From NCBI GenBank assembly GCA_958295775.1, contig CATQHC010000002.1:324915-388914 (forward strand): DNA of 64,000 nucleotides, read 5' to 3'. Origin of the DNA: Chloroflexota bacterium. Lineage in GTDB: Bacteria; Chloroflexota; UBA11872; VXOZ01. A program made the position numbers and the translations under genes. Numbering within the stretch: position 1 is the stretch's first letter; the number at the start of each line of letters is the position of its first letter. The notes beneath the pieces are model-generated. The model was not told the DNA's origin and ran no database searches. It worked only from the letters and a program-made list of their open reading frames with translations. Below, one piece after another: positions 1 to 64,000 of this stretch.

Positions 1-392
1 AGCTTTCCCAGCGAGAGCAGCCGGTGGCGGCATTTGGGGAGTTTCGCTGGCCCACACAAGGCATCATTACGCAATACTACCATGGGCGGCATCTCGCTCT
101 AGATATTGGGAATCGAGTAGGAACGGCAATTGTTGCCGCGGACGCCGGGCAAGTAGTATTCGCGGGTTGGAGCCCGATTGGCTACGGCAATCGCATCGTA
201 ATCAATCACGGCAACGGCTGGGTTACTACGTACAACCACTTGAGCACGTTCTCTGTGACGGTCGGCGATTTCGTGAAAGCCGGTGAGACGATCGGCGGTA
301 TGGGCAACACAGGATACTCTAGCGGCCCGCATCTGCACTTTGAGGTGCTGTACAACAACCGATTCAGAGACCCGTTGAGCGTTCTCAGTTGA
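1..392 (+). CDS. M23 family metallopeptidase, C-terminal part (5' end outside window)
   Basis: The open frame runs in from before base 1, so only the catalytic end of the protein is seen. It is a lysostaphin/LytM-type zinc endopeptidase domain that cuts peptidoglycan cross-bridges outside the cytoplasmic membrane. Visible metal and catalytic motifs are HLALDIG (the HxxxD ligand pair), the YNHLS histidine and the HLHFEV signature near the end. The glycine-rich β-sheet core (GYGNRIVINHGNGW) is intact. A GTG at position 24 is in frame but has no reason to be the true start, because the frame stays open upstream. N-terminal signal, coiled-coil or LysM domains, common in this family, would lie outside the window. 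Confidence 0.9.
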   Translation, partial: LSQREQPVAAFGEFRWPTQGIITQYYHGRHLALDIGNRVGTAIVAADAGQVVFAGWSPIGYGNRIVINHGNGWVTTYNHLSTFSVTVGDFVKAGETIGGMGNTGYSSGPHLHFEVLYNNRFRDPLSVLS

Positions 393-484
393 ACGATGGT
401 GTTGAGACGAATTGTGCGACACGTGCTACCTTGCCTGCCACTGTGGCATCACCGCTCCTGTAGCAGCATCTTCTTTCCAATGCA

Positions 485-1228
485 ATGACGAGTGGTCAGA
501 CGCATTCCCCTCCGCACCCCGTCAAGATCGCGCCTTCAGTGCTTGCCGCGGACTTTGGCAACTTGGCAGAGAATGTGACGGCTGCCCATGCCGCTGGCGC
601 CCACTATCTTCACTTTGATGTCATGGATGCCCACTTTGTGCCCAACCTCAGCTTTGGACCGGCGGTGATTCACAGCGTGCGGCATGCATCGACGCGCGTC
701 TTCGACGTGCACCTCATGGTTTCCGAGCCGCTCCGTCATTTCGACCTTTTTATTGGCAGTTCTGGGGACCTCTTTACTCTGCACGTCGAGGCCTGCGCCG
801 ATATAAAGGGAACAATCCAGGCATTCCGCCGCGCCAAGAAGCGTGTTGGATTGGCGATCAAGCCAGGTACGGCGGTGGAAACGCTCTTTCCCTATCTTCC
901 CGAGCTTGATCTGGCCTTAGTCATGACTGTGGAGCCCGGTTGGGGAGGACAATCGTTCATGCCGGAAATGCTGGAAAAGGTCCGAGTGCTGCGCCGCGAA
1001 ATTGATCGGCAAGGCCTTGACGTGAGGCTTCAGGTTGACGGCGGCATCAATTCGGAGACGGCAATTGAGTCGGCCGCAGCGGGGGCCGACGTGTTGGTCG
1101 CCGGTTCGTCTATTTTTGCGCAAGACCGCACAATAGAGGAAGCCATGGGCCGCATGACGTCTGCCTTGGCACGGTCCGGCTATCCTGTCGCACCCCTTGC
1201 TGGCGAGGAACAACGCGCAACTACCTAA
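485..1228 (+). CDS. rpe: Ribulose-phosphate 3-epimerase
   Basis: A 247-residue TIM-barrel enzyme that interconverts ribulose 5-phosphate and xylulose 5-phosphate in the pentose phosphate/Calvin pathways. The N-terminal KIAPSVLAADFGNL strand, the metal-binding HFDVMDAHFVPNLSFG loop, VHLMVSEP, the VEPGWGGQSFMP phosphate-binding/active-site loop and the C-terminal QVDGGIN plus AGSSIF phosphate loop are all present in order. The length is slightly above the usual 220-230 residues because of short extensions at both ends. ATG at 485 is chosen as the first start; no strong Shine-Dalgarno sequence precedes it. It stands 92 bases after the peptidase gene on the same strand. Confidence 0.95.
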   Translation: MTSGQTHSPPHPVKIAPSVLAADFGNLAENVTAAHAAGAHYLHFDVMDAHFVPNLSFGPAVIHSVRHASTRVFDVHLMVSEPLRHFDLFIGSSGDLFTLHVEACADIKGTIQAFRRAKKRVGLAIKPGTAVETLFPYLPELDLALVMTVEPGWGGQSFMPEMLEKVRVLRREIDRQGLDVRLQVDGGINSETAIESAAAGADVLVAGSSIFAQDRTIEEAMGRMTSALARSGYPVAPLAGEEQRATT

Positions 1229-1647
1229 CAGCGCTGAGTTCGGTTCGTGCGGAAACAGACCTCCAGAGGGCAAGCGCTGTGCGGTCTTGCTCTCATCGGG
1301 TTCTGGCGAATCGTGGTACATGGGGCAGAGTGAAGAGGATACGGTCTCGTTCCGACAACAGGCGTGTACAGTGCCTTTCCATCTCAGTTGCGTGTTTCAA
1401 TCCGGTCTGTTTCACTAAGACGGGAGCGGGGGCAAGCGCAACGAACACTGAGCGGACGAGACCGACGGGTCCACTGTCGCAAGGCTTTACCAGTGAATCC
1501 AATGGGTTGCACCAAAGTTCGCAGCTTCCCTGGCAGCGTTCCCTGCAAGAAATGCGCGAGTGATTGGCAGTATCTCAATTCCAGACACTTGGTTCTCAGG
1601 TTGAACATTGACACAACAGGGTGGCACACCCGGAAAGGCATGGTTGG
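1229..1647. other. Intergenic region, 419 bases
   Basis: Several short overlapping frames occur on both strands, but none shows family motifs, a good ribosome-binding site or a composition like the neighbours. No convincing terminator or repeat was seen. It presumably contains the promoter of the oxidoreductase gene that follows. Confidence 0.5.
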
Positions 1648-2718
1648 ATGCTGAAATTCGGTGTATTTGGCTACGGCATGATTGCAGACGTGCATGTTGA
1701 AGGGCTGGCCCACATTGAGGGTGTGGAAGTGGTTGCGGTCTGCGGTCCACGGGAAGCTGGCGCGCGGGAATTTGCCGACAAATTCGGAATCGAGAACGTG
1801 TTTACGAACCCCGACCACCTGCTCGCGCTGGATGACCTCGACGGCGTGCTGGTGGACACGCCCGACGTCTTTCACCATGACTTGGTCGTGCGCTCGGCCC
1901 GTGCGGACAAGCACATTTTCTGCGAGAAGCCCTTGGCGGTCACCGTAGAAGAGGCGCGGGAGATGTACGAAGCGGCGAAGGCGGCGAATCTCCGCACGGT
2001 CGTGGGTTTTTCAAATCGCTGGAATACGGCCGCGAACAACATCCGCAGGCTCATCGAGGACGACGTGATTGGTGAGGTCGTGCATGTGCACTCGCAGAGC
2101 CTCAATACTGCGCTTGTGCGCTCCGAAAAGCCGCGCTTTACGTGGCGCACCGACGCGAAGCGCACCGGCACGGGCATTCTAGGAGACCTGGGCTCGCACC
2201 ACATCGATCTCGTGCACTTTCTGGTCGGTGACATTACTGACGTCTGTGCCAATATGAAGACGTTTACGCCACAGGTCTTTGACGACGATGGCACGCCCCA
2301 TGCACATGATCTCGATGACGATACGATAGTTCTCATGCAAGTCGCGAACGGCGCACACGGAACGCTCGGCCTGAGCAGGCTCGGTTCCGTGCAATCCAAT
2401 TACCCGGTGGGTAGGCGCCACGCCATGATCAACGGGCGTAAGGGCGGCATTCTCTACGAGAACGGTCAGGGCTGGCTCTTCATGCCCGGGCAGGAAGGCG
2501 AGCCAATTCCAGGTGAGCCGCCCACAGTGGACAAGGGCCATGGCGGTCAGCTCTTAGCGGGCGGGACGCGTCAAATGGAGACGTTTGTGCAGTCCGTGCG
2601 CGAAGACCGTGAGATATTGCCAACCTTTACTGAGGGACTGAAGACCCAGGAGGTCCTCCACGCGGTGGTTGAGTCTTCGAAGAGTCGTTCCTGGGTTGAG
2701 GTGCGGCGCGTGGGCTGA
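1648..2718 (+). CDS. Gfo/Idh/MocA family NAD(P)-dependent oxidoreductase
   Basis: A 356-residue dehydrogenase of the glucose-fructose oxidoreductase/inositol dehydrogenase superfamily. The N-terminal Rossmann fold shows FGVFGYGMIADVHVEGL. The family marker HIFCEKPLAVT follows, and after it comes the mixed α/β substrate domain with GDLGSHHIDLVHFLVGD, which supplies the usual catalytic histidine and aspartate region. The natural substrate (sugar, inositol or a related polyol) cannot be told from sequence. The frame opens at 1621 with GTG, but ATG at 1648 is preferred because GGAAAGG sits about ten bases upstream and the Rossmann strand then starts at residue 2. The next gene, a creatininase-family hydrolase, lies 93 bases downstream on the same strand. 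Confidence 0.9.
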   Translation: MLKFGVFGYGMIADVHVEGLAHIEGVEVVAVCGPREAGAREFADKFGIENVFTNPDHLLALDDLDGVLVDTPDVFHHDLVVRSARADKHIFCEKPLAVTVEEAREMYEAAKAANLRTVVGFSNRWNTAANNIRRLIEDDVIGEVVHVHSQSLNTALVRSEKPRFTWRTDAKRTGTGILGDLGSHHIDLVHFLVGDITDVCANMKTFTPQVFDDDGTPHAHDLDDDTIVLMQVANGAHGTLGLSRLGSVQSNYPVGRRHAMINGRKGGILYENGQGWLFMPGQEGEPIPGEPPTVDKGHGGQLLAGGTRQMETFVQSVREDREILPTFTEGLKTQEVLHAVVESSKSRSWVEVRRVG

Positions 2719-2811
2719 TCTCCAGTGTTCGGCACACTTGGCGGGGGCAGTGCCAATCCAAAGAACAGACATAGTTAAGCGCCTTGCGCATTAGAAAGGG
2801 CGATACATCCC

Positions 2812-3621
2812 ATGCCTAACTTTCGCTATGAAGAGCTCAAGTCACCTGAGGTAGGTGAAGCCTCGTTGCAGGATCCGGTAGTCGTGTTGCCGATAGGCAC
2901 CATGGAGCAGCATGGCCCGCACATGCCGCTGATGGTGGACTACATTATTCCGCAGCGCATCGCCAATGACGTTGCCGAGCAGTTGACACCCAACGTCATA
3001 GTGATGCCGCCGGTGGTGTATTCATTCAACGAGCATCACATGGACTTTCCGGGCACGATTGCCATCAATATGTACACGATTATCGACTACGTCGCACAAA
3101 TTGGCTTTAGTCTCGCGCACCATGGCTTTCGGCACATCGTGCTCCTCAACGGCCACGGCAGCAACGTGCCGGTGATGGACCTCGCGATGCGCCGCATCAA
3201 CAACGAGAGCTCAGCGATTAGTGTCTTGGCCAATTACTGGGCGCTTATTCGGGCTGAAGATTTGACGTGGGACCGCGAGTCGCACGGTGTGAGCCACCAT
3301 GCGGATGAAGATGAAACTTCCCTCATGCTCTACCTCTATCCTGACCTGATAGACATGAGCAAGGCGGTGCGCACTGTCGAAGAGGTCCAGCAGAGCGAGC
3401 ACATCTGGGGCGCCTGGCCGGCGAACACCCGCATTCACTACCAGGAGTTCTTTAGCCGGAACACGTCCACCGGCATTCAGGGCGACCCCACTGGCGCCAG
3501 TGCCGAAAAGGGCGAGGTCCTGTACAAAGCGGCAGTAAAACGAACGGCGGACTTCCTGGTGGAATTTCGCTCTCGCGAAATCCGTCCGCAACGTGACTTT
3601 CACCCCAAACCCGCTGGTTAG
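2812..3621 (+). CDS. Creatininase family amidohydrolase
   Basis: A 269-residue cytoplasmic metal-dependent hydrolase of the creatinine amidohydrolase/FAPy-deformylase/MftE family. Metal-binding landmarks are PIGTMEQHGPHMPLMVD (Glu, His and Asp ligands), LLNGHGSN in place of the common NGHGGN, and SHHADEDETSLML in the position of the HAGexETS motif. Family members open cyclic or formyl-amide bonds; the real substrate here is unknown. It follows the Gfo/Idh/MocA gene and may be part of a short transcription unit for an unknown small-molecule pathway. ATG at 2812 gives the expected N-terminus. Confidence 0.88.
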   Translation: MPNFRYEELKSPEVGEASLQDPVVVLPIGTMEQHGPHMPLMVDYIIPQRIANDVAEQLTPNVIVMPPVVYSFNEHHMDFPGTIAINMYTIIDYVAQIGFSLAHHGFRHIVLLNGHGSNVPVMDLAMRRINNESSAISVLANYWALIRAEDLTWDRESHGVSHHADEDETSLMLYLYPDLIDMSKAVRTVEEVQQSEHIWGAWPANTRIHYQEFFSRNTSTGIQGDPTGASAEKGEVLYKAAVKRTADFLVEFRSREIRPQRDFHPKPAG

Positions 3622-4009
3622 GGTGGTCTGCCGCGGTCCTTTGGAACACGGCCTGAATGGGGTCAGCGCGCCGCGTACGAGTGCGCCGCGCACCGCGTCA
3701 CCAGCCGGCAAACCGTATCCGGGAAGCCATCGAAGAGCTTGAGAAGGACTTCAGCAGCAGGGCATCGTGCCCATTCGTGCTTAGTGCTTCGGTTTACTCA
3801 GCACGAGTTTGTCGAAGCATGAACGGGTGCCTCTAGTGGCTGCCAGATTCGTTCATCCTGCGACATGTTCAGGGCGAACGGAGTGAGGAACTCTCGAGCG
3901 GGTCACTAGCAATCTCGAGAGGCGAAAATGGGAAGTCGAGTCTCCCACCGGGGTGTTTGCTAAGGATAGTCTTTTCAATTGGAGACCGGCTTTGGCCGAG
4001 ACCTGCTGA
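3622..4009. other. Intergenic region with degraded palindromic repeat copy
   Basis: This gap between two convergent genes has no believable gene. At about 3806-3882 there are two arms (TTTGTCGAAGCATGAACGG, and a CGTTCATCCTG…AGGGCGAACGG stretch) resembling the palindromic repeat at 33664-33724, but with mismatches and a rearranged order. It looks like an old, decayed copy of that dispersed element. Confidence 0.5.
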
Positions 4010-4771
4010 TTAAATTACCGCAATTTGCCCGCCGTCAACGACCAGCGCGTGGCCGGTTACATAGCGGCTCAGGTCGCTCGCGAGGAAGACCGCGCAGTCG
4101 GCCACTTCTTCAGGTTCTCCAACTCGGCGGAAAGGCACACGCTTCAAGTACTCGGTTATCCAAGCCTCGTCGTCGATGCTTTCGATCGTAAGCGGTGTGC
4201 GAATGTAGCCCGGCGCAAGGCAATTCACAGTTATTTCGTGCTTTGCCAGGTCAATGGCAGCGCTCTTGGTGAGCAGCGTAACCGCGCCCTTTGAGGTATT
4301 GTAGGCGGCCAACTCCTCTTCACCCATGAGGCCGTTTACGGAAGACATATTGATGATGCGGCCGCCGTTGCCCTGTTTTACCATCTGCCGGGCAGCTACT
4401 TGATCGCAGATGTAGACTCCGTGCATGTTGACCGCGGCGACCCGATGCCAGTCGTCGTCCTCGATGTCCACGAAGTCGTGCTCCATGGCTATGCCGGCAA
4501 TCGCGGCCATAATGTCGAGCTTGCCGAAGCCCTCGACAGCGCGCGCCACAGTTGCTTCCACGTCAGCGCGTTGCGTGACATCGCACCGATGAGTTACAAA
4601 CGCAGAACTGAAATCGCTGGCACGCGCTGCGGTTTCTTCTAGCCCTGCCAGGTTCAGGTCGGCGCCAAGGACGTTTGCCCCTTCGCGCAAGAAGGCGAGG
4701 GCAATGGCCTGTCCAATACCGCTCGCGGCCCCGGTAACGATCGCAGACTTACCGACAAGAAGGTCCGGCAT
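4010..4771 (-). CDS. SDR family oxidoreductase
   Basis: A 253-residue classical short-chain dehydrogenase/reductase. Landmarks are AIVTGAASGIGQAIA (TGxxxGIG cofactor loop), the GADLNLAGL acidic residue at the end of β2 that favours NAD(H), NMSSVNGLM with the catalytic Ser, YNTSK (YxxxK catalytic pair) and the CLAPGYIRT loop. The C-terminal VTGHALVVDGGQ is typical of 3-oxoacyl-ACP-reductase-like and sugar dehydrogenase members. The substrate is not defined by sequence. ATG at 4771 follows a GGGGGAG ribosome-binding site with a spacing of about ten bases. The aminotransferase at 4953-6257 is upstream on the same strand with a 181-base gap. Confidence 0.92.
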   Translation of the reverse strand: MPDLLVGKSAIVTGAASGIGQAIALAFLREGANVLGADLNLAGLEETAARASDFSSAFVTHRCDVTQRADVEATVARAVEGFGKLDIMAAIAGIAMEHDFVDIEDDDWHRVAAVNMHGVYICDQVAARQMVKQGNGGRIINMSSVNGLMGEEELAAYNTSKGAVTLLTKSAAIDLAKHEITVNCLAPGYIRTPLTIESIDDEAWITEYLKRVPFRRVGEPEEVADCAVFLASDLSRYVTGHALVVDGGQIAVI

Positions 4772-4952
4772 GATGGTTTACTCCCCCGCAAGTGCTTGTG
4801 TACATACGTCTATTTGTGACATTTGAAGATGAGGAATTGGTCTTGGAGCAAGCGTACGTGTGAAGCACGAGTCCCCAGAATACAACCCCACCCGTGCAAG
4901 GACCGGACTATTGTTCAATTGCACCATGGTGCCAAACAATGACTGTGTATCG

Positions 4953-6257
4953 CTATGGCGCCTCCAGCGCTTGGGCAACTGCGTCTACGGTCAGGCGCAC
5001 ATCTTCCTCTGTGTGTGCCGCGGAAACGTACCAGCGGCCTGAAGGTATCGTGCGCACGCCGTGACTAATGAGTTTGCCTTGGAATGCCGCATATTTGTCT
5101 TCATCGCAGGCCCAATTGTCGCGAAACGTCGTCAGTTCCTGCTGCTCCGTAAACCACGCAAAGAAGACCGGCCCAATCCCTTGCACCAGCACTGACTGTC
5201 CGGCTGCCTGGGCGGCTTGCCGGATACCATCCATCAAGCTGAGGCCGATGGTCCGTACTTGATCGTACACAGCGCCGTTGTCGCGGGATAGCACGTCAAG
5301 AGTGGCATTGGCGGCGGCGAGGGTGATGGGATTGCCATTGTAGGTGCCGCCGTGCATGACGCCGTTGCCCACGAGTTCCATGATGTCGCGGCGGCCACCG
5401 AAGACACTCAACGGAAAGCCGTTCGCGACGGCCTTGCCCAAGGTAACCAGGTCAGGGGTGACACCAAGCAGGCCCTGCGCGCCGTGGAGATCGGCACGAA
5501 AGCCCGTTATGACCTCGTCGAAAATTAGTAGGCTGCTTGCGCGCGTGCAGATGTCGCGCAAGCCCTCCAAGAAGCCCGGCTTGGGCAAAATGAAGCCGCC
5601 ATTGCACATAATGGGTTCAGTTATCACGACAGCGACATGCTGTCCCTCGCGGTCCATCAGGCGTGAGAAGGCGTCCAAGTCATTCCAAGGGAGCACCAAG
5701 GTCTCGCCGGCTGCATGGGGAAGTTGCCCATTGCTACCGAGCACAGAACGCGGAAACGGCAATTCACCCGCTTCTTCCTCTGAATGGGGGTGATCGCTGA
5801 TGAGTTGGTCGTCCAGCCAGCCGTGATAATGGCCTTCAAAGCGTACGATCTTGGTGCGGCCGGTCCAGGCGCGGGCTAGGCGGAAGAGCGCGTGGTTGGC
5901 CTCGGAACCGCTGCCGCAGAAGCGCACCACGTCCATAGCAGGCATCAAAGCGCTTATTTTTTCAGCGACCTCAACCTCAATTTCGTGCTGCCCGCCGTAG
6001 GTCTGCCCCAAGGCAACCTGCCGCTGCACGGCTTCGACAAGCTCAGGGTGGCTATGCCCAAGGATGAGGGGACCATAGGCAGCGACGTAGTCGATATACT
6101 CATTGCCGTCCACGTCGAAGAGGCGTGACCCCTTGCCGTGGCTGAAGTAGAGGGGCGCGGGTCGCTCCTGCAAGCGAATATTACTGCTCACTCCGGCGGC
6201 AAGGTGCTTCCTTGCGCGTTGCCAAAGCCGTTCGGAGCGGGTTATCTTCTGCACCAC
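4953..6257 (-). CDS. Class III aminotransferase, glutamate-1-semialdehyde aminomutase-like
   Basis: A 434-residue PLP-dependent fold-type I enzyme closest in motif order to glutamate-1-semialdehyde 2,1-aminomutase and related aspartate aminotransferase family members. Landmarks are FCGSGSEANHALFRLAR, HYHGWLDD, LLIFDEVITGFR with the PLP-pyridine aspartate, and LGKAVANGFPLSVFGG containing the Schiff-base lysine. It need not be the tetrapyrrole enzyme: the context (SDR, NodB-like protein, Gfo/Idh and creatininase genes) suggests a catabolic or modifying aminotransferase instead. GTG at 6257 is preceded by GGAG at a suitable distance. Confidence 0.88.
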   Translation of the reverse strand: MVQKITRSERLWQRARKHLAAGVSSNIRLQERPAPLYFSHGKGSRLFDVDGNEYIDYVAAYGPLILGHSHPELVEAVQRQVALGQTYGGQHEIEVEVAEKISALMPAMDVVRFCGSGSEANHALFRLARAWTGRTKIVRFEGHYHGWLDDQLISDHPHSEEEAGELPFPRSVLGSNGQLPHAAGETLVLPWNDLDAFSRLMDREGQHVAVVITEPIMCNGGFILPKPGFLEGLRDICTRASSLLIFDEVITGFRADLHGAQGLLGVTPDLVTLGKAVANGFPLSVFGGRRDIMELVGNGVMHGGTYNGNPITLAAANATLDVLSRDNGAVYDQVRTIGLSLMDGIRQAAQAAGQSVLVQGIGPVFFAWFTEQQELTTFRDNWACDEDKYAAFQGKLISHGVRTIPSGRWYVSAAHTEEDVRLTVDAVAQALEAP

Positions 6258-6327
6258 TTACGTATCTCCTTCATCGCAAGGCAAGCCAGCGTTAACTGTA
6301 AGAATGTCTCATTCGTTAAGGCCAACG

Positions 6328-7545
6328 TCAGCGTGTGCTCACAGTGACACAGTAATTTCCCTGAGGGGCGTCCAGGATATGCTTGCCCGCGCCGCTTGAA
6401 ACCGACAGTGACGTCTCATCAGCGGCGCTCTCGACGTCTGCCACGGCCTCATACGGCTGTGCCGGACAGGTGATCGTTTGCTGTTTTTTCGTCCAATTGC
6501 GAAAGACTATAGTGTTGCCAAAGCGACGGGACGAAACGCCGCTATCCCAGAGTTGGCGTACCTCCGGCATAGTGAGAAACACGTTTGTGGGATGCTGCGT
6601 TTCAAGCCAGGAGAGGTATGCATCCCAGACCGCGAAGTTGTTGTCCACGTCGTCCGTGAACGCAGTGAAATTGCGGCGGTGACTGCTAATGAATGCCGGT
6701 CGATTGGCCTGCCAGGCTGCCTCGGTTTCTGCTTGCACGCGGGCAAGAATGTCCTCTTTATCGGCCGTATTGAACGGCTCAAAATCAATGGCGCGGCCGG
6801 CGTACCACAAGTCCGCGGCGGGAGAATGCTTGCCGGTGAGGTTCTCTCCCGTGGCGTCTGAGACTCCCACCCTTATTCCGATGCCGTGGTCTGCCCACGC
6901 AATTTCAGCCTCGTCGGAGTTTCGTACGCTCGCAGGCGGATAGCCGAATGTGCGAATGAAGTAGCTCATGGCTCCACGGACCCACTCCTTGCGTTCCGGC
7001 TCGGCCATGTCTTCATGCTCCGGCACGCGTTCACTCACCGTCTCACAGACGTACATATATTGAGCGAACATGCGCAGCGCCCGTGCTTCACCTGCGCGCA
7101 GTCGCTGGAGCCAGCGATGATGGCTGAAGTGATGTGTTCTGCCGTGATACTGGGGCGCCCACACGCCGCGCTCGATCCCTTCGCGCGCTTTGGCAACGAT
7201 GTCGCCGCGATCCCAGTTTTGGGAGACTCCCTGGTCGAAGCCTATGTCCACGTAGTGGCGAAATTCCCCAGTCCGAATGGCGTCGTAGTCGGGGCTGCCA
7301 ACAATGTAATAGGGTTCAAAGACAATGGGTAACCCGTCGCCGCTGTGGTGTGCCGCCAGGAGCGCGTACGTGCGTTCCAGGTCTTCTGGAGTTTCCAAGC
7401 TCCCCGAGGACCAACGTGTATGCATCAGTTCTTCGTCGCGGGTGGCATGATACGCGTCTTCGGTGGGCGCCCACGCATTCATGCCCCAGTCGTCACTCCA
7501 GACGACCACGGCGGGATGCTCCTGCCAATTCACCTTCGAACTCAT
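6328..7545 (-). CDS. Probable polysaccharide-deacetylase-like (NodB fold) protein
   Basis: A 405-residue protein with no signal peptide. Parts resemble the NodB/CE4 deacetylase fold: the N-terminal VVVWSDDWG stretch matches the SxDD-type metal strand, HGRTHHFSHH near residue 140 could supply the HxxxH metal ligands, and FGYPPASVRNSDE resembles the conserved FGYPPxxFR strand. The final 60 residues look like a small β-domain. Assignment is by motif resemblance only, and the enzyme could be a distant member acting on a small amide. ATG at 7545 is preceded by GAGG. The next gene on this strand, the aminotransferase ending at 4953, begins 70 bases after this gene's stop. Confidence 0.55.
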   Translation of the reverse strand: MSSKVNWQEHPAVVVWSDDWGMNAWAPTEDAYHATRDEELMHTRWSSGSLETPEDLERTYALLAAHHSGDGLPIVFEPYYIVGSPDYDAIRTGEFRHYVDIGFDQGVSQNWDRGDIVAKAREGIERGVWAPQYHGRTHHFSHHRWLQRLRAGEARALRMFAQYMYVCETVSERVPEHEDMAEPERKEWVRGAMSYFIRTFGYPPASVRNSDEAEIAWADHGIGIRVGVSDATGENLTGKHSPAADLWYAGRAIDFEPFNTADKEDILARVQAETEAAWQANRPAFISSHRRNFTAFTDDVDNNFAVWDAYLSWLETQHPTNVFLTMPEVRQLWDSGVSSRRFGNTIVFRNWTKKQQTITCPAQPYEAVADVESAADETSLSVSSGAGKHILDAPQGNYCVTVSTR

Positions 7546-7825
7546 GAGTTGAGCCTCTAATTTCCTCTCAACGGTAATACGTTCTTAGAGTTCCAAGCGG
7601 ATTGCACGCAATGAATTTCCAGCGATCCCTTTGGTCGATCAGAGCCAAGGCCGCAGTGCGCGGGAACTCTCCCATTTGCCACCGGCAGCGACACCTTCCA
7701 CGAAAGCCCTTCAGTTGTTGTCGCCAAAGTCAATCTGTATGCATGCTCGGCTGATGGGTAGTTTCAGCGATCCTCGCGACCGCGGAGCGCACCGGTTGTG
7801 CAGTTCAGGCGGGTTCGCCTTCGCC

Positions 7826-9022
7826 CTAGATCCAATCGATGAAATGGTACGCCCAAGGTGTGAAAGGAATTGCATCGCAGACCCGCTCAACCATCTGGGA
7901 ATTCGCGCCATAGGCGGTCACACTGCCATCGGAAAGGCGTGCGCGGAGGTCAAGCCTGCCGAGCAACCAGCGATGCAGCGTCTCCTCCTTCATTTCCAGA
8001 TTCAGCGTAGTCTGGCGGGTTTCAGGCTCGATGAGGAGGTACTCTTCCTGTGGGGTAGAGACGGTGAGAGCAGTATTGTGAAGATCGAATCTTGGAGCCC
8101 AATGCTTTGCGAAGAACTCCGACACGTCAATGACCTGACCCATGATAATGGTGCCGCGTGGATCAGCCAGGTAGCCGTTGGACTGGAACAGGGGCGCGAA
8201 TGGGTCGGCGTCAGTCACTTGAATGTCTACGCCGAGCTTGCGCTCGCCGGCAACAGAAGCCACGCCGGTAAGAACCCGCTGTGCAATGCTGAGGTCTGCG
8301 CCCAGGGTGGCCATCTCAAGCACGTCGGCCATGCCGTTGTGCCGTGTGGTGCGCACGCCGCAGATCGCGTAGCCCAAGAGTTCATCACTCTGAATGATGT
8401 GCACAAAAGAGAATTCAGTCGGAAACTCAGTATAGATCGACGATGCCAACGCTCTTTGCCAGTATTCTCCACGCCGTGCCGGAAAACCGCCAAAGCGTCC
8501 ATACGTGCTATTGAAAATTGCTTCAAGGCGCTCAAAATTCAGGAAAATCGACTCCTTGCCTGCCAACGTGACGCCGGGGGGCAAATAGCTGGTTTCCGGG
8601 GAGCCGTAGCGGTAGTGACGTGAGTATGCCAGATCGTAGTGGTCAGTGGTTGCGTAGAAGCGATAGCCATCACTTTGCTCATCGCCCCGGTAAACAAGAA
8701 GCGCATCGGCACGTCCAGCCAGAAACTGGCGGGCTTCAGCAATCATGCCTCTGCCAATGCCTTGACTGCGGAGCTCCTCGCGTGTGCCCACGGAGTTCTC
8801 AAACGCCGCCGTTATCGTAACTCCTGGCGCGATGGTGGTCTCGCGCAGAATGAGCGGTATTGCGCCCACCACTTCCCCTTCGAGCACGGCGATGGACGCC
8901 AACATCCCATCTCGTTCCCAGTCTTCCTGCGAAACTAGCGCTTCAGAAAACACCTCATTGCGCAGCGCCAATGCACTGAAGACATCCTCCGGCTGCATCT
9001 CACGATATTCGAGTCCTTCCAT
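7826..9022 (-). CDS. Eis-like GNAT family N-acetyltransferase
   Basis: A 398-residue protein laid out like Eis-type enzymes: an N-terminal GNAT domain, a second GNAT-like domain and a C-terminal sterol-carrier-like domain. The acetyl-CoA pyrophosphate loop is visible as EELRSQGIGRGMI (RxxGxG). The preceding strand FENSVGTREEL fits the family core. Eis enzymes acetylate amines on aminoglycosides and other substrates; whether this protein does so is unknown. A long open frame on the opposite strand (7631-8623) lacks family motifs and is judged a shadow. ATG at 9022 has only a weak ribosome-binding site. Confidence 0.8.
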   Translation of the reverse strand: MEGLEYREMQPEDVFSALALRNEVFSEALVSQEDWERDGMLASIAVLEGEVVGAIPLILRETTIAPGVTITAAFENSVGTREELRSQGIGRGMIAEARQFLAGRADALLVYRGDEQSDGYRFYATTDHYDLAYSRHYRYGSPETSYLPPGVTLAGKESIFLNFERLEAIFNSTYGRFGGFPARRGEYWQRALASSIYTEFPTEFSFVHIIQSDELLGYAICGVRTTRHNGMADVLEMATLGADLSIAQRVLTGVASVAGERKLGVDIQVTDADPFAPLFQSNGYLADPRGTIIMGQVIDVSEFFAKHWAPRFDLHNTALTVSTPQEEYLLIEPETRQTTLNLEMKEETLHRWLLGRLDLRARLSDGSVTAYGANSQMVERVCDAIPFTPWAYHFIDWI

Positions 9023-9358
9023 CGGGGCACAGCCTCACGTTTCCAATTGGTTTGCTGTTAAATGAGTTACGCGGTCACATCAGGTACGCCGTCAAACGCG
9101 CATATGCCGCCCGTATTGTAGCATAGAAACGCTTGACGCGCGAAAGGATGAGTGTGCGCGGTAGCCCTGGCGCACGCGCAATGCACGATTCTGTAATGCG
9201 CGAGGACTTAGCGCCACGGCAAGCCGCAGAGCCGTTACAAAGCTGAAGGCAATTCAAGGAGCGCTGGGCAAGAGCGCGTCCAATCTGCCCGTGGGCAGTG
9301 CGGCACGACTGCGAGACGAGCGTGCGGCAAAGCCGCACGCTCGCTTAGAAGAAGTACC
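9023..9358. other. Intergenic region between gltB end and the GNAT gene
   Basis: There is no convincing gene; a 264-base frame on the minus strand (9075-9338) has no recognisable features. The region holds the perfect hairpin at 9317-9343 and presumably the GNAT promoter. Confidence 0.45.
9317..9343 (-). terminator. Perfect 12-bp hairpin downstream of gltB
   Basis: CGAGCGTGCGGC and GCCGCACGCTCG pair fully around a three-base AAA loop, 16 bases past the gltB stop. On the minus strand it is not followed by a T-run, so it may stabilise the mRNA 3' end or act with Rho instead of being a simple intrinsic terminator. Confidence 0.55.
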
Positions 9359-12300
9359 TCAGCGTGATGCCCCGGCCTCAATCTGAGACTCAAGGCCGGC
9401 ATTCTGTTCCGTCAGCTCTCGGAGCGGCTTGGGGTAGACTTTCCAAAACAGCGGCAGGTATTGTTCAAACTCGTTCAAGATCTCTCTGCCGCGTGGACTT
9501 TGCGTATAGGCCACATGCCGTTCAAGCAGGTCCCGGAGCGTATTGATGTCTTCTCCGTCCGTCAGAGCTTCAATGTCAACCATCGCGGGGTTGTAACGCC
9601 GGGAGAACGTGTCGTTCACGTCAAGCACGTACGCAATGCCGGCCGCCATGCCGGCGCCAAAGTTGTAGCCCACCTCACCCAAAACGGCCACAACGCCGCT
9701 GGTCATGTACTCACAGCAATGGTCGCCTGCGCCCTCCACCACCGCTTCCGCGCCGCTGTTGCGCACGGCAAAGCGCTCACCGGCCTGACCGGCTACAAAG
9801 AGTGAGCCACCGGTTGCGCCGTAGAGACACGTGTTGCCAATGAGGACATTCTTTTCTGAAGGGAGGGGCGCTTCCGGCGACGGCAGAACGGCAATCTCGC
9901 CGCCCGTCATACACTTGCCCACGTAGTCCTGGGCCTCGCCGTGCAACGTAAGCGCCAAGCCGGGCGCGGAGAACGCGCCGAAGGACTGACCGGCGCTGCC
10001 TTTGAATGTAAGGTCAACCGTGCCCGCACTCAGTCCTGCGTCGCTGTGCTTGTCGGCAATTGCCCCGGCAACCCGGGCGCCAATGCTGCGCATGTGGTTG
10101 CGGACGTCATACTCTAGGCTAACGCGGCTGTTGCCAGCAATGCCGGCAGCGGCATCTTGCAGAATTCTATCGTCGAGCGTTGAGCCTTCAGGATCATTCC
10201 GCTCCTGTTGCGATAATCTTGGTAGTGATCCACTGGGATCGCCATTGGCCAGGAGTGGAAGCAGGTCGATTGTGTTGGCTTTGCCATCCCCGTCAAGCTC
10301 CTTCTGGCACAGCATGTCAGTGCGGCCGATGATCTCTTCGAGAGAGCGAATGCCCAGACTGGCCAGGATTTCGCGCACTTCTGTAGCAATGAGGGTAAGG
10401 AAGTTGACGAGCATTTCCGGGGTGCCGGTGAATTTCTTGCGCAGGTCCTCGCGCTGCGTGGCAACGCCGGTGGGGCAGGTGTTCAGGTGGCACTGGCGCG
10501 CCATGTCGCAGCCAATTGCCACGAGGCTTCCGGTGCCAAAGCCAAACTCTTCGCCACCGAGCATCGCCCCGACTACAACATCGCGACCGGTCTTGAAGCC
10601 GCCGTCTACGCGTACGCGAATGCGCGAGCGCAGGTTGTTGAGCATGAGAGTCTGCTGCGTTTCCGCCAGACCTAGTTCCCAGGGCAGCCCGCCGTTCTTG
10701 ATGGAGCTCAACGGCGACGCACCCGTACCACCGTCCTGACCTGAGATGAGCACGTAGTCTGCGTACGCTTTGGCAACGCCTACTGCGACAGTGCCGACAC
10801 CGGCCTCTGAAACCAGCTTGACCCCAACACGGGCACGTGGATTCACCTGTTTCAGGTCGTAGATTAACTGTGCGATGTCTTCGATGGAATAGATGTCATG
10901 GTGCGGCGGCGGTGAGATTAGCGGAATGCCGGGAATGGCGTGCCGAATCCTGGCGATGAATGGCGTGACCTTGAACCCGGGCAATTGTCCGCCTTCACCC
11001 GGCTTCGAGCCCTGGGCCATTTTGATCTCAAGCTCTTTCGCTCGCACCAGGTATTCGGTGGTTACGCCAAAGCGGGCGCTGGCTACTTGCTTCACGGCAC
11101 AGTTGGCTGACTCGCCATTTGGGAGCGGCTTGTACCACTGGGGATCCTCGCCGCCCTCACCGGTATTGCTTCTTCCTCCGATGCGATTCAATGCTATCGC
11201 GATAGCTTTATGCGCTTCCGGGGAGAGCGCGCCAAGCGACATGGCTTGCGTTGTAAAGCGCTGGCGAATTGATTCGACCGGCTCTACGTCATCCAGAGGA
11301 ATAGGGCTATTGGGCACGAATTCAAGCAGATCACGCAGGCACGTTGGCGGCCGGGAATAGACCGTTTCGGTGTAGCGCCTATAGTCGGCAATGTCTCCGG
11401 AAAGGGCAGCTTGCTGCAGCGCCTGCACGGTGGCCGGACTATACGCGTGATATTCCCCATTGCGCCGAAACCGATAGAGGCCGTAATCAGGCAGCCTGCC
11501 ATTCTTTCTCTCGGCATAGGCTTCCGTGTGGCGGTCGGCTATTTCGGCTGCGATCTCCTTGAGCCCGAGGCCCTCGATGCGGGAGGGCGTGCCATCAAAA
11601 TAAAAGCTCGAAACCCGGCTATTCAGACCGACGATTTCAAAGATCTGCGCCCCGCGATACCCGCTCAAGGTGCAGATGCCCATCTTCGACATAATCTTCA
11701 ACAAGCCCTCGTCAACGGCTGAACGGTAGTTTTGCCAGGCCGTGAGCGGGTCTACAGTCTGCCGCCGGTCTGTTTCCGCGAGGTGGCGAATTGTCTCAAG
11801 CGCAAGATACGGATAGATGAAACCGACACCGTGCCCAAGCAGGCAGGCAAAGTGGTGGATGTCCCACACTTCTCCACTTTCCACAACAATACTCGCCCGC
11901 ATGCGCTTGCGAGCCCGCGCGAGGTGTTGATGCACGGCCGACGCGGCCAAGAGAATCGGGATCGGCGCATGATCGGGACCCACGCCCAGATCACTGAGGA
12001 TCAGGACAGTCCGCCCACTATCAATGCTCTTTTCGGCGTGCATGCATAGTCTGTGCAGCGCCTCTTCCATTCCGGTCTGCCCTTGGGCAACCGGATAGAG
12101 CGTGGAAAGCATAATGGATGAAAATGAGGAGTCAAACTGGTGCACGAGTTCCCTGAATTGGCCGTGATCCAATAGAGGACTTTCATACTCCAGAAGGTGC
12201 GCGTGTTCGGGCGCCTCGGTAAGGATGTTGCCGCGTCCGCCTATGTAACTCTTGAGCGACATTACCAGCGCTTCGCGGTGGGAATCTATAGGGGGATTCG

Positions 12301-13906
12301 TGACCTGCGCAAAGCGTTGCTTGAAGAAATTGAAGAACGAGCGCGGGTGGGAAGAGAGCGCCGCTAAGGGAATGTCATTGCCCATGGACCAGACGGCGTC
12401 TTTTCCCTCTTTACCCATTGAGTCCAGGACCATGCGCAACTCTTCATTGCCATAGCCAAACGCACGGTGCAAAGTGCCGAGGGCATCCGGGTCAAATTCC
12501 AAGCTCTGGTCGAGCGTAGGTTCCGTGGCCTTGGCCTTTACCCGCCGTTCCTGCAGCCAGATACGGTACGGTCGTCGCTTGGCCAAGTACGACTTGATGT
12601 CCTTGTTGGTCAAGAGGCGCTGGTTCACCGTGTCTACCGCCAGCATCTGACCTGGGCCGAGTCGTCCTTTCTCTATCACCTCCGCGTCGGGGACAATAGA
12701 AGCGCTTGCTTCAGAGGCAACCACAACCATGCCGCTGCGAGTGACCTTATAGCGCGCCGGCCGCAGACCATTGCGGTCCAAGCAAGCGGCAGCAATCCGC
12801 CCATCGGTAAACGCGAGCGCCGCGGGCCCTTCCCACGGCTCCGCGATGCCGGCATTGTAGGCATGGAACGCGCGGAGATCCGGGTCCATGTCCTCTTGGT
12901 TTTCCCATGCCTCCGGCATCATCATTGCGAGCGTGTGCAGAATGTCGCGACCGGAAAGGTGAATGAGTTCCGCGAGATTGTCCAAGGAAGCGGAGTCGCT
13001 GCCATCTGGTTCGATAAACGGGATGCCTGCGCCGACCCGCTCGTCCCACGCCGCGGCAATCATGCTGGACTCGCGCGCGCGAGTCCAATTGCGATTGCCC
13101 CACAACGTATTGATCTCTCCATTGTGGGCAATTAGCCGAAATGGTTGCGCCAATTGCCAAGTCGGGAACGTGTTGCTGCTATAGCGTTGATGGAACAGCG
13201 CAAGCGCGGTCTCGTATTCGGGGTCTTTCAAGTCCAGGTAGAACTCAGCTAGCTGCGCCGCAATTATGAGCGCCTTATAGACCACGGTGCGGCAAGAGAA
13301 TGAAGGAAGATAGAGTTCGTGTATTCCCGCGCGATGTGCGGCTCCTTGAATAGTCCTGCGCGCCACATAGAGCGCGCGTTCAAACGCATCGTCGTCCATG
13401 CCTTCAGGACGCTCAACCAAAATCTGCTTGAAGTCGGGAGCACTTTGCGCGGCAATGGCGCCAAGCGCCGCCATATCCACCGGCACAGACCGCCACGCAA
13501 GCAATCGGAACCCTTGCTCATCAAGAACACTGTTGACAATCTCAACCGCTTGCTCATTGGACGTGGTGTCGGCTTTCGGGAGGAAAACCATCCCTACGCC
13601 AACGTCGCTTGGGGCTACATGCCCGATGTTTCTCGCAACCAATTCTCGCTGCACGAGCCGTCGAGGAATCTGTGTCAGGATGCCCGCACCGTCTCCGGTA
13701 CGTCCATCGGCTGAAACAGCGCCGCGGTGGCTAACGCCGACCACCGACTGAATTGCCGTCCGCAGTATTTTGTGGTCGGCGGTACCTGAGATGCTGGCCA
13801 CCAACCCGACGCCACAAGAGTCAAACTCAAACTCGGGGCGGTAAAGGCCAAAGTGAGGCAAAGTACTAAAAGGAATGTCGTCGTCAGCTTTACTCGAATC
13901 GCTCAT
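9359..13906 (-). CDS. gltB: Glutamate synthase large subunit
   Basis: A 1515-residue glutamate synthase α chain that makes glutamate from 2-oxoglutarate and glutamine amide nitrogen. The N-terminal class II amidotransferase begins at Cys31 in DSCGVG, so a 30-residue propeptide should be removed to expose the nucleophile. The central domain is followed by the FMN-binding domain (MAQGSKPGEGGQLPG, GQDGGTGASPL) and a 3Fe-4S motif CDMARQCHLNTCPTG around residue 1135. The C-terminal GxGxG β-helix contains GNTCLYGATGG. The length matches full-size bacterial enzymes. No small subunit (GltD) lies next to it, so the electron donor (NADPH via a distant GltD, or ferredoxin) is unresolved. ATG at 13906 follows GAGAAG. 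Confidence 0.96.
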   Translation of the reverse strand: MSDSSKADDDIPFSTLPHFGLYRPEFEFDSCGVGLVASISGTADHKILRTAIQSVVGVSHRGAVSADGRTGDGAGILTQIPRRLVQRELVARNIGHVAPSDVGVGMVFLPKADTTSNEQAVEIVNSVLDEQGFRLLAWRSVPVDMAALGAIAAQSAPDFKQILVERPEGMDDDAFERALYVARRTIQGAAHRAGIHELYLPSFSCRTVVYKALIIAAQLAEFYLDLKDPEYETALALFHQRYSSNTFPTWQLAQPFRLIAHNGEINTLWGNRNWTRARESSMIAAAWDERVGAGIPFIEPDGSDSASLDNLAELIHLSGRDILHTLAMMMPEAWENQEDMDPDLRAFHAYNAGIAEPWEGPAALAFTDGRIAAACLDRNGLRPARYKVTRSGMVVVASEASASIVPDAEVIEKGRLGPGQMLAVDTVNQRLLTNKDIKSYLAKRRPYRIWLQERRVKAKATEPTLDQSLEFDPDALGTLHRAFGYGNEELRMVLDSMGKEGKDAVWSMGNDIPLAALSSHPRSFFNFFKQRFAQVTNPPIDSHREALVMSLKSYIGGRGNILTEAPEHAHLLEYESPLLDHGQFRELVHQFDSSFSSIMLSTLYPVAQGQTGMEEALHRLCMHAEKSIDSGRTVLILSDLGVGPDHAPIPILLAASAVHQHLARARKRMRASIVVESGEVWDIHHFACLLGHGVGFIYPYLALETIRHLAETDRRQTVDPLTAWQNYRSAVDEGLLKIMSKMGICTLSGYRGAQIFEIVGLNSRVSSFYFDGTPSRIEGLGLKEIAAEIADRHTEAYAERKNGRLPDYGLYRFRRNGEYHAYSPATVQALQQAALSGDIADYRRYTETVYSRPPTCLRDLLEFVPNSPIPLDDVEPVESIRQRFTTQAMSLGALSPEAHKAIAIALNRIGGRSNTGEGGEDPQWYKPLPNGESANCAVKQVASARFGVTTEYLVRAKELEIKMAQGSKPGEGGQLPGFKVTPFIARIRHAIPGIPLISPPPHHDIYSIEDIAQLIYDLKQVNPRARVGVKLVSEAGVGTVAVGVAKAYADYVLISGQDGGTGASPLSSIKNGGLPWELGLAETQQTLMLNNLRSRIRVRVDGGFKTGRDVVVGAMLGGEEFGFGTGSLVAIGCDMARQCHLNTCPTGVATQREDLRKKFTGTPEMLVNFLTLIATEVREILASLGIRSLEEIIGRTDMLCQKELDGDGKANTIDLLPLLANGDPSGSLPRLSQQERNDPEGSTLDDRILQDAAAGIAGNSRVSLEYDVRNHMRSIGARVAGAIADKHSDAGLSAGTVDLTFKGSAGQSFGAFSAPGLALTLHGEAQDYVGKCMTGGEIAVLPSPEAPLPSEKNVLIGNTCLYGATGGSLFVAGQAGERFAVRNSGAEAVVEGAGDHCCEYMTSGVVAVLGEVGYNFGAGMAAGIAYVLDVNDTFSRRYNPAMVDIEALTDGEDINTLRDLLERHVAYTQSPRGREILNEFEQYLPLFWKVYPKPLRELTEQNAGLESQIEAGASR

Positions 13907-13999
13907 AGAATCTTCTCATAGCCGTATACGAAATCACGAAAAATACAAAAACTGGCCGCAGAGCTAAGACGCCAAATGCATGTCCTTTAAACATGAAAT

Positions 14000-14024
14000 G
14001 AGGGACTCCGCGTTGGAGTTCCTC
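14000..14024 (-). promoter_or_regulatory. Hairpin in the gltB 5' leader
   Basis: GAGGGACTCC and GGAGTTCCTC form a 10-bp stem with one wobble around the loop GCGTT, about 94 bases upstream of the gltB start. In the gltB direction it is followed by a modestly T-rich stretch (ATTTCATGTTT). It could be an attenuator or the terminator of an upstream transcript; the sequence alone does not decide. Confidence 0.4.
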
Positions 14025-14189
14025 AAAGTCCTAGGTACGTACTCCATGCTGTGTCCCTACGGCAAATCAAAGTTATCATAGCCGATGGTTAGCCGCACGT
14101 CAAGAGAGCAAGCTCAGTGCTTCCTCGCCGCGAAAGAGTCACCCAGTAGCATCTGCCAGAGACGTGAATACGCTTGACAACGAGTCTCA

Positions 14190-14218
14190 TTGAATCCTGG
14201 CATTTGCGGTGATACAAT
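14190..14218 (+). promoter_or_regulatory. σ70-like promoter of the tRNA-Val/tRNA-Phe pair
   Basis: A -35 box TTGAAT (14190-14195) and a -10 box TACAAT (14213-14218) are separated by exactly 17 bases. They end ten bases before the mature 5' end of tRNA-Val. Confidence 0.6.
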
Positions 14219-14228
14219 CGACTTGCGT

Positions 14229-14305
14229 GGGTGATTAGCTCAGCTGGTTAGAGCGCTACTCTTACAAAGTAGAGGCCGCAGGTTCGAGTCCTGCATCGCC
14301 CACCA
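14229..14305 (+). tRNA. tRNA-Val (anticodon UAC)
   Basis: A full cloverleaf is present: acceptor GGGTGAT/ATCGCCC (one G-U pair), D-arm GCTC/GAGC, anticodon arm CTACT-CTTACAA-AGTAG with TAC at 34-36, T-arm GCAGG-TTCGAGT-CCTGC. The discriminator A is followed by an encoded CCA at 14303-14305. Confidence 0.97.
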
Positions 14306-14312
14306 ATTAGCC

Positions 14313-14385
14313 GCCGAGATAGCTCAGTCGGTAGAGCACAGGACTGAAAATCCTGGTGTCGCCGGTTCGATTCCGGCTCTCGGCA
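14313..14385 (+). tRNA. tRNA-Phe (anticodon GAA)
   Basis: A cloverleaf is present with acceptor GCCGAGA/TCTCGGC, anticodon arm CAGGA-CTGAAAA-TCCTG with GAA at 34-36, and T-arm GCCGG-TTCGATT-CCGGC. The discriminator A is followed by CCC, so CCA is added after transcription, unlike the tRNA-Val seven bases upstream. Both are probably cut from one transcript. Confidence 0.97.
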
Positions 14386-14394
14386 CCCAGCAAG

Positions 14395-14437
14395 TCCAGG
14401 CGTGATGATGACTGATGCAACATGCCTGGATTTCTTG
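14395..14437 (+). terminator. Probable terminator of the tRNA pair
   Basis: TCCAGGCGTG and CATGCCTGGA form a 10-bp stem with one wobble pair and a 16-base loop, followed by TTTCTTG. It begins ten bases after tRNA-Phe. Confidence 0.55.
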
Positions 14438-14587
14438 ATTCCTGGCGGAAGCGCTCCCGAGTTGCTGCAGCCTCACGCAAGTGTGCCGCTCATGGGCGGG
14501 CTTCCAAACCCTTGTCTTGGATTGATCACTCTCACACTGGCAAGGGTATGATGGTCCCCACGCCGTTGCTCCAACGAAGATGAAGGC

Positions 14588-16837
14588 TCATTGTGCATTC
14601 TGCTCGTGCAGGCGTAACAGATCATCGAGCCGGGCGCGATAGATGGCTGAGATACTGCTGTAGTATAGCCAGCCGTCATCGGAGAATGTGATGTCCAGAG
14701 CGCAGTTGTTGGATAGGACCGTGGTACTCTCGACGGAGCTGTAGTCGGGGCCGCTCAAGCGCAGTGCGCGGAGAAAGAAGTCGTTGTAAGCGCAGAACAG
14801 CAAGAGGTCAGGCCGGTCGGGCGCGAACGCTACCCCCGTAGGGCCAATGGTGCGTTCGCCATGAAGGCCGAAGACGGCAATTGGGTCAGCAAAACCCCCG
14901 GCGTTGGCATCGCCCATGTGTATGGGCCAGCCGTAGTTGTGGCCGGCTTCGATCTTGTTTACTTCGTCGAAGCCACCGGGGCCGTTGTCGGTAGCATAGA
15001 GGAATCCGGAATCAGGTTGAAAGGCGAGGCCGAAGGAATTGCGGAAACCGGTAGCGTAGACGGGAGATCCGGGAATGGGATTGTCAGCAGGGATAGTTCC
15101 GTCGGCATTGAAACGCAGGATTGAACCCTCAAGCCGCGTAGGGTCTTGAGCGGATTCGAGCACGTTTGTGTCGCCTATCGTGAGGTAGAGCTTACCGTCA
15201 GGACCGAAAGCAATGCGGCCGCCGAAGTGAAAACCGTCTGTTGCAGCAGGAAGATTGTCGAGGATGACGGTGAATTCCTGACCGACACTGTTGTTGTCGC
15301 GAAAGCGGACGACGCGCTGGCCACTAGGAATCCCAGTCTCAGGATCATCTACAACATACATGGCGTAGACGAAAGGTGTTTGTGGAAAGTTCGGATGGAG
15401 GGCAAGTCCGAGGAGGCCGGACTCCCCGTAATGTGACACGTTTTCCAGTGTGGCGAACGGTTCGGGCAAGAGTAAACCGTCTTGCAGGATACGGATGTTC
15501 CCGGTTAGGAGCTCAGCATAGAACAACCTGCCGTCTGGCGCGGCCGCTAAGGCGACCGGCCACGCCGCGTCGGTGACCTTGCCCTCGGCAAGCGAGACGC
15601 GGCGCGAGAGCGGAGATCGCAAGAATCCTGGAGAGACGTACTCTCCAGACTGCCGGTCGCGAATGTACGCGAATAGTTCCAACGGTCCGGCGGGCAGATT
15701 GGTGAGCTGTGCGCTAAAACCGCTCGTTGCAAAGCGAGGGTCGCCGAGCGCTTCGGCTACGTCGGGGCGATATATGCCATAGGTAGCCTCGGTGAGGAAT
15801 CGGCCGTTCTCTCGGGGTCCGTGCCAGATCTCAACGGATCCGACACCGGTGCCGCTCGCACTGCCCGGGATAACTGCCCAGCCTTGAATTGTTAGTGGAA
15901 TGCTACGCAGCCCTTCGCCGGTTGGGTCGTCGATGTTGCCCTGGTAGCTGCTGGACGGAGCAGCATTGACAGGATCGGGAAGAACCGTGAGAGGTAGACT
16001 AGCGGCCGCTGCGATTCTGTCGTTTCCTTGGAACGCTATCAGCAACAGAGTGTGTGAACCTGGGCCGAGCGTTGGTATGGTAAGACTAAAGTCAATGTGA
16101 AAGCGCTGCTGCAAGAAGTCGTTCTCGGTCGCAAAGCCCACCTGCTCGCCATTGCTCCAGGCTTCGATGCGGGACACATTGAAACCTACGCTGTCCGGCT
16201 GACCTATTGTTCCCTGAATAACCAGCGGGGCGCTTACATTCGCATCGAGGGTAGGCGCGTTAACTTGAAGATTGCCACAGACTTCCGAGTTCCAAGTGGC
16301 GGCAGAAGCGCCTTCCGGGATGACAGTAAGTGTATGTCTTCCATGCACAAATGGCCAGTGGCGTCTGTCCTGGATCGTGAATTCACCAGTATAGGTCGTG
16401 TGCACAAGCTGCTCTAATTTGCCGCCCGGAGGTATTTCATAGTCTATTCCGGTGCCCACGCCGACCGCAGCTCTGGGCCCCTCGCCAACTACCGCAAAGG
16501 AGTGCCACGCGCTCCCGGTCGTAACCTCCAGTTGGTACCAGCGATTCTGCACCAGCACGACATTTCTGGGAACTATGCGATGCGGGTGCTCCAGAATTTG
16601 TATCCTGATGATTTCCGGCGTTGCCTCTGCCGATGGTCGCTGCTCGGCGGCAGCCGCTAGATCAATGTGGCATGGAAGAAGTGACCGCGATGAAATTGAG
16701 AGTTCCGGTATGGGCAGACCTGATGACTCGGGCTCCCCCACACCAGGCACGGCTGTAGTCACTTCAGGTGTTGCTGTGGGCGTTTCAGTCGACTCTTTGC
16801 CGCCGCCGCATGCGGATAGCAAGGCAATTCCAATCAC
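14588..16837 (-). CDS. PQQ-dependent sugar dehydrogenase-like lipoprotein, paralogue 1
   Basis: This 749-residue predicted exported lipoprotein is the first of three tandem homologues. The N-terminus carries a lipobox (LLSAC) followed by a Ser/Thr/Pro linker. A cupredoxin-like β-domain follows (about residues 70-165; no Cys, so no ordinary copper site), then two β-sandwich regions, and from about residue 400 a glucose/sorbosone-dehydrogenase six-bladed propeller: GESGLLGLALHPNF, GGRIAFGPDGKLYLTIGD, GFRNSFGLAF, NGPGGFDEVN. The ALHP histidine and RN arginine match the family active-site positions. The start is doubtful: GTG at 16837 gives an unusually short signal peptide, while in-frame upstream codons would encode a better KRLAFLAIPIAVIG segment without any ATG/GTG/TTG before a TGA. 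Confidence 0.85.
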   Translation of the reverse strand: MIGIALLSACGGGKESTETPTATPEVTTAVPGVGEPESSGLPIPELSISSRSLLPCHIDLAAAAEQRPSAEATPEIIRIQILEHPHRIVPRNVVLVQNRWYQLEVTTGSAWHSFAVVGEGPRAAVGVGTGIDYEIPPGGKLEQLVHTTYTGEFTIQDRRHWPFVHGRHTLTVIPEGASAATWNSEVCGNLQVNAPTLDANVSAPLVIQGTIGQPDSVGFNVSRIEAWSNGEQVGFATENDFLQQRFHIDFSLTIPTLGPGSHTLLLIAFQGNDRIAAAASLPLTVLPDPVNAAPSSSYQGNIDDPTGEGLRSIPLTIQGWAVIPGSASGTGVGSVEIWHGPRENGRFLTEATYGIYRPDVAEALGDPRFATSGFSAQLTNLPAGPLELFAYIRDRQSGEYVSPGFLRSPLSRRVSLAEGKVTDAAWPVALAAAPDGRLFYAELLTGNIRILQDGLLLPEPFATLENVSHYGESGLLGLALHPNFPQTPFVYAMYVVDDPETGIPSGQRVVRFRDNNSVGQEFTVILDNLPAATDGFHFGGRIAFGPDGKLYLTIGDTNVLESAQDPTRLEGSILRFNADGTIPADNPIPGSPVYATGFRNSFGLAFQPDSGFLYATDNGPGGFDEVNKIEAGHNYGWPIHMGDANAGGFADPIAVFGLHGERTIGPTGVAFAPDRPDLLLFCAYNDFFLRALRLSGPDYSSVESTTVLSNNCALDITFSDDGWLYYSSISAIYRARLDDLLRLHEQNAQ

Positions 16838-17187
16838 AGCAATGGGGATTGCAAGAAAGGCCAGCCAGCCGCTTCCCCGATACTTGCCCGCTTGGCGTTT
16901 GGCCTCACCCTTTAAGTCCGCGGTACATTGCCACGCTCTGCGTGCCGGCAGCCCACAATGCTCTCGACGGGGGGGGGGGGGGGGGTAATATCATAGAGTT
17001 GACACATCTATCCTGGTGCTACTTGCTAACCTCAACTATAGATTGGGATGTATGCTTCTGCTCTCTTGGCCTTGGCAATACCATGGATTTAGAGGGAGCA
17101 AAACGTGATTGTTTGGTACCTCATTGTTCCATAGGGCGGATTGAATCTCAATTGCAGAGCGAGCGGCGTGCACAGGACGAAGCTCAG
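16838..17187. other. Intergenic region with poly-G tract
   Basis: This is the spacer between sugar dehydrogenase paralogues 2 and 1. It contains a run of 17 G and presumably the promoter of paralogue 1, with no gene. Confidence 0.5.
16969..16985. repeat. Homopolymer of 17 G
   Basis: An uninterrupted run of 17 G on the plus strand (C on the coding strand of the paralogue 1 gene) lies about 130 bases upstream of that gene's start. Such tracts slip readily in replication. The exact length may also be affected by sequencing error. Confidence 0.85.
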
Positions 17188-19431
17188 TCATTGTGCACTC
17201 TGCTCATGCAGGCGCAAGAGGTCGTCGAGCCGGGCGCGGTAGATGGCGGAAATTGTACTGTAGTAGAGCCACCCATCGCTACTGGCGGTAACATCCAAGA
17301 TACAGTTGTCGGACAACTTCATCTGCTGTTCTACGATGGTGTAGTCAGGGCCACTCAATTGCAATGCATGCAGCCCCGGTTGGTGATAGCCGCAGAATAG
17401 GAAGAGGCCCGGTCTTTCCAAAGGAAAGGTTGCGCCTGTGGGCCCATATGTTGGAGTCTCCGGCCACAGACCAAACACGGCAAGCGGGTCGCTATAGCCC
17501 TCTGCTTCGGCCACTCCCATGTGCAGGGGCCAGCCGTAATTCTGTCCAGATTCTATCCTGTTAACTTCATCGAAACCGCCCGGGCCGTTTTCAGTGGCGT
17601 AAAGCACCCCGGTATGCGGTTGGAATGCAAGGCCGAACGGACTGCGCAGGCCATAGGCGTAGATTGGCGAATCGGGAAATGGGTTGTCGTCAGGCACACT
17701 GCCATCCGGTTCATAGCGGAGAATCGATCCCGCCACATGTGAAAGGTCCTGGGAGATTTCCGAGATATCGATATCTCCCACCACGGCGTAGAGCATACCG
17801 TCATGGCCGAAGGCGATGCGCCCCCCGTTGTGTCTTGCCGTCTTGGTGGCAGGCAAGTTATCAACGATGACGGTATAGTCCCGGCCAACGCCATTGACAT
17901 CCCGGTAGCGGACAATCCTCTGCATGAGCGGTAACCCAGTCTCGGGCGTGTCCACCACATACATGGCATAGACATACGGTGTATTGGGATAGTCCGGATG
18001 GAGCGCAAGGCCAAGAAGCCCCGATTCTCCGTGAGTTGACACATCCTCCAAATGCGCAAAGGAATCCGGTAAGATCCGGCCATTCTGCCAGACTTGGATT
18101 CTGCCAGTGAGGAGTTCTGCAAAGAAGAGCTTCCCATCCGGTGCGGCAGCCAAGGCCACAGGCCATGGCGCTTCCGCGATCTTTCCTTCAACTAGTGTGA
18201 CGCGGCGCGAAAGGGGCGCCTCATTCTCCATTACTGCAACGTAGGCGCCAGTCCTAATATCGCGGACATAGAGATAGAGATCAACCGGGCCGGCCTGGAG
18301 ATTGTCAAGTTGGGCGAACCAGCCGCTGGAGGCAAAGCGGGGTTCGCCATAGACTTGGGCGACATCCGGCCGATACGTGCCATAGACAGCCTCCGTCAGC
18401 AGGCGACCGCTCGCGCGCGGCCCCTTCCAAATCTCCACCGTCTTGACGCCCGTTCCAATGCTGCTGCCAATCACAGCCGCCCAACCATGAATTCTGACCG
18501 GCAGTCGAAGTAGCGCACCGTCGGCAGGATCGTCAATATTCCCACGGGACGCCAGAGCCTCGTTGGAAGGCGGAGCATCCGGTTGGACTGTAAGGGGTAA
18601 GGAGGCCGTGGCGACCAGCATTCCATTCTGCAAGTAAGCCTTGAGCACAAGTGTGTGGCCGCCCGGTCCCAAAGTTGGTACACGCAAGTAGAATTCGCTA
18701 TGGCGGCCGCCGAACGTAATTTGCTCAGTGGTTGACACACCTACGAGCAGGTTGTTGCTCCAGGCTTCGAGTCGCGTGACGTGAAGAGCTCCTCCAAGAG
18801 TTTGAAATGTGACCGGCCCGATTGAACCCTCCACGACAAACGGAGCTGCCAATGCTGCGGCAGGGGCCGGTGCATGGACATGGAATTCCGCGCAAGATTG
18901 ATGCCATGAGTCTATAGACATATTCGCTGGAATCACCGTCACCGTGCCGCTCAAGTAACTCTCAGGAATTTTGCGCGAGTTAACTATTGGAAAGACTCCG
19001 GTCACCTCGGGTCTCACATCTATTATTCCTTGGCCGCCAGGTGGTATCACGATGTCATGTCCCAAACGGTCAACCGCGAATTGATGCCATTCGTTGCCTG
19101 TTTCTATGATGACTCGGTAGGGCTGGTGTTGCTTGAGGACGATATTGCTCGGCACGATGCGATAGGGTTGCTCCAGCATCTGGACCCTTACGACCTCTGG
19201 GGTTGCGCTCTCCAGGACTGCGGCGTTGGACACAGCGCTAAGGTCGGCATGGCAAGGCAAGATGGGTAGGACTGCAGGGGCCGGTTCGTTAGTGGGCGCG
19301 GGAGATGGAACCGGCTCAGGTGTCCGTGGGACCGGTGTTGGTGTCGCGGCATCCTCGTCGCCATTGCCGCACGACATCAAGGTCGCAGTCGCAATGAACA
19401 GAGCGACGCCGACGGCCAGTCGCACCACCAT
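17188..19431 (-). CDS. PQQ-dependent sugar dehydrogenase-like lipoprotein, paralogue 2
   Basis: This middle member of the tandem trio has about 747 residues from the chosen start. Its signal peptide MVVRLAVGVALFIATATLMSC ends in a lipobox, so it should be lipid-anchored outside the cytoplasmic membrane. A cupredoxin-like domain with WHQF, two β-sandwich regions and the propeller (GESGLLGLALHPDY, GGRIAFGHDGMLYAVVGD, LRSPFGLAFQP, ENGPGGFDEVNRIESGQNYGWP) follow. The frame is open back to 19569, but those residues do not resemble a signal peptide; ATG at 19431 is preferred and GTG at 19446 is also possible. In the second catalytic strand LRS replaces the LRN/FRN of its sisters. The C-terminal AIYRARLDDLLRLHEQ is the same in all three. 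Confidence 0.86.
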   Translation of the reverse strand: MVVRLAVGVALFIATATLMSCGNGDEDAATPTPVPRTPEPVPSPAPTNEPAPAVLPILPCHADLSAVSNAAVLESATPEVVRVQMLEQPYRIVPSNIVLKQHQPYRVIIETGNEWHQFAVDRLGHDIVIPPGGQGIIDVRPEVTGVFPIVNSRKIPESYLSGTVTVIPANMSIDSWHQSCAEFHVHAPAPAAALAAPFVVEGSIGPVTFQTLGGALHVTRLEAWSNNLLVGVSTTEQITFGGRHSEFYLRVPTLGPGGHTLVLKAYLQNGMLVATASLPLTVQPDAPPSNEALASRGNIDDPADGALLRLPVRIHGWAAVIGSSIGTGVKTVEIWKGPRASGRLLTEAVYGTYRPDVAQVYGEPRFASSGWFAQLDNLQAGPVDLYLYVRDIRTGAYVAVMENEAPLSRRVTLVEGKIAEAPWPVALAAAPDGKLFFAELLTGRIQVWQNGRILPDSFAHLEDVSTHGESGLLGLALHPDYPNTPYVYAMYVVDTPETGLPLMQRIVRYRDVNGVGRDYTVIVDNLPATKTARHNGGRIAFGHDGMLYAVVGDIDISEISQDLSHVAGSILRYEPDGSVPDDNPFPDSPIYAYGLRSPFGLAFQPHTGVLYATENGPGGFDEVNRIESGQNYGWPLHMGVAEAEGYSDPLAVFGLWPETPTYGPTGATFPLERPGLFLFCGYHQPGLHALQLSGPDYTIVEQQMKLSDNCILDVTASSDGWLYYSTISAIYRARLDDLLRLHEQSAQ

Positions 19432-19761
19432 GCGGATGTTTGGCACTTTGCTGAGGACGCATTGGGAAGATGCCGGGGTAAGCCGGGTCCGCCGGTTGCA
19501 CTTTGCAGGCAAGGAAATACCCCCGAAGATTGATCTGGCAGTAAGTGCTGAGCACTCGACGCAATGCACGTACAGAAATCTTGCTCAAGTATATCGTGGG
19601 CACTTTTGTGCCGCTACTGGTTCCGGCTAGGGTCGAAGACGAGAGCCCAGCATTGCCGTTCAAGAGGTTGGCAATTCCAATTCATTGCAATTGAAGTTTG
19701 CGGAATTGGAGTGTGAGACAGATGCCTTGATCAGCATTGATTCAAGAGATGACACTGTGTT

Positions 19762-21996
19762 CTAGCGGGCTCCCTGTTCATGCAAGCGCAGGAGGTCATC
19801 GAGCCGAGCGCGATAGATGGCGGAGACACTGCTGTAGTAGAGCCAGCCATCACTGCTGTAGGTGATGTCCAAGGCGCAGTTGTTGGACACTATGGGTGTG
19901 CTTTCTGCTGAGTTGGCATCTTGGCCGCTCAACGGCAAGGCACGGAGGGAGAAGCCGTGGTACGCGCAGAAGAGCAGGAGGTCCGGCCGGTCGGGTGAAA
20001 ATGCCACGCCGGTAGGGCCGATGGGGGGATACGGCCACACGCCGAAGACGGCGATGGGATCGGCGTAGCCTTCAGCCTTCGCTACGCCCATGTGCGTCGG
20101 CCAGCCATAGTTGTGGCCGGCTTCGATCTTGTTGACTTCATCGAAGCCGCCGGGGCCGTTGTCCGTAGCGTAGAGGACGCCGGTTGCGGGATGAAAGGCG
20201 AGGCCGAAGACATTGCGCAGACCGGTGGCGAAGACGGGAGAGCCGGGAATGGGATTGTCATCAGGAATACTGCCATCGGGATTATACCGCAGGATTGAAC
20301 CCTCAAGCCTCGTGGGGTCCTGCGCGAGTTCCGGCACGTCGGTGTCTCCAATGGAAACATAGAGCTTGCCGTCAGGGCCGAAGGCGATGCGCCCACCGTT
20401 GTGGAAGATCACAGTGGTAGCAGGAAGGTTATCGAGAATGACGGTGTAGTCTTGACCCACATTGTTGACATCGCGAAAGCGGACGACGCGCTGACCGGAA
20501 GGAAGTCCAGTTTCAGGATCGTCGACGACGTACATGGCGTAGACGTAGGGTGTCTGAGGAAAGTCTGGATGAAGGGCAAGTCCCAGAAATCCAGACTCCC
20601 TGTGGTTCGATACGTTTTCGAGAGTGGCAAAGGGTCTTGTCAATAGTTGGCCGTCGCGCCAAATGCGAATGTTTCCCGTAAAGAGTTCGGCGTAGAACAA
20701 CCTGCCGTCCGGGGCGGCAGCCAGGGCCGCCGGCCACGCTGCGTCGGTGACTTTACCTTCTGCGAGCACAATTCTACGAGATAGCGGTGTCCCAAAACTC
20801 TGCGGAGCCACGTAGTCTTGGGATTCGCGGTCGCGAACGTAGATGTGTAGGTCAACGGGGCCGACGGGAAGATCAGCTATGTAAGCGATGAAGCCACTGG
20901 TGGCAGAGCGTGGGTCGCCGAGGACTTGAGCAACATCAGGACGATAGGTGCCGTAGGTTGCCTCGGTGAGGAATTGACCGTTGCCGCGCGGTCCATGCCA
21001 AACTTCCACCGTACCGACGCCGGCGCCCTGTTTGCTGCCGGGGATTATCACCCATCCCTCCACCTTAACTGGGAGTCTAAGCAATTCATCAACAGCAGGC
21101 CTGTCGAAGCTGCCGCGATAGCCTGCCGGGGAGGAGTCTGGAACGGGATCTCTCGGTATATGAACTGGGAAGATTGTTGTGGCGACAATCGTACCGTTTT
21201 GAAGAAGGACTTGCACTCGTACGCGGTGATTGCCAGGTAACAAGCTGGGAATGGCGAGAAGGAAGTCAGTCTGCGGTCCGCGCGGTATGAATTGTTCTCT
21301 CCCTGCTACGCCGACAAGCTCGCCATTGCTCCACGCTTCGAGACGACCAATGTGAAGGGAACTGCCGTACGGCTCTGCAAATGTGCCTTGCAAAACAAAC
21401 GGAGGGCTCAGTTGGGCTCCCGGAGTGGGGGCACGCACCATTAGCGTCCCGCACGATGCCGGATGCCAAGTGAGGGCCGAACTACCTTCAGGCACTACTG
21501 TGATTGAATTGAGGAATCTACTCTCCTGGATGCGGCGCCAGTTCTCAACTATGAACACGCCAGCTCTCGTTGCTTGAAAAACAAACTCAACTTCCCCTCC
21601 GGGGGGTATTTCATGGACAATGCTCGCCCCCAAATCGTTGACCCTAAAGGTCTGCCACTCCTCTTCCGCAGAAACAATGAAGCGATACCAGCGATTCTGT
21701 CTCAGAACAATGTCGCTCGGCACCATTCGGTAGGGTCTGTCAAGCAATTGCACCCGGATGACTTCCGGCGTCGGGCTCGCCACGGGAGCAGCGGCGTGTG
21801 CGGCGGCAATATCGGTGAAACAGGGCAGGAGCGGCTGAGCCGGCGGGGTTGGTGCGAGTGTTACTTCCGGTGTTTGGCTTGGCAAAGGTGAAGGACGCAG
21901 TGGCGTCGGTGTCTCAGCATCATCTTCACCATTGCCGCAAGACGTCAAGAGGATTGTTGCGATAAGGAGTAAGATGCAGTAAACAGTTCTCGTCAT
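19762..21996 (-). CDS. PQQ-dependent sugar dehydrogenase-like lipoprotein, paralogue 3
   Basis: A 744-residue lipoprotein with a clear signal peptide (MTRTVYCILLLIATILLTSC), an acidic/Pro-rich linker and the same domain order as paralogues 1 and 2. The propeller shows ESGFLGLALHPDF, GGRIAFGPDGKLYVSIGD, LRNVFGLAFHP and NGPGGFDEVNKIEAGHNYGWP. The cupredoxin-like WHxF histidine of paralogues 1 and 2 is replaced (WQTF), which supports a structural and not a copper role for that domain. Family enzymes oxidise aldose sugars with PQQ as periplasmic or cell-surface dehydrogenases; the cofactor and substrate here are inferred. It is transcribed divergently from the glycogen-debranching gene. Confidence 0.88.
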   Translation of the reverse strand: MTRTVYCILLLIATILLTSCGNGEDDAETPTPLRPSPLPSQTPEVTLAPTPPAQPLLPCFTDIAAAHAAAPVASPTPEVIRVQLLDRPYRMVPSDIVLRQNRWYRFIVSAEEEWQTFRVNDLGASIVHEIPPGGEVEFVFQATRAGVFIVENWRRIQESRFLNSITVVPEGSSALTWHPASCGTLMVRAPTPGAQLSPPFVLQGTFAEPYGSSLHIGRLEAWSNGELVGVAGREQFIPRGPQTDFLLAIPSLLPGNHRVRVQVLLQNGTIVATTIFPVHIPRDPVPDSSPAGYRGSFDRPAVDELLRLPVKVEGWVIIPGSKQGAGVGTVEVWHGPRGNGQFLTEATYGTYRPDVAQVLGDPRSATSGFIAYIADLPVGPVDLHIYVRDRESQDYVAPQSFGTPLSRRIVLAEGKVTDAAWPAALAAAPDGRLFYAELFTGNIRIWRDGQLLTRPFATLENVSNHRESGFLGLALHPDFPQTPYVYAMYVVDDPETGLPSGQRVVRFRDVNNVGQDYTVILDNLPATTVIFHNGGRIAFGPDGKLYVSIGDTDVPELAQDPTRLEGSILRYNPDGSIPDDNPIPGSPVFATGLRNVFGLAFHPATGVLYATDNGPGGFDEVNKIEAGHNYGWPTHMGVAKAEGYADPIAVFGVWPYPPIGPTGVAFSPDRPDLLLFCAYHGFSLRALPLSGQDANSAESTPIVSNNCALDITYSSDGWLYYSSVSAIYRARLDDLLRLHEQGAR

Positions 21997-22330
21997 TTGC
22001 CGTAGGCCCTCACTTCTTGATCGGGGGTCTTAGGGTGCAATGCCTTAGCATCTGACTGATGATCTGTACGTCCTTGTGGGTCAACCAAGAGAATTGCGTG
22101 TAGTTTAGTGCCAATGCGCTCTTGTGCCCTGGGCATCGCCGAGCGGGACTTCTGTTCAAGTATAGCTTTAGGCTTGGTGAGGTGCTACCGGGGGACTTCG
22201 CGCCGCATCGCGCATTGGGACAGCACTTGGCTGGCCGAGCTCGGCCTCTCCGGGGCCGGCACAATTCCTCAAAGACCCATTTTCGCGTAAACGGTAGCGA
22301 CGATGTAGACGAAACCACGCCTATCTTGGA
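21997..22330. other. Divergent intergenic region
   Basis: It separates the sugar dehydrogenase trio (minus) from the debranching enzyme (plus) and should hold both promoters. Short frames on both strands (22010-22447, 22122-22481) lack any family motif and overlap the debranching gene start. Confidence 0.45.
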
Positions 22331-24400
22331 GTGGAGGCTGCTGGTATACTGCCTGCGTATCAAACACTCGCCAGTGGTCTCCACAATCACCTGGGACTTC
22401 CGCTTGTGTCCAAGCCCATTGCTACGCTCGAGAGCGCTGTTCTCCAAGACCTTGAGTCTGCCATTCAGCGGGAATGGTTAGTTACAAACGGCATTGGCGG
22501 CTACGCGAGCGGTACGGTTGCGGGCATTAATACGCGACGCTACCACGGACTACTGGTCGCTGCGCTAGATCCCCCGCTGGGGCGAACCGTGATGCTGGCA
22601 AAAGTGGATGAAACCGTGTCTGTTGGCGGTCATGGCTTCGAGTTAGGCGCCAATGAATTCGAGCCGGATGTCATCCATCCACAGGGCTTCACGTTGCTGG
22701 ACACCGTGCGCCTTGCAGGGCAGACGCCTGTCTTCCGCTATCGGGTGGAACAGTCGGTTCTTGAGAAGAGGATTTGGCTGGCACACGGCCAAAACACCAC
22801 CTATGTGGAGTACTCTCATCGCTCCGGCAAGCTGCCCCTTGTTTTGTCTGTAAGGCTCTTTACGGCCCAGCGTGACTTCCATGCGCTCACACAGGGCTCC
22901 GATGAATTGCGCCCTGCAGTCACCATCCATAGGAATGACTACGCAACAGTAGAATCACCGCAGATCGCAACCCCGCTGCACCTCTATTGCAGCGAGAATG
23001 CCAACTTTGCGCTCACTGAAGAGTGGTATTGGAATTACGTGTACCGCGTTGAGCGCCAACGGGCCCTCGATTTCAAGGAAGACCTCTTCCAGCCGTTGGA
23101 CTGCACGGTAGAACTTGCACCCGGTGAGAGCGTGTGCCTGATAGCGAGCGTGGAGCCGCCCGAAAGAGTTGAGCGCGACGGGCTGAAGGCTTGGAACAGT
23201 GAAAAAAGACGCGTGGCTGCGTTATTGAAGCGCGCCGGAGTGAGTAGACGCTCCGATCCAATGGGAGCGCAATTGGTCGTTGCAGCCGACCAGTTCCTGG
23301 TGGAACGCTCGTTGGCGGAGGGCCAGAAGTCACTATCCGTAATTGCCGGGTACCCATGGTTCGGTGACTGGGGGCGGGATGCCATGATCAGTTTGCCGGG
23401 GCTTGCCTTGGCCACAGGGCGTTCAGATGCTGCGAGAGGGCTGTTGCAGACTTTCGCTGCCTACGTCAGCGCCGGCATGATCCCCAATCGCTTCCCCGAC
23501 GTTGGTCAAGAACCGGAATATAACACCGTGGACGCAACCCTATGGTACTTCCAGGCACTGCACGCATACCTTGAGGAAACGCACGATGAGGCGTTGCTCA
23601 CTGAGCTTCTGCCTACGCTAAGAGAAATCGCCAATCACTACTACAACGGCACGCGCTACAATATTCAAGTCGATCCTGCGGATGGATTGGTTTGGGCGGG
23701 TGAACCCGGCGTCCAACTCACGTGGATGGACGTCAAAGTAGGTGATTGGCTGCCGACTCCGCGTGCCGGCAAACCGGTGGAGATTCAGGCGCTTTGGTAT
23801 AACGCGCTCTGCTTACTTGAGAAATGGTGCCTTCAGGCGGGCGAGCCCGTGGACGATCTCTCCCAATGGCGCGAGACCATTGAGCAGAACTTCATGGACC
23901 GCTTCTGGTTTGAGGACGGAGGCTATTGCTACGACGTGGTCGACGGCCCGGACGGCAATGATGCCGCGCTGCGACCAAATCAGCTAATTGCCTTGAGTCT
24001 CGCGTACACACTCGTACCCAAAGTGGCTGCACAAGCAATCTTGGACGTAGTTGCTAACAACCTGCTCACGCCGGCGGGGTTGCGCTCTCTCGCTCCCGGC
24101 GACCCGCAGTACCGCGGGCACTACGGTGGGACTCTTTGGGAACGGGAAGGCAGCTATCACAACGGTACGGTTTGGGGATGGCTCATTGGCCCGTATCTCG
24201 ACGCCGTTCTGCGCTTTGGCGGCGACAGGTCTGCGGCACGGGACGTGCTGAGCGGCTTTGCCGACCAATTGACATGTGGAGCGCTAGGTACGATCAGTGA
24301 GGTCTTCGATGGCGACCACCCACACACCCCTCGCGGCTGCTATGCGCAGGCTTGGAGTATCGCGGAGGTGTTGCGGCATTGGCGTACACTGTACGCTTAG
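22331..24400 (+). CDS. Amylo-alpha-1,6-glucosidase (glycogen debranching enzyme)
   Basis: A 689-residue enzyme that removes α-1,6 branch stubs from glycogen-like glucans. The N-terminal glycogen-debranching domain shows EWLVTNGIGGYASGTVAGINTRRYHGLLVAAL; the C-terminal (α/α)6 barrel shows WFGDWGRDAMISLPGLAL, FPDVGQEPEYNTVDATLWYF, WMDVK and GSYHNGTVWGWLIGPY, all standard for bacterial and archaeal GDE/GH133-type proteins. No sugar-transfer (4-α-glucanotransferase) domain is fused. The start is uncertain: GTG at 22331 gives an unconserved 25-residue lead, while GTG at 22406 would start just before the conserved region. Neither has a good ribosome-binding site. Confidence 0.9.
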   Translation: MEAAGILPAYQTLASGLHNHLGLPLVSKPIATLESAVLQDLESAIQREWLVTNGIGGYASGTVAGINTRRYHGLLVAALDPPLGRTVMLAKVDETVSVGGHGFELGANEFEPDVIHPQGFTLLDTVRLAGQTPVFRYRVEQSVLEKRIWLAHGQNTTYVEYSHRSGKLPLVLSVRLFTAQRDFHALTQGSDELRPAVTIHRNDYATVESPQIATPLHLYCSENANFALTEEWYWNYVYRVERQRALDFKEDLFQPLDCTVELAPGESVCLIASVEPPERVERDGLKAWNSEKRRVAALLKRAGVSRRSDPMGAQLVVAADQFLVERSLAEGQKSLSVIAGYPWFGDWGRDAMISLPGLALATGRSDAARGLLQTFAAYVSAGMIPNRFPDVGQEPEYNTVDATLWYFQALHAYLEETHDEALLTELLPTLREIANHYYNGTRYNIQVDPADGLVWAGEPGVQLTWMDVKVGDWLPTPRAGKPVEIQALWYNALCLLEKWCLQAGEPVDDLSQWRETIEQNFMDRFWFEDGGYCYDVVDGPDGNDAALRPNQLIALSLAYTLVPKVAAQAILDVVANNLLTPAGLRSLAPGDPQYRGHYGGTLWEREGSYHNGTVWGWLIGPYLDAVLRFGGDRSAARDVLSGFADQLTCGALGTISEVFDGDHPHTPRGCYAQAWSIAEVLRHWRTLYA

Positions 24401-24584
24401 GTTTTCACGAAGCGGTTAGCAAGACGTGCTGATTCGATTTTAGGTTCAAGGGTGGCTTGCGTAGCTAAAAGGATTTTGCAGGCGCGGCTTTGGAGTTACG
24501 TGGACTCAATCCTAATTCTGTCTCGCATGACGCCTGGCAGACGCCCTTTAAGAAGATAAGTATTCAGCAAGAGGAGTAGTAGGC

Positions 24585-25856
24585 GTGGCACAGCAGACGG
24601 TTGTACAAGAACTCGCGCTCAATGGCGGCACGCCGGTGCGGGACACGAAGCGGCGGCCATTTCCGCGCTGGCCGGTGTTTTGGGACGACGAAAAACAGGC
24701 CGTGCAAGCGGTGCTGGAATCCGGCCATGTCAACTATTGGACCGGAGCGTGTGGCCGTCAATTCCAATCAGAGTTTGCCGCGTACATGGGCGTCAACGAC
24801 GCTATCGCCGTTAACAGCGGCACAAGCGCGCTGCATGTTGCCTTAGCGGCGGCAGGAGTTGGGCCTGGTGATGAGGTCATTGTGCCCGCCCGCAGTTTCA
24901 TTGCTACCGCTTCTGCCGTGACCAATCAGTTTGCGGTACCGGTCTTCGCAGACATCGATCCGAATACGCATACGATCTCCGTTGAAGCCGTCGCGGAAAG
25001 AATTACGCCGCGCACCACTGCCATAATTCCAGTCCATCTCGCCGGCCTGCCTGCGGACATGGACGCCCTGCTCGCGCTCGCGCAAGAACGCGGTTTGGCA
25101 GTAATCGAGGACTGCGCCCAGGCCCACGGCGCGACCTATCGTGGCAAGAAGGTCGGCAGTCTAGGCACGGTGAATGCTTGGAGCTTTTGCCAGGACAAGA
25201 TCTTCACCACTGGCGGCGAGGGCGGCATGGTGGGTACCAATGACGCGGCGGCAGCCGAGGTTGCCCGCAGCTTTCGCGACCACGGCTTTCGTGAAGCTGA
25301 ACGCCGCAGCGCTCTCGCGCGCGGCTCCCTCAACCAATACACTCACTACCGTGTCGGCTTCAACTACCGCATGACCGAGATGCAAAGCGCGATCGGCCTG
25401 AAAGCGCTTGCTCGCCTGGACTGGCATCTCCAGCGCCGGCGTGAGAACGCGCGCTACCTCACAGCAGGTCTCAGAGACCTAGATGCGGTGCTGAGCCCAG
25501 CGCCGGAGACTCCGGAGTCGGAGCATGCTTTCTATTGTTACTATGTGACTTTGAATCTGGGCCAACTCAACTGCACGCGCGACGAGTTTATACAGGCGTT
25601 GCAAGCGGAAGGCGTCCGCGCGGCTCGCGGCACGAGCGGTGAACTGTACCTGGAACCCGTCTACCAAGATAAGGTAGGCTACGGCGGTACGGCGCACCCA
25701 TTCGATTCGCTGGACTATGCCCAGGTTGAATGCCCGCAGGCAAGGGACATTGGCGCGCGCACGTTTCGGTTGGAGGTCTTTCCAACATTACAAGAGGATG
25801 ACTTGGATGACGTGCTGAACGCCATCCGCAAGGTAGCGGCGGCATTTCGGGAGTAA
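24585..25856 (+). CDS. DegT/DnrJ/EryC1/StrS family aminotransferase
   Basis: A 423-residue PLP enzyme of the sugar aminotransferase (ArnB/StrS/DegT) family, which converts keto-sugars or keto-cyclitols to amines. Landmarks are NSGTSALHVALAAAGVGPGDEVIVPARSFIATA, VIEDCAQAHGA with the pyridine-binding Asp, and SFCQDKIFTTGGEGGM with the Schiff-base Lys. VGFNYRMTEMQSAIGL is the usual dimer-contact stretch. The keto substrate is not known. GTG at 24585 follows GAGGAG at a good spacing. The MFS transporter begins 141 bases downstream on the same strand and may be co-transcribed. Confidence 0.93.
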   Translation: MAQQTVVQELALNGGTPVRDTKRRPFPRWPVFWDDEKQAVQAVLESGHVNYWTGACGRQFQSEFAAYMGVNDAIAVNSGTSALHVALAAAGVGPGDEVIVPARSFIATASAVTNQFAVPVFADIDPNTHTISVEAVAERITPRTTAIIPVHLAGLPADMDALLALAQERGLAVIEDCAQAHGATYRGKKVGSLGTVNAWSFCQDKIFTTGGEGGMVGTNDAAAAEVARSFRDHGFREAERRSALARGSLNQYTHYRVGFNYRMTEMQSAIGLKALARLDWHLQRRRENARYLTAGLRDLDAVLSPAPETPESEHAFYCYYVTLNLGQLNCTRDEFIQALQAEGVRAARGTSGELYLEPVYQDKVGYGGTAHPFDSLDYAQVECPQARDIGARTFRLEVFPTLQEDDLDDVLNAIRKVAAAFRE

Positions 25857-25996
25857 GTCTATTGCTTCGATGTGACCAATTCAAAACGTGGAATCAAGAG
25901 ATTGGTTGGCAAGAGGCGCCGGTAGACGCGGCCGGCTGCCGGGGTGGCCTAAGTATCAGGCTGTCGCCAAGATTCATGGCGGCGGTATACTAGCCA

Positions 25997-27208
25997 ATGC
26001 TAAAGCCAGCTTCGTCAACGCTCCAGACAAAGATCGCCCAAGAGGAAGTTCCCAGCTACCGCCTCTTGAATTTCCTGAATTACGCGCTCGTCATTCTCAT
26101 GGGGCTGGGCTGGAACCTCATCGGCCCGTCCTTGCCGGCAATGCGGAACGAGTTCTCGCTCAGTCTCGCGAGCGTTGGAATAGTATTTCCCCTGACCACT
26201 TTGGGCTTTGCCCTCGCGGTCACGATTGCCGGCTACGTGGTCGATGGCTATGGGCGGCGGCCGGCGGTGATTGCCGCGAGTCTGATGCTGGGCATTGGAT
26301 TCTTGGGCTGGGGACTCGCCCCGCACTGGGGTATGTTAGCCGCATTCATGCTCTTTACCGGCGCCAGCCTCGGGTGCGTTGACATAATTACAAATGTAAC
26401 GGCATCCGACGCCAGCTCCGGTAATCGCGTCGCCGATCTCAATCGCTTGCACATGTTCTTTGGACTAAGTGCCGTGCTCAGTCCGATACTGATAGGTCTA
26501 TCGCTCGACGTTACTTGGCGTCTGCCCATGCTTGCCATCGGCGTGCTTGGTCTAGCGTGCCTGCCGCTTGCGCTGCGGGTGCAACTCCCCCAGGCAGCCA
26601 GTCTCGAGCGGCTAAGCCGCGCCAACGTACTCCCCTTGGCGCGCAACGACGTGGTCTTGACGGTGACGATAGTGCTCGTGCTCTACATTTGGGTGGAAAT
26701 CTCGATGATCGGCTGGGGTGTGACATATCTTACCGACGTGTTCAATGAACCCTACGGTCGCAGCACGGTGGTTGTTTCACTATTTTGGGGAGCGATCTTT
26801 CTCGGCAGGCTAGCGGCGATGTGGCTGACACGACGCTTGTCGGCCGAACTGACGCTACAGATTCCCTTGATCGCCAGCGTGCCGTTGTTTCTCCTCCTTG
26901 GTCTGGCGCCGTCTGCGCTCGTCGTTTATGTGGTAGTTTTCCTGCTTGGTTTGTGCGTTGCTCCCATTTTCCCAACCATGTTTGCCATGGCCCTGCAGCG
27001 GTTTCCCCGCCGGCCGGGTACGGTTGCCATTCTGCTCCTGCTGGGTGCGGCCGCAGGCGGCCTACTCCCGCCCTATGTGATAGGTATTGTGGCGGAGAAT
27101 CTTTCCTTCCGGGTCGCGATGTTGAGCCTTGTGCCGATCGCGCTTATCATGCCGTTTCTGACGCACGTAGCCTTTCGACGCGCGCGGCAGGGGACAGACG
27201 CTGTGTGA
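25997..27208 (+). CDS. MFS transporter
   Basis: A 403-residue polytopic membrane protein with about 12 hydrophobic segments and a central loop. The loop between TM2 and TM3 reads GYVVDGYGRRPAVI, the A-like motif (GxxxDxxGRRxxl) of the major facilitator superfamily. Overall composition fits sugar or drug/H+ antiporter branches, and no substrate can be assigned. It follows the DegT-type aminotransferase and is convergent with the HD-GYP-like gene. Confidence 0.88.
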   Translation: MLKPASSTLQTKIAQEEVPSYRLLNFLNYALVILMGLGWNLIGPSLPAMRNEFSLSLASVGIVFPLTTLGFALAVTIAGYVVDGYGRRPAVIAASLMLGIGFLGWGLAPHWGMLAAFMLFTGASLGCVDIITNVTASDASSGNRVADLNRLHMFFGLSAVLSPILIGLSLDVTWRLPMLAIGVLGLACLPLALRVQLPQAASLERLSRANVLPLARNDVVLTVTIVLVLYIWVEISMIGWGVTYLTDVFNEPYGRSTVVVSLFWGAIFLGRLAAMWLTRRLSAELTLQIPLIASVPLFLLLGLAPSALVVYVVVFLLGLCVAPIFPTMFAMALQRFPRRPGTVAILLLLGAAAGGLLPPYVIGIVAENLSFRVAMLSLVPIALIMPFLTHVAFRRARQGTDAV

Positions 27209-27309
27209 GGTGTGCTCGTGGACGCGGTGGTGCTGGGAGAATTCCCATGAGCGCGCAAGCGGCCGTGAATCTAGGTGACCGTACTTGACGTCGTGGCCGG
27301 CGCAGGCTG

Positions 27310-28473
27310 TTAAGATGGTTCGGAAGAGACTGCTGCGGGAATTTCGCGCGAGAGGAACAGCGAGACCAGATCAGGATCAAGGCCCGAACCAGCCATCTCT
27401 TGCAGTGCTTTCGTGGCATGTGGCGCAGGCAGAGCGGCCCGATACGGGCGGTCGGCAGTCAGCGCGGCATAAACGTCGACGATGGCTACGATGCGCGCCA
27501 ACGCTGGGATGGCAGTGCTCCCAAGACCATCAGGATAGCCGGAGCCGTCCAGGCGCTCGTGGTGACTCCGTACTGCGGCCGCAGCTAGCGTGAGTGTTTC
27601 GCCGGGTGGCGCCCCAAGCTTATCGCTGCGAGCCAAGAGAATTCGCTCGCCTGTGAGCGGGTGCTCGTGTACGGCTGCCCGTTCCTCTGCCTCGAGTGCG
27701 CCCGGCTTCTGCAATATGTGATCGGGGACCTGGAGCTTGCCAATATCGCGCAACATAGCGCCCAAACGCAGCGCGTCCAGTTCAGCACGGCTCAGCCCGG
27801 CGGCAACGCCTAGGCCTTGCGCAAGCCTGCAGACCGACGCGACGTGACCGGCGGCGTAGCCGTCCCTGGCAGCGACAGCCTGCGCGAGGGCGAGCGAAAT
27901 CTTCTCGCTTTCTTGAAGTTTGTCCGCCTGGTATTCTTGGAGCAGCACGCTGTAGACAAGATTGCCCAACAAGCGGATGCTCCGCAGGACGTTTTCCGCC
28001 GTCGCGAGTTTGGAGGGCACCGTTCGCTTGAAGTAGAAATTCACGACGGCATAGACCGCGCCCTGATAGATCAAGGGAATTGCCATGCCGTCTCGCGCGC
28101 CAACGGCGTCGAGCAACGGGCGGAGTTCTTCCCGTACGGCCGCAGGTGTGGTTGAAGCTATGGCAATTTGCCGCGATGACAGCGCGAGCTGCCAGAATGG
28201 CGACTCGTGCATACCGGCTTCCGACACGCCCGCAGCTTTGGCAATTGTGGCTGGACAGCGTGCAAGTACTGCCGCTCTCGTTTCCGGACTGAGCATGCCG
28301 GGATCCGCAAAGTGAATGCACACATGCTGCGCGCCAAGGTGCTCTCGCAGCGTGTCGATGAGGAGTGTGGGCAGCGCGGAGCTATCGTGCTCGGCAACGT
28401 GCTCTGCGACGAGCAAGATGCGGTCGAGCAGCCACTTTGGTCGCATGAACCTGTCTAAGATTCCCCAAGCCAT
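27310..28473 (-). CDS. GAF/HD-GYP-like domain protein with altered HD motif
   Basis: A 387-residue cytoplasmic protein: an N-terminal GAF-like sensor region (about residues 15-180) followed by a C-terminal HD-GYP domain of the kind that degrades cyclic-di-GMP. Conserved pieces are LRDIGKLQVPDHILQKPGALEAEE, HEHPLTGERIL, RSHHERLDGSGYPDGL and ARIVAIVDVYAALTADRPYR. The first HD histidine is missing: LRDIGK (Arg, codon CGC) stands where active members have LHDIGK. The GYP loop is intact. The protein may therefore bind rather than hydrolyse the nucleotide, or use fewer metals. It lies 187 bases downstream of the TlpA-like selenoprotein gene on the same strand. Confidence 0.85.
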   Translation of the reverse strand: MAWGILDRFMRPKWLLDRILLVAEHVAEHDSSALPTLLIDTLREHLGAQHVCIHFADPGMLSPETRAAVLARCPATIAKAAGVSEAGMHESPFWQLALSSRQIAIASTTPAAVREELRPLLDAVGARDGMAIPLIYQGAVYAVVNFYFKRTVPSKLATAENVLRSIRLLGNLVYSVLLQEYQADKLQESEKISLALAQAVAARDGYAAGHVASVCRLAQGLGVAAGLSRAELDALRLGAMLRDIGKLQVPDHILQKPGALEAEERAAVHEHPLTGERILLARSDKLGAPPGETLTLAAAAVRSHHERLDGSGYPDGLGSTAIPALARIVAIVDVYAALTADRPYRAALPAPHATKALQEMAGSGLDPDLVSLFLSREIPAAVSSEPS

Positions 28474-28660
28474 GCACTATAGCCTCACTGCACGCAGAGC
28501 AGCTTGTCTATGCGATCCTTCACAATAAATGTCGCGCCTGGAGCCGAGACAATTCGCAAGCCATCATTTCCGTGCCCACGGAAACCCATTTGCCTAGACT
28601 CCTAGAACCCCCGCAGCAACAATAATAACGGACTGCCGGTGAGAAGCCTGCTTCCGACGG

Positions 28661-29524
28661 TCATGCCCTGCCTTCTGCAGCCTTCTCTTGGGCAAGCTTG
28701 ACCTTTTGCCAGTCATAGTCGATGACAGGGTAGAATCTCTCGGGATATTCGACGCGCCAGATCTGCTTGCGAATAATGAAGTTATCCGGCTCGATCTGCA
28801 AGGCGCGCCGCCATGAAGCCAGCGCCTCGGTAGATTGCCCAAGCTGGTGCAGCGCAGTGCCCAGCCCAAAGGCGGCATTGGCAGATTCGCAGTCCAGTTC
28901 AAACGCCCGCCTGAACGCCTTCGCCGCATGCTCGCTGCTGCCCTCTTGCAGCAGGGACTCCGCAAGGGAAAGTTGCATGTGCGGGTCGTTGCCGTGCGCC
29001 GCCGCTTGCTCCAGCATGACTTCGATCTCAAGTGATTGCTGCGCCACCGTCGGCGTGGCGGGTATGTCCCCGACGGGCGTTGCGAGCAGCGTCTCAAGCT
29101 GCGCCACTACATCCTCGCGGTCAACGCTAAAGCCCGTAAAGAGTTGGAAGCGGATAATGCCTGTTTCATCCACGTAGACCCCGTTCGGCACCGCCGTGAA
29201 GCCGTAGAGGCGGAACAAAAGGCCGCTGGCGTCCACGAACGTGGGGAACGTGACACCGGACGCCTCCACGAATGCGCGGGGCTTTTCCACGCCGCCGCCA
29301 TCCATGGCTACAGAGAGCATCTGGAAGTTGTCGCCCGCGTGTTTCTCCGCAAATTGCTGCCAACCTGGCAACTGATCGCGGCAGCCTCACCACGAGGCCC
29401 ACATGTACAACAGGACGCGCTTGCCCCGAAACTGGCTCCAAGACCAGCGTTTGCCATAGACATCGGGCAGGCTGAAGTCCGGTGCTTCCATGCCCACCTC
29501 AGGTCGTTGCAAAGTTACGCTCAT
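28661..29524 (-). CDS. TlpA/redoxin-type thioredoxin with TPR tail; probable selenoprotein (in-frame TGA)
   Basis: Read from ATG at 29524, the frame encodes a 287-residue protein in which codon 46 (29389-29387) is TGA. Upstream of it is VGMEAPDFSLPDVYG followed by VLLYMWASW; downstream is GCRDQLPGWQQF, so the reading frame and the redoxin fold continue without a break. The TGA falls where the redox cysteine of a TlpA/AhpC-like protein should be, giving W-U-G-C-R. A hairpin with a GGT apical loop (29356-29372) sits 14 bases past the TGA. GGAG lies eight bases before the ATG. The C-terminal half carries TPR repeats (NAAFGLGTALHQLGQSTEAL). An alternative TTG start at 29371 would lose the active site. 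A recent nonsense mutation is the other explanation. Confidence 0.8.
29356..29372 (-). promoter_or_regulatory. Candidate bacterial SECIS hairpin
   Basis: In the mRNA, GUUGCCA pairs with UGGCAGC (seven pairs, one G-U) around the loop GGU. The stem begins 14 bases and the loop 21 bases after the TGA codon. Known bacterial SECIS elements lie directly downstream of the UGA, with a short upper stem and a G at the start of the apical loop; this hairpin matches that layout. It lies inside the coding sequence, so it also has to encode LPGWQQ. Confidence 0.65.
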
Positions 29525-30234
29525 GGGAGAAACTCCTTAGTTCACCAACTCAAGCCGTCGTCAATTTAAGATAATTCAGCGCGCGTCATGCGTTCAGTGT
29601 TCCGCCTCTGCGCCATTAGCTCTAGACTGAGGGCGTGAGCCGGATAGGCGTTGGCGAAAGGCAACTCTTTTTCAACCTCATCCTGTCCTGCTGGTGAGCC
29701 GACACTGACCTCTGCAGTGGGTCTTGGCCCTCCCAATTCGTAGTGCTGGGCAAATCTCCGATTGCGGACGGCGCTGCCCTTCCCGCTGAATTGCCCGACT
29801 TCTGACAGAGCTGCGACCTCCCAGGAATACTGCCCCGCAGTCCGGTCTTTGTGTCCGGTTGGCCAAACACTGGCCTCATGCTATACCCCACGACATTGGA
29901 TGGGCAAGTAACCTCGCACACTCGTGACGCGTCTGCTCCATGGGGGGCCGAAAGGGTTTCACTAGTCCTGCCCAATCTACTCTTGCCTGCCTTCAGTCAA
30001 GCTGCGCTCGTTCCTACGTCCATTCGAGAGATGTGAGCGCGTGCGCCCCGCCCCGCACATGGCGATGACGACCTCCTATCCGCAATTCTTTGCGCACGCA
30101 AAGTCCCTTGGCAGCGCCTGGTTTTCCCGGTACCTGAAGAGTGCATAAGAAACAGGCCCAGGAGTCTATCGCGTGGCAAGCTGCCTGGATACACTGAAAG
30201 TAGAGAAGCGATCGACAGCGAAAGATGAGGTGTA
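29525..30234. other. 710-base stretch without a recognisable gene
   Basis: It lies between two divergent genes. The longest frame (29622-29975, minus) has no family motif and a rare-codon-like composition. No tRNA, repeat or clear terminator was seen. Promoters of the selenoprotein gene and the SOUL-family gene must be here. Confidence 0.4.
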
Positions 30235-30951
30235 ATGATGGCAAAGAATCGGAGACTGGCAATGGCGCTGGCATTCGTTCTCCTGCTTGGCTCAGGACTC
30301 TTCTTTTTCCGGTCGCTACTCTTCGGCTCGTTTTTTGGCAGCGCGTACGAGGAACCTGCACATGACGTGGTGATGAAAGACGGCAACATCGAGGTTCGCA
30401 GCTACGAGCCCTATGTGGTTGCCGAGATTACGGTCGCCGGGTCGTTTGACCGGGCGACGAATAGTTCATTTGGGCCGTTGTTCCGGTACATTTCGGGTGC
30501 GAATCGCAGCCGGGAGAACATCGAAATGACGACGCCTGTCCTGGTTGAGCCTACCGGACAGCCCACGTCGGAGAAGCTGGCGATGACGGTGCCGGTGCTT
30601 GTGGAACCACGAACTTCAAGTGAGAGTTTGAACGGGCAGAGACTGGCAGGCGAGGAAATCGGCGCGTGGACGATGGCGTTTGTGCTGCCCGCGGGCTATA
30701 CGTCCGAGACCGCGCCGCTGCCCACCGACAGTAAAGTGATAATTCGCGAGGTCGCGACGCACCAGGTCGCCAGCATCCGCTTCAGCGGGAGGCTCTCAAA
30801 CGAGAGTGCGGAAAGCCGGAGAACGCAGTTGGAACTCTGGCTGCAGGCACAGGGCCTAGAACATCAAGGCGACTGGCGAATTGCGACCTACGACCCGCCG
30901 TTCACCCTCCCTTGGTTCCGCCGCAATGAAGTCCTGGTGACGTTGCGCTAG
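30235..30951 (+). CDS. SOUL family heme-binding protein, membrane-anchored
   Basis: A 238-residue protein with one N-terminal hydrophobic helix (LAMALAFVLLLGSGLFFF) that should anchor or export it, followed by a SOUL/HBP domain. Typical pieces are EVRSYEPYVVAEITVAGSFD, FRYISGANRSRENIEMTTPV, MTVPVLVEP and the C-terminal TYDPPFTLPWFRRNEVLV. Bacterial SOUL proteins bind heme or other hydrophobic ligands weakly and their role is not settled. Two adjacent ATG codons (30235 and 30238) are possible starts; both follow GAGG. Confidence 0.9.
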   Translation: MMAKNRRLAMALAFVLLLGSGLFFFRSLLFGSFFGSAYEEPAHDVVMKDGNIEVRSYEPYVVAEITVAGSFDRATNSSFGPLFRYISGANRSRENIEMTTPVLVEPTGQPTSEKLAMTVPVLVEPRTSSESLNGQRLAGEEIGAWTMAFVLPAGYTSETAPLPTDSKVIIREVATHQVASIRFSGRLSNESAESRRTQLELWLQAQGLEHQGDWRIATYDPPFTLPWFRRNEVLVTLR

Positions 30952-30997
30952 ACAGTCGCGCAGCTTCAAGGACTGATCGAACGCCGCGCGGCCCAGC

Positions 30998-31228
30998 GAT
31001 AGCTCGGTCGTGCGGCCACTGAATGGTCAACCGTGAGGCCACTGATTGCTCAGCGGGGTGGCTACCAATAGCTAGTCGGCACTGCCAACGATTGCCCAGC
31101 CGGGTGGCCACGGATTGCTGAGCCGGTGCGGTCACCGACTGCGCAGTCATGAGGCTACCGCTTGCTCAGCCGTGCAATCATGGATTGCTCTGTCGCGCGG
31201 CCAACGATTGCCCAGCCGTGTGGCCCGT
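30998..31228 (+). repeat. Ten degenerate 23-bp tandem repeats upstream of tRNA-Val(GAC)
   Basis: The consensus is near GATTGCCCAGCCGTGTGGCC plus three bases, repeated about ten times with a strict 23-base step for the first copies and an occasional 24 later. Units differ at many positions, so this is old. The last unit supplies TTGCCC, which is the -35 box of the tRNA promoter. There are no unique spacers, so it is not a CRISPR array. Confidence 0.8.
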
Positions 31229-31236
31229 GCTATACT
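31208..31236 (+). promoter_or_regulatory. Promoter of tRNA-Val(GAC) copy 1
   Basis: TTGCCC (31208-31213) and TATACT (31231-31236) are 17 bases apart, ending 14 bases before the tRNA. The same pair with the same spacing precedes the second tRNA copy. Confidence 0.65.
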
Positions 31237-31250
31237 CCGCGAAAGAATAG

Positions 31251-31327
31251 GGGCAAGTAGCTCAGCTGGTTAGAGCGCCACGTTGACATCGTGGAGGTCG
31301 GAGGTTCAAGTCCTCTCTTGCCCACCA
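31251..31327 (+). tRNA. tRNA-Val (anticodon GAC), copy 1
   Basis: A complete cloverleaf with acceptor GGGCAAG/CTTGCCC, anticodon arm CCACG-TTGACAT-CGTGG (GAC at 34-36), T-arm GGAGG-TTCAAGT-CCTCT, discriminator A and encoded CCA. It lies at the left edge of the accessory region. Confidence 0.96.
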
Positions 31328-31741
31328 TTTCATAGCTAAGAACTGAGGGGACTCGAACTATTCCACGGTAGCATTTGACCAGACCCGCCTTGTGGTTCCG
31401 CCGACTGTGGCGGCTGACCATTTTGAGATTGTTTCTTAGGGATTTGACAATACGGAGGGTAAGAACGGAACCGTGTTAGGGAAGGTAGAGGGTCGCCCGT
31501 TCGCAAGCAAATCATGGACGCCACGCAAGCGCATGTCTGCTGCCTTGGCAAAACTCCAGTTACAGAGATCGAAACCAGGTTCCCGCGATTGGTGCTCCAG
31601 AGTGGCAAGGCAAGTTCTAAGTTGGCGCATCGTGGTGGACCATCGAAGCGGTCGATGTAGGCTAAAGTCAGAGCCTGGAAAGAATGTGGCATAAAGGCTG
31701 TTGCCATTGATTCCAGAAAACATGTAACAGGGAGACAACTC
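31328..31741. other. Intergenic region after tRNA-Val copy 1
   Basis: There is no convincing gene. A minus-strand frame at 31230-31421 is the well-known false protein made by reading a tRNA backwards, and two longer minus frames (31336-31743, 31436-31777) overlap each other and the PhyH start without motifs. The PhyH promoter should lie here. Confidence 0.45.
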
Positions 31742-32479
31742 ATGAACGACCACGAGCGCTACATGTTCGACCTTCAAGGCTACCTTGTTGTGCCGGGAGC
31801 ATTGTCACCTGAGAAGATCGCCCAGCTCAACAGCGTGCTCGACGAGCACATCGCCGCTGAGTGCCCTACAGACATGCGCACCCACAGGTTTGAGCCCCTG
31901 CTCGACTGGTCCAAGGACTACCGCGACCTAATAGACAATCCGGCCATCACACCCTACCTGGCCGAACTGCTTGGCGATCAGTTCAGGCTCGACCACGTTT
32001 ATCTCGATGTCATCAAGTCAGGCAAGGGCCCGATCGGGACAAGCCTCCACGGCGGTGGTGCCCCCTTCCAGCCCACGTTCTACTACCGCTTCCAGAACGG
32101 GATGATGCATAACGGCCTATCCGTGGTTGCCTACAATCTGAAGGATGTTGGCCCCATGGACGGCGGCTTCGGCTGCGTGCCAGGCTCGCACAAGAGCAAC
32201 TACAAGTTCCCCGATGAGTGGAGAGAGATGGACGAGCCGGGCCCTTTCGTGGAGCGGGTAACCGGACCCGCCGGCACCGCCATCATCTTCACTGAGTCCC
32301 TTACCCACGGCACCCTTCCCTGGAACGGCGCTGACGAGCGCCGCACCATCTTCTTCAAGTACAGCCCGCACCCGCTCTCATGGTCGGCCAGCTACCTGGA
32401 CCCCAATGACTATGCAGACCTGACCGATTCCCAGCGCGCCATCCTTGAAGGCCCGAACGCTCGGTACCCAACTAGATAG
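31742..32479 (+). CDS. Phytanoyl-CoA dioxygenase family protein
   Basis: A 245-residue Fe(II)/2-oxoglutarate-dependent oxygenase of the PhyH family. The N-terminal DLQGYLVVPGALSPEKIAQLN is typical. SLHGGGAPF provides the first iron histidine region, although the usual HxD aspartate is not obvious, and SLTHGTLPWNGADERRTIFF supplies the distal histidine and the 2-oxoglutarate arginine. Such proteins hydroxylate diverse small molecules, and the substrate is unknown. ATG at 31742 follows GGAG. It sits alone on its strand between the tRNA-Val copies and may be cargo gained with the island. Confidence 0.85.
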   Translation: MNDHERYMFDLQGYLVVPGALSPEKIAQLNSVLDEHIAAECPTDMRTHRFEPLLDWSKDYRDLIDNPAITPYLAELLGDQFRLDHVYLDVIKSGKGPIGTSLHGGGAPFQPTFYYRFQNGMMHNGLSVVAYNLKDVGPMDGGFGCVPGSHKSNYKFPDEWREMDEPGPFVERVTGPAGTAIIFTESLTHGTLPWNGADERRTIFFKYSPHPLSWSASYLDPNDYADLTDSQRAILEGPNARYPTR

Positions 32480-32514
32480 GCCCAGTTGATCTGCCCCTCA
32501 ACCATCTGCCCAGG

Positions 32515-32715
32515 TCACTTTCTCTTGAAGTGCAAGAGAATTCCGTAGGCGTTGTCCTTGAGAATCTCGTCCATCTCCTCGGCGAAAGTGGCGAAGGCAT
32601 CGGCGCTATCCAGGAGATTCCGTCGCTCAGCCGGTTGCGGGCCCGGTGCAGGGCTCTCGATGGGCTCAAGGCGCAGCCTCAGTCCCAAATGGACAGCGGT
32701 ACTAGCTGTCGTCAT
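32515..32715 (-). CDS. Small hypothetical protein (66 aa)
   Basis: A short frame whose ATG overlaps the TGA of a decayed upstream frame (the RTVLNRR tail at 32719-32830) in an ATGA arrangement that would allow coupled translation. The C-terminal half (DAFATFAEEMDEILKDNAYG) looks like a regular amphipathic helix, but no family is recognised. It may be the last intact piece of a lost operon, or not expressed at all. Confidence 0.3.
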   Translation of the reverse strand: MTTASTAVHLGLRLRLEPIESPAPGPQPAERRNLLDSADAFATFAEEMDEILKDNAYGILLHFKRK

Positions 32716-32718
32716 CTC

Positions 32719-33039
32719 CTACAGGAGATCCTCGCCCGAAGGCGTACTCCTCGCCTGGTGAACTTCCTGTCTAGAAACTCGTCCAGTTTCCTCCGGTTCA
32801 GCACCGTGCGGCCGCTGGCGCTGGCGCAGCACGCGAAACTTGAACGACCACGCGGGCTGCGGCGCGGGCGTGTGTTTGATTTCGAGTGCGTAGCCGGGCG
32901 GGTCTAAAGCGAGTTCGACGGTGTGGACGATCGTCAAGAGCGTGAGGGCGATCTCGACCTCGGCGAAATTGCTGCCCAGGCAGCGATGGGTTCCCAAGCC
33001 GAAGGGAGCAAAGGCGCCCGGTTCGTGGATTGGTGCATG
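32719..33039 (-). pseudogene. Cytochrome P450 C-terminal remnant joined to a defence-gene tail
   Basis: Reading left from 33039, the frame gives FAPFGLGTHRCLGSNFAEVE, the canonical P450 heme loop (FxxGxHxCxG) with the following L-helix, then the last P450 β-strands. The gene has no N-terminal 300 residues; a stop at 33042 closes the frame. From about 32830 the same DNA, in a different frame, encodes SGRTVLNRRKLDEFLDRKF, closely matching the last residues of the PLD-ATPase at 41509-43566 (GGRTVLNRRELEEFLGTKL). Two unrelated gene ends have thus been joined by rearrangement. Confidence 0.7.
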
Positions 33040-33043
33040 TCAC

Positions 33044-33385
33044 GGATGCAGCTAATGGCCAACATCCATCGGTGGCTTGTAGCCAATCTCTAGTCGCAGT
33101 GTAGGGCTAGAGGATCTCAGATAGAAACCTCCCTTCGAAAAGTTCGCAGTTCAGTCCTACACGGCCCACCACGCGTACTGTATTCATACCTCCTCACCCT
33201 CTGTGGTTGCCGTTCTTGCATCGGAGTTCATGGCCGATGGAAACGGCGCTTGCTGTTTCAAGGGAAGAGAAATAGTCCGCGGTGTCGCTCTGTCCATGCC
33301 CGTCCTGGTTGCCGCAATACCGGGGGTTGACATGCTTCCGTTGGGAGCCAACTTCCATTCGCCGCCTGCGCTAAGCATTGCATAT
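33044..33385. other. Intergenic region, no recognisable gene
   Basis: It lies between the P450 remnant and the toxin gene. Frames here (for example 33184-33378, minus) show no motif. It is probably rearrangement debris. Confidence 0.4.
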
Positions 33386-33405
33386 TGGTAACAAATACGT
33401 TACCA
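33386..33405. promoter_or_regulatory. Inverted repeat upstream of the toxin-antitoxin pair
   Basis: TGGTAAC and GTTACCA are perfect 7-base arms with a six-base spacer, eight bases before the toxin ATG. The place and symmetry fit an autoregulatory operator bound by the HTH antitoxin. Confidence 0.5.
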
Positions 33406-33413
33406 TATATTGC

Positions 33414-33865
33414 ATGATTGAGATCAGAGAATACGTCGATAAGCGGGGACGCAGTCCTTTCGGTCACTGGTTCGACGGTCTCGACGCCGGGGCGGCTACC
33501 CGGGTGCGGACGGCCCTCGCCCGCATGAAGGCTGGGAATCTCTCCAACGTCAGAGGCGTTGGCAGAGGAGTGCTGGAGTGCCGCATAGACGTCGGCCCAG
33601 GCTTCAGGCTCTACTTCGGCCTAGAACTTGCCTCACAAATATGTCGCTCTGCGTAAACCTGCCCTTCGACAGGCTCAGGGCGAACGGAAAAGGCGAAAAA
33701 CCGTTCATGCTGAGCCTGTCGAAGCACGAGTCGGCTTGTCGCTGATTTATGTGATAGCCTCTGGTAATCCTTCTCGGCGGTGGAACGAAAGTGCGCCAGC
33801 AGAGGGACATCGAGAAGGCTCGTGAGCTCTGGCGAGAGTACAAGCGTCGCAAGCAGGAGGTGTGA
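33414..33865 (+). pseudogene. RelE/HigB-type toxin gene interrupted by a palindromic repeat
   Basis: The first part from ATG 33414 encodes a typical RelE-superfamily killer protein start (IEIREYVDKRGRSPFGHWFDGLD, then ATRVRTALARMKAGNLSNVR and CRIDVGPGFRLYFG) and stops at 33656. The missing C-terminus is found 110 bases later: VILLGGGTKVRQQRDIEKAR followed by a Lys/Arg-rich end with stop at 33865, just ahead of the antitoxin. Between them lies the palindrome 33664-33724. TGTCGCT occurs on both sides and may be a target duplication. The two halves are no longer in one frame, so the toxin is almost certainly dead. Confidence 0.75.
33664..33724. repeat. Palindromic dispersed repeat inside the toxin gene
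   Basis: Two 24-base arms (33664-33687 and 33701-33724) are inverted copies with mismatches in only three adjacent positions, separated by 13 bases. A decayed relative lies near 3806-3882. The layout suggests a MITE- or REP-like non-coding mobile palindrome. Confidence 0.7.
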
Positions 33866-33868
33866 AAG

Positions 33869-34186
33869 ATGCCGCTCACCCGTGACTTCAAGGAGACCGT
33901 GCAGACCCGCGCCGAGCGCGACCCGGAATTTCGCGAAGGGTTGCTAAAGGAAGGTGTCGAGTGCCTGCTTGCCGGGGACGTCGATACGGGCAAGATCGTC
34001 CTGCGTGACTACATCAACGCCACCATCGGGTTCGAGGAGCTTGGTGCCCTCACCGGCAAGCCGCCCAAAAGTCTGATGCGCATGTTCGGGCCGTCCGGCA
34101 ACCCCCATGCTCGCAATCTCTTCGAGGTCATCAGCCGCATCCAGCAGCACGAGGGCGTCCAACTCGAAGTGCATACCGTTCGCTAA
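33869..34186 (+). CDS. HI1420-type addiction module antitoxin (HTH)
   Basis: A 105-residue DNA-binding antitoxin. LTRDFKETVQTRAERDPEFR, the LLAGDVDTGKIVLRDYINATIGFEEL region and the helix-turn-helix around LTGKPPKSLMRMFGPSGNP follow the HI1420 family closely; the protein would neutralise the RelE-type toxin and repress the operon. It begins three bases after the broken toxin frame, the usual toxin-first order. It appears intact, so it is an orphan antitoxin that could protect against related plasmid or phage toxins. Confidence 0.88.
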   Translation: MPLTRDFKETVQTRAERDPEFREGLLKEGVECLLAGDVDTGKIVLRDYINATIGFEELGALTGKPPKSLMRMFGPSGNPHARNLFEVISRIQQHEGVQLEVHTVR

Positions 34187-34233
34187 TAAACAGGTCTCCG
34201 GCTGAACCGCGCGGTTTGGATCGGAAAGGAACC

Positions 34234-34365
34234 CATGCTCACACGGTATTTGGTTGCCGAGGGCTACCGCATTGACCGCTTTGGCAATGTGGTCACCACA
34301 ACGTACGTGGATCTGCGGGAACCTGGGGGAGTGACATCCCATCCCCGCGCTGCCGGATTCTGAGT
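34234..34365 (+). other. Short open frame (43 aa), possible gene fragment
   Basis: The frame continues from just after the antitoxin stop and encodes MLTRYLVAEGYRIDRFGN plus a short tail before TGA. It reads like part of a real protein but no family is recognised and no ribosome-binding site is evident. Either a remnant or chance. Confidence 0.25.
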
Positions 34366-34384
34366 TCTTGCGCAGGTAGCCCAA

Positions 34385-34413
34385 TTGCCCAGGCGTTAGT
34401 CCCCTGCTATACT
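34385..34413 (+). promoter_or_regulatory. Promoter of tRNA-Val(GAC) copy 2
   Basis: TTGCCC (34385-34390) and TATACT (34408-34413) with a 17-base spacer repeat the promoter of copy 1, as does the following CCGC; the spacer itself has diverged. Confidence 0.6.
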
Positions 34414-34427
34414 CCGCCATAGAAGCA

Positions 34428-34501
34428 GGACAAGTAGCTCAGCCGGTTAGAGCACCACGTTGACATCGTGGAGGTCGGAGGTTCAAGTCCTCTCTTGCCC
34501 A
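34428..34501 (+). tRNA. tRNA-Val (anticodon GAC), diverged copy 2
   Basis: Nearly identical to the copy at 31251 over the D-, anticodon and T-arms, but the acceptor 5' strand is GGACAAG against 3' CTTGCCC, leaving an A-C mismatch at the third pair, and no CCA is encoded. It may be a decaying duplicate or a still-functional tRNA with a weakened acceptor stem. Confidence 0.85.
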
Positions 34502-34595
34502 CCCAAACTCTACAAAGTGAAGATCATTCGTGTTGTGGTTCGTGCTGGCAGTGTAGGAGACTAAATGGACCAGAGACACTCAGACGAGGCTGCTA

Positions 34596-37500
34596 ATGCG
34601 CAACCACATGTTGGACAACCGTGACTTCACGGTAGTCGAATACTTACGGGAGCACCTCGCTGATGTAGGGAAGTTCAGCATTGTATCGGCCTATTTCAGC
34701 ATCTACGGCTATGAACTCTTGGCTGACAAGCTGACTCATGAAAAGGAGACGCGCTTCCTCTTCGGCGACCCCTCGTCCGTGGACGACCTCACCCCGGGAG
34801 AGAAGGACGCGAAGGCCTTTACCCTAACGGAGCGCGGCCTCCATCCCAAGCAGACGCTCACGCAGAAGCACTTGGCGGCGCAGTGCGCGCGGTGGCTGCA
34901 GAGCGACGCCGTTGCCGTCCGCTCCGTAAAGCAGTCCAACTTCCTCCACGGCAAGATGTACCTCATGACCGGCGCCGGGGTCGTGGGCAGTTCCAACTTC
35001 ACGCAGAACGGCCTCGGCGGCAGCCGCAGGCCGAACCTCGAAATCAATCTCGCCGTCTCCGCCCCCGCGCTTCTGGCCGAACTGCAAGCGTGGTTCGACG
35101 ACCTGTGGGCCGACGAGGCGCTGACCTACGACGTCAAACAGCGTGTGCTGGAAGCGCTAAACCGACTCGGCCAAGACTACGCCCCGGAGTTCATATACTT
35201 CAAGACACTCTACGAATTATTCCGGGAAAGACTTGACGCCCAACTCGACAGCGACCAGCAAATCCGCGACCGTCGCCTGACCGAGACCGCCGTCTGGAAC
35301 ACGCTCTACGAATTCCAGAAGGACGGCGTCAAGAGCATCATCAACCGGCTGCAGCAATTCAACGGCTGTATCCTCGCCGACAGCGTCGGTCTAGGCAAGA
35401 CCTACACCGCGCTGGCGGTTATAAAGTACTACGAACTCTGCAATGAAAGAGTCCTGGTGCTGTGCCCCAACAAGCTGCGTCAGAATTGGGCGCTGTACCC
35501 GGTTTATCAGATGCAAGCGGGAAACCCTTTCGTGGAGGACCGGTTCAGCTTCACCGTCCTTGCCCACACCGACCTTTCCCGTGATGGCGGCACGTCGGGC
35601 GGCGTAGACCTGGAACGCTTAAACTGGGGTGCCTTCAACCTGGTCGTCATCGACGAGTCGCACAACTTCCGCAACGACGGCGGCAAGCGCTACGAGCGGT
35701 TGCTGAACGACATCATCAAGAGTGGCGGCAAGACCAAAGTGCTCATGCTTTCAGCCACGCCGGTAAACACCTCGCTCATCGACCTGCGCAACCAAGTGCA
35801 CCTCATGACCGAACGGGACGAGGGGCACTTCCGCGAGAGCCTAAACGTTGGCCACGTTGGCAACGTCATGGCCACGGCGCAGCGAGAGTTCAGGCAATGG
35901 GAGAATGAGAAACAGGGGCGGCGCAGCGCGGACAAGGCACGGCTGCTGGCGCGGCTGGGCACGGACTTCCTGCGGCTGTTGGACGGCATCTCCATCGCCC
36001 GCTCGCGGCGGCAGATCACCCAGTTCTATGCCGCCGAGATGGACCGCATCGGCCAGTTCCCACGACACGCCGCTCCGCAGAACCATTATCCCGACACCGA
36101 CCTGCGCAGGGAGCTATCCTATGAAGAATTGGCGGAACAGATCAGAGCCTTCTCCCTATCTATCTACCGTCCCTCCGACTACTTGATCGATAAGGTCCGC
36201 CAACTTGCCTTGCAGATGGAGAAAGAAGAGCGCAACTTCAACCAACGGGACCGGGAGCACTACCTCGTAGGCATGCTCCGCACGAATTTTCTCAAGCGGC
36301 TGGAAAGCTCCCCGCATTCCCTGAACCTGACGCTGGAACGCACGATCGAGAAGATGGACGCCCTGCTGGAACGCATCGCGAGCTACGCTGGCCGGGGACG
36401 TGACGGCGGAGACGTGGGAGATGACCTGCCCGACCGGGATGAGGACGATGAGGATTTCGTCATAAATCGCGCCCGCAATCCGTACCACTTGCGCGAGCTC
36501 GACCTGCCCCGGTGGAAGGCAGACATCGAGCAAGACCGGCAAACCCTCACCTTTCTGCGGGCGCGCGTCCGCGTCATCAGCCCGGAACGCGACGGCAAGC
36601 TGCAACGGCTCAGGCAAGCCCTCCGCGCTAGAGTCCGCAAGCCCACGACGGACGTGGACGGCAAGACCAACCGCAAGCTGTTGGTCTTCACCACCTTCAA
36701 GGACACCGCCCTGTACCTCTACAACGCCTTGCGAGAGGATGCCGCCACGCTCGGCCTGCGCATGGCAATGGTGTCCGGCGATAGCACCCGCGACTCCGCC
36801 AGGGATGACTTAAGGGATGGCCCCCACGGCGGGGCGAGCCGCTTCCACGCCATTCTTTCCGATTTCGCGCCCAAAGCCCGCGGCCGCGGCGAGCACGGCG
36901 GTCGCCCGGACGTGGACCTGCTCATTGCCACCGACTGCATCTCGGAGGGACAGAACTTGCAGGATTGCGACACCGTTCTCAACTACGACATCCACTGGAA
37001 TCCCGTCCGCCTGATCCAGCGCTTTGGGCGCATCGACCGCATCGGCAGCCGTAACGCCGCCGTGCATATGGTCAACTACTGGCCCACCCAGGACATGGAC
37101 GCCTACCTGAAGCTGGAGAACCGCGTCATGGCCCGCATGGCTCTGGTGGACGCCACCGCCAGCGGCAGCGACGATCCTTTTGCTGAGGAGGAACTGCGGG
37201 AGGGCGTGCAGTTGGAGCTAAACTTCCGCGACCGGCAACTGCTGCGGCTCAAAGAAGAAATCCTCGACCTGGACGACCTCTCCGACAGCGTGGTGATGAG
37301 CGATCTTTCCTTGGATTACTTCCTGGCGCAACTGAGGCAATACCTGGAGCGGTACAAGAAAGAGCTGGAGGCGGCGCCTAATGGGGCCTACGCCATCGCC
37401 CCCGCGCCTCCGGAGGGAGCCGGACCGGGTGCCATCTTTCTGCTGCGCCAGCGCAACGCCGCCCCAGTCGGCCCGCGCCAGCGGGTGGCCAGCCCCGTCC

Positions 37501-37844
37501 ATCCTTTCTACTTAGTCTATATCAAGCGCGACGGTACCATACGGTACGGGTGCTCCAACGCGCGGCAGGCCCTCCAGGCCTTCGAGAGCGCCGCTAGCGG
37601 CAAGACCCGGCCGCTCCAGGAACTCTGCGATCGGTTCGACCGGGAGACCAAACAGGGCAAGGAGATGTCGCGCTACGATTCTCTGCTGAACGACGTTATG
37701 TCCCACGTGCGGCAGCGCGAGGCCGCAACCGCTGCTACTAGCCTTGGCAGGGACGGCCCCCGTGACTTCATGCTGCCCAAAACCTCCGAATCGCCCAAAG
37801 ACCTCACCGACTTCGAGTTGATCACGTGGCTAATTCTCGTGTAG
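34596..37844 (+). CDS. PLD-nuclease/SNF2-type helicase fusion, restriction-like defence protein
   Basis: A 1082-residue protein. The N-terminal phospholipase-D-like domain has one HKD-type motif (H118-x-K120, N134 in GSSNFT). A superfamily 2 helicase follows: ADSVGLGKT (about residue 265), VVIDESHNF (DESH, about 353), MLSATPVN, and the C-lobe IATDCISEGQNLQDCDTVLN with WNPVRLIQRFGRIDRIGS (about 805). PLD-type nucleases with helicases occur in restriction systems such as NgoAVII and CglI. The stop overlaps the start of the methylase gene by 19 bases, so the two are translationally coupled and probably form an ATP-dependent restriction-modification pair. A start at 34608 (second Met) is also possible. 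Confidence 0.85.
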   Translation: MRNHMLDNRDFTVVEYLREHLADVGKFSIVSAYFSIYGYELLADKLTHEKETRFLFGDPSSVDDLTPGEKDAKAFTLTERGLHPKQTLTQKHLAAQCARWLQSDAVAVRSVKQSNFLHGKMYLMTGAGVVGSSNFTQNGLGGSRRPNLEINLAVSAPALLAELQAWFDDLWADEALTYDVKQRVLEALNRLGQDYAPEFIYFKTLYELFRERLDAQLDSDQQIRDRRLTETAVWNTLYEFQKDGVKSIINRLQQFNGCILADSVGLGKTYTALAVIKYYELCNERVLVLCPNKLRQNWALYPVYQMQAGNPFVEDRFSFTVLAHTDLSRDGGTSGGVDLERLNWGAFNLVVIDESHNFRNDGGKRYERLLNDIIKSGGKTKVLMLSATPVNTSLIDLRNQVHLMTERDEGHFRESLNVGHVGNVMATAQREFRQWENEKQGRRSADKARLLARLGTDFLRLLDGISIARSRRQITQFYAAEMDRIGQFPRHAAPQNHYPDTDLRRELSYEELAEQIRAFSLSIYRPSDYLIDKVRQLALQMEKEERNFNQRDREHYLVGMLRTNFLKRLESSPHSLNLTLERTIEKMDALLERIASYAGRGRDGGDVGDDLPDRDEDDEDFVINRARNPYHLRELDLPRWKADIEQDRQTLTFLRARVRVISPERDGKLQRLRQALRARVRKPTTDVDGKTNRKLLVFTTFKDTALYLYNALREDAATLGLRMAMVSGDSTRDSARDDLRDGPHGGASRFHAILSDFAPKARGRGEHGGRPDVDLLIATDCISEGQNLQDCDTVLNYDIHWNPVRLIQRFGRIDRIGSRNAAVHMVNYWPTQDMDAYLKLENRVMARMALVDATASGSDDPFAEEELREGVQLELNFRDRQLLRLKEEILDLDDLSDSVVMSDLSLDYFLAQLRQYLERYKKELEAAPNGAYAIAPAPPEGAGPGAIFLLRQRNAAPVGPRQRVASPVHPFYLVYIKRDGTIRYGCSNARQALQAFESAASGKTRPLQELCDRFDRETKQGKEMSRYDSLLNDVMSHVRQREAATAATSLGRDGPRDFMLPKTSESPKDLTDFELITWLILV

Positions 37845-40800
37845 ACCTCCAGGAGACACTGCGCGCCGCGCTGCGCTCGGCGCAAGCAGGCGATTTCGCG
37901 CAGCAGGCAAAGAATCTGCTCGCCGCGCTTGGCTACCGCAGCGAGCGTGTGCTGCTAGGGCAAACCGGTTCCGTGGACGATTTTCTGGAGCAATTCCCAG
38001 CAGAAACCCCCGGCACGAAGTCCGCGTCGGCGTTTCGTGAAGCCGCCGTTTCTATCCACGTGCTGTTTCAGGTGACGGACGAGGAGATCGAGGAGGCGGG
38101 CGGCAATCTGAGGCTCTTCAAGGACAACGAGTTCGACACGGGCATCGTCAGGAGTTTTCTCTTCACCGTCGTTGAACTCCGGGGCAACACGTATGCAAAG
38201 GGCCGTTACGCTTCCTTCACCCGGGAGATCAACAAGTGCTTTCCCACCATACCCGCTGTCGTCCTGTTTCGTACTGCCTCAGGGCGCATCACACTGTCAT
38301 TTGTCCACGTGCGCCCCAACAAGCGCAACCCGGAGCGTAATGTGATCGGCAGCGTCTCGCTCATTCGGGAGATTGTATCGGGGCGGCCCCATCGCGCCCA
38401 CTTGGACATTCTTGCGGAGCTAAGTGTAATAGAGCGCCTGCGGTGGATGGACGCTCACAAAGTGGAGCGCAACTTCGACGGCCTCCTTGCCGCATGGCTG
38501 GATGCCCTCGACACAGAGGAGTTGAACCGACGCTTCTACCGCGATTTGTTCCGCTGGTTCGAGCGGGCCGTCAAAGAGGCCCGCTTCCCGTCTGATGGCA
38601 AAAGGCAACTGAAACCGGAGGAGCATGTCATCCGGCTAATCACCCGGCTGCTTTTCGTCTGGTTCATCAAGGAGAAAGGGCTGGTCGCGGAGGATTTCTT
38701 TGTAGAAGCGCAGGTGACGCGACTGCTCAAAGAGTACGACTCCAAGATTGGCGATTCGTACTATCGTGCCGTCCTTCAAAACCTCTTCTTCGCTACCCTG
38801 AACACGGAGATTGGACAGCGCAGCTTCAGCAGTCGCGCGAACGCTACGCACCGGAACTTTTCTCGCTATCGCTATAGGGAAGAGATGAGCGATCCGGACG
38901 CCCTTGTCGCGCTCTTCGCCAAGACGCCCTTCATCAATGGCGGCCTCTTCGATTGCCTGGACAGCGAGGAGGCAACGGGCGACGGTGGCTATCGCATCGA
39001 CTACTTCAGTGACAACGTCATTCGCAAGGGGACGGAAGAGTACGAAAGATTCTCAATCCCGAACCGCCTGTTCTTTGACGAAGACGGTCTGATCACACTC
39101 CTCAACCATTACAAGTTCACAGTGGAGGAGAACACCCCAGCGGAGCAAGAAGTAGCTTTGGATCCGGAGCTATTGGGCAAGGTTTTCGAGAATCTGCTGG
39201 CTGCCTACAATCCCGAAACCAGGGACACCGCCCGCAAGCAGACCGGCTCCTACTACACGCCCCGGGCAGTGGTGGACTACATGGTGGACGAGGCGCTAGT
39301 GGCGTCTCTCGCCCAGAACGTCCCGCCCACGGACGGCGACGCGGACTTCTGGCAGGAACGCCTCCGCTACTTGCTGGATTACGTTGCCGCCTCTGAGGAT
39401 GCCGCGGAACTCTTCGACGAGGCCGAGACCGACGGGATCGTGCGCGCCATTGCCAGGCTGCGGGTGCTGGACCCGGCGGTGGGCTCCGGCGCGTTCCCCA
39501 TGGGCGCGCTGCACAAGCTCACCCTAGCCCTGCGCCGGCTGGACCCGGAAAATACCCGCTGGGAGGCCCTGCAGAAGGAACTGGCCGGCCAACAGGCCGC
39601 GGCCGCCTTCGACACCGCCAACCGGCGGCAACGCGACGCGGAACTGGCCGACATCAGCGCGACCTTCGAACGCTACCGCGATTCCGACTTTGGCCGCAAG
39701 CTCTACCTCATCCAGAACAGCATCTACGGCGTGGACATTCAGCCGGTGGCCACCCAAATCGCCAAGCTGCGCTTCTTCATCTCCCTGGCCATCGAGCAGC
39801 AGCCCACCGACGCTGCCTCCGACAATTACGGCATCCGGCCGCTGCCCAACCTGGAGACGCGCTTCGTGGCCGCCAACACCCTGCTGGGGCTGGGCAAAGC
39901 CACCCAAATTCCCCTGGGCGTGCAGAATGAAGTCGGCGTGTTGCAGAACCACCTGCGCCGGAACCGAGAGCGGCACTTCCACGCGGGTAGCCGCCAAGAG
40001 AAGCTGCGCCTGCGCCGGGAGGATACACGGCTGCGCGGCGTGTTGGCGCGGGAGCTTGGCAAAGCCGGCATGTCCGCCTCCGACGCGGGCAAGCTCTCTC
40101 GCTGGGACGTCTACGACCAGAACGACAACGCCGACTGGTTCGACCCGGAGTACATGTTCGGCGTCGCCGAGGGTTTCGACATAGTGGTTGGCAACCCGCC
40201 CTACGTGCAGTTGCAGCGGGACGGCGGCAAGCTGGCCGACCGCTACCAAGACGCCGGCTTCACCACCTTCACCCGTACCGGAGACATCTACCAGTTGTTC
40301 TACGAAATGGGGTTCCGACTGCTAGCCCCCGGCGGCCTGCTCTCCTTCATCACGTCCAACAGTTGGCTGAAGGCGGAGTACGGCAAGGCTACCCGCCGCC
40401 ACGTAGCCGGGAACTTTAGCGTGCTGCGGCTGCTGGAGGCCGGCAAGGACGTGTTCGAGAACGTCATCGTGGACGCCAGCATTCTGATAGCGCGCAATGA
40501 CAGGGTCGGCACGGGCGGCAAGGCGGTGGACATGGACCGCCTTGCCGACAAGACCTTCCCGCCGGTGGAGGAACTCTGGAATCCCTTCGTTCCCCAGCGG
40601 GAGGCGCCGTGGAGACTGCTCTCTCCGGTAGAACGGAGCATCCTGGACAAGATGGAAGCCGCGGGCACGCCGCTGGCAGAATGGGACGTGAACATCAATC
40701 GTGGAGTCCTCACCGGCTACAACGCGGCGTTCATCATCGACAGTGCGACGCGGGAGTCGCTTGTCGTGCGAGACCCAAAGGCTGCGGAGATCATCAAGCC

Positions 40801-41431
40801 CGTTTTGCGCGGGAGAGACATTCAGCGCTTTACGGCAAAGTGGGCAGGACTGTGGCTGATTGACACGCACAACGGGTATGGTGACGTTCCCGCAATCAAC
40901 GTGGATGACTACCCCGCGGTCAAGGCACATCTCGATCACTTCTACGCCCGACTGCAAAAGCGGCAGGACAAGGGTCGGACACCATATAACCTGCGCAGTT
41001 GTGCCTACAATGAGGATTTTGCTAAAGAGAAGCTGTTCTGGATGCAAATGTCTGGTAGTGGTCGATTCTCATTCGCGGATCGTGGAGTTTACAGTAACCA
41101 GAAAGCCTTCATGGTTACTGGCAGTTCGCTAAAGTACCTTTGTGGACTTTTGAATAGTAAACTTAGCACTTGGTTCATGAAAAACACTGGTGTAACGACG
41201 GGAATGGGGCTGGTACAGTGGGATAAGTTCTCAGTCGCAAGAATTCCTATCCCAATGATTGACGATGCCAAAGAGAGTCCGTTCATTCAACTGATTGATA
41301 GCATCCTCGACGCCAAGGCAACGAACCCCGACGCAGACACAAGGAAGGAAGAAGCAGTGATAGAAGGATTGGTCTATGGCTTGTACGGGCTGACCGAGGA
41401 GGAGATTGCGGTGGTGGAAGGCAAGGGCTAG
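37826..41431 (+). CDS. Eco57I-type adenine-specific DNA methyltransferase/restriction protein
   Basis: A 1201-residue protein of the Eco57I/type IIG or PglX-like group. A large N-terminal region (about 1-540) without clear motifs precedes the γ-type N6-adenine methylase domain: motif I VLDPAVGSGAFPMGAL (about 550) and the catalytic NPPY in IVVGNPPYVQLQ (about 790). A C-terminal target-recognition region with repeated β/helix elements (TGMGLVQWDKFSVARIPIP) completes it. It should methylate the host's recognition site and may help direct the partner PLD-helicase. GTG at 37826 overlaps the helicase stop. No BREX or DISARM partner genes are present, so the pair is not placed in those systems. Confidence 0.87.
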   Translation: MANSRVDLQETLRAALRSAQAGDFAQQAKNLLAALGYRSERVLLGQTGSVDDFLEQFPAETPGTKSASAFREAAVSIHVLFQVTDEEIEEAGGNLRLFKDNEFDTGIVRSFLFTVVELRGNTYAKGRYASFTREINKCFPTIPAVVLFRTASGRITLSFVHVRPNKRNPERNVIGSVSLIREIVSGRPHRAHLDILAELSVIERLRWMDAHKVERNFDGLLAAWLDALDTEELNRRFYRDLFRWFERAVKEARFPSDGKRQLKPEEHVIRLITRLLFVWFIKEKGLVAEDFFVEAQVTRLLKEYDSKIGDSYYRAVLQNLFFATLNTEIGQRSFSSRANATHRNFSRYRYREEMSDPDALVALFAKTPFINGGLFDCLDSEEATGDGGYRIDYFSDNVIRKGTEEYERFSIPNRLFFDEDGLITLLNHYKFTVEENTPAEQEVALDPELLGKVFENLLAAYNPETRDTARKQTGSYYTPRAVVDYMVDEALVASLAQNVPPTDGDADFWQERLRYLLDYVAASEDAAELFDEAETDGIVRAIARLRVLDPAVGSGAFPMGALHKLTLALRRLDPENTRWEALQKELAGQQAAAAFDTANRRQRDAELADISATFERYRDSDFGRKLYLIQNSIYGVDIQPVATQIAKLRFFISLAIEQQPTDAASDNYGIRPLPNLETRFVAANTLLGLGKATQIPLGVQNEVGVLQNHLRRNRERHFHAGSRQEKLRLRREDTRLRGVLARELGKAGMSASDAGKLSRWDVYDQNDNADWFDPEYMFGVAEGFDIVVGNPPYVQLQRDGGKLADRYQDAGFTTFTRTGDIYQLFYEMGFRLLAPGGLLSFITSNSWLKAEYGKATRRHVAGNFSVLRLLEAGKDVFENVIVDASILIARNDRVGTGGKAVDMDRLADKTFPPVEELWNPFVPQREAPWRLLSPVERSILDKMEAAGTPLAEWDVNINRGVLTGYNAAFIIDSATRESLVVRDPKAAEIIKPVLRGRDIQRFTAKWAGLWLIDTHNGYGDVPAINVDDYPAVKAHLDHFYARLQKRQDKGRTPYNLRSCAYNEDFAKEKLFWMQMSGSGRFSFADRGVYSNQKAFMVTGSSLKYLCGLLNSKLSTWFMKNTGVTTGMGLVQWDKFSVARIPIPMIDDAKESPFIQLIDSILDAKATNPDADTRKEEAVIEGLVYGLYGLTEEEIAVVEGKG

Positions 41432-41508
41432 TCCCCCAGCTTCTGTTTTGATTAGTCAAGGCTACGCGTCCCGTTGTTCACCGGCGTGAGCAGCAGAATA
41501 CTCTTCAC

Positions 41509-43566
41509 TTATCGCCTACTGAAGAGCTGTTTGAGTAGGCTTTTTCCCCGATCACTGAGCTTCGTTCCTAGAAACTCCTCCAATTCTCTGCGGTTCAGCA
41601 CCGTGCGGCCGCCGACGCTGGCGTTGTCGTCGATGAGGGTGGAGGGGACGTTTTCCCAGTCGAACTCGCGCCTGCCGAAGGTGTCTTTCTGTTCGATCAC
41701 GATGACCTTGTTGGCTTCCAGAATCCAGCCGGTGGGGTGGTCGCCGTCCTTCTTCAGGCGGGTGGCGGGCCGCAGCAGGTGTTCGAGCTGAGACTTCACC
41801 CGCTCGTGGCGTTTGTCCGCGTATTCATCCCACGTAATGGGCGCGCACCATTTTGGCGGGCTTTCGTCCAGCAATTCGCCGATCAGCCCGGCGAGGATGG
41901 TGGATGAGAACGCAAGCCAGTCATCGGGTTGGGGTTCTTCATCCAATTTTCCGAGCGCCCGCCGCAGGTATTCCCGGTAGAAATGCGTGGAGAGGCCGCG
42001 GCGCACTTCCTGAATCTTCAGATGCAACTCGTGGCGCAGCTTGTCCTTGTATGAGGGAAGCGCCGTCGTCGTGTAGATCATGAGGCTGCGCTTGACTATC
42101 TGATCGCTGAAGGCCTTCAGGTCCTGGTTCATCGAGAGCACGAAGCAGGGGTATTCCGCAACCAGCGGCGGGTTTTCGTCCTTGATGACATCCTCGCCGT
42201 GGTTGCGAATGGCGGGTCTGCCGATATCGTCGAACACCGCGGGAAACCGCTTGTAGGCGTGTTGAATGTCCCTCAGCCGGGCCCGGGTAAATTCGCGTTT
42301 ATCGACGCTGTAGGCCTTGCCGAACATGGACGTCATGAGAGTCTCGATGAGACTGGACTTGCCGCACGACGGCTTGCCGTAGACGATGGCGAACGACGGG
42401 AACCGGAAGATGTCCCCTTGGTGTCCGGCCAGTGTGCGCATGTCGCACATGAAGGGCGCGAAGTAGAGCCACGACCAGAGGATGAAATAGTCACGCTGGA
42501 GCCGCTCCACCCCCATGCCGCCCTCGAACGTGCCTTCGTAATTGCTGAAGAACTCCACCAGCAGGGCTGCATCCTGCTTGGCGGCGGCGAGGTCAGCCTC
42601 TAGGGAAAACGGCTCGCCGAGGAGCAGGACGCGCTTTGTGTCCCTATCGATGGACAGTTCCCGATGGTCGGCGTCTTCCTCGTGTTGCACAGTGCGAATG
42701 CGGCTCGACTCCCGCACGATCTTGCGCCTGATGTCAGGGGTCACGAGCTGTCTGCCGTTTCGCAGCGGCGGCATGAGGTTGGCTACCACCGGCGGGATCG
42801 CCGCTTTCATCTTCTCAATGCGCTCTATTTGTGCGGGAACGGCAATGTGGGCGCCACCGCCTGGTCCCTGCTCGTTCTCTTGGTTATCAATTAGCAAATT
42901 GGAAATGTCTTCAGTGTTGAGAACGGGAACTTCCTGCAGCGCAATTCCAGTGTGCTCGATACGCTCAGGCGGCAGAGGAATCTCATCAGATGCCCGGTTT
43001 CGAATAGTCTCGTACATCCCGAGGTAATGGCGCCACGCAGCGTCGTCATCGTCGAAGCAGACCAAGGTCTCGGATTGGCGTCCCCCAAAGGCCGTCTCCG
43101 ATAGGTTGGCGGAGCCGATGAGAGCGCGCGTGCTACCGGAATCCGTGTTTTCAAGCAGGTAGAGCTTGGCATGGGCGATCTGTTTGCGCAGCACCCGAAA
43201 GCGCGCTTGTCCCTCCCTGACGCGGCCTAGGATGAAGGCGTGGCGTTCGTCGGGCAGGTTCTTGATGGCGGCCCGGGTATCACCGCTGGCGACCTGCTGG
43301 AATGCCATGATGTCCTTGAGCGTACGCAGCGTACTTTCACATCCAAGCACACATTCGAATTCACTAAAGCCGTGCCTTTCGAGCAACCGGACTATTGCGC
43401 TCACGCCCGCCGAATACGTGAGGATGCGAATGCGGTCGTAGCCGTCAAACAGCGACCAGTCGAACTTAGCCTCAGTCTCAAAACGCACGTGTGCCACCCG
43501 CAGCCCACTGCCGTCGTCGAAGTCGAATCCGCGGGTCTCCGCTTGTTCGGATTCTCGCAACGACAC
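41509..43566 (-). CDS. PLD-nuclease/P-loop ATPase fusion, candidate defence effector
   Basis: A 685-residue protein. Residues 1-180 form a phospholipase-D-like domain with HAKLYLLE (H132, K134) and GSANLS (N153). A linker is followed by an ATPase domain with Walker A GKPSCGKSS (397-405) and Walker B FPAVFDDIG (D446, D447); the following VAEYPCFVLSMNQDLKAF resembles a sensor-1 strand as in SF3/AAA+ ATPases. The last residues (GGRTVLNRRELEEFL) recur as a remnant at 32719-32830. An obligate dimer is expected, since a single HKD half-site is present. It lies downstream of the exonuclease-RecQ-UvrD gene on the same strand (279-base gap) and convergent with the methylase. No described system with this layout is recognised from memory. 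Confidence 0.75.
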   Translation of the reverse strand: MSLRESEQAETRGFDFDDGSGLRVAHVRFETEAKFDWSLFDGYDRIRILTYSAGVSAIVRLLERHGFSEFECVLGCESTLRTLKDIMAFQQVASGDTRAAIKNLPDERHAFILGRVREGQARFRVLRKQIAHAKLYLLENTDSGSTRALIGSANLSETAFGGRQSETLVCFDDDDAAWRHYLGMYETIRNRASDEIPLPPERIEHTGIALQEVPVLNTEDISNLLIDNQENEQGPGGGAHIAVPAQIERIEKMKAAIPPVVANLMPPLRNGRQLVTPDIRRKIVRESSRIRTVQHEEDADHRELSIDRDTKRVLLLGEPFSLEADLAAAKQDAALLVEFFSNYEGTFEGGMGVERLQRDYFILWSWLYFAPFMCDMRTLAGHQGDIFRFPSFAIVYGKPSCGKSSLIETLMTSMFGKAYSVDKREFTRARLRDIQHAYKRFPAVFDDIGRPAIRNHGEDVIKDENPPLVAEYPCFVLSMNQDLKAFSDQIVKRSLMIYTTTALPSYKDKLRHELHLKIQEVRRGLSTHFYREYLRRALGKLDEEPQPDDWLAFSSTILAGLIGELLDESPPKWCAPITWDEYADKRHERVKSQLEHLLRPATRLKKDGDHPTGWILEANKVIVIEQKDTFGRREFDWENVPSTLIDDNASVGGRTVLNRRELEEFLGTKLSDRGKSLLKQLFSRR

Positions 43567-43845
43567 GCTACCTCCTCACAGGGAATCGGCCTCTTGAGCT
43601 GATACTATAGCGCAGAACGCGGCCGGGCAATGCGCAGGCGCACTCGTGGATGCCTATCGTCTCATCGCAGTCGGCGTGTACTGATCGGCTTTTTGGTCGT
43701 TGATGACTGTGCCTAAGAGCCCGTTTAAGATCTGATTAGAGTGGGTCTGCAATGCCGATGAAAACCGTTCGCGCAGCCCTCAGCACGAACGGCTCCGGCC
43801 GATTTCGTAAATGCCCTCTAGGTGACGACTTAGTGTATTGGGATA

Positions 43846-46800
43846 CTACTCTGGCTCGAATACCAATTCCGGTACCACAACTTCCCACTTCTCGCAGCGA
43901 AGACTGTCTTGATAGTGCGGCTCAGATTTTTCCTTATCCCACGAGACAATTGCCAGGACCGTGGCAAATGCGCACCGCATGTCATTAGGTGGCGCGAAAC
44001 TGCTCGCAAGTTGGCCTATGACCGTTTCATTGCAATCAAGAAGCTGCCAGCGGTTATGCCTCTCTCGCACTTCCAGCGTGTCTCCAGGCGAGAGCGCGGC
44101 GATGGCATGATGCACCAGATCGTCAGGACGCCTGTACCCGGCAAAGCTGAGAAAGATGTCGCGCAGGCTGAGCCGCCGATAGCTGCGCGCCAATTCCGGC
44201 CTTGCCGGCGGCAGGTTGACGAGTGGTTTGCGCTGCTGCACCGAGGCAAGGTCAGACAAGGTGTGCTGAAAGGGCTGCACTCCCGAAAGGCGTGCGAGAG
44301 CCAGGGTCTGCCGCGCGCGGGTCATTGCCACATAGTACAGTCGCCGCGGAGCATCCCTATCTTCGTCGCGGCCAACGCGGTCCCAGCCGCCGTCAAGCAC
44401 GAAGACGTGATCGAATTCCAATCCCTTGGCGCGGTGGGCCGTGAGCAATAGCAGGCCGCGCTGGCGGCGGCGCACTTCTCGTGCCCACTCCGCCAGCCAT
44501 TCGATGAAACCGTCCACCGATGTTTCGCTGCTGCCAGATTCCAGCACGAATTCGGATACTGCCTCCTGCAGCAGTTCGATCCAAGGGCCGGGAGGTTGCG
44601 CAGCAATCCACTCTTCCATAGCTGCAATCTTTACTAGGCGAGATCCTCTCCCGCGCAGCCAATCTACAAACGCGCGAGTCTCCCGCAAGTGCCAGACGCC
44701 GGTGAATTCCTCATTCGCCATCTGCACTGGAATTCGTTCCAACTCGCACAGGCTGCGCACCGGATCCAGGTGGCTCCATTCACGGGCGATCACCGCGCAG
44801 GCAGACCAGTCCCAGTTCGGCGCCCTTGCGGACAATCTCTTCAACTCCGCTAAGACTGCCTGGGCTTGGGAGATTGGCGTATCTCCGGCTTGTAGAATCT
44901 GGACTTGCCCCCGGGCGATCGGGTCAAACTTAGCCCACGCGCCGCCGGCGTCTTCTCTGGCCCGCGTTCGATTGACATGGATGGGATGCCCGGTCTTCAT
45001 CCGCTCGCGCGCGGGCTCTATTACTGCATTGGCCGCGGAAATGATGTTGGCGGTGGAGCGATAGTTGTCGGTGAGGTAGGCAGGCTTGGCCGTGTAGTCC
45101 GCCTCGAAACGACGGATGAATTCGACGGACGAACCATTGAAAGCGTAGATATTCTGATCGTCGTCTCCCACCGCAAACAGGCTGATCTTGTCATCTTCCT
45201 CGGATAGCGTTCTGCCTGCCAGGGCGGAGATTAGTTCATACTGGTCCGGGCCAATGTCTTGGTACTCGTCAACGAGTATCCAGCGGAATCCGGCCAAGAG
45301 GCGGGTGCGGTTCTCATCAACTTCATCCGGCTCCAATCCTGTGCCGTGGAGCAAGTCCACCGCTTGCCGCAAGATGTCTTGAAAATCGCCTTCGTTCAGG
45401 CGGTTCGCGCGTCCTGTGAAGCTCGCGCCGACCAGCCGCATGGCGAGGGCGTGCAAGGTAAGGACAAGCACGCCTTTGGCATCATCCCCGATGAGTTCTC
45501 CCAGCCGGCGGCGTATCTCCACCGCGGCGTGCCGGTTGTAGGCGAGCGCCAGGATGCCGCGCGGATTCTCGCGCTTCGCGCGGATGAGGAAAGCAATGCG
45601 GTGCACCAGCACGCGCGTCTTACCCGAGCCGGGACCGGCCAGCACCAAGACATTCGTCTGCTCACGGTCGTCCGCGACAATTCGTCGCTGGATTGGGTTT
45701 TTGAGGCTCTCGACGATGCTCTGCCATGATTCCGGGGTGGTTTGGCGCTCAAGCTCCTTTCGTTCTCGATCAGGCAGCCAGCGGCGCAGGAATTCTTCTC
45801 GGCGCAAACTGAAATAGTCCATGACCATGCGCAGGGCGTCGGCCATCGCCTCCAGTCCCCGCTGTACATATTCCGCCATCACGTGTATCTGGAGCTTCTG
45901 CTCATTGTAATGAAGTTCGAGGGGTGTATAGTCGGCTGAAGCGAAGCCGCGCTGCTCCGGTTTCAGTTGGATGGTCATGGCTGGGCGAAAGACCGTGAGT
46001 CCCTTATTGAGCCGAATGACCTCCTGTTCGTGCAGCCACAGTAGGGCGCGGTCCATCAGTTTCTCGGGACTCTTGACTTGGCTCGCTAGTGTCATGTCGG
46101 ACTTGATGGCCGCTAGCAACTTGCCTAGTGTTGTTTCGGCAAGTAGGTCTGTGCCGCGGCTGCCGGGAGGGAGACTGTCCAGCAGGTGATTTAAGAGACG
46201 CTTAGCGGCGGCGCGGCGCAGTTCGGCAGTCTTATTCAAACTTTCCCAGTCGCGCTGCAACGTTATGGAGATGTTTTCCCTATCGTGCTCCCGCACGCCA
46301 AGGCTACCACCGCCGCCGCCCTCGCCCCGCCCGTCGGCGGCAAGGCTGCGGACGATCCGCCGTACGAGTTCGGGAAGAGCGTAGGCGTGACCCTCGTCCT
46401 TGAGCCGTTGCGTGGCCATGCGCAGATGGAGCAGCCACGTATCGCCCTTTTCCGTTACATAGTCGGTTTCCTGCATGAGGCCGATTAGGGCCTGCTCCAG
46501 ATTTGCCGCTTGCTCGAGGCGTTGCCGCGAGTGTCGCTGCACCCCAACGTGCACGAAGGCGGTCAACACCGTGTCGTTGCTGGCAATGCCCAACCGCTCC
46601 AGGTCGTACATAGCAGCGCGCACGCCCTCCGGGCTCAGACCCGACGCGGCCATGAGTTCGTCGGTGGAGATGCCCCCATCAGCATCCGCGTCGATCAGAG
46701 CCTCTGCGACTTTCAGCAGTTGGCCGCAGTAGGTTTCGGCGATCTTGACTTTATTGAGCTTGGCTTCTGCCTCGTTGACAGAACTAACGCGGAGGGAAGA

Positions 46801-48960
46801 CGGAAACACATTGACGCGGTTTACTTCTCGCTCCAGTAGTGCCGACTCTTCCAGCCAGGCCACGGCGGTGCGTGTCCGGGTGTCGTCAGTGGCAGAGTCC
46901 CGCTTGAAGGCTTTCTCATCGTCCTCGCCAAGGATTTCGCCGGCGGTGGCCACCACCTCTCCCTTCAAGCGCCCCTTGCGGTCCAAGTTACGCAGCGCCC
47001 GCAGCACGCCGTGGATTTCGCGCCGCGTGAGCCGCGAACGGGCCGACATGCCGAACTGGCGCTCCACGTCGTCAATCGTGTAGAGCAGCACACAGCGAGC
47101 CCCCTGCTGATCCCGTCCGGCGCGGCCCGCCTCTTGTAGATAGTTCTCCAAAGAACCGGGGACGTCTGCGTGGATCACCAAACGCACGTCCGGCTTATCG
47201 ATGCCCATGCCGAAGGCGTTGGTGGCGGTGATGACCCGCAATTCGCCGCCTATGAAGCGCTTTTGAACATCCTTCTTCGTTTCTGGCGGCAGTCCCGCGT
47301 GGAAGTATTCCGCCTCCATTCCCTTTGCCTGCAAGTGCTCTGCGACGTTCTGAGTCTGCTGCCGCGTCGCGCAGTAGACGATAGCGCCGCCCTGCCCATC
47401 AGCGGGCAGATCGGCCGTGAGGATTTGGTGAATGTCGTTGAACTTAGCGCCGCTGCTTGTCGGCAGCACATCGAAAGTCAAGTTGTCGCGTCGCGCGCCG
47501 CCGTCGCAGACCTTCAGCGCGGCGCCGATCTCATCCTTGAAATAGTCCACGACTTCCGCTATGACATCGGGTTTGGCTGTCGCGGTCAGGCATAGCACCG
47601 GCGGCGCCGGCTCTTCCCCTGCCCGCTTGCGGATGAAGCGTCCCACGTAGCGGTAGTCGGGACGGAAGTCATGGCCCCATTTCGAGAGGCAATGGGCCTC
47701 GTCCAGCACCCAAGCGCCGATCTCACGCTGATCGAGGACACGCTGTACAGAAACGCTGCGCAGTTGCTCCGGCGCGATGATGAGGATGCCGGCATCCCCC
47801 AGCCGCACCCGGTCGAGCGCATCGGACCGCTCGGGCATGGACAAGAGGCTGTTGATGGTAACGCAAGAGCCAATGCCCCGTGCCTCAAGGCCTGCCACTT
47901 GGTCGGCCATCAGCGCGACTAATGGCGAGATTACTACCGTCAACGCGCCGGTCTTGTCATAACGCGAGAGGGCGGGAATTTGGTAGCAAAGCGATTTGCC
48001 GGATCCCGTGGGAAGTATACCGAGCACGTGCTCGCCTGCCATTGCCGCTTCGATGATTGATTGCTGCATTGGCCGACCGGACTCGTCCATTGGCTCCGGA
48101 CGGAAATCGGAGAAGCCAAACCAGCGGGCCATTTCCTTACGGGCATCGTGTCGTTCTCGGCACCAAACGCACGCACTATCGGTGCACGGGGTGTCGCGCA
48201 GGCGGCGTACCAAGAGTCCTGCTTCGGGAAATTGGTGTCGTACCCAAGGCGGCATGACCGAATTGCCACCGGCTACCGAAAGCCACGCGAGCGCATAGGC
48301 CAACGCCCAGCATTTGCGGGCCGTGTCAGTTTCAATCTCCCGTGCGGCTGTAGTGCATGAGCTACCTGAAAGTCGCGCTTGCAGGGCATTTCTTGCCTCG
48401 ATTTCAGAGGGTTTGCTTGCACGGCGCAGATTAGTAAACACCCTGTCGAAGCCTGAGCCGTCTTCCGTTGAAGTTAGCCAATGCCAGGCTATGAGCAAGT
48501 CAGACGGCGCCTGACGCAAAGCCTCTTGCTGGTTGCTAAGGACTTCCAAGGTCAGTCTCGCATCCAGCTCCGGATCGTTGACGCGCCCGCGCCTGAGTTG
48601 TCCGTCTTGATAGTGCTTGACCAAATGGTGATATGGGTTGCGGGGAAAGGCGAGAGGATTGAGGCGCAGTGTATCTACGGCCGGTAGCCGCAGTAGCCGC
48701 AGGCGAGGGCTGGCGGCTTGCAAGTGCGGCAGGTCGAAAGCAATCAGATTGTGCCCCAATACGAAGTCCGCGCCCTCAGCGAGATCGTCCAGTTTCGCCA
48801 ACGCGGCCGCTAGGCTTTCTCCTCTTGAGGGGAAGACAAAGGATTGACCTGTATCTGAGCGAACACCGGCCAAGGCATGGATGCGTTGGTCGCGTTTGCC
48901 CACTTCCAGGTCAAGAGAGAGGCAATAAAGTGAAAGCCGCTTCGCTGCGTCAGGCACCAC
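43846..48960 (-). CDS. DEDD exonuclease-RecQ-UvrD helicase triple fusion
   Basis: A 1704-residue protein with three parts. Residues 1-145 are a DnaQ-like 3'-5' exonuclease (DLE at 17-19, D76 in GHNLIAFDLPHL, D133). After a Cys cluster (CTDSACVWC, about 260-270) comes a RecQ helicase: LPTGSGKSLCYQ (about 320), VLDEAHCLSKWGHDFRPDY, ATNAFGMGIDKPDV and QEAGRAGRDQQGA. The usual zinc cysteines after the RecQ core are absent. The last 620 residues are a UvrD-type SF1 helicase: VLAGPGSGKTRVL (about 1107), LVDEYQDIG (about 1232), TAHRAKGLEFDHVFVLDGG. It should process DNA ends or unusual structures; its place beside PLD and methylase genes suggests action on invading DNA. Confidence 0.88.
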   Translation of the reverse strand: MVPDAAKRLSLYCLSLDLEVGKRDQRIHALAGVRSDTGQSFVFPSRGESLAAALAKLDDLAEGADFVLGHNLIAFDLPHLQAASPRLRLLRLPAVDTLRLNPLAFPRNPYHHLVKHYQDGQLRRGRVNDPELDARLTLEVLSNQQEALRQAPSDLLIAWHWLTSTEDGSGFDRVFTNLRRASKPSEIEARNALQARLSGSSCTTAAREIETDTARKCWALAYALAWLSVAGGNSVMPPWVRHQFPEAGLLVRRLRDTPCTDSACVWCRERHDARKEMARWFGFSDFRPEPMDESGRPMQQSIIEAAMAGEHVLGILPTGSGKSLCYQIPALSRYDKTGALTVVISPLVALMADQVAGLEARGIGSCVTINSLLSMPERSDALDRVRLGDAGILIIAPEQLRSVSVQRVLDQREIGAWVLDEAHCLSKWGHDFRPDYRYVGRFIRKRAGEEPAPPVLCLTATAKPDVIAEVVDYFKDEIGAALKVCDGGARRDNLTFDVLPTSSGAKFNDIHQILTADLPADGQGGAIVYCATRQQTQNVAEHLQAKGMEAEYFHAGLPPETKKDVQKRFIGGELRVITATNAFGMGIDKPDVRLVIHADVPGSLENYLQEAGRAGRDQQGARCVLLYTIDDVERQFGMSARSRLTRREIHGVLRALRNLDRKGRLKGEVVATAGEILGEDDEKAFKRDSATDDTRTRTAVAWLEESALLEREVNRVNVFPSSLRVSSVNEAEAKLNKVKIAETYCGQLLKVAEALIDADADGGISTDELMAASGLSPEGVRAAMYDLERLGIASNDTVLTAFVHVGVQRHSRQRLEQAANLEQALIGLMQETDYVTEKGDTWLLHLRMATQRLKDEGHAYALPELVRRIVRSLAADGRGEGGGGGSLGVREHDRENISITLQRDWESLNKTAELRRAAAKRLLNHLLDSLPPGSRGTDLLAETTLGKLLAAIKSDMTLASQVKSPEKLMDRALLWLHEQEVIRLNKGLTVFRPAMTIQLKPEQRGFASADYTPLELHYNEQKLQIHVMAEYVQRGLEAMADALRMVMDYFSLRREEFLRRWLPDRERKELERQTTPESWQSIVESLKNPIQRRIVADDREQTNVLVLAGPGSGKTRVLVHRIAFLIRAKRENPRGILALAYNRHAAVEIRRRLGELIGDDAKGVLVLTLHALAMRLVGASFTGRANRLNEGDFQDILRQAVDLLHGTGLEPDEVDENRTRLLAGFRWILVDEYQDIGPDQYELISALAGRTLSEEDDKISLFAVGDDDQNIYAFNGSSVEFIRRFEADYTAKPAYLTDNYRSTANIISAANAVIEPARERMKTGHPIHVNRTRAREDAGGAWAKFDPIARGQVQILQAGDTPISQAQAVLAELKRLSARAPNWDWSACAVIAREWSHLDPVRSLCELERIPVQMANEEFTGVWHLRETRAFVDWLRGRGSRLVKIAAMEEWIAAQPPGPWIELLQEAVSEFVLESGSSETSVDGFIEWLAEWAREVRRRQRGLLLLTAHRAKGLEFDHVFVLDGGWDRVGRDEDRDAPRRLYYVAMTRARQTLALARLSGVQPFQHTLSDLASVQQRKPLVNLPPARPELARSYRRLSLRDIFLSFAGYRRPDDLVHHAIAALSPGDTLEVRERHNRWQLLDCNETVIGQLASSFAPPNDMRCAFATVLAIVSWDKEKSEPHYQDSLRCEKWEVVVPELVFEPE

Positions 48961-49294
48961 CCTGAACCAATCCGTACGCTATCTCTGTGCGGATCCGCTC
49001 GACGTCATGCTGGCTTCTTCAAGGCCTTGAAACCCTTGCGAATAGTATAATGCAAGGTGCCCTGAACAACTATCGGACCCAGATGCCAATGTGCTGGTGT
49101 TGTTGCGAGTACATCCGCTCTTTCCTAGGGTTTTCGTCCTTCGAAACTCATTGCAAAGGGAATATTGCACGACAACTGTGAGACCCTGTGCTCGCTGGCC
49201 TTCCTACCATTTTACCCGTAGCGAGTAGACTCGGCGAGTGCCATTCGGAAGGGAGAATGCACTCGGTCAAAAAATGGCTGAAGGAGACTCTTGG
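48961..49294. other. Divergent intergenic region
   Basis: It should contain the promoters of the RecQ-UvrD fusion (minus) and the cupin (plus). Short opposing frames (48979-49170, 48987-49181) have no features. An isolated ATG at 49238 or 49274 could extend the cupin but lacks a ribosome-binding site. Confidence 0.4.
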
Positions 49295-49690
49295 ATGAAC
49301 GATAGCCTGGACTGTAAGCAACTGCCTGAAGACTTCGACACGCTTGCACCGGATGGTTCGGAAATCCGACTGTTGGCGGCAGCGAGCCGTGGCAGTATGG
49401 TGCACTGCACGCTGAATCCGGGTGAAGTCTCTGTGGCCGTTGCCCACAAGACGGTCGAGGAGGTCTGGTACTTCCTGGAGGGCACGGGACAAGTTTGGCG
49501 GCGCCTGGGTGACCGGGAACGCATTGTTGACGTTTCACCGGGCGTGAGCCTCACGATTCCGGTTGGCGTCCACTTTCAGTTTAGGACTGTTGGGGATCGT
49601 CCCCTGCGTTTTGTAATTGTTACCATGCCCCCATGGCCGGGCAAGGACGAGGCCTATCCCGTCCCGGGCAGGTGGCCGGCCGATGGCTAG
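49295..49690 (+). CDS. Cupin domain protein
   Basis: A 131-residue single-domain cupin. The β-barrel shows AVAHKTVEEVWYFLEGTGQVWRR (motif 1; H and E ligands present) and SPGVSLTIPVGVHFQF (motif 2 with the distal His). Such proteins bind a metal and act as isomerases or small-molecule binders; the substrate is unknown. ATG at 49295 is preferred over in-frame starts at 49238 and 49274 because AAGGAG lies eight bases upstream. It separates the defence region from the DNA-repair operon. Confidence 0.8.
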   Translation: MNDSLDCKQLPEDFDTLAPDGSEIRLLAAASRGSMVHCTLNPGEVSVAVAHKTVEEVWYFLEGTGQVWRRLGDRERIVDVSPGVSLTIPVGVHFQFRTVGDRPLRFVIVTMPPWPGKDEAYPVPGRWPADG

Positions 49691-49901
49691 CTTACTCAAG
49701 AGTTAACCGGCAAATGAAAAACTGTCTCGCAGTATAGGCAAATCTCCGGCACGCCGGCTACACCTGTTGCCGCGCCCAATGAGCTGACCAGAGTTTCACC
49801 ATCGACCCTTGGCCGAAACGGGGTACAGGCGGGAAGGTCAGTCCGCGACTCCACAATAGGTATGATGGCCAGGGTTGGCGCCGAGCAAGCAGAGAGCGCA
49901 T

Positions 49902-50504
49902 CTAGCCGAGTGGCGCAACCCTGGCCTGCCAAGTGAAATGGGCGGCAAGTGTACGCAGGAGGCGCTGTTCGCCGGGATCGGAGAAGAGACTCAAGAGATG
50001 GCGAATTACGGTTAGGCCCAGCTCTGTGACCAAGGGACTCTGGTGGGAGACGAGTTGAGGGAGATACCCCAATGAGAGACTCTCATCTACCAAATGGAAC
50101 CGCCGGACCTCTGCCGGGCTCATGCCGACCACTTCCGCGTCAACGGGCAGTGAAAATGACACGACCCCATGCTCGCTGGCGTCTTCAGCGAGCAGACCCA
50201 CGATGATTATGCCAACGGCGGTTGCCTTTTCTACCAGGTAGTCCGGGGCCAGGGTCATTTGATCGCCGGGGGGATTCAAGCGGGGGCCAATACTACCGTA
50301 CTCCGGATTCAGCAGAATAGTATCGTACACGATGCCTACTGCCTCACGCGCTCCCGCTGCGTCAATGGGGGCTTTGACAAATCGTCCGAAAGCGTAGTCT
50401 TCAGGCTGCGGATTGTAGTCCGTTTCCAGAGGAGCATAGACCTGGCAGACGTAGTCTATGTGGGAGTTGGACTTAACGATGCGTCCAATTGCTTTCTCGG
50501 TCAT
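49902..50504 (-). CDS. HAS-barrel protein (HerA N-terminal-like, without ATPase)
   Basis: A 200-residue protein at the end of the mre11-rad50-nurA operon, 12 bases after the nurA stop. IGRIVKSNSHIDYVCQVYAP, YAFGRFVKAPI and EAVGIVYDTILLN resemble the HAS β-barrel that begins HerA ATPases, and the position is that of herA in archaeal-type clusters. No Walker A or B motif is found and the protein ends before the ATPase core would begin. It may be a NurA-binding adaptor working with Rad50 or with a HerA encoded elsewhere. The family assignment is by weak resemblance plus context. Confidence 0.6.
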   Translation of the reverse strand: MTEKAIGRIVKSNSHIDYVCQVYAPLETDYNPQPEDYAFGRFVKAPIDAAGAREAVGIVYDTILLNPEYGSIGPRLNPPGDQMTLAPDYLVEKATAVGIIIVGLLAEDASEHGVVSFSLPVDAEVVGMSPAEVRRFHLVDESLSLGYLPQLVSHQSPLVTELGLTVIRHLLSLFSDPGEQRLLRTLAAHFTWQARVAPLG

Positions 50505-50516
50505 TTCTCCAAACCT

Positions 50517-51713
50517 CTAGGCGCGTCGCCGTTCCTTGCTTGCCTGCTTTGCGGAAGAATGCATGGTGCGAATGTCGTGGCGTTGCCCAAATTCCTCAAG
50601 CGCACGCTGGTACCGCTGCCGGTCCTCAAAAGTGATTACTGCCGCCGCGTCCGCCGCTTGTATCGCGTAGGGATACCCGCCGCCCACGATAGCCTCGGCT
50701 CGCACCCAGTCTATCACGCTGTCGAGCACCCCGGACTGCAGCAGCCAGGCCGGAAACTCAAGCCGCGCCGGCGGCCCGCTGTTGATCTTGAGGTAGGTAA
50801 AGCAGATCTCTTCGCTATAGCTCTTGCCGGTCTCGCTGTCGGTGTAGTTACCCTCTTGCACCACGTCTTGCCGCTGGCACAGAAACGCCGCCAGACGCCA
50901 AAACTGCGGGTCTACACCCGGATCGTCTAGCAGCATTGCGTCACTGATGAGCGCAGTGTTGGCGAGACTTGCACCTTGGAGATAGCAGAGCATGCGCGTG
51001 AAGTCGCGAGCGCGCGACCGATCGATGTAGGCGATGAGCGGTATCTGAGTTTCGACTGAAGTGCGCAGCATGCTCACCGCCGCGGCGCGGTACCGGTCGC
51101 GCAAGTCCGGATGCGGACCCGCGAACGAGACGGTGAGCGAGCCGTCGAACAGCGCCACCGCACGCGTACCGTGCATGGACTGTTCCCGCATAAAGGTGTT
51201 GATGCGCGCCACTTCAAGTTCGTAGCGCCGTAAGGCAACCCACATGTTCGCGTCACTATCGTCTCCGCCAAGATCGCTGGGTGTTAGGACTTCTACGTGT
51301 GCATCTTTCTCGTAGCTGCCGTCCCCTGAGTGTGGATTTGCGAACCAGGCGACTTGCACGGCAGCAACCGGCAAGGGAAAGTCCTTCGTGGCCGGCAACT
51401 GGCTGCCGTCAACCGCGCACGTTGTCACACCTGCAAGTGTTTCGGCCGCCCAGTGGCGCATCGCGGCTACATTGTCCCAAGACTCCGCAAAAGGAATGCG
51501 GAAGCCTGGGTGATCATCAAACTCGTCGGTGGGCAGCGCTCCCGGCGCTTTCTCTGCGACAAGCCGCTCGCGTATTTCAGCGGCGGTCATGTCTGCGAGT
51601 GAGTCGCGGGCGGCGTATAACTCCTGTAGCCGGAGACGCTGTTCCTGATCAAGTTGGGTCAGCGCCGCCCGCTTTTCATTGAGTGCATTGATTGTCTTGT
51701 CTCGATAGAACAC
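50517..51713 (-). CDS. nurA: NurA family 5'-3' nuclease
   Basis: A 398-residue NurA-domain nuclease that in archaea degrades DNA ends together with HerA and Mre11-Rad50. RNase-H-like catalytic landmarks are TCAVDGSQ (D102), AVALFDGSLTVSF (D190) and the C-terminal GGYPYAIQAADAAAVI stretch. A coiled N-terminal region (residues 10-45) precedes the domain, as in other bacterial members. It lies 124 bases after rad50 and 12 bases before the HAS-barrel gene in the same operon. Confidence 0.85.
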   Translation of the reverse strand: MFYRDKTINALNEKRAALTQLDQEQRLRLQELYAARDSLADMTAAEIRERLVAEKAPGALPTDEFDDHPGFRIPFAESWDNVAAMRHWAAETLAGVTTCAVDGSQLPATKDFPLPVAAVQVAWFANPHSGDGSYEKDAHVEVLTPSDLGGDDSDANMWVALRRYELEVARINTFMREQSMHGTRAVALFDGSLTVSFAGPHPDLRDRYRAAAVSMLRTSVETQIPLIAYIDRSRARDFTRMLCYLQGASLANTALISDAMLLDDPGVDPQFWRLAAFLCQRQDVVQEGNYTDSETGKSYSEEICFTYLKINSGPPARLEFPAWLLQSGVLDSVIDWVRAEAIVGGGYPYAIQAADAAAVITFEDRQRYQRALEEFGQRHDIRTMHSSAKQASKERRRA

Positions 51714-51837
51714 TACTATTCCTGTATCAGCCGGAGGAGATAGCCAAGTTTAGAATCGCTATAGAATTCTGGAGGACTATGCAATACTCTCGCAGGCTTT
51801 GGGTTGCTGAATGTGTGCAACGTCCCGATTGCTCACG

Positions 51838-54753
51838 CTATTCAACTTCCACAATGCTCACGCCGTTTTCCTTGCGTACCCGCAGCACTGTTGAGACCAT
51901 CGGTTCGAACGTATCGTCATGGCTGATGACGAAGAGCTGATGGAAGCCGGTCACGCGCTCAAGTTGCTCAGCGAGATTGTGGCGCCGCTCCGCATCCATA
52001 TTCTGGGTTGGTTCATCGAAGAACGCAATATCGAGATCGGAGATTTGCCGCAGCAAGCCCAAGCGCACGGCCAGCGCCGCGCTCATCTGCTCGCCGCCTG
52101 AGAGTTGCGCAAAGGCCCGCCGGTGGCCGTGTTGCTCCAACAGAATTTCGTACTCTTCCGTGAGCGAAAGTTCGGCGGAAGCGTCTCCCATGATCTCACT
52201 AAAGAGCGTATTGGCCTCTGCGGAGACTTGCTGGATGAGGTGCCGCGTAATGTGAGGCCCGGCATCGCGAATGACGTTGCGCAAGAAGCCGGTCACCGTG
52301 CGCACTTCCTGCGCCGTGACTAAGGCTTGCTTGGCTTTGTCCAGTTCCGCCGCCGCTTCCGCCAACTTATCAACTTCCTGCTGAGACTGAGCCACCTGCC
52401 CCCGCAGGTAGCGGATTCGTTCGTTTGCCGCACCCAATTGACTTTGCGCAGCGCTCAAGTCTGCTTGAACTTGCGAGAGCGCCGCCGGATCCCAGGCGGC
52501 TTCGCGCTCTTCAAGGAGTCGCTGTGACTCCGTTACGGCCTGTGCCGCCTTCTGTACATCAGTGGTGAGGGCAGCCACGCCCTGCTCGCGGCGGGGCAGG
52601 TCGGCGGCAGTTTCCTGAAAACGCAGGTAGGTCTCGTGGTCGCTGCGGAGCTCATCCAGGCTCTTGCGTTGCGCGGCTACGCGCGAATCAAGGTCTGCAT
52701 AAGGTCTCAGACGTTTGTCAATCTGGTCCAGTTTACTTTCGACATCCTCAAGAACTTCAGTTATTTCAACAAGCTTGCGCGCGCGCTGCTCATACTCATT
52801 GGCGGCGCTGTACAATCGCTCGGCTTGCCGGCGGGGATCTCCCAGACTCTTCAGCTCCTGTCCTAGTCTCTCTTCGTTCTCTGTGAGCAAGGCCAGCCTC
52901 TCCGCTATGGCCTGCGTGTGCCAGACCTTCCGCAAGCGTGTGGCAATGTCCTGGGTCAAGCGTTGCTCCTCCCGGGCGAGGTCTCGGCACTCCTGTTCGA
53001 GCTGTTGCAGGCGCGGTTCCAAGTCTGTGAGGCGGTTCGCTTCCTGTTGCGCGGCACGCGCGCGCGCAACCGCGCGCTCAAGTTCGTCTCTTTCCGCCTG
53101 TGCCGCCACGGTATGGTCCGCGTAGTCCCGGATGAGGGTGGCGATGACGGGAGTAAGGCTTTGCCCGTCTTCAACTTTCGGACACTGGTCTTGAAAGAAG
53201 GGACACTGGCCGTCCTTCGCCATACGTTGTGACTGCTCGTTGAAGCGCCGCTGCGCTTGATAGGCGCTAATCTTTTCCTGGACTGATTGATACTCACTTT
53301 CAAGGTGAGCGAGCCGGGAGGCAGGCTCAATGTACGAGCGGCAGCGAGCCACAGCCTCTGCAAGTCCCTTGCGCTCTGCGTGACTCTGTCCGAGGCGCTG
53401 GCGGTACTCGGCGCGTTGCCTGATCCACTGCCCGACCTCCTGCAGACTCTCGTATTGCTCCAAGAGACGCGCATGTACGGACGCGGCACTCACCTCAGCA
53501 GCCACCGGCAACGGCTCGGACATAAACGAGAAATCCTCATCAGGCGTGTTGGCGGCAATCCGTCGCAACAATTCGCTCAACTGTTGGCCGTACTGCCGCA
53601 CATTGCCAACAGCTTGACTGAATTCACGGAGCTGCGCCTCAAGCCGCTCCTGCGCTGCGACTTGTGGCTCCAGGACTTGCCTTTGCGCCGCAGCCGCTCT
53701 TGACTCCGCCACACCTCGCTTGAGGGCTTCCTGCTGGGTCTTAAGGGCTACGCGCCTGTTCTCGATGGTCTGCCTGTTTCTGCGCAGCGCGTCTGCCGCT
53801 TTCCGCTCTTCTTCGAGCGCCGCCAGCGCCGCTTGCGCTTCACGAAACGCAGCAAAGCCGGCAGCGGCGCCGGCAATTTGGCGTGCAGCTACTTGGGCCG
53901 CTTCAACCTGCATCTGTTCGTCCAGCAGCCGTTTGTGAAGGTGCTCTTTCTGCTGCGCGAGTTGCCGGGTGAGGTCGCGCTGCTGTTCCAGCGCGCGGCG
54001 CTGTGTCTCTCGCTGTAGCAAGTCCTTCTGCAGCTTCTCTTGCCGTGTGGCGAGGGCATGAGCTTCGCCAGACGCAGCGGCGAATTCCTTCTCATACCGG
54101 GCAAGCGCTGCCCGCTGATCCGGCAGGCGCGCGGCATCCGGTTCCAGTGCCGCGACGCGTCGTTGCTGCTCCGAGATGTTACCTTGCATCACGTCCAAGA
54201 CGTCTCGCAGCTTCTCATAGGCATGTCGATACGCGTCCACTCGGAGCAACGGATCAAACGTGTCTTTGCGTTGAGCGGGCCGGAGCATGAAGTCAGCGGT
54301 CAAGCGTCCTTGCGGCACCCCTAAGACATTGTCAAACACCCGAGCGAGGTCGTCGTAGTCATCCAAACCGATGTGGGCGCGCAGGAATTCCTGCACGTCC
54401 TGCTTCTGTTGGGCGACGCGCGACTTGGTGTCGAGACTGTGGACAAAGTAGGTTGACGAGACCGAATCTGTGCTGCCGGTCGCGCGCTTGAGCGTGCGCA
54501 CCGCCTGGTACTCACATTCATCGAGGCGCGAAATGAAGGTCACGCGAACGTCCGCTTCCGTGGCGTTGTGGCGCATGAACTCACGTTGGTTGCGGTAGGG
54601 CAAGAAATCAAAGAGGGCAAAGCCGATGGCTTCGAGAATGGTGCTCTTGCCCGCCCCATTGGGCCCCGATATGGCAATCGTGCCCCGCGGAAAGCTGATT
54701 GTCGCTTCCTCGTAGCTCTTGATGTTCTTGAGTGCGACCTCAGTAATGCGCAT
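51838..54753 (-). CDS. sbcC: Rad50/SbcC-type SMC-like ATPase
   Basis: A 971-residue double-strand-break repair ATPase. The N-lobe begins MRITEVALKNIKSYEEATISF with Walker A SGPNGAGKSTILEAIGFALF. Two long coiled coils flank the centre, and the C-lobe ends with the signature LSGGEQMSAALAVRLGLL and Walker B IAFFDEPTQNMD. The zinc-hook region at mid-coil is atypical: C517 and C524 (QCPFFQDQCPK) are separated by six residues instead of the usual CxxC. It should pair with Mre11 encoded immediately upstream (6-base gap) to open and trim DNA ends. Confidence 0.93.
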   Translation of the reverse strand: MRITEVALKNIKSYEEATISFPRGTIAISGPNGAGKSTILEAIGFALFDFLPYRNQREFMRHNATEADVRVTFISRLDECEYQAVRTLKRATGSTDSVSSTYFVHSLDTKSRVAQQKQDVQEFLRAHIGLDDYDDLARVFDNVLGVPQGRLTADFMLRPAQRKDTFDPLLRVDAYRHAYEKLRDVLDVMQGNISEQQRRVAALEPDAARLPDQRAALARYEKEFAAASGEAHALATRQEKLQKDLLQRETQRRALEQQRDLTRQLAQQKEHLHKRLLDEQMQVEAAQVAARQIAGAAAGFAAFREAQAALAALEEERKAADALRRNRQTIENRRVALKTQQEALKRGVAESRAAAAQRQVLEPQVAAQERLEAQLREFSQAVGNVRQYGQQLSELLRRIAANTPDEDFSFMSEPLPVAAEVSAASVHARLLEQYESLQEVGQWIRQRAEYRQRLGQSHAERKGLAEAVARCRSYIEPASRLAHLESEYQSVQEKISAYQAQRRFNEQSQRMAKDGQCPFFQDQCPKVEDGQSLTPVIATLIRDYADHTVAAQAERDELERAVARARAAQQEANRLTDLEPRLQQLEQECRDLAREEQRLTQDIATRLRKVWHTQAIAERLALLTENEERLGQELKSLGDPRRQAERLYSAANEYEQRARKLVEITEVLEDVESKLDQIDKRLRPYADLDSRVAAQRKSLDELRSDHETYLRFQETAADLPRREQGVAALTTDVQKAAQAVTESQRLLEEREAAWDPAALSQVQADLSAAQSQLGAANERIRYLRGQVAQSQQEVDKLAEAAAELDKAKQALVTAQEVRTVTGFLRNVIRDAGPHITRHLIQQVSAEANTLFSEIMGDASAELSLTEEYEILLEQHGHRRAFAQLSGGEQMSAALAVRLGLLRQISDLDIAFFDEPTQNMDAERRHNLAEQLERVTGFHQLFVISHDDTFEPMVSTVLRVRKENGVSIVEVE

Positions 54754-54759
54754 CAGTCG

Positions 54760-56274
54760 TCAGTCCGATGTTTCAGCTTGGTCTGAAGGCTCCGGAGCCG
54801 TGCTTGCAAGAAAGTCCTGTTGAACGTAGCCTGGGCCTCCGCCTTCCTTGCTGTTTTCAACGTTCTCTAGCGCAGGCAGGCTCACGCTCCTGGTGAGGGT
54901 TGCGTCATTTGCGGCGACGGTACCGTCACTTTGGGTCTGCTGCGGCTGACCGCGCAGCCGCTCCTGCATTTCTTCGGCAATATCGTTGGCCGAAACACCG
55001 TCGCCGACCATTTGCTTGAGAGAGGCAGTTAGCTGCGCGAGATCCGCAGTCCTGCCCGTGAAGCGGTCGTCTGCGCGAATGAGGTTTTCAAATATCATTC
55101 GTTCCAGCACGGGCCGGTCGAACGAGCTGCCGCCTTCCACCAAGTCAGCGGGGGCTTCCTGCAATGACGAACGTACCCGCACAATCAACGGGTCAAAGTG
55201 CAACTTTGCCAGTTGCTCGATGGCGGCGGTATCGATTTCCGTGCGTGAGAATCGAGCCACGCCCGTGAGGACGACTTCAACTACAGGACGTTTGCGCGGA
55301 TGGAAACTGCTGCCCTCGTTTGTTCCGGCGTCCACCAAAGGCGATGGGAGTCGGGGACCGGATTCAATTGGGGGCTCGCGCCGAATCTTCTCTTCCAGGA
55401 GCGCCAGAAGCGTACTTGGCGACGGGCAGGCATCAAGCTCTTGCCGGACGTGCACGAAGGGTCTGCGGAATGGGTAATCGAGGGCGGTCGCGCTGAATCT
55501 GGGTTCTTGATTGACATCCACGTCAACGAGAACGGCGCCTCTCTCGCGGTACTGTCGTTCTTCGCTGCTCCAGGTTTCGGGACAGCCGGGATTGAATAGC
55601 CACTCGCCTGCGCCCAGCCCATCACGATAGGGGACATGGATGTGTCCAAGCGCGAGATAGTCCACACAACGCCGCAGCGCGCTTAGGTCTAGCTGGCGCA
55701 CGAACGGGTGCCCCTGGTCAAAGAATCCTTCCACAGAGGTATGGGCAAGGAAGATAGAGAACGTCGATTCAGTTGGCGGAGCGGCCGCAATCGCGCCGCC
55801 GATTGCGGCTAAGGCAGCGCCGGTCTGGGCGCCTTGATAGCGCAGGCCGTAGATGCGTGCGCCGCCAATGTCCACATAGCCGCCCGTGCGCTCGCTTTCG
55901 TCCCACGGCTGCGGCGCCCAGCCGCCCTCCCGGCGCGAGCAATCCAGCAAGTAGAGGAGTTCGCTCTCCTTGAGATACTCCAACCACGAAAGGTTCTCGC
56001 CATAGGTGCGTTCGTGGTTGCCCTCGATAGCGACGACCGGAATGCCTGCATCCTTGAGTCGCTGAAACTCCTTCACGGCAATGAGAAGTGTGCGTGGATC
56101 GAGCGTGCGTTTTTCAAAGAGGTCGCCGGCGATCAAGAGGAAAGCAACGCGTTCTCTAAGCGCAGTTTCAATGATCCACTGGAATCCTTCAGTAAAATCG
56201 TCATACCGCTCAGCGAGACCATATTGCTGGTACCCGAGGTGAACATCGGCTGCATGGAGGAACTTGAACTGCAT
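54760..56274 (-). CDS. sbcD: Mre11/SbcD-type nuclease
   Basis: A 504-residue metallophosphoesterase nuclease, partner of Rad50. Phosphoesterase motifs are in order: FLHAADVHLG (DxH), LLIAGDLFE (GDxF), AIEGNHERTYG (GNHE) and ALGHIHVPYR (GHxH). The C-terminal 200 residues contain the capping and Rad50-binding parts plus a polar tail. The frame is open to 56319, but ATG at 56274 (MQFKFLHAADVHLG) is preferred because it starts at the conserved strand and follows an AAAGAGAG ribosome-binding site. It heads the four-gene repair operon mre11-rad50-nurA-HAS. Confidence 0.93.
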   Translation of the reverse strand: MQFKFLHAADVHLGYQQYGLAERYDDFTEGFQWIIETALRERVAFLLIAGDLFEKRTLDPRTLLIAVKEFQRLKDAGIPVVAIEGNHERTYGENLSWLEYLKESELLYLLDCSRREGGWAPQPWDESERTGGYVDIGGARIYGLRYQGAQTGAALAAIGGAIAAAPPTESTFSIFLAHTSVEGFFDQGHPFVRQLDLSALRRCVDYLALGHIHVPYRDGLGAGEWLFNPGCPETWSSEERQYRERGAVLVDVDVNQEPRFSATALDYPFRRPFVHVRQELDACPSPSTLLALLEEKIRREPPIESGPRLPSPLVDAGTNEGSSFHPRKRPVVEVVLTGVARFSRTEIDTAAIEQLAKLHFDPLIVRVRSSLQEAPADLVEGGSSFDRPVLERMIFENLIRADDRFTGRTADLAQLTASLKQMVGDGVSANDIAEEMQERLRGQPQQTQSDGTVAANDATLTRSVSLPALENVENSKEGGGPGYVQQDFLASTAPEPSDQAETSD

Positions 56275-56337
56275 TACGTGTCTCTCTTTGCGGGGCAAAA
56301 GGTCACGGCTACCCCGCACCGGCGCACATGCCGCGCG

Positions 56338-57510
56338 TTAGATCGTCGACAAGGGAAATGGTTCGTCGGCAAGCGGATCCCGGCTGCGATCCAGCAGGAC
56401 GCCACTCGCGATCGTATGCGTGTTTTCTAGTTGCTGTGTGCCTGCAACTTCCACGTCCTGCGGGTCTTTGAATGTGACAGGGCCCGTATCCACGCGGAAA
56501 ACGGCAATGTCAGCCGGCGCGCCCACGCTGAGCTTGCCGCAGAGGTGGTCTTGATTGACGGCTTGCGCGGGAGTGAGCGTGCTTAGACGCACGACAGTTT
56601 CCATATCCATGCCGAGCGCGAGAAACTTGGACATTACGTAGGGAAAGCTCTTGGCCGAGGTACGGATGCTTCTCTGATGCAAGTCCGTGCTGATGGAATC
56701 GGGTGGGAAGCCTTGCTCCAGGGCGGCGGCGGTGACCGGAAACGAAAAGCTGCTGTTGCCGTGGCCCACGTCGAAGAGGACGCCGCGCTCGCGCGCTGCC
56801 CACGCTTCGTCGCGCACCCGGCCGCGCATCAAGATGCCGCCGGGCTTGCCATGGAAGCAGTGGGTAACGATGTCACCTGCCCGCAGCATGGGCAGCAGTT
56901 CCTGCAAAGTTGGCGCCGGCATGGAGATATGCACCATGAGCGGAATGGAGAATTGGTCGCAGAGCTCGCGCCCTATCCAAAGCGGGGTCATGCCGGTCTG
57001 CCCGGTGCTGGAGCGTCCGGCACGAATCTTGATACCGGCAATGAGGCCGCGGTGCATCTCCAAGGTGGCAGCGTTTAGTTCCGTATCGACATAAATCATA
57101 TTGTTAAGTTCGCCAACTTCCTGGCAATGCACGAGTCCCTTGGCGCTGAGGTTCAGCAGGGGGATCACGCGCACCTGCGCCCGGTCGATAATGAAGCGCT
57201 TGAAGCCGGGGAAGGTAGCGGCGCCGCTGCTACCGGGATCGATCCACGTGGTGACACCGTGCCGCGCACCTACCAAGTCGGGATCGAGGCCAGTGCCGCC
57301 GACGCCCCAATAGCAGTGTCCGTGCATGTCGACCAAGCCGGGCGTCACAATCTGACCGGCAACGTCAATCTCCCGTGCGCCGGTACCAGTAAGCGGTCCC
57401 GCGGATATGGCGGCAATCTTGCCATCCGCAATACCAATGTCGCCGACGCAGCGCTGACCCTCGCCCGGGTCGATAATGTCGCAATTGCGAAGTATGAGAT
57501 CGTAGGACAT
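56338..57510 (-). CDS. Amidohydrolase/deacetylase family metallohydrolase
   Basis: A 390-residue TIM-barrel amidohydrolase of the dihydroorotase/deacetylase branch. The N-terminal β-sandwich (LILRNCDIIDPGEG) leads to PGLVDMHGHCYWG with the HxH metal pair. Further ligands appear as the GIKIRAG lysine region, LMVHISMP and THCFHGKPGG, and STDLHQ carries the catalytic Asp. The C-terminal APADIAVFRVD closes the sandwich. Related proteins deacetylate amino-acid or sugar derivatives, but the substrate here is not known. The frame is open to 57639; ATG at 57510 (MSYDLILRN) is preferred as it starts the first β-strand. Confidence 0.87.
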   Translation of the reverse strand: MSYDLILRNCDIIDPGEGQRCVGDIGIADGKIAAISAGPLTGTGAREIDVAGQIVTPGLVDMHGHCYWGVGGTGLDPDLVGARHGVTTWIDPGSSGAATFPGFKRFIIDRAQVRVIPLLNLSAKGLVHCQEVGELNNMIYVDTELNAATLEMHRGLIAGIKIRAGRSSTGQTGMTPLWIGRELCDQFSIPLMVHISMPAPTLQELLPMLRAGDIVTHCFHGKPGGILMRGRVRDEAWAARERGVLFDVGHGNSSFSFPVTAAALEQGFPPDSISTDLHQRSIRTSAKSFPYVMSKFLALGMDMETVVRLSTLTPAQAVNQDHLCGKLSVGAPADIAVFRVDTGPVTFKDPQDVEVAGTQQLENTHTIASGVLLDRSRDPLADEPFPLSTI

Positions 57511-57568
57511 TGGTTCTTGCCTCCGGTGAAGTGCTCGCGCAGTCACATGTGCTGCATATAGGTTGGAC

Positions 57569-58714
57569 CTAATAGGAGCGGCGTTGCCAATCGTTGGCAA
57601 AGAGATTGAAGTGGCCGAAGCGATATGGGTGTTCTGCAATTACGTCGAGGTTGAGGTCGATGCCGAGACCGGGCGCTTCCGGCGGTGAAAAGTAGCCATC
57701 CTTGACTCTGGGAAAGCCCGGCACAGCCTCGCGGACAAAGTCCGGGGCAAAGTCATCGAAACACTCTTGGATCTTGACGTTGGTGGTGCAGAAGTCAAAG
57801 TGCACGCTCGCAGCGGTGCAGGCGGGCCCGTTGGAGCAGTGCGGCGCCACCATTACATAATGGGCGTCGGCCATAGCCGCAATCTTCTTGAGTTCCATGA
57901 TGCCGCCTGCATGAATGATGTCAGGCTGAATGATGTCAACGACATTGTTCTTGAAAAATCGCGCATATTCATAGCGCGTGAACAGTCTTTCGCCAGTGGC
58001 GACAGGAACGTGAATGTCGCGCGCTGCTCGCTCCATGGCATCCTGGTCTTCAGGGGGCACCGGCTCTTCGACCCAACCGGGATTGAACGGTTCGAGTTCG
58101 CGGGCAATCTCGATTGCGGTTGCAGGGCTAAACCTGCCATGCATTTCTATGAAAATCTCAACATCCGGGCCGACGGCGTCCCGTATGGCTGCCACCAGCT
58201 CAATGGACTTGTGCTTTTCTTCAGGTTCCATCTCGTAGGTGCCCGCGCCAAAGGGGTCCACCTTCAAGGCCCGGTAGCCTTTGGCGACGACGCCTTTCGC
58301 GCGCTGGGCAAAGTCATCGGGGGTGCGATCGCCGGTGTACCAGCCATTGGCATACGCCTTGAGACGCTCATGGCATTGACCGCCTAGCAATCGATAGACG
58401 GGGACGCCAAGCGCTTTGCCGACGATGTCCCAGCAGGCGATTTCTACTGCGCTGAGCGCAGTGTTGGCAACGGGGCCGCCGCGCCAAAAGTCATCGCGGT
58501 ACATGCGCTGCCAGAGGTCTTCAATGTTGAAGGGATCGCTCCCGATGATGTGCCTACCCTTGGCCGCCTGCAAGTATGCAACGACAGCTTCATCGCGATT
58601 CTGCAGCGTGGCTTCGCCAATGCCGTATAGGCCTTCATCGGTCATCACACGGGCGAATACGATGTTGCGCCAGTTGTCGCCCAATACATACGTTTCAACG
58701 TCGGTAATGCGCAC
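57569..58714 (-). CDS. Mandelate racemase/muconate lactonizing enzyme family (galactonate-dehydratase-like)
   Basis: A 381-residue enolase-superfamily enzyme. The N-terminal capping domain (VRITDVETYVLGDNWRN) precedes the barrel, where YRALKVDPFG holds a catalytic base, VEIFIEMHGRFS, WVEEPVPPED and VATGERL provide the three metal ligands, and MVAPHCSNGP holds the general-acid histidine. The KxDPFG and APHC motifs are those of sugar-acid (D-galactonate-type) dehydratases. The frame opens at 58753 but GTG at 58714 is preferred, with GGAAAGGA at a suitable distance. It lies upstream of, and may be co-transcribed with, the amidohydrolase. Members of this superfamily are reported to be abundant in SAR202 Chloroflexota. 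Confidence 0.88.
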   Translation of the reverse strand: MRITDVETYVLGDNWRNIVFARVMTDEGLYGIGEATLQNRDEAVVAYLQAAKGRHIIGSDPFNIEDLWQRMYRDDFWRGGPVANTALSAVEIACWDIVGKALGVPVYRLLGGQCHERLKAYANGWYTGDRTPDDFAQRAKGVVAKGYRALKVDPFGAGTYEMEPEEKHKSIELVAAIRDAVGPDVEIFIEMHGRFSPATAIEIARELEPFNPGWVEEPVPPEDQDAMERAARDIHVPVATGERLFTRYEYARFFKNNVVDIIQPDIIHAGGIMELKKIAAMADAHYVMVAPHCSNGPACTAASVHFDFCTTNVKIQECFDDFAPDFVREAVPGFPRVKDGYFSPPEAPGLGIDLNLDVIAEHPYRFGHFNLFANDWQRRSY

Positions 58715-59133
58715 TTTGGCTATTCCTTTCCCAATTGCAGCGTGTGAGGACACCGTAGTGTAGGTTCATAGGAGTAAACGCGCTGGTAGTTGTGCTTCGC
58801 CCTGCTTGCAGCACACTTCCCTCAAGCTGCAAGTGGGTGCTCAGCGTATTCATAGCATAGCCGAGCGCGTTACCGCTGTCACTGCGCGCTGAGAAGACGA
58901 GGGAGAGCAAGCGCGCCAAGCGCAAAGAGAGTCAGACATTGACGAGGCCACGGCCACTGCACATTTCGAGCATTGAGTTTGGGGCAGCACGCACAGTTGG
59001 CGAACGGTGTGGACTCGTGCTCCGTCCAATCAACTGCCCTGTGGCAGAAAACCTTGCAGGGGCTTTGAAATTTGCCACACTGTGCCATACCATAGAGACA
59101 GTACATTGGACAGTCGCATTACAGGAGTAGTTG
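58715..59133. other. Divergent intergenic region
   Basis: It separates the dehydratase (minus) from the core-MetE pair (plus). A weak promoter-like pair TTGAAA (59065-59070) and TACCAT (59088-59093), 17 bases apart, could drive the MetE genes. AGGAG at 59123-59127 is their ribosome-binding site. No gene was seen. Confidence 0.45.
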
Positions 59134-60111
59134 ATGATCAGCACGGTCCCAGGGAATTATCCGAAGATTGCAAATAGACCCGGCGGGCAGGCTTTGCGGC
59201 GTGCCATTAGTTCCTTTGACCGAGGAAGGATTGCGGCGGAAGAGCTTGCCGCCGTAGCAGACTCGGTCACGGTAGAGGTGATAGGAGAGCAGGAGCGCGC
59301 CGGCATTGACGTGATTACGGATGGGCAAGTCCGCTGGCAGGACCCGATTACGTATGTCGCCGGCAACCTGCAGGGGTATGAAATAGGCGGGCTCATTCGC
59401 TACTTCGACACGAACACGTTCTACCGGCAACCGGAGGCGACGTCAACAATTGCATGGCAGGGACCATTCCTCGTGCGTGACTACGAGTTCGCCCGCGACC
59501 ATGCCGCCAAGCCGCTAAAGCCCGTGGTCACCGGCCCTTACTCGGTCGCGAAACTTTCACTGCTCGGAATTTATGCCGACCTTGAGACGCTGGTGATGGA
59601 TACCGCAAAGGCCCTAAACCAAGAAATGAAGGCGTTGGCAGCGACGAATCCGGTGCTAATCCAAGTGGATGAGCCCGCTATAGTGTGGCACCGGTACAAG
59701 GACGACTGGGACATCTTCCGTGAGGCTATGGACGTGCTCATGGACGGCGTGGATGCGAAAACAGTCTTGCGCACCGATTTTGGCGATGCAACCGGATTAC
59801 CGGACTTCTTTGCGTTGCCGTTTCAGGGATTCGGCCTAGACATGGTGCATGGCAAGCAGAATCAGACGCTCATATCTGACTTTCCGGACGATAGAGACCT
59901 TATCCTCGGCATCATCGACGCCCGCAACGTGCGCATGGAGACCGAAGAGGCTGTAGTTGATTCTGTTACTTTGGTGACCCAGCACGTTGCCGCGGGCCGC
60001 TTAGCCGTTAGCCCGAACACGGGCTTGGAGTTTCTGCCGAGAGAAACAGCATATGACAAGCTGCAAAACATGGTACACGCAGTCAAGAAAGCACAGGAGG
60101 CTGTCGCTTAA
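59134..60111 (+). CDS. Core-MetE-type methionine synthase paralogue lacking zinc ligands
   Basis: A 325-residue TIM-barrel protein of the cobalamin-independent methionine synthase C-terminal family (core-MetE length). Family features are DVITDGQVRWQDPITY, KPVVTGPYSVAKLS, VLIQVDEPA and the final SPNTGLEFL. The positions that bind the catalytic zinc in MetE are lost: the HxC strand reads LRTDFGDATG and the late Cys loop reads SPNTGLEF. It is followed, two bases after its stop, by a second paralogue that keeps these ligands. It may be a structural partner or act on a different methyl donor or acceptor. ATG at 59134 follows AGGAG; the TTG at 59131 is less likely. Confidence 0.8.
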   Translation: MISTVPGNYPKIANRPGGQALRRAISSFDRGRIAAEELAAVADSVTVEVIGEQERAGIDVITDGQVRWQDPITYVAGNLQGYEIGGLIRYFDTNTFYRQPEATSTIAWQGPFLVRDYEFARDHAAKPLKPVVTGPYSVAKLSLLGIYADLETLVMDTAKALNQEMKALAATNPVLIQVDEPAIVWHRYKDDWDIFREAMDVLMDGVDAKTVLRTDFGDATGLPDFFALPFQGFGLDMVHGKQNQTLISDFPDDRDLILGIIDARNVRMETEEAVVDSVTLVTQHVAAGRLAVSPNTGLEFLPRETAYDKLQNMVHAVKKAQEAVA

Positions 60112-60113
60112 CG

Positions 60114-61094
60114 ATGGAAGGACTATGGACAACCCAAGTAGGGAGTTTGCCGAAGCCGCCGGCGCTCGCCAAAGCCCGCACTGACTTTGCCCGCGGCAAG
60201 TTGCCCCAAACAGAGCTGGTGGCATTAGAGCGCGAGTACACCAAGTTCTGGATGGACTTTCAGAATGAACTGGGACTCGACATTGTCGTCGACGCCGAGA
60301 TGTACCGCGGCGATATGGCAACATATTTTGCCGAGACGATGCAAGGCATGGAGATCAGTGGTCTCGTGCGTTCGTACGGCAACCGGTACTATCGCAAACC
60401 CATCGCAGTGGGTCCGCTGCAGCGCGTGAAGCCGTTTACGTTGGACTGGTGGCAGTATGCCCAGAACCTCACCGACAAACCCGTGAAGGGCATGATTACC
60501 GGGCCATACACGATGGCGGAGTGGTCGTATAACAACTACTACGCTACGCAGGAAGAATTCGTGCTTGCCATGGCCGCGGTGCTGCACGAAGAGGTGGCAG
60601 ACCTGGAGCGGGCAGGGGCACAATTCATTCAGATTGACGAACCGGCAGTCTCCACGCGGCCTGAAGACCTGCCGCTTGCCATACGGGCAATGGCGGTGGT
60701 CGTAGACGGCATTTCGGCTACGACGGGAACCCACATTTGCTATGGCGACTTCGAGGCAATCTACCCTAAGATGTTGGAAATACCGGTTGACGTCATCGAC
60801 TTAGAGATGGCCAATAGAGACTTTGATCTGCTCGATCTCTTCAAGCGACAGGCGCCCTTTTCAAAGAAACTGGCGATGGGCGTAGTGGACGTGCACAGCC
60901 ACGTTGTCGAAGACAAGGAGCAGGTAAAGGCAGGCATCTACAAGGGCCTGGACGTTGTGCCTGCAGATAGACTCTTCATCGATCCTGATTGCGGACTGAA
61001 GACCCGCACGGTGGACGAGGCGCAGGCCAAACTCGCTGTCATCGTGGCAGCGGTCAAGGAAGTCCGCCAAGAGCTGGGTCTGGACAACGCCTAG
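60114..61094 (+). CDS. Core-MetE-type methionine synthase with intact zinc site
   Basis: A 326-residue protein like the C-terminal half of MetE. Zinc ligands are present: H207 and C209 in GTHICYGDFE and C293 in IDPDCGLKTR, with the LEMAN glutamate between them. The N-terminal GSLPKPPAL, KGMITGPYTMAEWS and FIQIDEPAVST are family motifs. Single-domain core-MetE proteins of Dehalococcoides-type organisms transfer a methyl group from a methylated corrinoid protein to homocysteine; that role is inferred here. It is in an operon with the zinc-less paralogue just upstream. Confidence 0.88.
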   Translation: MEGLWTTQVGSLPKPPALAKARTDFARGKLPQTELVALEREYTKFWMDFQNELGLDIVVDAEMYRGDMATYFAETMQGMEISGLVRSYGNRYYRKPIAVGPLQRVKPFTLDWWQYAQNLTDKPVKGMITGPYTMAEWSYNNYYATQEEFVLAMAAVLHEEVADLERAGAQFIQIDEPAVSTRPEDLPLAIRAMAVVVDGISATTGTHICYGDFEAIYPKMLEIPVDVIDLEMANRDFDLLDLFKRQAPFSKKLAMGVVDVHSHVVEDKEQVKAGIYKGLDVVPADRLFIDPDCGLKTRTVDEAQAKLAVIVAAVKEVRQELGLDNA

Positions 61095-61131
61095 AGCTCA
61101 GAAGACAGGAAGGGGCTTAGCAGAAGGAATC

Positions 61132-61425
61132 ATGAGTTTGCCCTCGCAACGCCGGCGGCTATGTGCTCGAGTGATTGGACGAGTGCAAGGCGTGGGGTAC
61201 CGGGAATTCGTGCGAGGCGTTGCTATGGGCCTTGGGCTTGTGGGATACGTGCGCAACGATTTGACTGATGGGAGCGTTGAGGTCCTTGCTGAGGGACAGG
61301 CCGATGCTCTGAGATCGCTGCTGCGACGGCTCGAGAGCGGCCCTCTCCTCAGTCGCGTCGAGTACGTCGATTCAATGTGGGAATCGTGCTCAGGCGCCTT
61401 TGCCGAGTTTCAGATCAGGCGGTAG
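61132..61425 (+). CDS. acyP: Acylphosphatase
   Basis: A 97-residue α/β-sandwich enzyme that hydrolyses acyl phosphates. The catalytic Arg lies in GRVQGVGYREF and the Asn in GYVRNDLTDGSVEV, both in the family positions. The length is normal. It follows the core-MetE pair by 37 bases and its stop is one base before the start of the membrane protein gene, so the genes probably form one operon. Confidence 0.93.
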   Translation: MSLPSQRRRLCARVIGRVQGVGYREFVRGVAMGLGLVGYVRNDLTDGSVEVLAEGQADALRSLLRRLESGPLLSRVEYVDSMWESCSGAFAEFQIRR

Positions 61426-61426
61426 T

Positions 61427-62638
61427 ATGCAACAGTTCATCGCCACGCAAGAATCTGTAAGTCGTCAATATCGCGGCTTGCAACGGCTGGCGTGGACAAT
61501 GCTGATCGCCAGCTTCCTCATCTTCGTAATCATAGTCATTCTGCTTCCGTACGCGTTTAACTGGGCTATTGAAAGAATTCGCCAAGATGTCTCTGTGTCG
61601 GTGCAAGTCATCAGCGGCCAAGTTTACGTTCTCGCCGCAGGTTCTCCCAGTTGGGTAGTGCGTTCTGAGTCCACGCAACTGAACCCCGGCGACAGCATTA
61701 GCACCCACGAAACGGCGCAAGCTTTTTTCGTCTTGCCAGACGGCAGTACCGTTCACATGTATCCCGAGAGCCAGCTAAAGCTCGCAGCGTCCAGTATTGT
61801 GCGCTATAGGCCCGAAAAGATGCAGATTGCATTGGAGCAGGAGCAAGGATACAGCCGCATTGCCATTGCCCCTGTCCTGGAACCCGAAGAGCGCGTTTTC
61901 ACCATACGCGCGCCGACACTCAGCGCGACGCTGCAAGAGGGTAGCTACGCCATAGAGGTGATTGATGAGTCTCGCAGCTCACTTGCAGCGCGCCATGGGA
62001 ATGCGATAGTTACTGACGGTCAACGCGCGTTGGAGATTGGCGCCGGGGAACGAGCTACTACGATGGACGGTCGCTTGCCCGCTGAACCGCTGCTCGCCGC
62101 GCAGGACTTGATCTTGATGGGCGACTTTACCGCGCTCTCCCCGGACTGGAAGGACATCTGGCGGGAAGAGGACCGCTCAGAGGGGCCGCCAAGGGGCAGA
62201 ATAACGCCACAGCCTGAAGGACTATACATAAAGCGCACGGGCAGAGGCAATGGCCATACTGTGCTTGTGCAACAGATCAACCGCCCCGTCTGGGACTTTG
62301 AAGAACTCAAACTCGTAGTTCGGGTGAAAGCAGTCTACCAGAGCTTGCCCGGGGGTGGCACTGCGGGATCTGAGTATCCGATCATGGTGCGGGTGTTGTT
62401 TCGAGATATCTCCGGCGGCGAGACCCCTTGGTACCACGGCTTCTATTACGACGAGCCCACGGACGAACGCTATTCCACTAGGAGTGCGACGCTCGTGCCC
62501 TGGGACGAGTGGTACTTGTACGAGATCGACCTGATCAAGTTGACGCCGCGGCCTACTTTCATTCGTACCATTGAAGTCGTGGCGACCGGATGGTCGTACG
62601 AGGGCGCCATCCAGCACATGAGTCTGGTTGGGGAATGA
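61427..62638 (+). CDS. Membrane-anchored FecR-like domain protein of unknown function
   Basis: A 403-residue protein with one transmembrane helix near the N-terminus (LAWTMLIASFLIFVIIVILL) and a large external part. Residues 60-200 resemble a FecR-type β-domain (LNPGDSISTHETAQAFFVLP, then an IEIGAGE-like turn). The last 150 residues are a β-rich region resembling carbohydrate-binding folds (LVVRVKAVYQSL, DEWYLYEIDLIKL). No catalytic residues are recognised, so a signalling or cell-envelope role is likely but unproven. ATG at 61427 is one base past the acylphosphatase stop; its own stop overlaps the next gene in an ATGA arrangement. Confidence 0.7.
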   Translation: MQQFIATQESVSRQYRGLQRLAWTMLIASFLIFVIIVILLPYAFNWAIERIRQDVSVSVQVISGQVYVLAAGSPSWVVRSESTQLNPGDSISTHETAQAFFVLPDGSTVHMYPESQLKLAASSIVRYRPEKMQIALEQEQGYSRIAIAPVLEPEERVFTIRAPTLSATLQEGSYAIEVIDESRSSLAARHGNAIVTDGQRALEIGAGERATTMDGRLPAEPLLAAQDLILMGDFTALSPDWKDIWREEDRSEGPPRGRITPQPEGLYIKRTGRGNGHTVLVQQINRPVWDFEELKLVVRVKAVYQSLPGGGTAGSEYPIMVRVLFRDISGGETPWYHGFYYDEPTDERYSTRSATLVPWDEWYLYEIDLIKLTPRPTFIRTIEVVATGWSYEGAIQHMSLVGE

Positions 62639-63480
62639 TAATCGTACTGGCTGGAAGTGCTGCCGTGGGCGAGAGTGTGGCCCGGGCACTTGCCCGTTAT
62701 CTACCGCAAACGACCGTGCTGCAACCCGATTACTTCGCCCCAATCAGAGAGCAAGTCGATTGCTCAGGTGGAGCGCCTGACGACATGCGAGAGGCGGCGT
62801 GGCTAGCCGAGACGCTTGCCGCGAGCGCGCGCAAGATCTCCGCTCACGGTGGCACCGGGGTTATCGTGCTGCCGCGATTGGAGAGTGTTCCTGCACTGAC
62901 GGTAGCCTTCGATCAAGACTCAGCGCCGCTCTACCTCTATCTCTTGCGCAAGCCTGCGCGTCACCAGGGGATATTCCGGAGGGGGGAGGTCATCGATGCC
63001 AAGGGCGGCGACACTGAGACTATGGCACAACAGATCTTTGAACTCACGACTGCAGGCAAGGGTCTGGTCCGACCCGCGCCGTCCGGTACCGGAGATTCTA
63101 GTCTGCTGCCGTCTGAGGGCGGCCCAAGTACGGGTGTGGACATAGTCGAGATTTCACGGATTGCGCGCATTGTGGAACGCTATGGCGAGCGGTTTCTCAA
63201 ACGAGTGTATACCGAGGCGGAGCAGGCGCTCTATCGCGGGCGGGTTCCGGAATTGGCGGCACGCTTCGCGGCCAAAGAAGCGATTTCCAAAGCCTTGGGT
63301 ACCGGAATTTGGGGTATTCGCTGGCGTGAAATGGAAGTCCTGCCGGACATGCGCGGCAAACCGTTGGTCTACCTGCACGGAGCTGCGGCAGCGCGGGCGC
63401 GCACACTCAATCTACGTCACTTTGCCGTAAGTTTGAGCCATAGCCGTGAGTTCGCGCTGGCGGTTGTGGTGGCTACATAG
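62635..63480 (+). CDS. acpS: P-loop-like domain fused to holo-ACP synthase
   Basis: A 281-residue fusion. Residues 1-160 look like a nucleoside/cytidylate-kinase-type P-loop fold, but Walker A reads GSAAVGES (7-14) with Glu in place of the essential Lys, so it should not hydrolyse ATP normally. Residues 165-281 are a full AcpS domain: TGVDIVEISRI with the metal Asp, RFLKRVYTEAE, FAAKEAISKALGTG with the metal Glu, and SLSHSREFALAVVV. AcpS transfers 4'-phosphopantetheine to acyl-carrier proteins. ATG at 62635 overlaps the TGA of the preceding gene by an ATGA, showing translational coupling. Confidence 0.85.
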   Translation: MIIVLAGSAAVGESVARALARYLPQTTVLQPDYFAPIREQVDCSGGAPDDMREAAWLAETLAASARKISAHGGTGVIVLPRLESVPALTVAFDQDSAPLYLYLLRKPARHQGIFRRGEVIDAKGGDTETMAQQIFELTTAGKGLVRPAPSGTGDSSLLPSEGGPSTGVDIVEISRIARIVERYGERFLKRVYTEAEQALYRGRVPELAARFAAKEAISKALGTGIWGIRWREMEVLPDMRGKPLVYLHGAAAARARTLNLRHFAVSLSHSREFALAVVVAT

Positions 63481-63771
63481 CGGGGCAGTACAGGACTCGA
63501 AATAACTTGGGATGGGCCAAGATATAGAGCACGCGCGCACTGTAGGCGCCAGCGAGAACGGCAACATAGCAGTGCGCAGGAGTCTAGGGTGCCACGGGAA
63601 AGTGCCGTCAAGTCTTCCGGCGCCAGTGAATTCCAATTCCAATAGGCAAGTAATTTCGGCGCTTGGAAACTGCGTCCGCAAGCATAGAGTGGAATGGTGA
63701 CGCGCAGTTTGCAATCCTACGTTACCGGCAACTGAATCGACCTAAGGGCATTCGCCCAGAGGAGCATGAGG

Positions 63772-64000
63772 GTGAAGCTAGTCCAAACCGAAGCAATGCG
63801 CCGGCTTGAAGCTGATGCGGTCGCAATCGGCATGACGGAACCTACCCTCATGGAGCTGGCCGGCTACAATATTGCCGCTCTCTTGCGAGAGAAAGGGCAG
63901 CTTGGTTCCGGGGAGAGGGTGCTCATTCTCGCCGGCTCCGGCAACAACGGCGGTGACGGCCTGGTAGCTGCGTACCATTTGCAGCGTGCCGGCACGCGGC
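63772..64000 (+). CDS. nnrE: NAD(P)H-hydrate epimerase, 5' part (gene runs off window)
   Basis: The first 76 codons of a YjeF N-terminal-type epimerase that repairs hydrated NADH/NADPH; many bacterial genes continue into a fused dehydratase domain, which would lie outside the window. Visible features are KLVQTEAMRRLEADAVAIG, PTLMELAGYNIA and the nucleotide-binding LAGSGNNGGDGLVAAYHL. GTG at 63772 is preferred (AGGAG seven bases upstream); ATG at 63766 lies too close to that site. A 291-base gap without an evident gene separates it from acpS. Confidence 0.9.
   Translation, partial: MKLVQTEAMRRLEADAVAIGMTEPTLMELAGYNIAALLREKGQLGSGERVLILAGSGNNGGDGLVAAYHLQRAGTR

Follow-up and report, generated by a model that had tools for sequence, protein, structure and literature searches.

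The window analysed here is a 64,000-nucleotide stretch of a Chloroflexota genome (contig CATQHC010000002.1). It holds two consecutive genes, designated HEL and MT, which encode a predicted motor-nuclease and a predicted DNA methylase, respectively (Table 1). The original prediction described a PLD-like nuclease fused to an SF2 (SNF2-like) helicase whose gene overlaps that of an Eco57I-type adenine methylase by 19 bases. Both open reading frames are present, and the length of the overlap is exactly as described.

Table 1. Features of the HEL-MT locus (positions in the window)
Feature	Position	Strand	Basis
tRNA-Val(GAC) at the left edge of the pair's variable slot	34428..34503	+	second copy; other copy at 31251-31327
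HEL, HKD (PLD) nuclease fused to a RapA-like SNF2 motor, 1082 aa	34596..37844	+	ATG start; domain/profile matches, model
HKD nuclease domain of HEL, aa 13-175	34632..35120	+	alignments; BfiI profile match
SNF2/RapA-like motor of HEL, aa 226-860	35271..37175	+	alignments, structure match
C-terminal region of HEL, aa 861-1082	37176..37841	+	conserved across methylase-type and type III-type helicases
Overlap of HEL and MT, 19 bases	37826..37844	+	ORF coordinates
MT, Eco57I-type N6-adenine methylase with TaqI-like specificity domain, 1201 aa	37826..41431	+	GTG start; domain/profile matches
DUF4391-like N-terminal domain of MT, aa 1-205; proposed to dock HEL	37826..38440	+	homology with controls; only beside HEL; model
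Helical domain of MT, aa 206-440, common to other IIG/PglX-type methylases	38441..39145	+	others match from about 205 onward
Methylase core of MT, DPAVGSGAF (aa 549-557) to NPPY (aa 790-793), both conserved	39470..40204	+	alignment
TaqI_C-like target recognition domain of MT, aa 991-1142; its most variable part	40796..41251	+	domain match, identity profile

Architecture of HEL and MT

HEL carries PLDc_2 (residues 85–171) together with SNF2/Helicase_C matches above the Pfam cut-offs, so the predicted fusion was confirmed in one chain. Its best PADLOC profile was "HKD+Snf2" (E 2e-104). A profile built from 35 HEL relatives matched the PLD restriction enzyme BfiI (2c1l, E 4e-4) in the HKD domain and RapA in the motor. 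E. coli RapA was also the top PDB match of the AlphaFold model (pLDDT 79.5; E 6e-15), with low global TM-scores of about 0.3. These profile searches and the structure match place the motor in a RapA/DrmD/BrxHII-like group; the score of HEL against the NCBIfam DrmD equivalog (145.7 bits) was below the cut-off of 610. The domain search gave no match to an SRA domain in HEL. In the alignments, the Walker A motif (ADSVGLGKT, 261–269) and the DESH motif (353–356) are invariant among relatives, as are His118, Lys120, Asn134, and Glu149 of the HKD domain among the methylase-type relatives, in which the helicase is partnered by MT. BfiI and SauUSI have one HxK per chain and build their active site from two protomers (PMC7913695). 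HEL likewise has a single HxK per chain, and a dimer is therefore expected.

MT matched Eco57I (E 8e-32) and TaqI_C (E 4e-11) in Pfam. Its start is backed by homologues: at least 80% of 43 relatives have Met at the aligned first position. The catalytic motifs of the methylase, like those of the motor, are conserved in the alignments. The target recognition domain (TRD) has a mean identity of 16–30%, against 44–66% for the segments of the conserved core; such divergence would be expected if the target sequence differs from system to system. The best PADLOC profiles of MT are "type IIG REase-MTase", and the original prediction also called the methylase IIG-like. This description suits the methylase and the TRD but not the N-terminus, which is DUF4391-like and has no recognizable nuclease motif. 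The model of the N-terminal domain (pLDDT 83) gave no PDB fold match at E<0.05. Among the invariant residues of 34 homologues, there is no set of the D/E...ExK (PD-(D/E)XK) type; the invariant polar residues are Arg133, Asn136, Arg163, and His192.

Conservation of the gene pair

In a sample of 400 Chloroflexota genomes, HEL relatives (E<1e-30) were found in 68. Full-length relatives with 44–79% identity are present in 13 genomes, and an MT homologue adjoins HEL in all 13. Such conservation of both frames, at full length and in 13 genomes of the phylum, means that they are not chance reading frames. The reverse search, with residues 1–205 of MT, matched in exactly the same 13 genomes and in no others; other large methylases in the 400 genomes match MT only from about position 205, with a few weak matches starting at about 164–180. 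A scan of GTDB species genomes yielded 80 HEL-family loci in about a dozen phyla, including Poribacteria, Cyanobacteria, Proteobacteria, Verrucomicrobiota/Lentisphaerota, Bacteroidota, and Planctomycetota. Methylase-type loci account for 59 of the 80. MT lies downstream of HEL in 53 and upstream in two (L130 and L159); a fragment of MT is found at a contig end in one (L131), and the contig stops within 723 bp of HEL in the remaining three. Wherever the flank is sufficient, MT adjoins HEL. The co-occurrence in other genomes that the original prediction had proposed as a check is thus borne out, both in the phylum sample and at every readable methylase-type locus of the scan.

HEL is also located directly upstream in all four readable viral contigs that carry the MT N-terminal domain, while this domain was not found in the plasmid collection. 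That the methylase form came from plasmids or phages was considered and rejected, because the plasmid collection lacks the domain and the helicase matches from plasmids and phages are only about 35% identical. Two plasmids inspected among these matches both carry a type III operon.

Neighbours of the pair and known larger systems

The neighbouring genes of 72 methylase-type loci were clustered, and no family except HEL and MT occurs near more than 14 of them. The most frequent is a RecF/SMC-like ATPase of about 550 residues (14 of 72), whose gene often overlaps MT by one base; DUF1016/YhcG nucleases occur near ten. The pair might accordingly be viewed as the remnant of a larger system, or as a module that can detach from one, with this ATPase as a possible further component. 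However, about 80% of the loci, among them the window and all of its close relatives, have no such ATPase, and no family is constant. We regard this explanation as very improbable.

A profile search of the whole host genome found no DUF499, MZB/DUF1998, or PglZ gene. Where one of the other 12 pair-bearing genomes has such a gene, it is on a contig other than that of the pair or at a distance of about 240 kb; this applies to DUF499, found in four of the 13 pair-bearing genomes, while the MZB matches are all on other contigs. No DISARM, ARMADA, BREX, or BREX-related (BR) gene was found as part of the HEL-MT unit in the neighbour scans. The expectation that no BREX, DISARM, or type I specificity gene lies nearby was therefore correct. 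Since there is no constant third family and the marker genes are absent or distant, the pair does not lie inside a larger known system, and loss of the partners of such a system in this genome was rejected on the same grounds. The idea of a compact two-gene system, for which consistent occurrence within larger systems had been named as the refuting observation, has thus held up.

An alternative is that the pair acts by exclusion, as in BREX or DISARM: MT would mark self DNA, and HEL-MT would block phage replication or remodel proteins on DNA, while its nuclease activity would be lacking or of minor importance. The affiliation of the motor with the RapA/DrmD/BrxHII-like group fits this explanation, and class 1 DISARM and ARMADA contain similar helicase-methylase pairs (PMC12458937). 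Against it, HKD residues as strictly conserved as these speak for cleavage, and the host genome has none of the DUF1998/YprA, PglZ, and DUF499 partners. Exclusion is therefore considered improbable.

Genomic setting

The pair occupies a variable slot between the second tRNA-Val(GAC) and a resident PLD-ATPase gene (41509-43566, reverse strand). It is present in two of six genomes of the genus. One congener (G033) is 95% identical up to this tRNA and then carries, instead of the pair, a three-gene cluster with BrxC/D-like ATPases; in another relative (G149), a different N6 methylase gene occupies the slot. Because relatives hold other defence-type genes there, the slot is a defence hot spot and the pair its cargo. 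The G033 cluster (L195:7242-10295), with two BrxC/D-like ATPases, is a candidate defence cassette that lacks the other BREX genes.

The PLD-ATPase, 685 residues long, combines a P-loop ATPase and an NgoFVII-like PLD domain and belongs to no named family. It was rejected as a third component, because it is resident in all five near-complete genomes of the genus regardless of the presence of the pair. An apparent gene remnant at 32715-32825 (reverse strand) resembles its last 37 residues with 54% identity. The tRNA-Val(GAC) and its upstream sequence form a 120-bp duplication (31207-31326 and 34384-34503; 89% identical), and a toxin-antitoxin-like gene pair (about 33405-34186) is located between the two tRNA copies. 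Beyond the PLD-ATPase gene, a 1704-residue fusion of RecQ-like and UvrD-like helicases is encoded at 43846-48960 (reverse strand); its N-terminal region looks DEDD exonuclease-like by eye, and it is absent at the matching place in two congeners (G213 and G033).

DUF4391 and a sister type III operon

Comparison of MT residues 1–205 with DUF4391 by hhalign gave probabilities of 92.8–96.5 with E values from 4e-7 to 1e-9 (E about 2e-9 over 154 columns at a probability of 96). The controls (HEL segments, other MT segments, and unrelated neighbour families) reached at most 2%. By these profile comparisons, the N-terminal domain of MT is a remote homologue of DUF4391. A second operon with the same helicase family contains HEL, a stand-alone DUF4391 protein, a type III Mod, and a Res with an endonuclease domain. 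It is also found on plasmids of E. coli (IncFIB) and of lactic acid bacteria. The four-gene operon, in which the HKD of the helicase is dead, is widespread (L073-L078, L154-L180, L199, and L200). It does not look like plain type III restriction-modification; to our knowledge, classical type III systems have neither an extra SNF2 protein nor DUF4391.

Because of this homology, both types of operon give HEL a partner with a DUF4391-like domain, which is part of the methylase in the first and a separate protein in the second. From this co-occurrence, we infer that the domain may dock HEL. A broader proposal is that DUF4391 is a universal docking domain, through which one RapA-like SNF2 motor could be plugged into unrelated modification enzymes: an Eco57I-type methylase by fusion, and type III Mod/Res as a separate subunit. 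The nuclease would move from the HKD of the motor to Res after the switch, and the result would be a modular class of restriction-modification with a fixed motor and exchangeable recognition and nuclease. We offer this proposal tentatively, at slightly less than even odds. More distant HKD-SNF2 helicases (L080, L081, L083, and L095) are located beside McrB-like AAA_5 genes, with Mrr_N as well in L080, or beside a type ISP methylase, which suggests that the HKD motor is combined with still other recognition modules.

In the literature searched, we found no account of the DUF4391 link or of the partner switch, and no name for the pair or the DUF4391 operons; DUF4391 had one incidental mention. 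A paper on the lake metaepigenome proved unrelated.

State of the HKD domain and partner type

The HKD signature (HGK, GSSN, and E) is intact in all 67 distinct methylase-type helicases with a readable N-terminus, while it is destroyed in 27 of 29 type III-type helicases (25 of the first sets and two more). The loss takes several forms, such as MGG-F, PQSI, AQQR, and SNAR. The PD-(D/E)XK motif of Res (NPDW...ETK) is kept in every type III-type locus in which the nuclease region is covered. The two remaining helicases (L162 and L222), which are 86% identical, are located inside the type III clade with the HKD intact. Therefore, the state of the HKD is not strictly tied to the partner, and a perfect correlation was discarded. 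L222 is a complete four-gene operon of the type III kind; with its HKD and Res nuclease motifs both intact, it has the character of a transitional operon (L222:2484-11174, reverse strand).

In a quick tree rooted with an outgroup, the type III-type clade is nested within the methylase-type helicases; in a smaller, careful tree, both types form clades with full support. The simplest history would be an HKD-active motor with a DUF4391-methylase, a single partner switch to type III, and subsequent decay of the redundant HKD. Because this involves one clade and one switch, the contrast in the HKD cannot be counted as many independent events.

These observations bear on the explanation that MT is a self-contained type IIG restriction-methylase, with HEL as an accessory motor or as a separate defence gene that travels along. 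The PADLOC assignment favours it, and the DUF4391-like domain sits where the nucleases of IIG enzymes usually lie; with no match to a known fold, it might be an unrecognized nuclease. However, the 34 homologues share no invariant D/E...ExK-type set, and the homologous DUF4391 stands beside a Res that already has a PD-(D/E)XK nuclease. HEL and MT are also inseparable in both directions, and the HKD is kept in every methylase-type helicase. MT is therefore probably not a true, self-sufficient type IIG enzyme; we consider a self-contained MT unlikely, if marginally less so than exclusion.

Proposed mechanism

We propose that HEL and MT constitute a two-gene, ATP-dependent restriction-modification system, with a probability of about 0.68. 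MT would recognize and methylate DNA, its DUF4391-like domain would dock HEL, and the HKD domain would cut. The proposal draws on the coupling of the genes, the domain homology, the intact motifs, the nuclease swap pattern, and the variable TRD. Complex formation, docking, translocation, cleavage, an m6A motif, and phage restriction are what we infer for HEL-MT.

MT may recognize its DNA sequence through the variable TaqI_C-like domain and methylate adenine in host DNA, while its N-terminal domain holds the HKD-SNF2 protein. At an unmethylated site, the complex would switch from methylation to ATP-driven movement along DNA by the RapA/SNF2 motor. What counts against this step is that RapA-like proteins can act by remodelling protein-DNA complexes instead of travelling far along DNA. 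The dimerized HKD domains would then cut foreign (unmarked phage) DNA; like SauUSI or the type I/ISP enzymes, they might do so at a distance from the recognition site. The motor of the sister operon, which is the same but usually has a decayed HKD, may be coupled by the stand-alone DUF4391 protein to Mod/Res, and Res would supply the nuclease.

If this is true, there is a restriction-modification family with modification and motor-nuclease in separate genes, which current tools would call an orphan "type IIG" methylase and an unassigned helicase. DUF4391 would gain a testable job. Type IIG-like and type III-like restriction would be linked via a common motor and adaptor, with the L222 operon as a transitional form. 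What is new here is the DUF4391 homology of the MT N-terminal domain, the second operon with the same helicase family, and the contrast between intact and destroyed HKD by partner type.

Comparison with known systems

The prediction that nuclease and helicase are one chain is correct, but such a fusion is not itself new: a PLD nuclease and an SF2 helicase are joined in SauUSI (PMC7913695) and in the type-2 BR and PbeA helicases (PMC12839542, PMC10853773). Type-2 BR systems are the closest in architecture, with an HKD on the N-terminus of an SNF2 helicase, an N6-adenine methylase, and an RM-like character (PMC12839542). However, they need a DUF499 ATPase, DUF3780, and a DUF1156 methylase. The absence of DUF499 from the host genome therefore separates the pair from them; moreover, MT matches Eco57I/TaqI_C and not DUF1156, and no small third gene is constant among the neighbours of the 72 loci. 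In class 1 DISARM and ARMADA, a RapA/BrxHII-like helicase likewise adjoins a large PglX/Eco57I-type methylase (PMC12458937). These systems need a YprA/DrmA-type helicase with DUF1998/MZB, which the host genome does not have, and the PLD protein of DISARM is separate, whereas the HKD of HEL is fused to the motor. BREX is characterized by PglZ, which the host genome also lacks.

Like HEL, the type IV enzyme SauUSI joins a single N-terminal HxK PLD domain (a dimeric, BfiI-like nuclease) to an SF2 motor in one chain, and it is ATP-dependent. However, SauUSI recognizes DNA through an SRA-like domain of its own, and its substrate is methylated DNA (PMC7913695), whereas recognition in the pair would reside in the separate methylase. 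A SauUSI-like system would have no methylase, and one accompanies HEL at every readable methylase-type locus. NgoAVII and CglI also combine a PLD nuclease, an SF2 ATPase, and a methylase, but their nuclease and ATPase are separate subunits (R2H2), and the former carries a B3 recognition domain (PMC7913695).

Type III restriction-modification is related through the sister operon, which pairs the same helicase family with Mod and Res. In contrast, the system in the window has no Mod/Res, and the HKD is its only recognized nuclease. Type IIG enzymes (Eco57I and BpuSI) share with MT a large N6-methylase and a TaqI-like recognition domain in one chain, but MT has no recognized N-terminal nuclease and has an obligate neighbouring motor-nuclease. 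PADLOC and NCBIfam offer only the unassigned HKD+Snf2 profile for HEL and a generic type IIG for MT, and the cut-offs of DrmD and other equivalogs are missed widely. The HEL-MT pair is thus a variety of restriction-modification rather than a categorically new system.

Follow-up and report, generated by a model that had tools for sequence, protein, structure and literature searches.

The window, a 64,000-nucleotide stretch of a Chloroflexota genome, carries two adjacent genes on the forward strand, which we call A and B. We read them as the two putative subunits of a split cobalamin-independent methionine synthase (MetE):

59134..60111, + strand: gene A, ATG start, 325 aa, candidate zinc-less N-barrel-type subunit of a split MetE
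60112..60113, + strand: two-base gap between the stop of A and the start of B
60114..61094, + strand: gene B, ATG start, 326 aa, candidate catalytic C-barrel subunit of a split MetE

The original prediction, made from the bare sequence, had described two neighbouring paralogues of about 325 residues, and the open reading frames bear this out: by Pfam and NCBIfam models, both belong to the MetE superfamily, with scores for MetE domains far over the cut-offs. Gene B matches Meth_synt_2 at 267.3 bits. Gene A scores higher for Meth_synt_1 (105.3 bits) than for Meth_synt_2 (98.9 bits), a narrow margin. That only the second gene would keep a zinc site was also correct. B has the predicted H207, C209 and C293 together with E231, completing the four MetE ligands; the aligned residues of A are R213, D215, D236 and T296, with no ligand kept. 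None of the five scanned neighbours of the pair in the window is a methionine gene. No riboswitch was found upstream of A, where just two sub-threshold snoRNA matches occur (E 0.57 and 2.6), and we set riboswitch control of the pair aside, tRNAs being the sole matches at gathering score in the window. At 62590-63477 lies one ORF with a holo-ACP synthase domain at residues 181-294, preceded by about 180 residues that match no family.

Full-length MetE has two barrels, and a tree assigns one gene to each. In our 95-row tree, which is unrooted, a 100/100 branch places A with the N halves of MetE and the N genes of a diverged second pair (described below), and B with the MetE C halves, the C genes of the second pair and two single genes. 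The B rows hold together as one group (97/90), adjacent to the MetE C halves; the A rows do not form one group (3 changes), and the long branches are those of the single genes, two MetE rows and the second-pair rows. AlphaFold gave confident single-chain models of both proteins (pLDDT 96.6 for A, 94.1 for B). The best structural match of B is the C half of Thermotoga maritima MetE (1xdj 401-733; Z 39.6, rmsd 2.0, 322 residues aligned), with which the single-barrel structure 3rpd is tied at Z 39.4. For A, the best match is the N half of S. mutans MetE (2nq5 2-362; Z 37.1, rmsd 2.2, 317 residues aligned), tied in turn with the single catalytic barrel of 3rpd at Z 36.7, with MetE C halves at Z about 34. 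In sequence-profile scores, A even comes closer to the C half, the better conserved of the two, than to the N half: this holds for 11 of 12 full-length MetE proteins and for five MetE sequences from the PDB. Given the tie with 3rpd and profile scores that favour the C half, structure alone cannot decide which half A represents. What assigns it to the N half is its position in the tree, its lost zinc site and motifs typical of N barrels, RYFDTN and VDARN among them, and not overall similarity.

The two genes travel together. Of 201 genomes sampled from the phylum, 14 carry an A-type gene (143 bits or more), and precisely these 14 also carry a B-type gene (380 bits or more), with A directly before B in every one; the threshold for A was our own choice, the next genome scoring 116, and the scores for B show a clear gap (382 vs 238 bits). 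Called by alignment-guided gene calling, greedy calling being poor in GC-rich contigs, the pairs overlap by 4 bases in nine cases and stand 2 bases apart in four from the window's genus, and one has an unsure start. Searching public genomes with the alignment of A-type sequences gave 236 relatives, of which we studied the best 80 loci. A B frame lies directly downstream of A in 77 of these 80; seven of the 77 are shorter than 300 aa, at contig ends or frame breaks, and at 39 of the 77 the called genes overlap by 4 bases. At two further loci (L128 and L132) B is found elsewhere in the genome, at 56-57% identity, and at L091 the 42 first residues of B are visible before the contig ends. Zinc-less paralogues standing alone in other genomes would have spoken against a two-subunit enzyme; a B partner was present in 80/80 of these loci, in three of them not as an adjacent full frame. 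Pairing of A and B thus looks obligate. By record title, and allowing that labels of metagenome-assembled genomes may be wrong, the best 80 records include Chloroflexota, Dehalococcoidia, Zixibacteria, Omnitrophota, Rokuibacteriota, Actinomycetota, Armatimonadetes, Planctomycetota, Dormibacteraeota and others, with a few archaeal entries.

Conservation within each family follows the same division. Among the 14 B rows of the phylum, the His and both Cys ligands are present in all, and the Glu is present in nine and replaced by Ala in five (G091, G171, G163, G123 and G075). Among 50 B rows of the wider scan, H207 and C293 are kept in 50 each, C209 in 48 (Ala in 2) and E231 in 44 (Ala in 6). In the A family, 31 of 55 rows still have Cys at the position of the last zinc ligand. 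This resembles the N barrel of full MetE, in which Pejchal and Ludwig (PMC539065) describe that Cys as retained in most sequences. Residues R22, R89, N94 and R264 of A are invariant in 55/55 rows. Across seven comparisons each, dN/dS is 0.055-0.078 for A and 0.031-0.083 for B, rough values given that synonymous sites are near saturation in most comparisons. Purifying selection acts on both genes, and together with the conserved adjacency these low ratios indicate that the pair is more than a chance arrangement. That A has lost every zinc ligand might suggest a decaying duplicate without function; this is most improbable, as the selection data largely contradict it, as do the four invariant residues and the pairing with B across the 80 loci.

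We then considered the methyl donor. Pejchal and Ludwig (PMC539065) named the folate contacts of T. maritima MetE, and most have counterparts here. W539 (W137 in B), R493 (R91) and the Asp and Met of the DMV motif (D67 and M68) are each kept in 50/50 B rows. At the equivalent of R496, R94 in B, the 50 rows have Arg in 32, His in 12 and Lys in 6. Two contacts fall in A, as conservative swaps: K104 corresponds to R89 and K18 to R22, both in 55/55 rows. Glu583 has no plain equivalent in B, where S180/T181 align and an insertion is missing, and the Arg15 contact could not be placed in the alignment. MTHFR genes adjoin some of the pairs. A stand-alone MTHFR gene directly precedes A in 2 of the 14 phylum genomes (G163 and G075), and an MTHFR domain lies within the available flanks of 7 of the best 80 loci, fused to a homocysteine S-methyltransferase in two loci shown in full. 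In a scan of 68 neighbours, hand-picked from 104 mostly by omitting short ORFs, MTHFR accounts for five, and the 25 families listed hold no other recurrent methionine partner. With most folate contacts present, Glu583 excepted, and MTHFR genes next to some pairs, methyl-tetrahydrofolate is the probable donor.

Genome-wide, MTHFR occurs in 46 of 50 split-MetE genomes, drawn from the 80 loci (G207 is one without it), and in 9 of the 14 phylum genomes with the pair (G123 is among those without it). Its co-occurrence is not specific and says little, since 11 of 12 genomes without the pair have MTHFR too. In the window's genus, a search with PF02219 found no MTHFR in 4 genomes, and a 9-row profile found none in six genus genomes at E 0.001, the best partial match having E 0.08. 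Of these six (G000, G033, G077, G149, G205 and G206), five are at least 95% complete. The window's genome also has no MetE frame longer than 426 aa and only homocysteine-domain stretches of MetH; three congeners have weak cobalamin-domain stretches of MetH. It does encode four S-methyl_trans proteins, one of them beside an FAD/GcvT oxidase, so methionine is perhaps made another way too. At L193:3438-6973, a homocysteine S-methyltransferase-like gene immediately precedes the gene for an FAD/GcvT oxidase of 816 aa; the two may form a unit for the breakdown of betaine to dimethylglycine, and betaine may feed methionine in this genome. GcvT-type frames there comprise a stand-alone frame of 369 aa (296 bits), two large fusions and a sarcosine-oxidase-gamma-like gene. 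A DmdA-like source of methyl-folate was rejected on frame lengths and scores only.

How the genus would supply the methyl group bears directly on the alternatives. The split-MetE fold might be kept while this genus uses another donor, or obtains methyl-folate from an unrecognised reductase or by import. The lack of a recognisable MTHFR while A and B are under purifying selection speaks for this, as does the presence of further homocysteine-methyltransferase-like genes; we nevertheless consider it unlikely, since the counted folate contacts are invariant across relatives that have MTHFR and relatives that lack it, the genus included. The suggestion in the original prediction of a heterodimer with a new methyl donor is not supported for this pair: the folate contacts are largely present, and the search that it had proposed, for the corrinoid iron-sulfur protein (CoFeSP), gave no match to PF03599 in 4 genus genomes. 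We retain a new donor as a minor possibility, given that the genus yielded no MTHFR either. The CoFeSP search also bears on the idea that B acts alone in the manner of MesB, fed by CoFeSP, with A as a regulator or spare. B by itself has the size of a core-MetE, and the single barrel of 3rpd fits it as well as MetE C halves do. Against this, A occurs without B at none of the 80 loci, and PF03599 matches among the 14 pair genomes are confined to G191 and G103, at 26-27 bits, just above the cut-off, inside stretches that the MetH model also matches. We regard this reading as very unlikely, and core-MetE, the name originally given to the pair, as wrong. What stands of the original interpretation is the two-subunit MetE, the most likely reading in view of the tree, the residues kept or lost in each gene and their apparently obligate pairing.

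A second N-like and C-like pair occurs in the window's genome (G000:C5:74055-76048; L007:8053-10109, - strand), and the other three genus genomes of the sample have orthologous pairs. Its C gene reaches 677 bits or more in each of the 4 genus genomes; no other genome of the 201 exceeds 255. Outside the genus, the nearest matches of this C gene are B subunits, at up to 43% identity, so the second pair looks like a duplicate of the split MetE. All four zinc ligands and the Trp persist in it, and R493, the Asp of DMV and the His of VDVH are lost. Low dN/dS ratios (0.126-0.150 for the N gene, 0.065-0.068 for the C gene) show purifying selection on both members. The pair is flanked by genes for a sugar-type ABC solute-binding protein and for an alpha/beta hydrolase; aldo/keto reductase and GFO/IDH/MocA genes lie upstream, and one congener has a PhyH gene downstream. 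We tentatively propose, as a rather improbable scenario, that the whole split-MetE unit was duplicated in the genus and that the copy was recruited to a sugar-uptake locus as a two-barrel zinc methyltransferase. With its zinc site and pterin-stacking Trp kept and other folate contacts lost, the copy might then methylate or demethylate a compound that the cell imports. If demethylation by the second pair loads folate, it could give a cell without recognisable MTHFR the methyl-folate for the pair in the window.

Other relatives were seen along the way. Further N-like genes fall on the A side of the tree, at L063:8129-9031 (-) in G183 and L065:6222-8311 (+) in G199; in G199, a C-like neighbour keeps the His, Cys and Cys zinc positions, making another diverged two-barrel pair. 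A single MetE-like gene at L008:6186-7247 has His, Cys, Glu and Cys at the zinc positions and neighbours that by eye are Gfo/Idh/MocA-like, and another, at L009:7614-8882, has its top NCBIfam score with PRK06520.

Taking the gene pair, the tree side and residue pattern of each gene, the pairing and the purifying selection together, we conclude, with a probability of roughly 0.78, that A and B encode the paired subunits of a cobalamin-independent methionine synthase split over two genes. B would form a (beta/alpha)8 barrel with the sites for zinc and homocysteine and most of the folate contacts. A, the sister barrel, would have no catalysis of its own; it would dock onto B face to face, shutting the cleft, and provide basic residues for folate binding. 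The predicted heterodimer would then pass the methyl group from methyl-tetrahydrofolate directly to zinc-bound homocysteine. This reading does not explain where the methyl-folate comes from in the window's genus. Two loose ends accompany it, the MTHFR not found in the genus and the diverged second pair; a conserved split MetE without recognisable MTHFR makes a clear test case for the origin of the methyl group of methionine.

Three known systems invite comparison. The core-MetE of Dehalococcoides, MesB (Deobald 2020, PMC7005905), is likewise an enzyme of the C barrel only and of similar size; it differs in working without an N-barrel partner and in using methylcobalamin. The CoFeSP of the Wood-Ljungdahl pathway, a trait of its hosts, is the protein for which our PF03599 search had no match in 4 genomes of the genus, and Dehalococcoidia genomes are described in the same paper as lacking metF. 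Canonical MetE, as described for T. maritima by Pejchal and Ludwig (PMC539065), shares with our pair the two barrels, the dead zinc site of the N half, the same zinc ligands and most folate contacts. It is a single chain of about 750 residues with a linker, in contrast to the two genes here, and its Glu583 is not kept. Closest is the split MetE described by Price, Deutschbauer and Arkin in 2021 (PMC7857596), with PF1268/PF1269 of Pyrococcus furiosus, for which a methyl pterin was predicted as donor. Both of our proteins are within its 400-aa limit for the components, and A satisfies the rule that the N component scores higher for Meth_synt_1 than for Meth_synt_2, albeit with model versions newer than those of the paper. 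For the catalytic component the paper asks for at least 200 bits by phmmer to PF1269; what we have for B is its place beside the MetE C halves in our tree. The components are usually adjacent, as they are here at 14/14 phylum and 77/80 wider loci; the His, Cys, Glu and Cys ligands of the catalytic component correspond to H207, C209, E231 and C293 of B; and the window's genome has neither a full-length MetE nor a full MetH. A difference is that the window's genus has no MTHFR that we could find. The arrangement itself has been known since 2021, mainly from archaea: the paper calls it primarily archaeal and names Sulfobacillus sp. hq2 as a bacterial case, and within a limited literature search we found no report of it in Chloroflexota. 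What our analysis adds is its bacterial spread and the pairing in every locus examined (the best 80 of 236 relatives, and 14 phylum genomes). Genes annotated as single or duplicate methionine synthases in these bacteria may, given that spread, be subunits of one enzyme, and a split MetE described as primarily archaeal extends, by record title, to Chloroflexota and many uncultured bacterial lineages.
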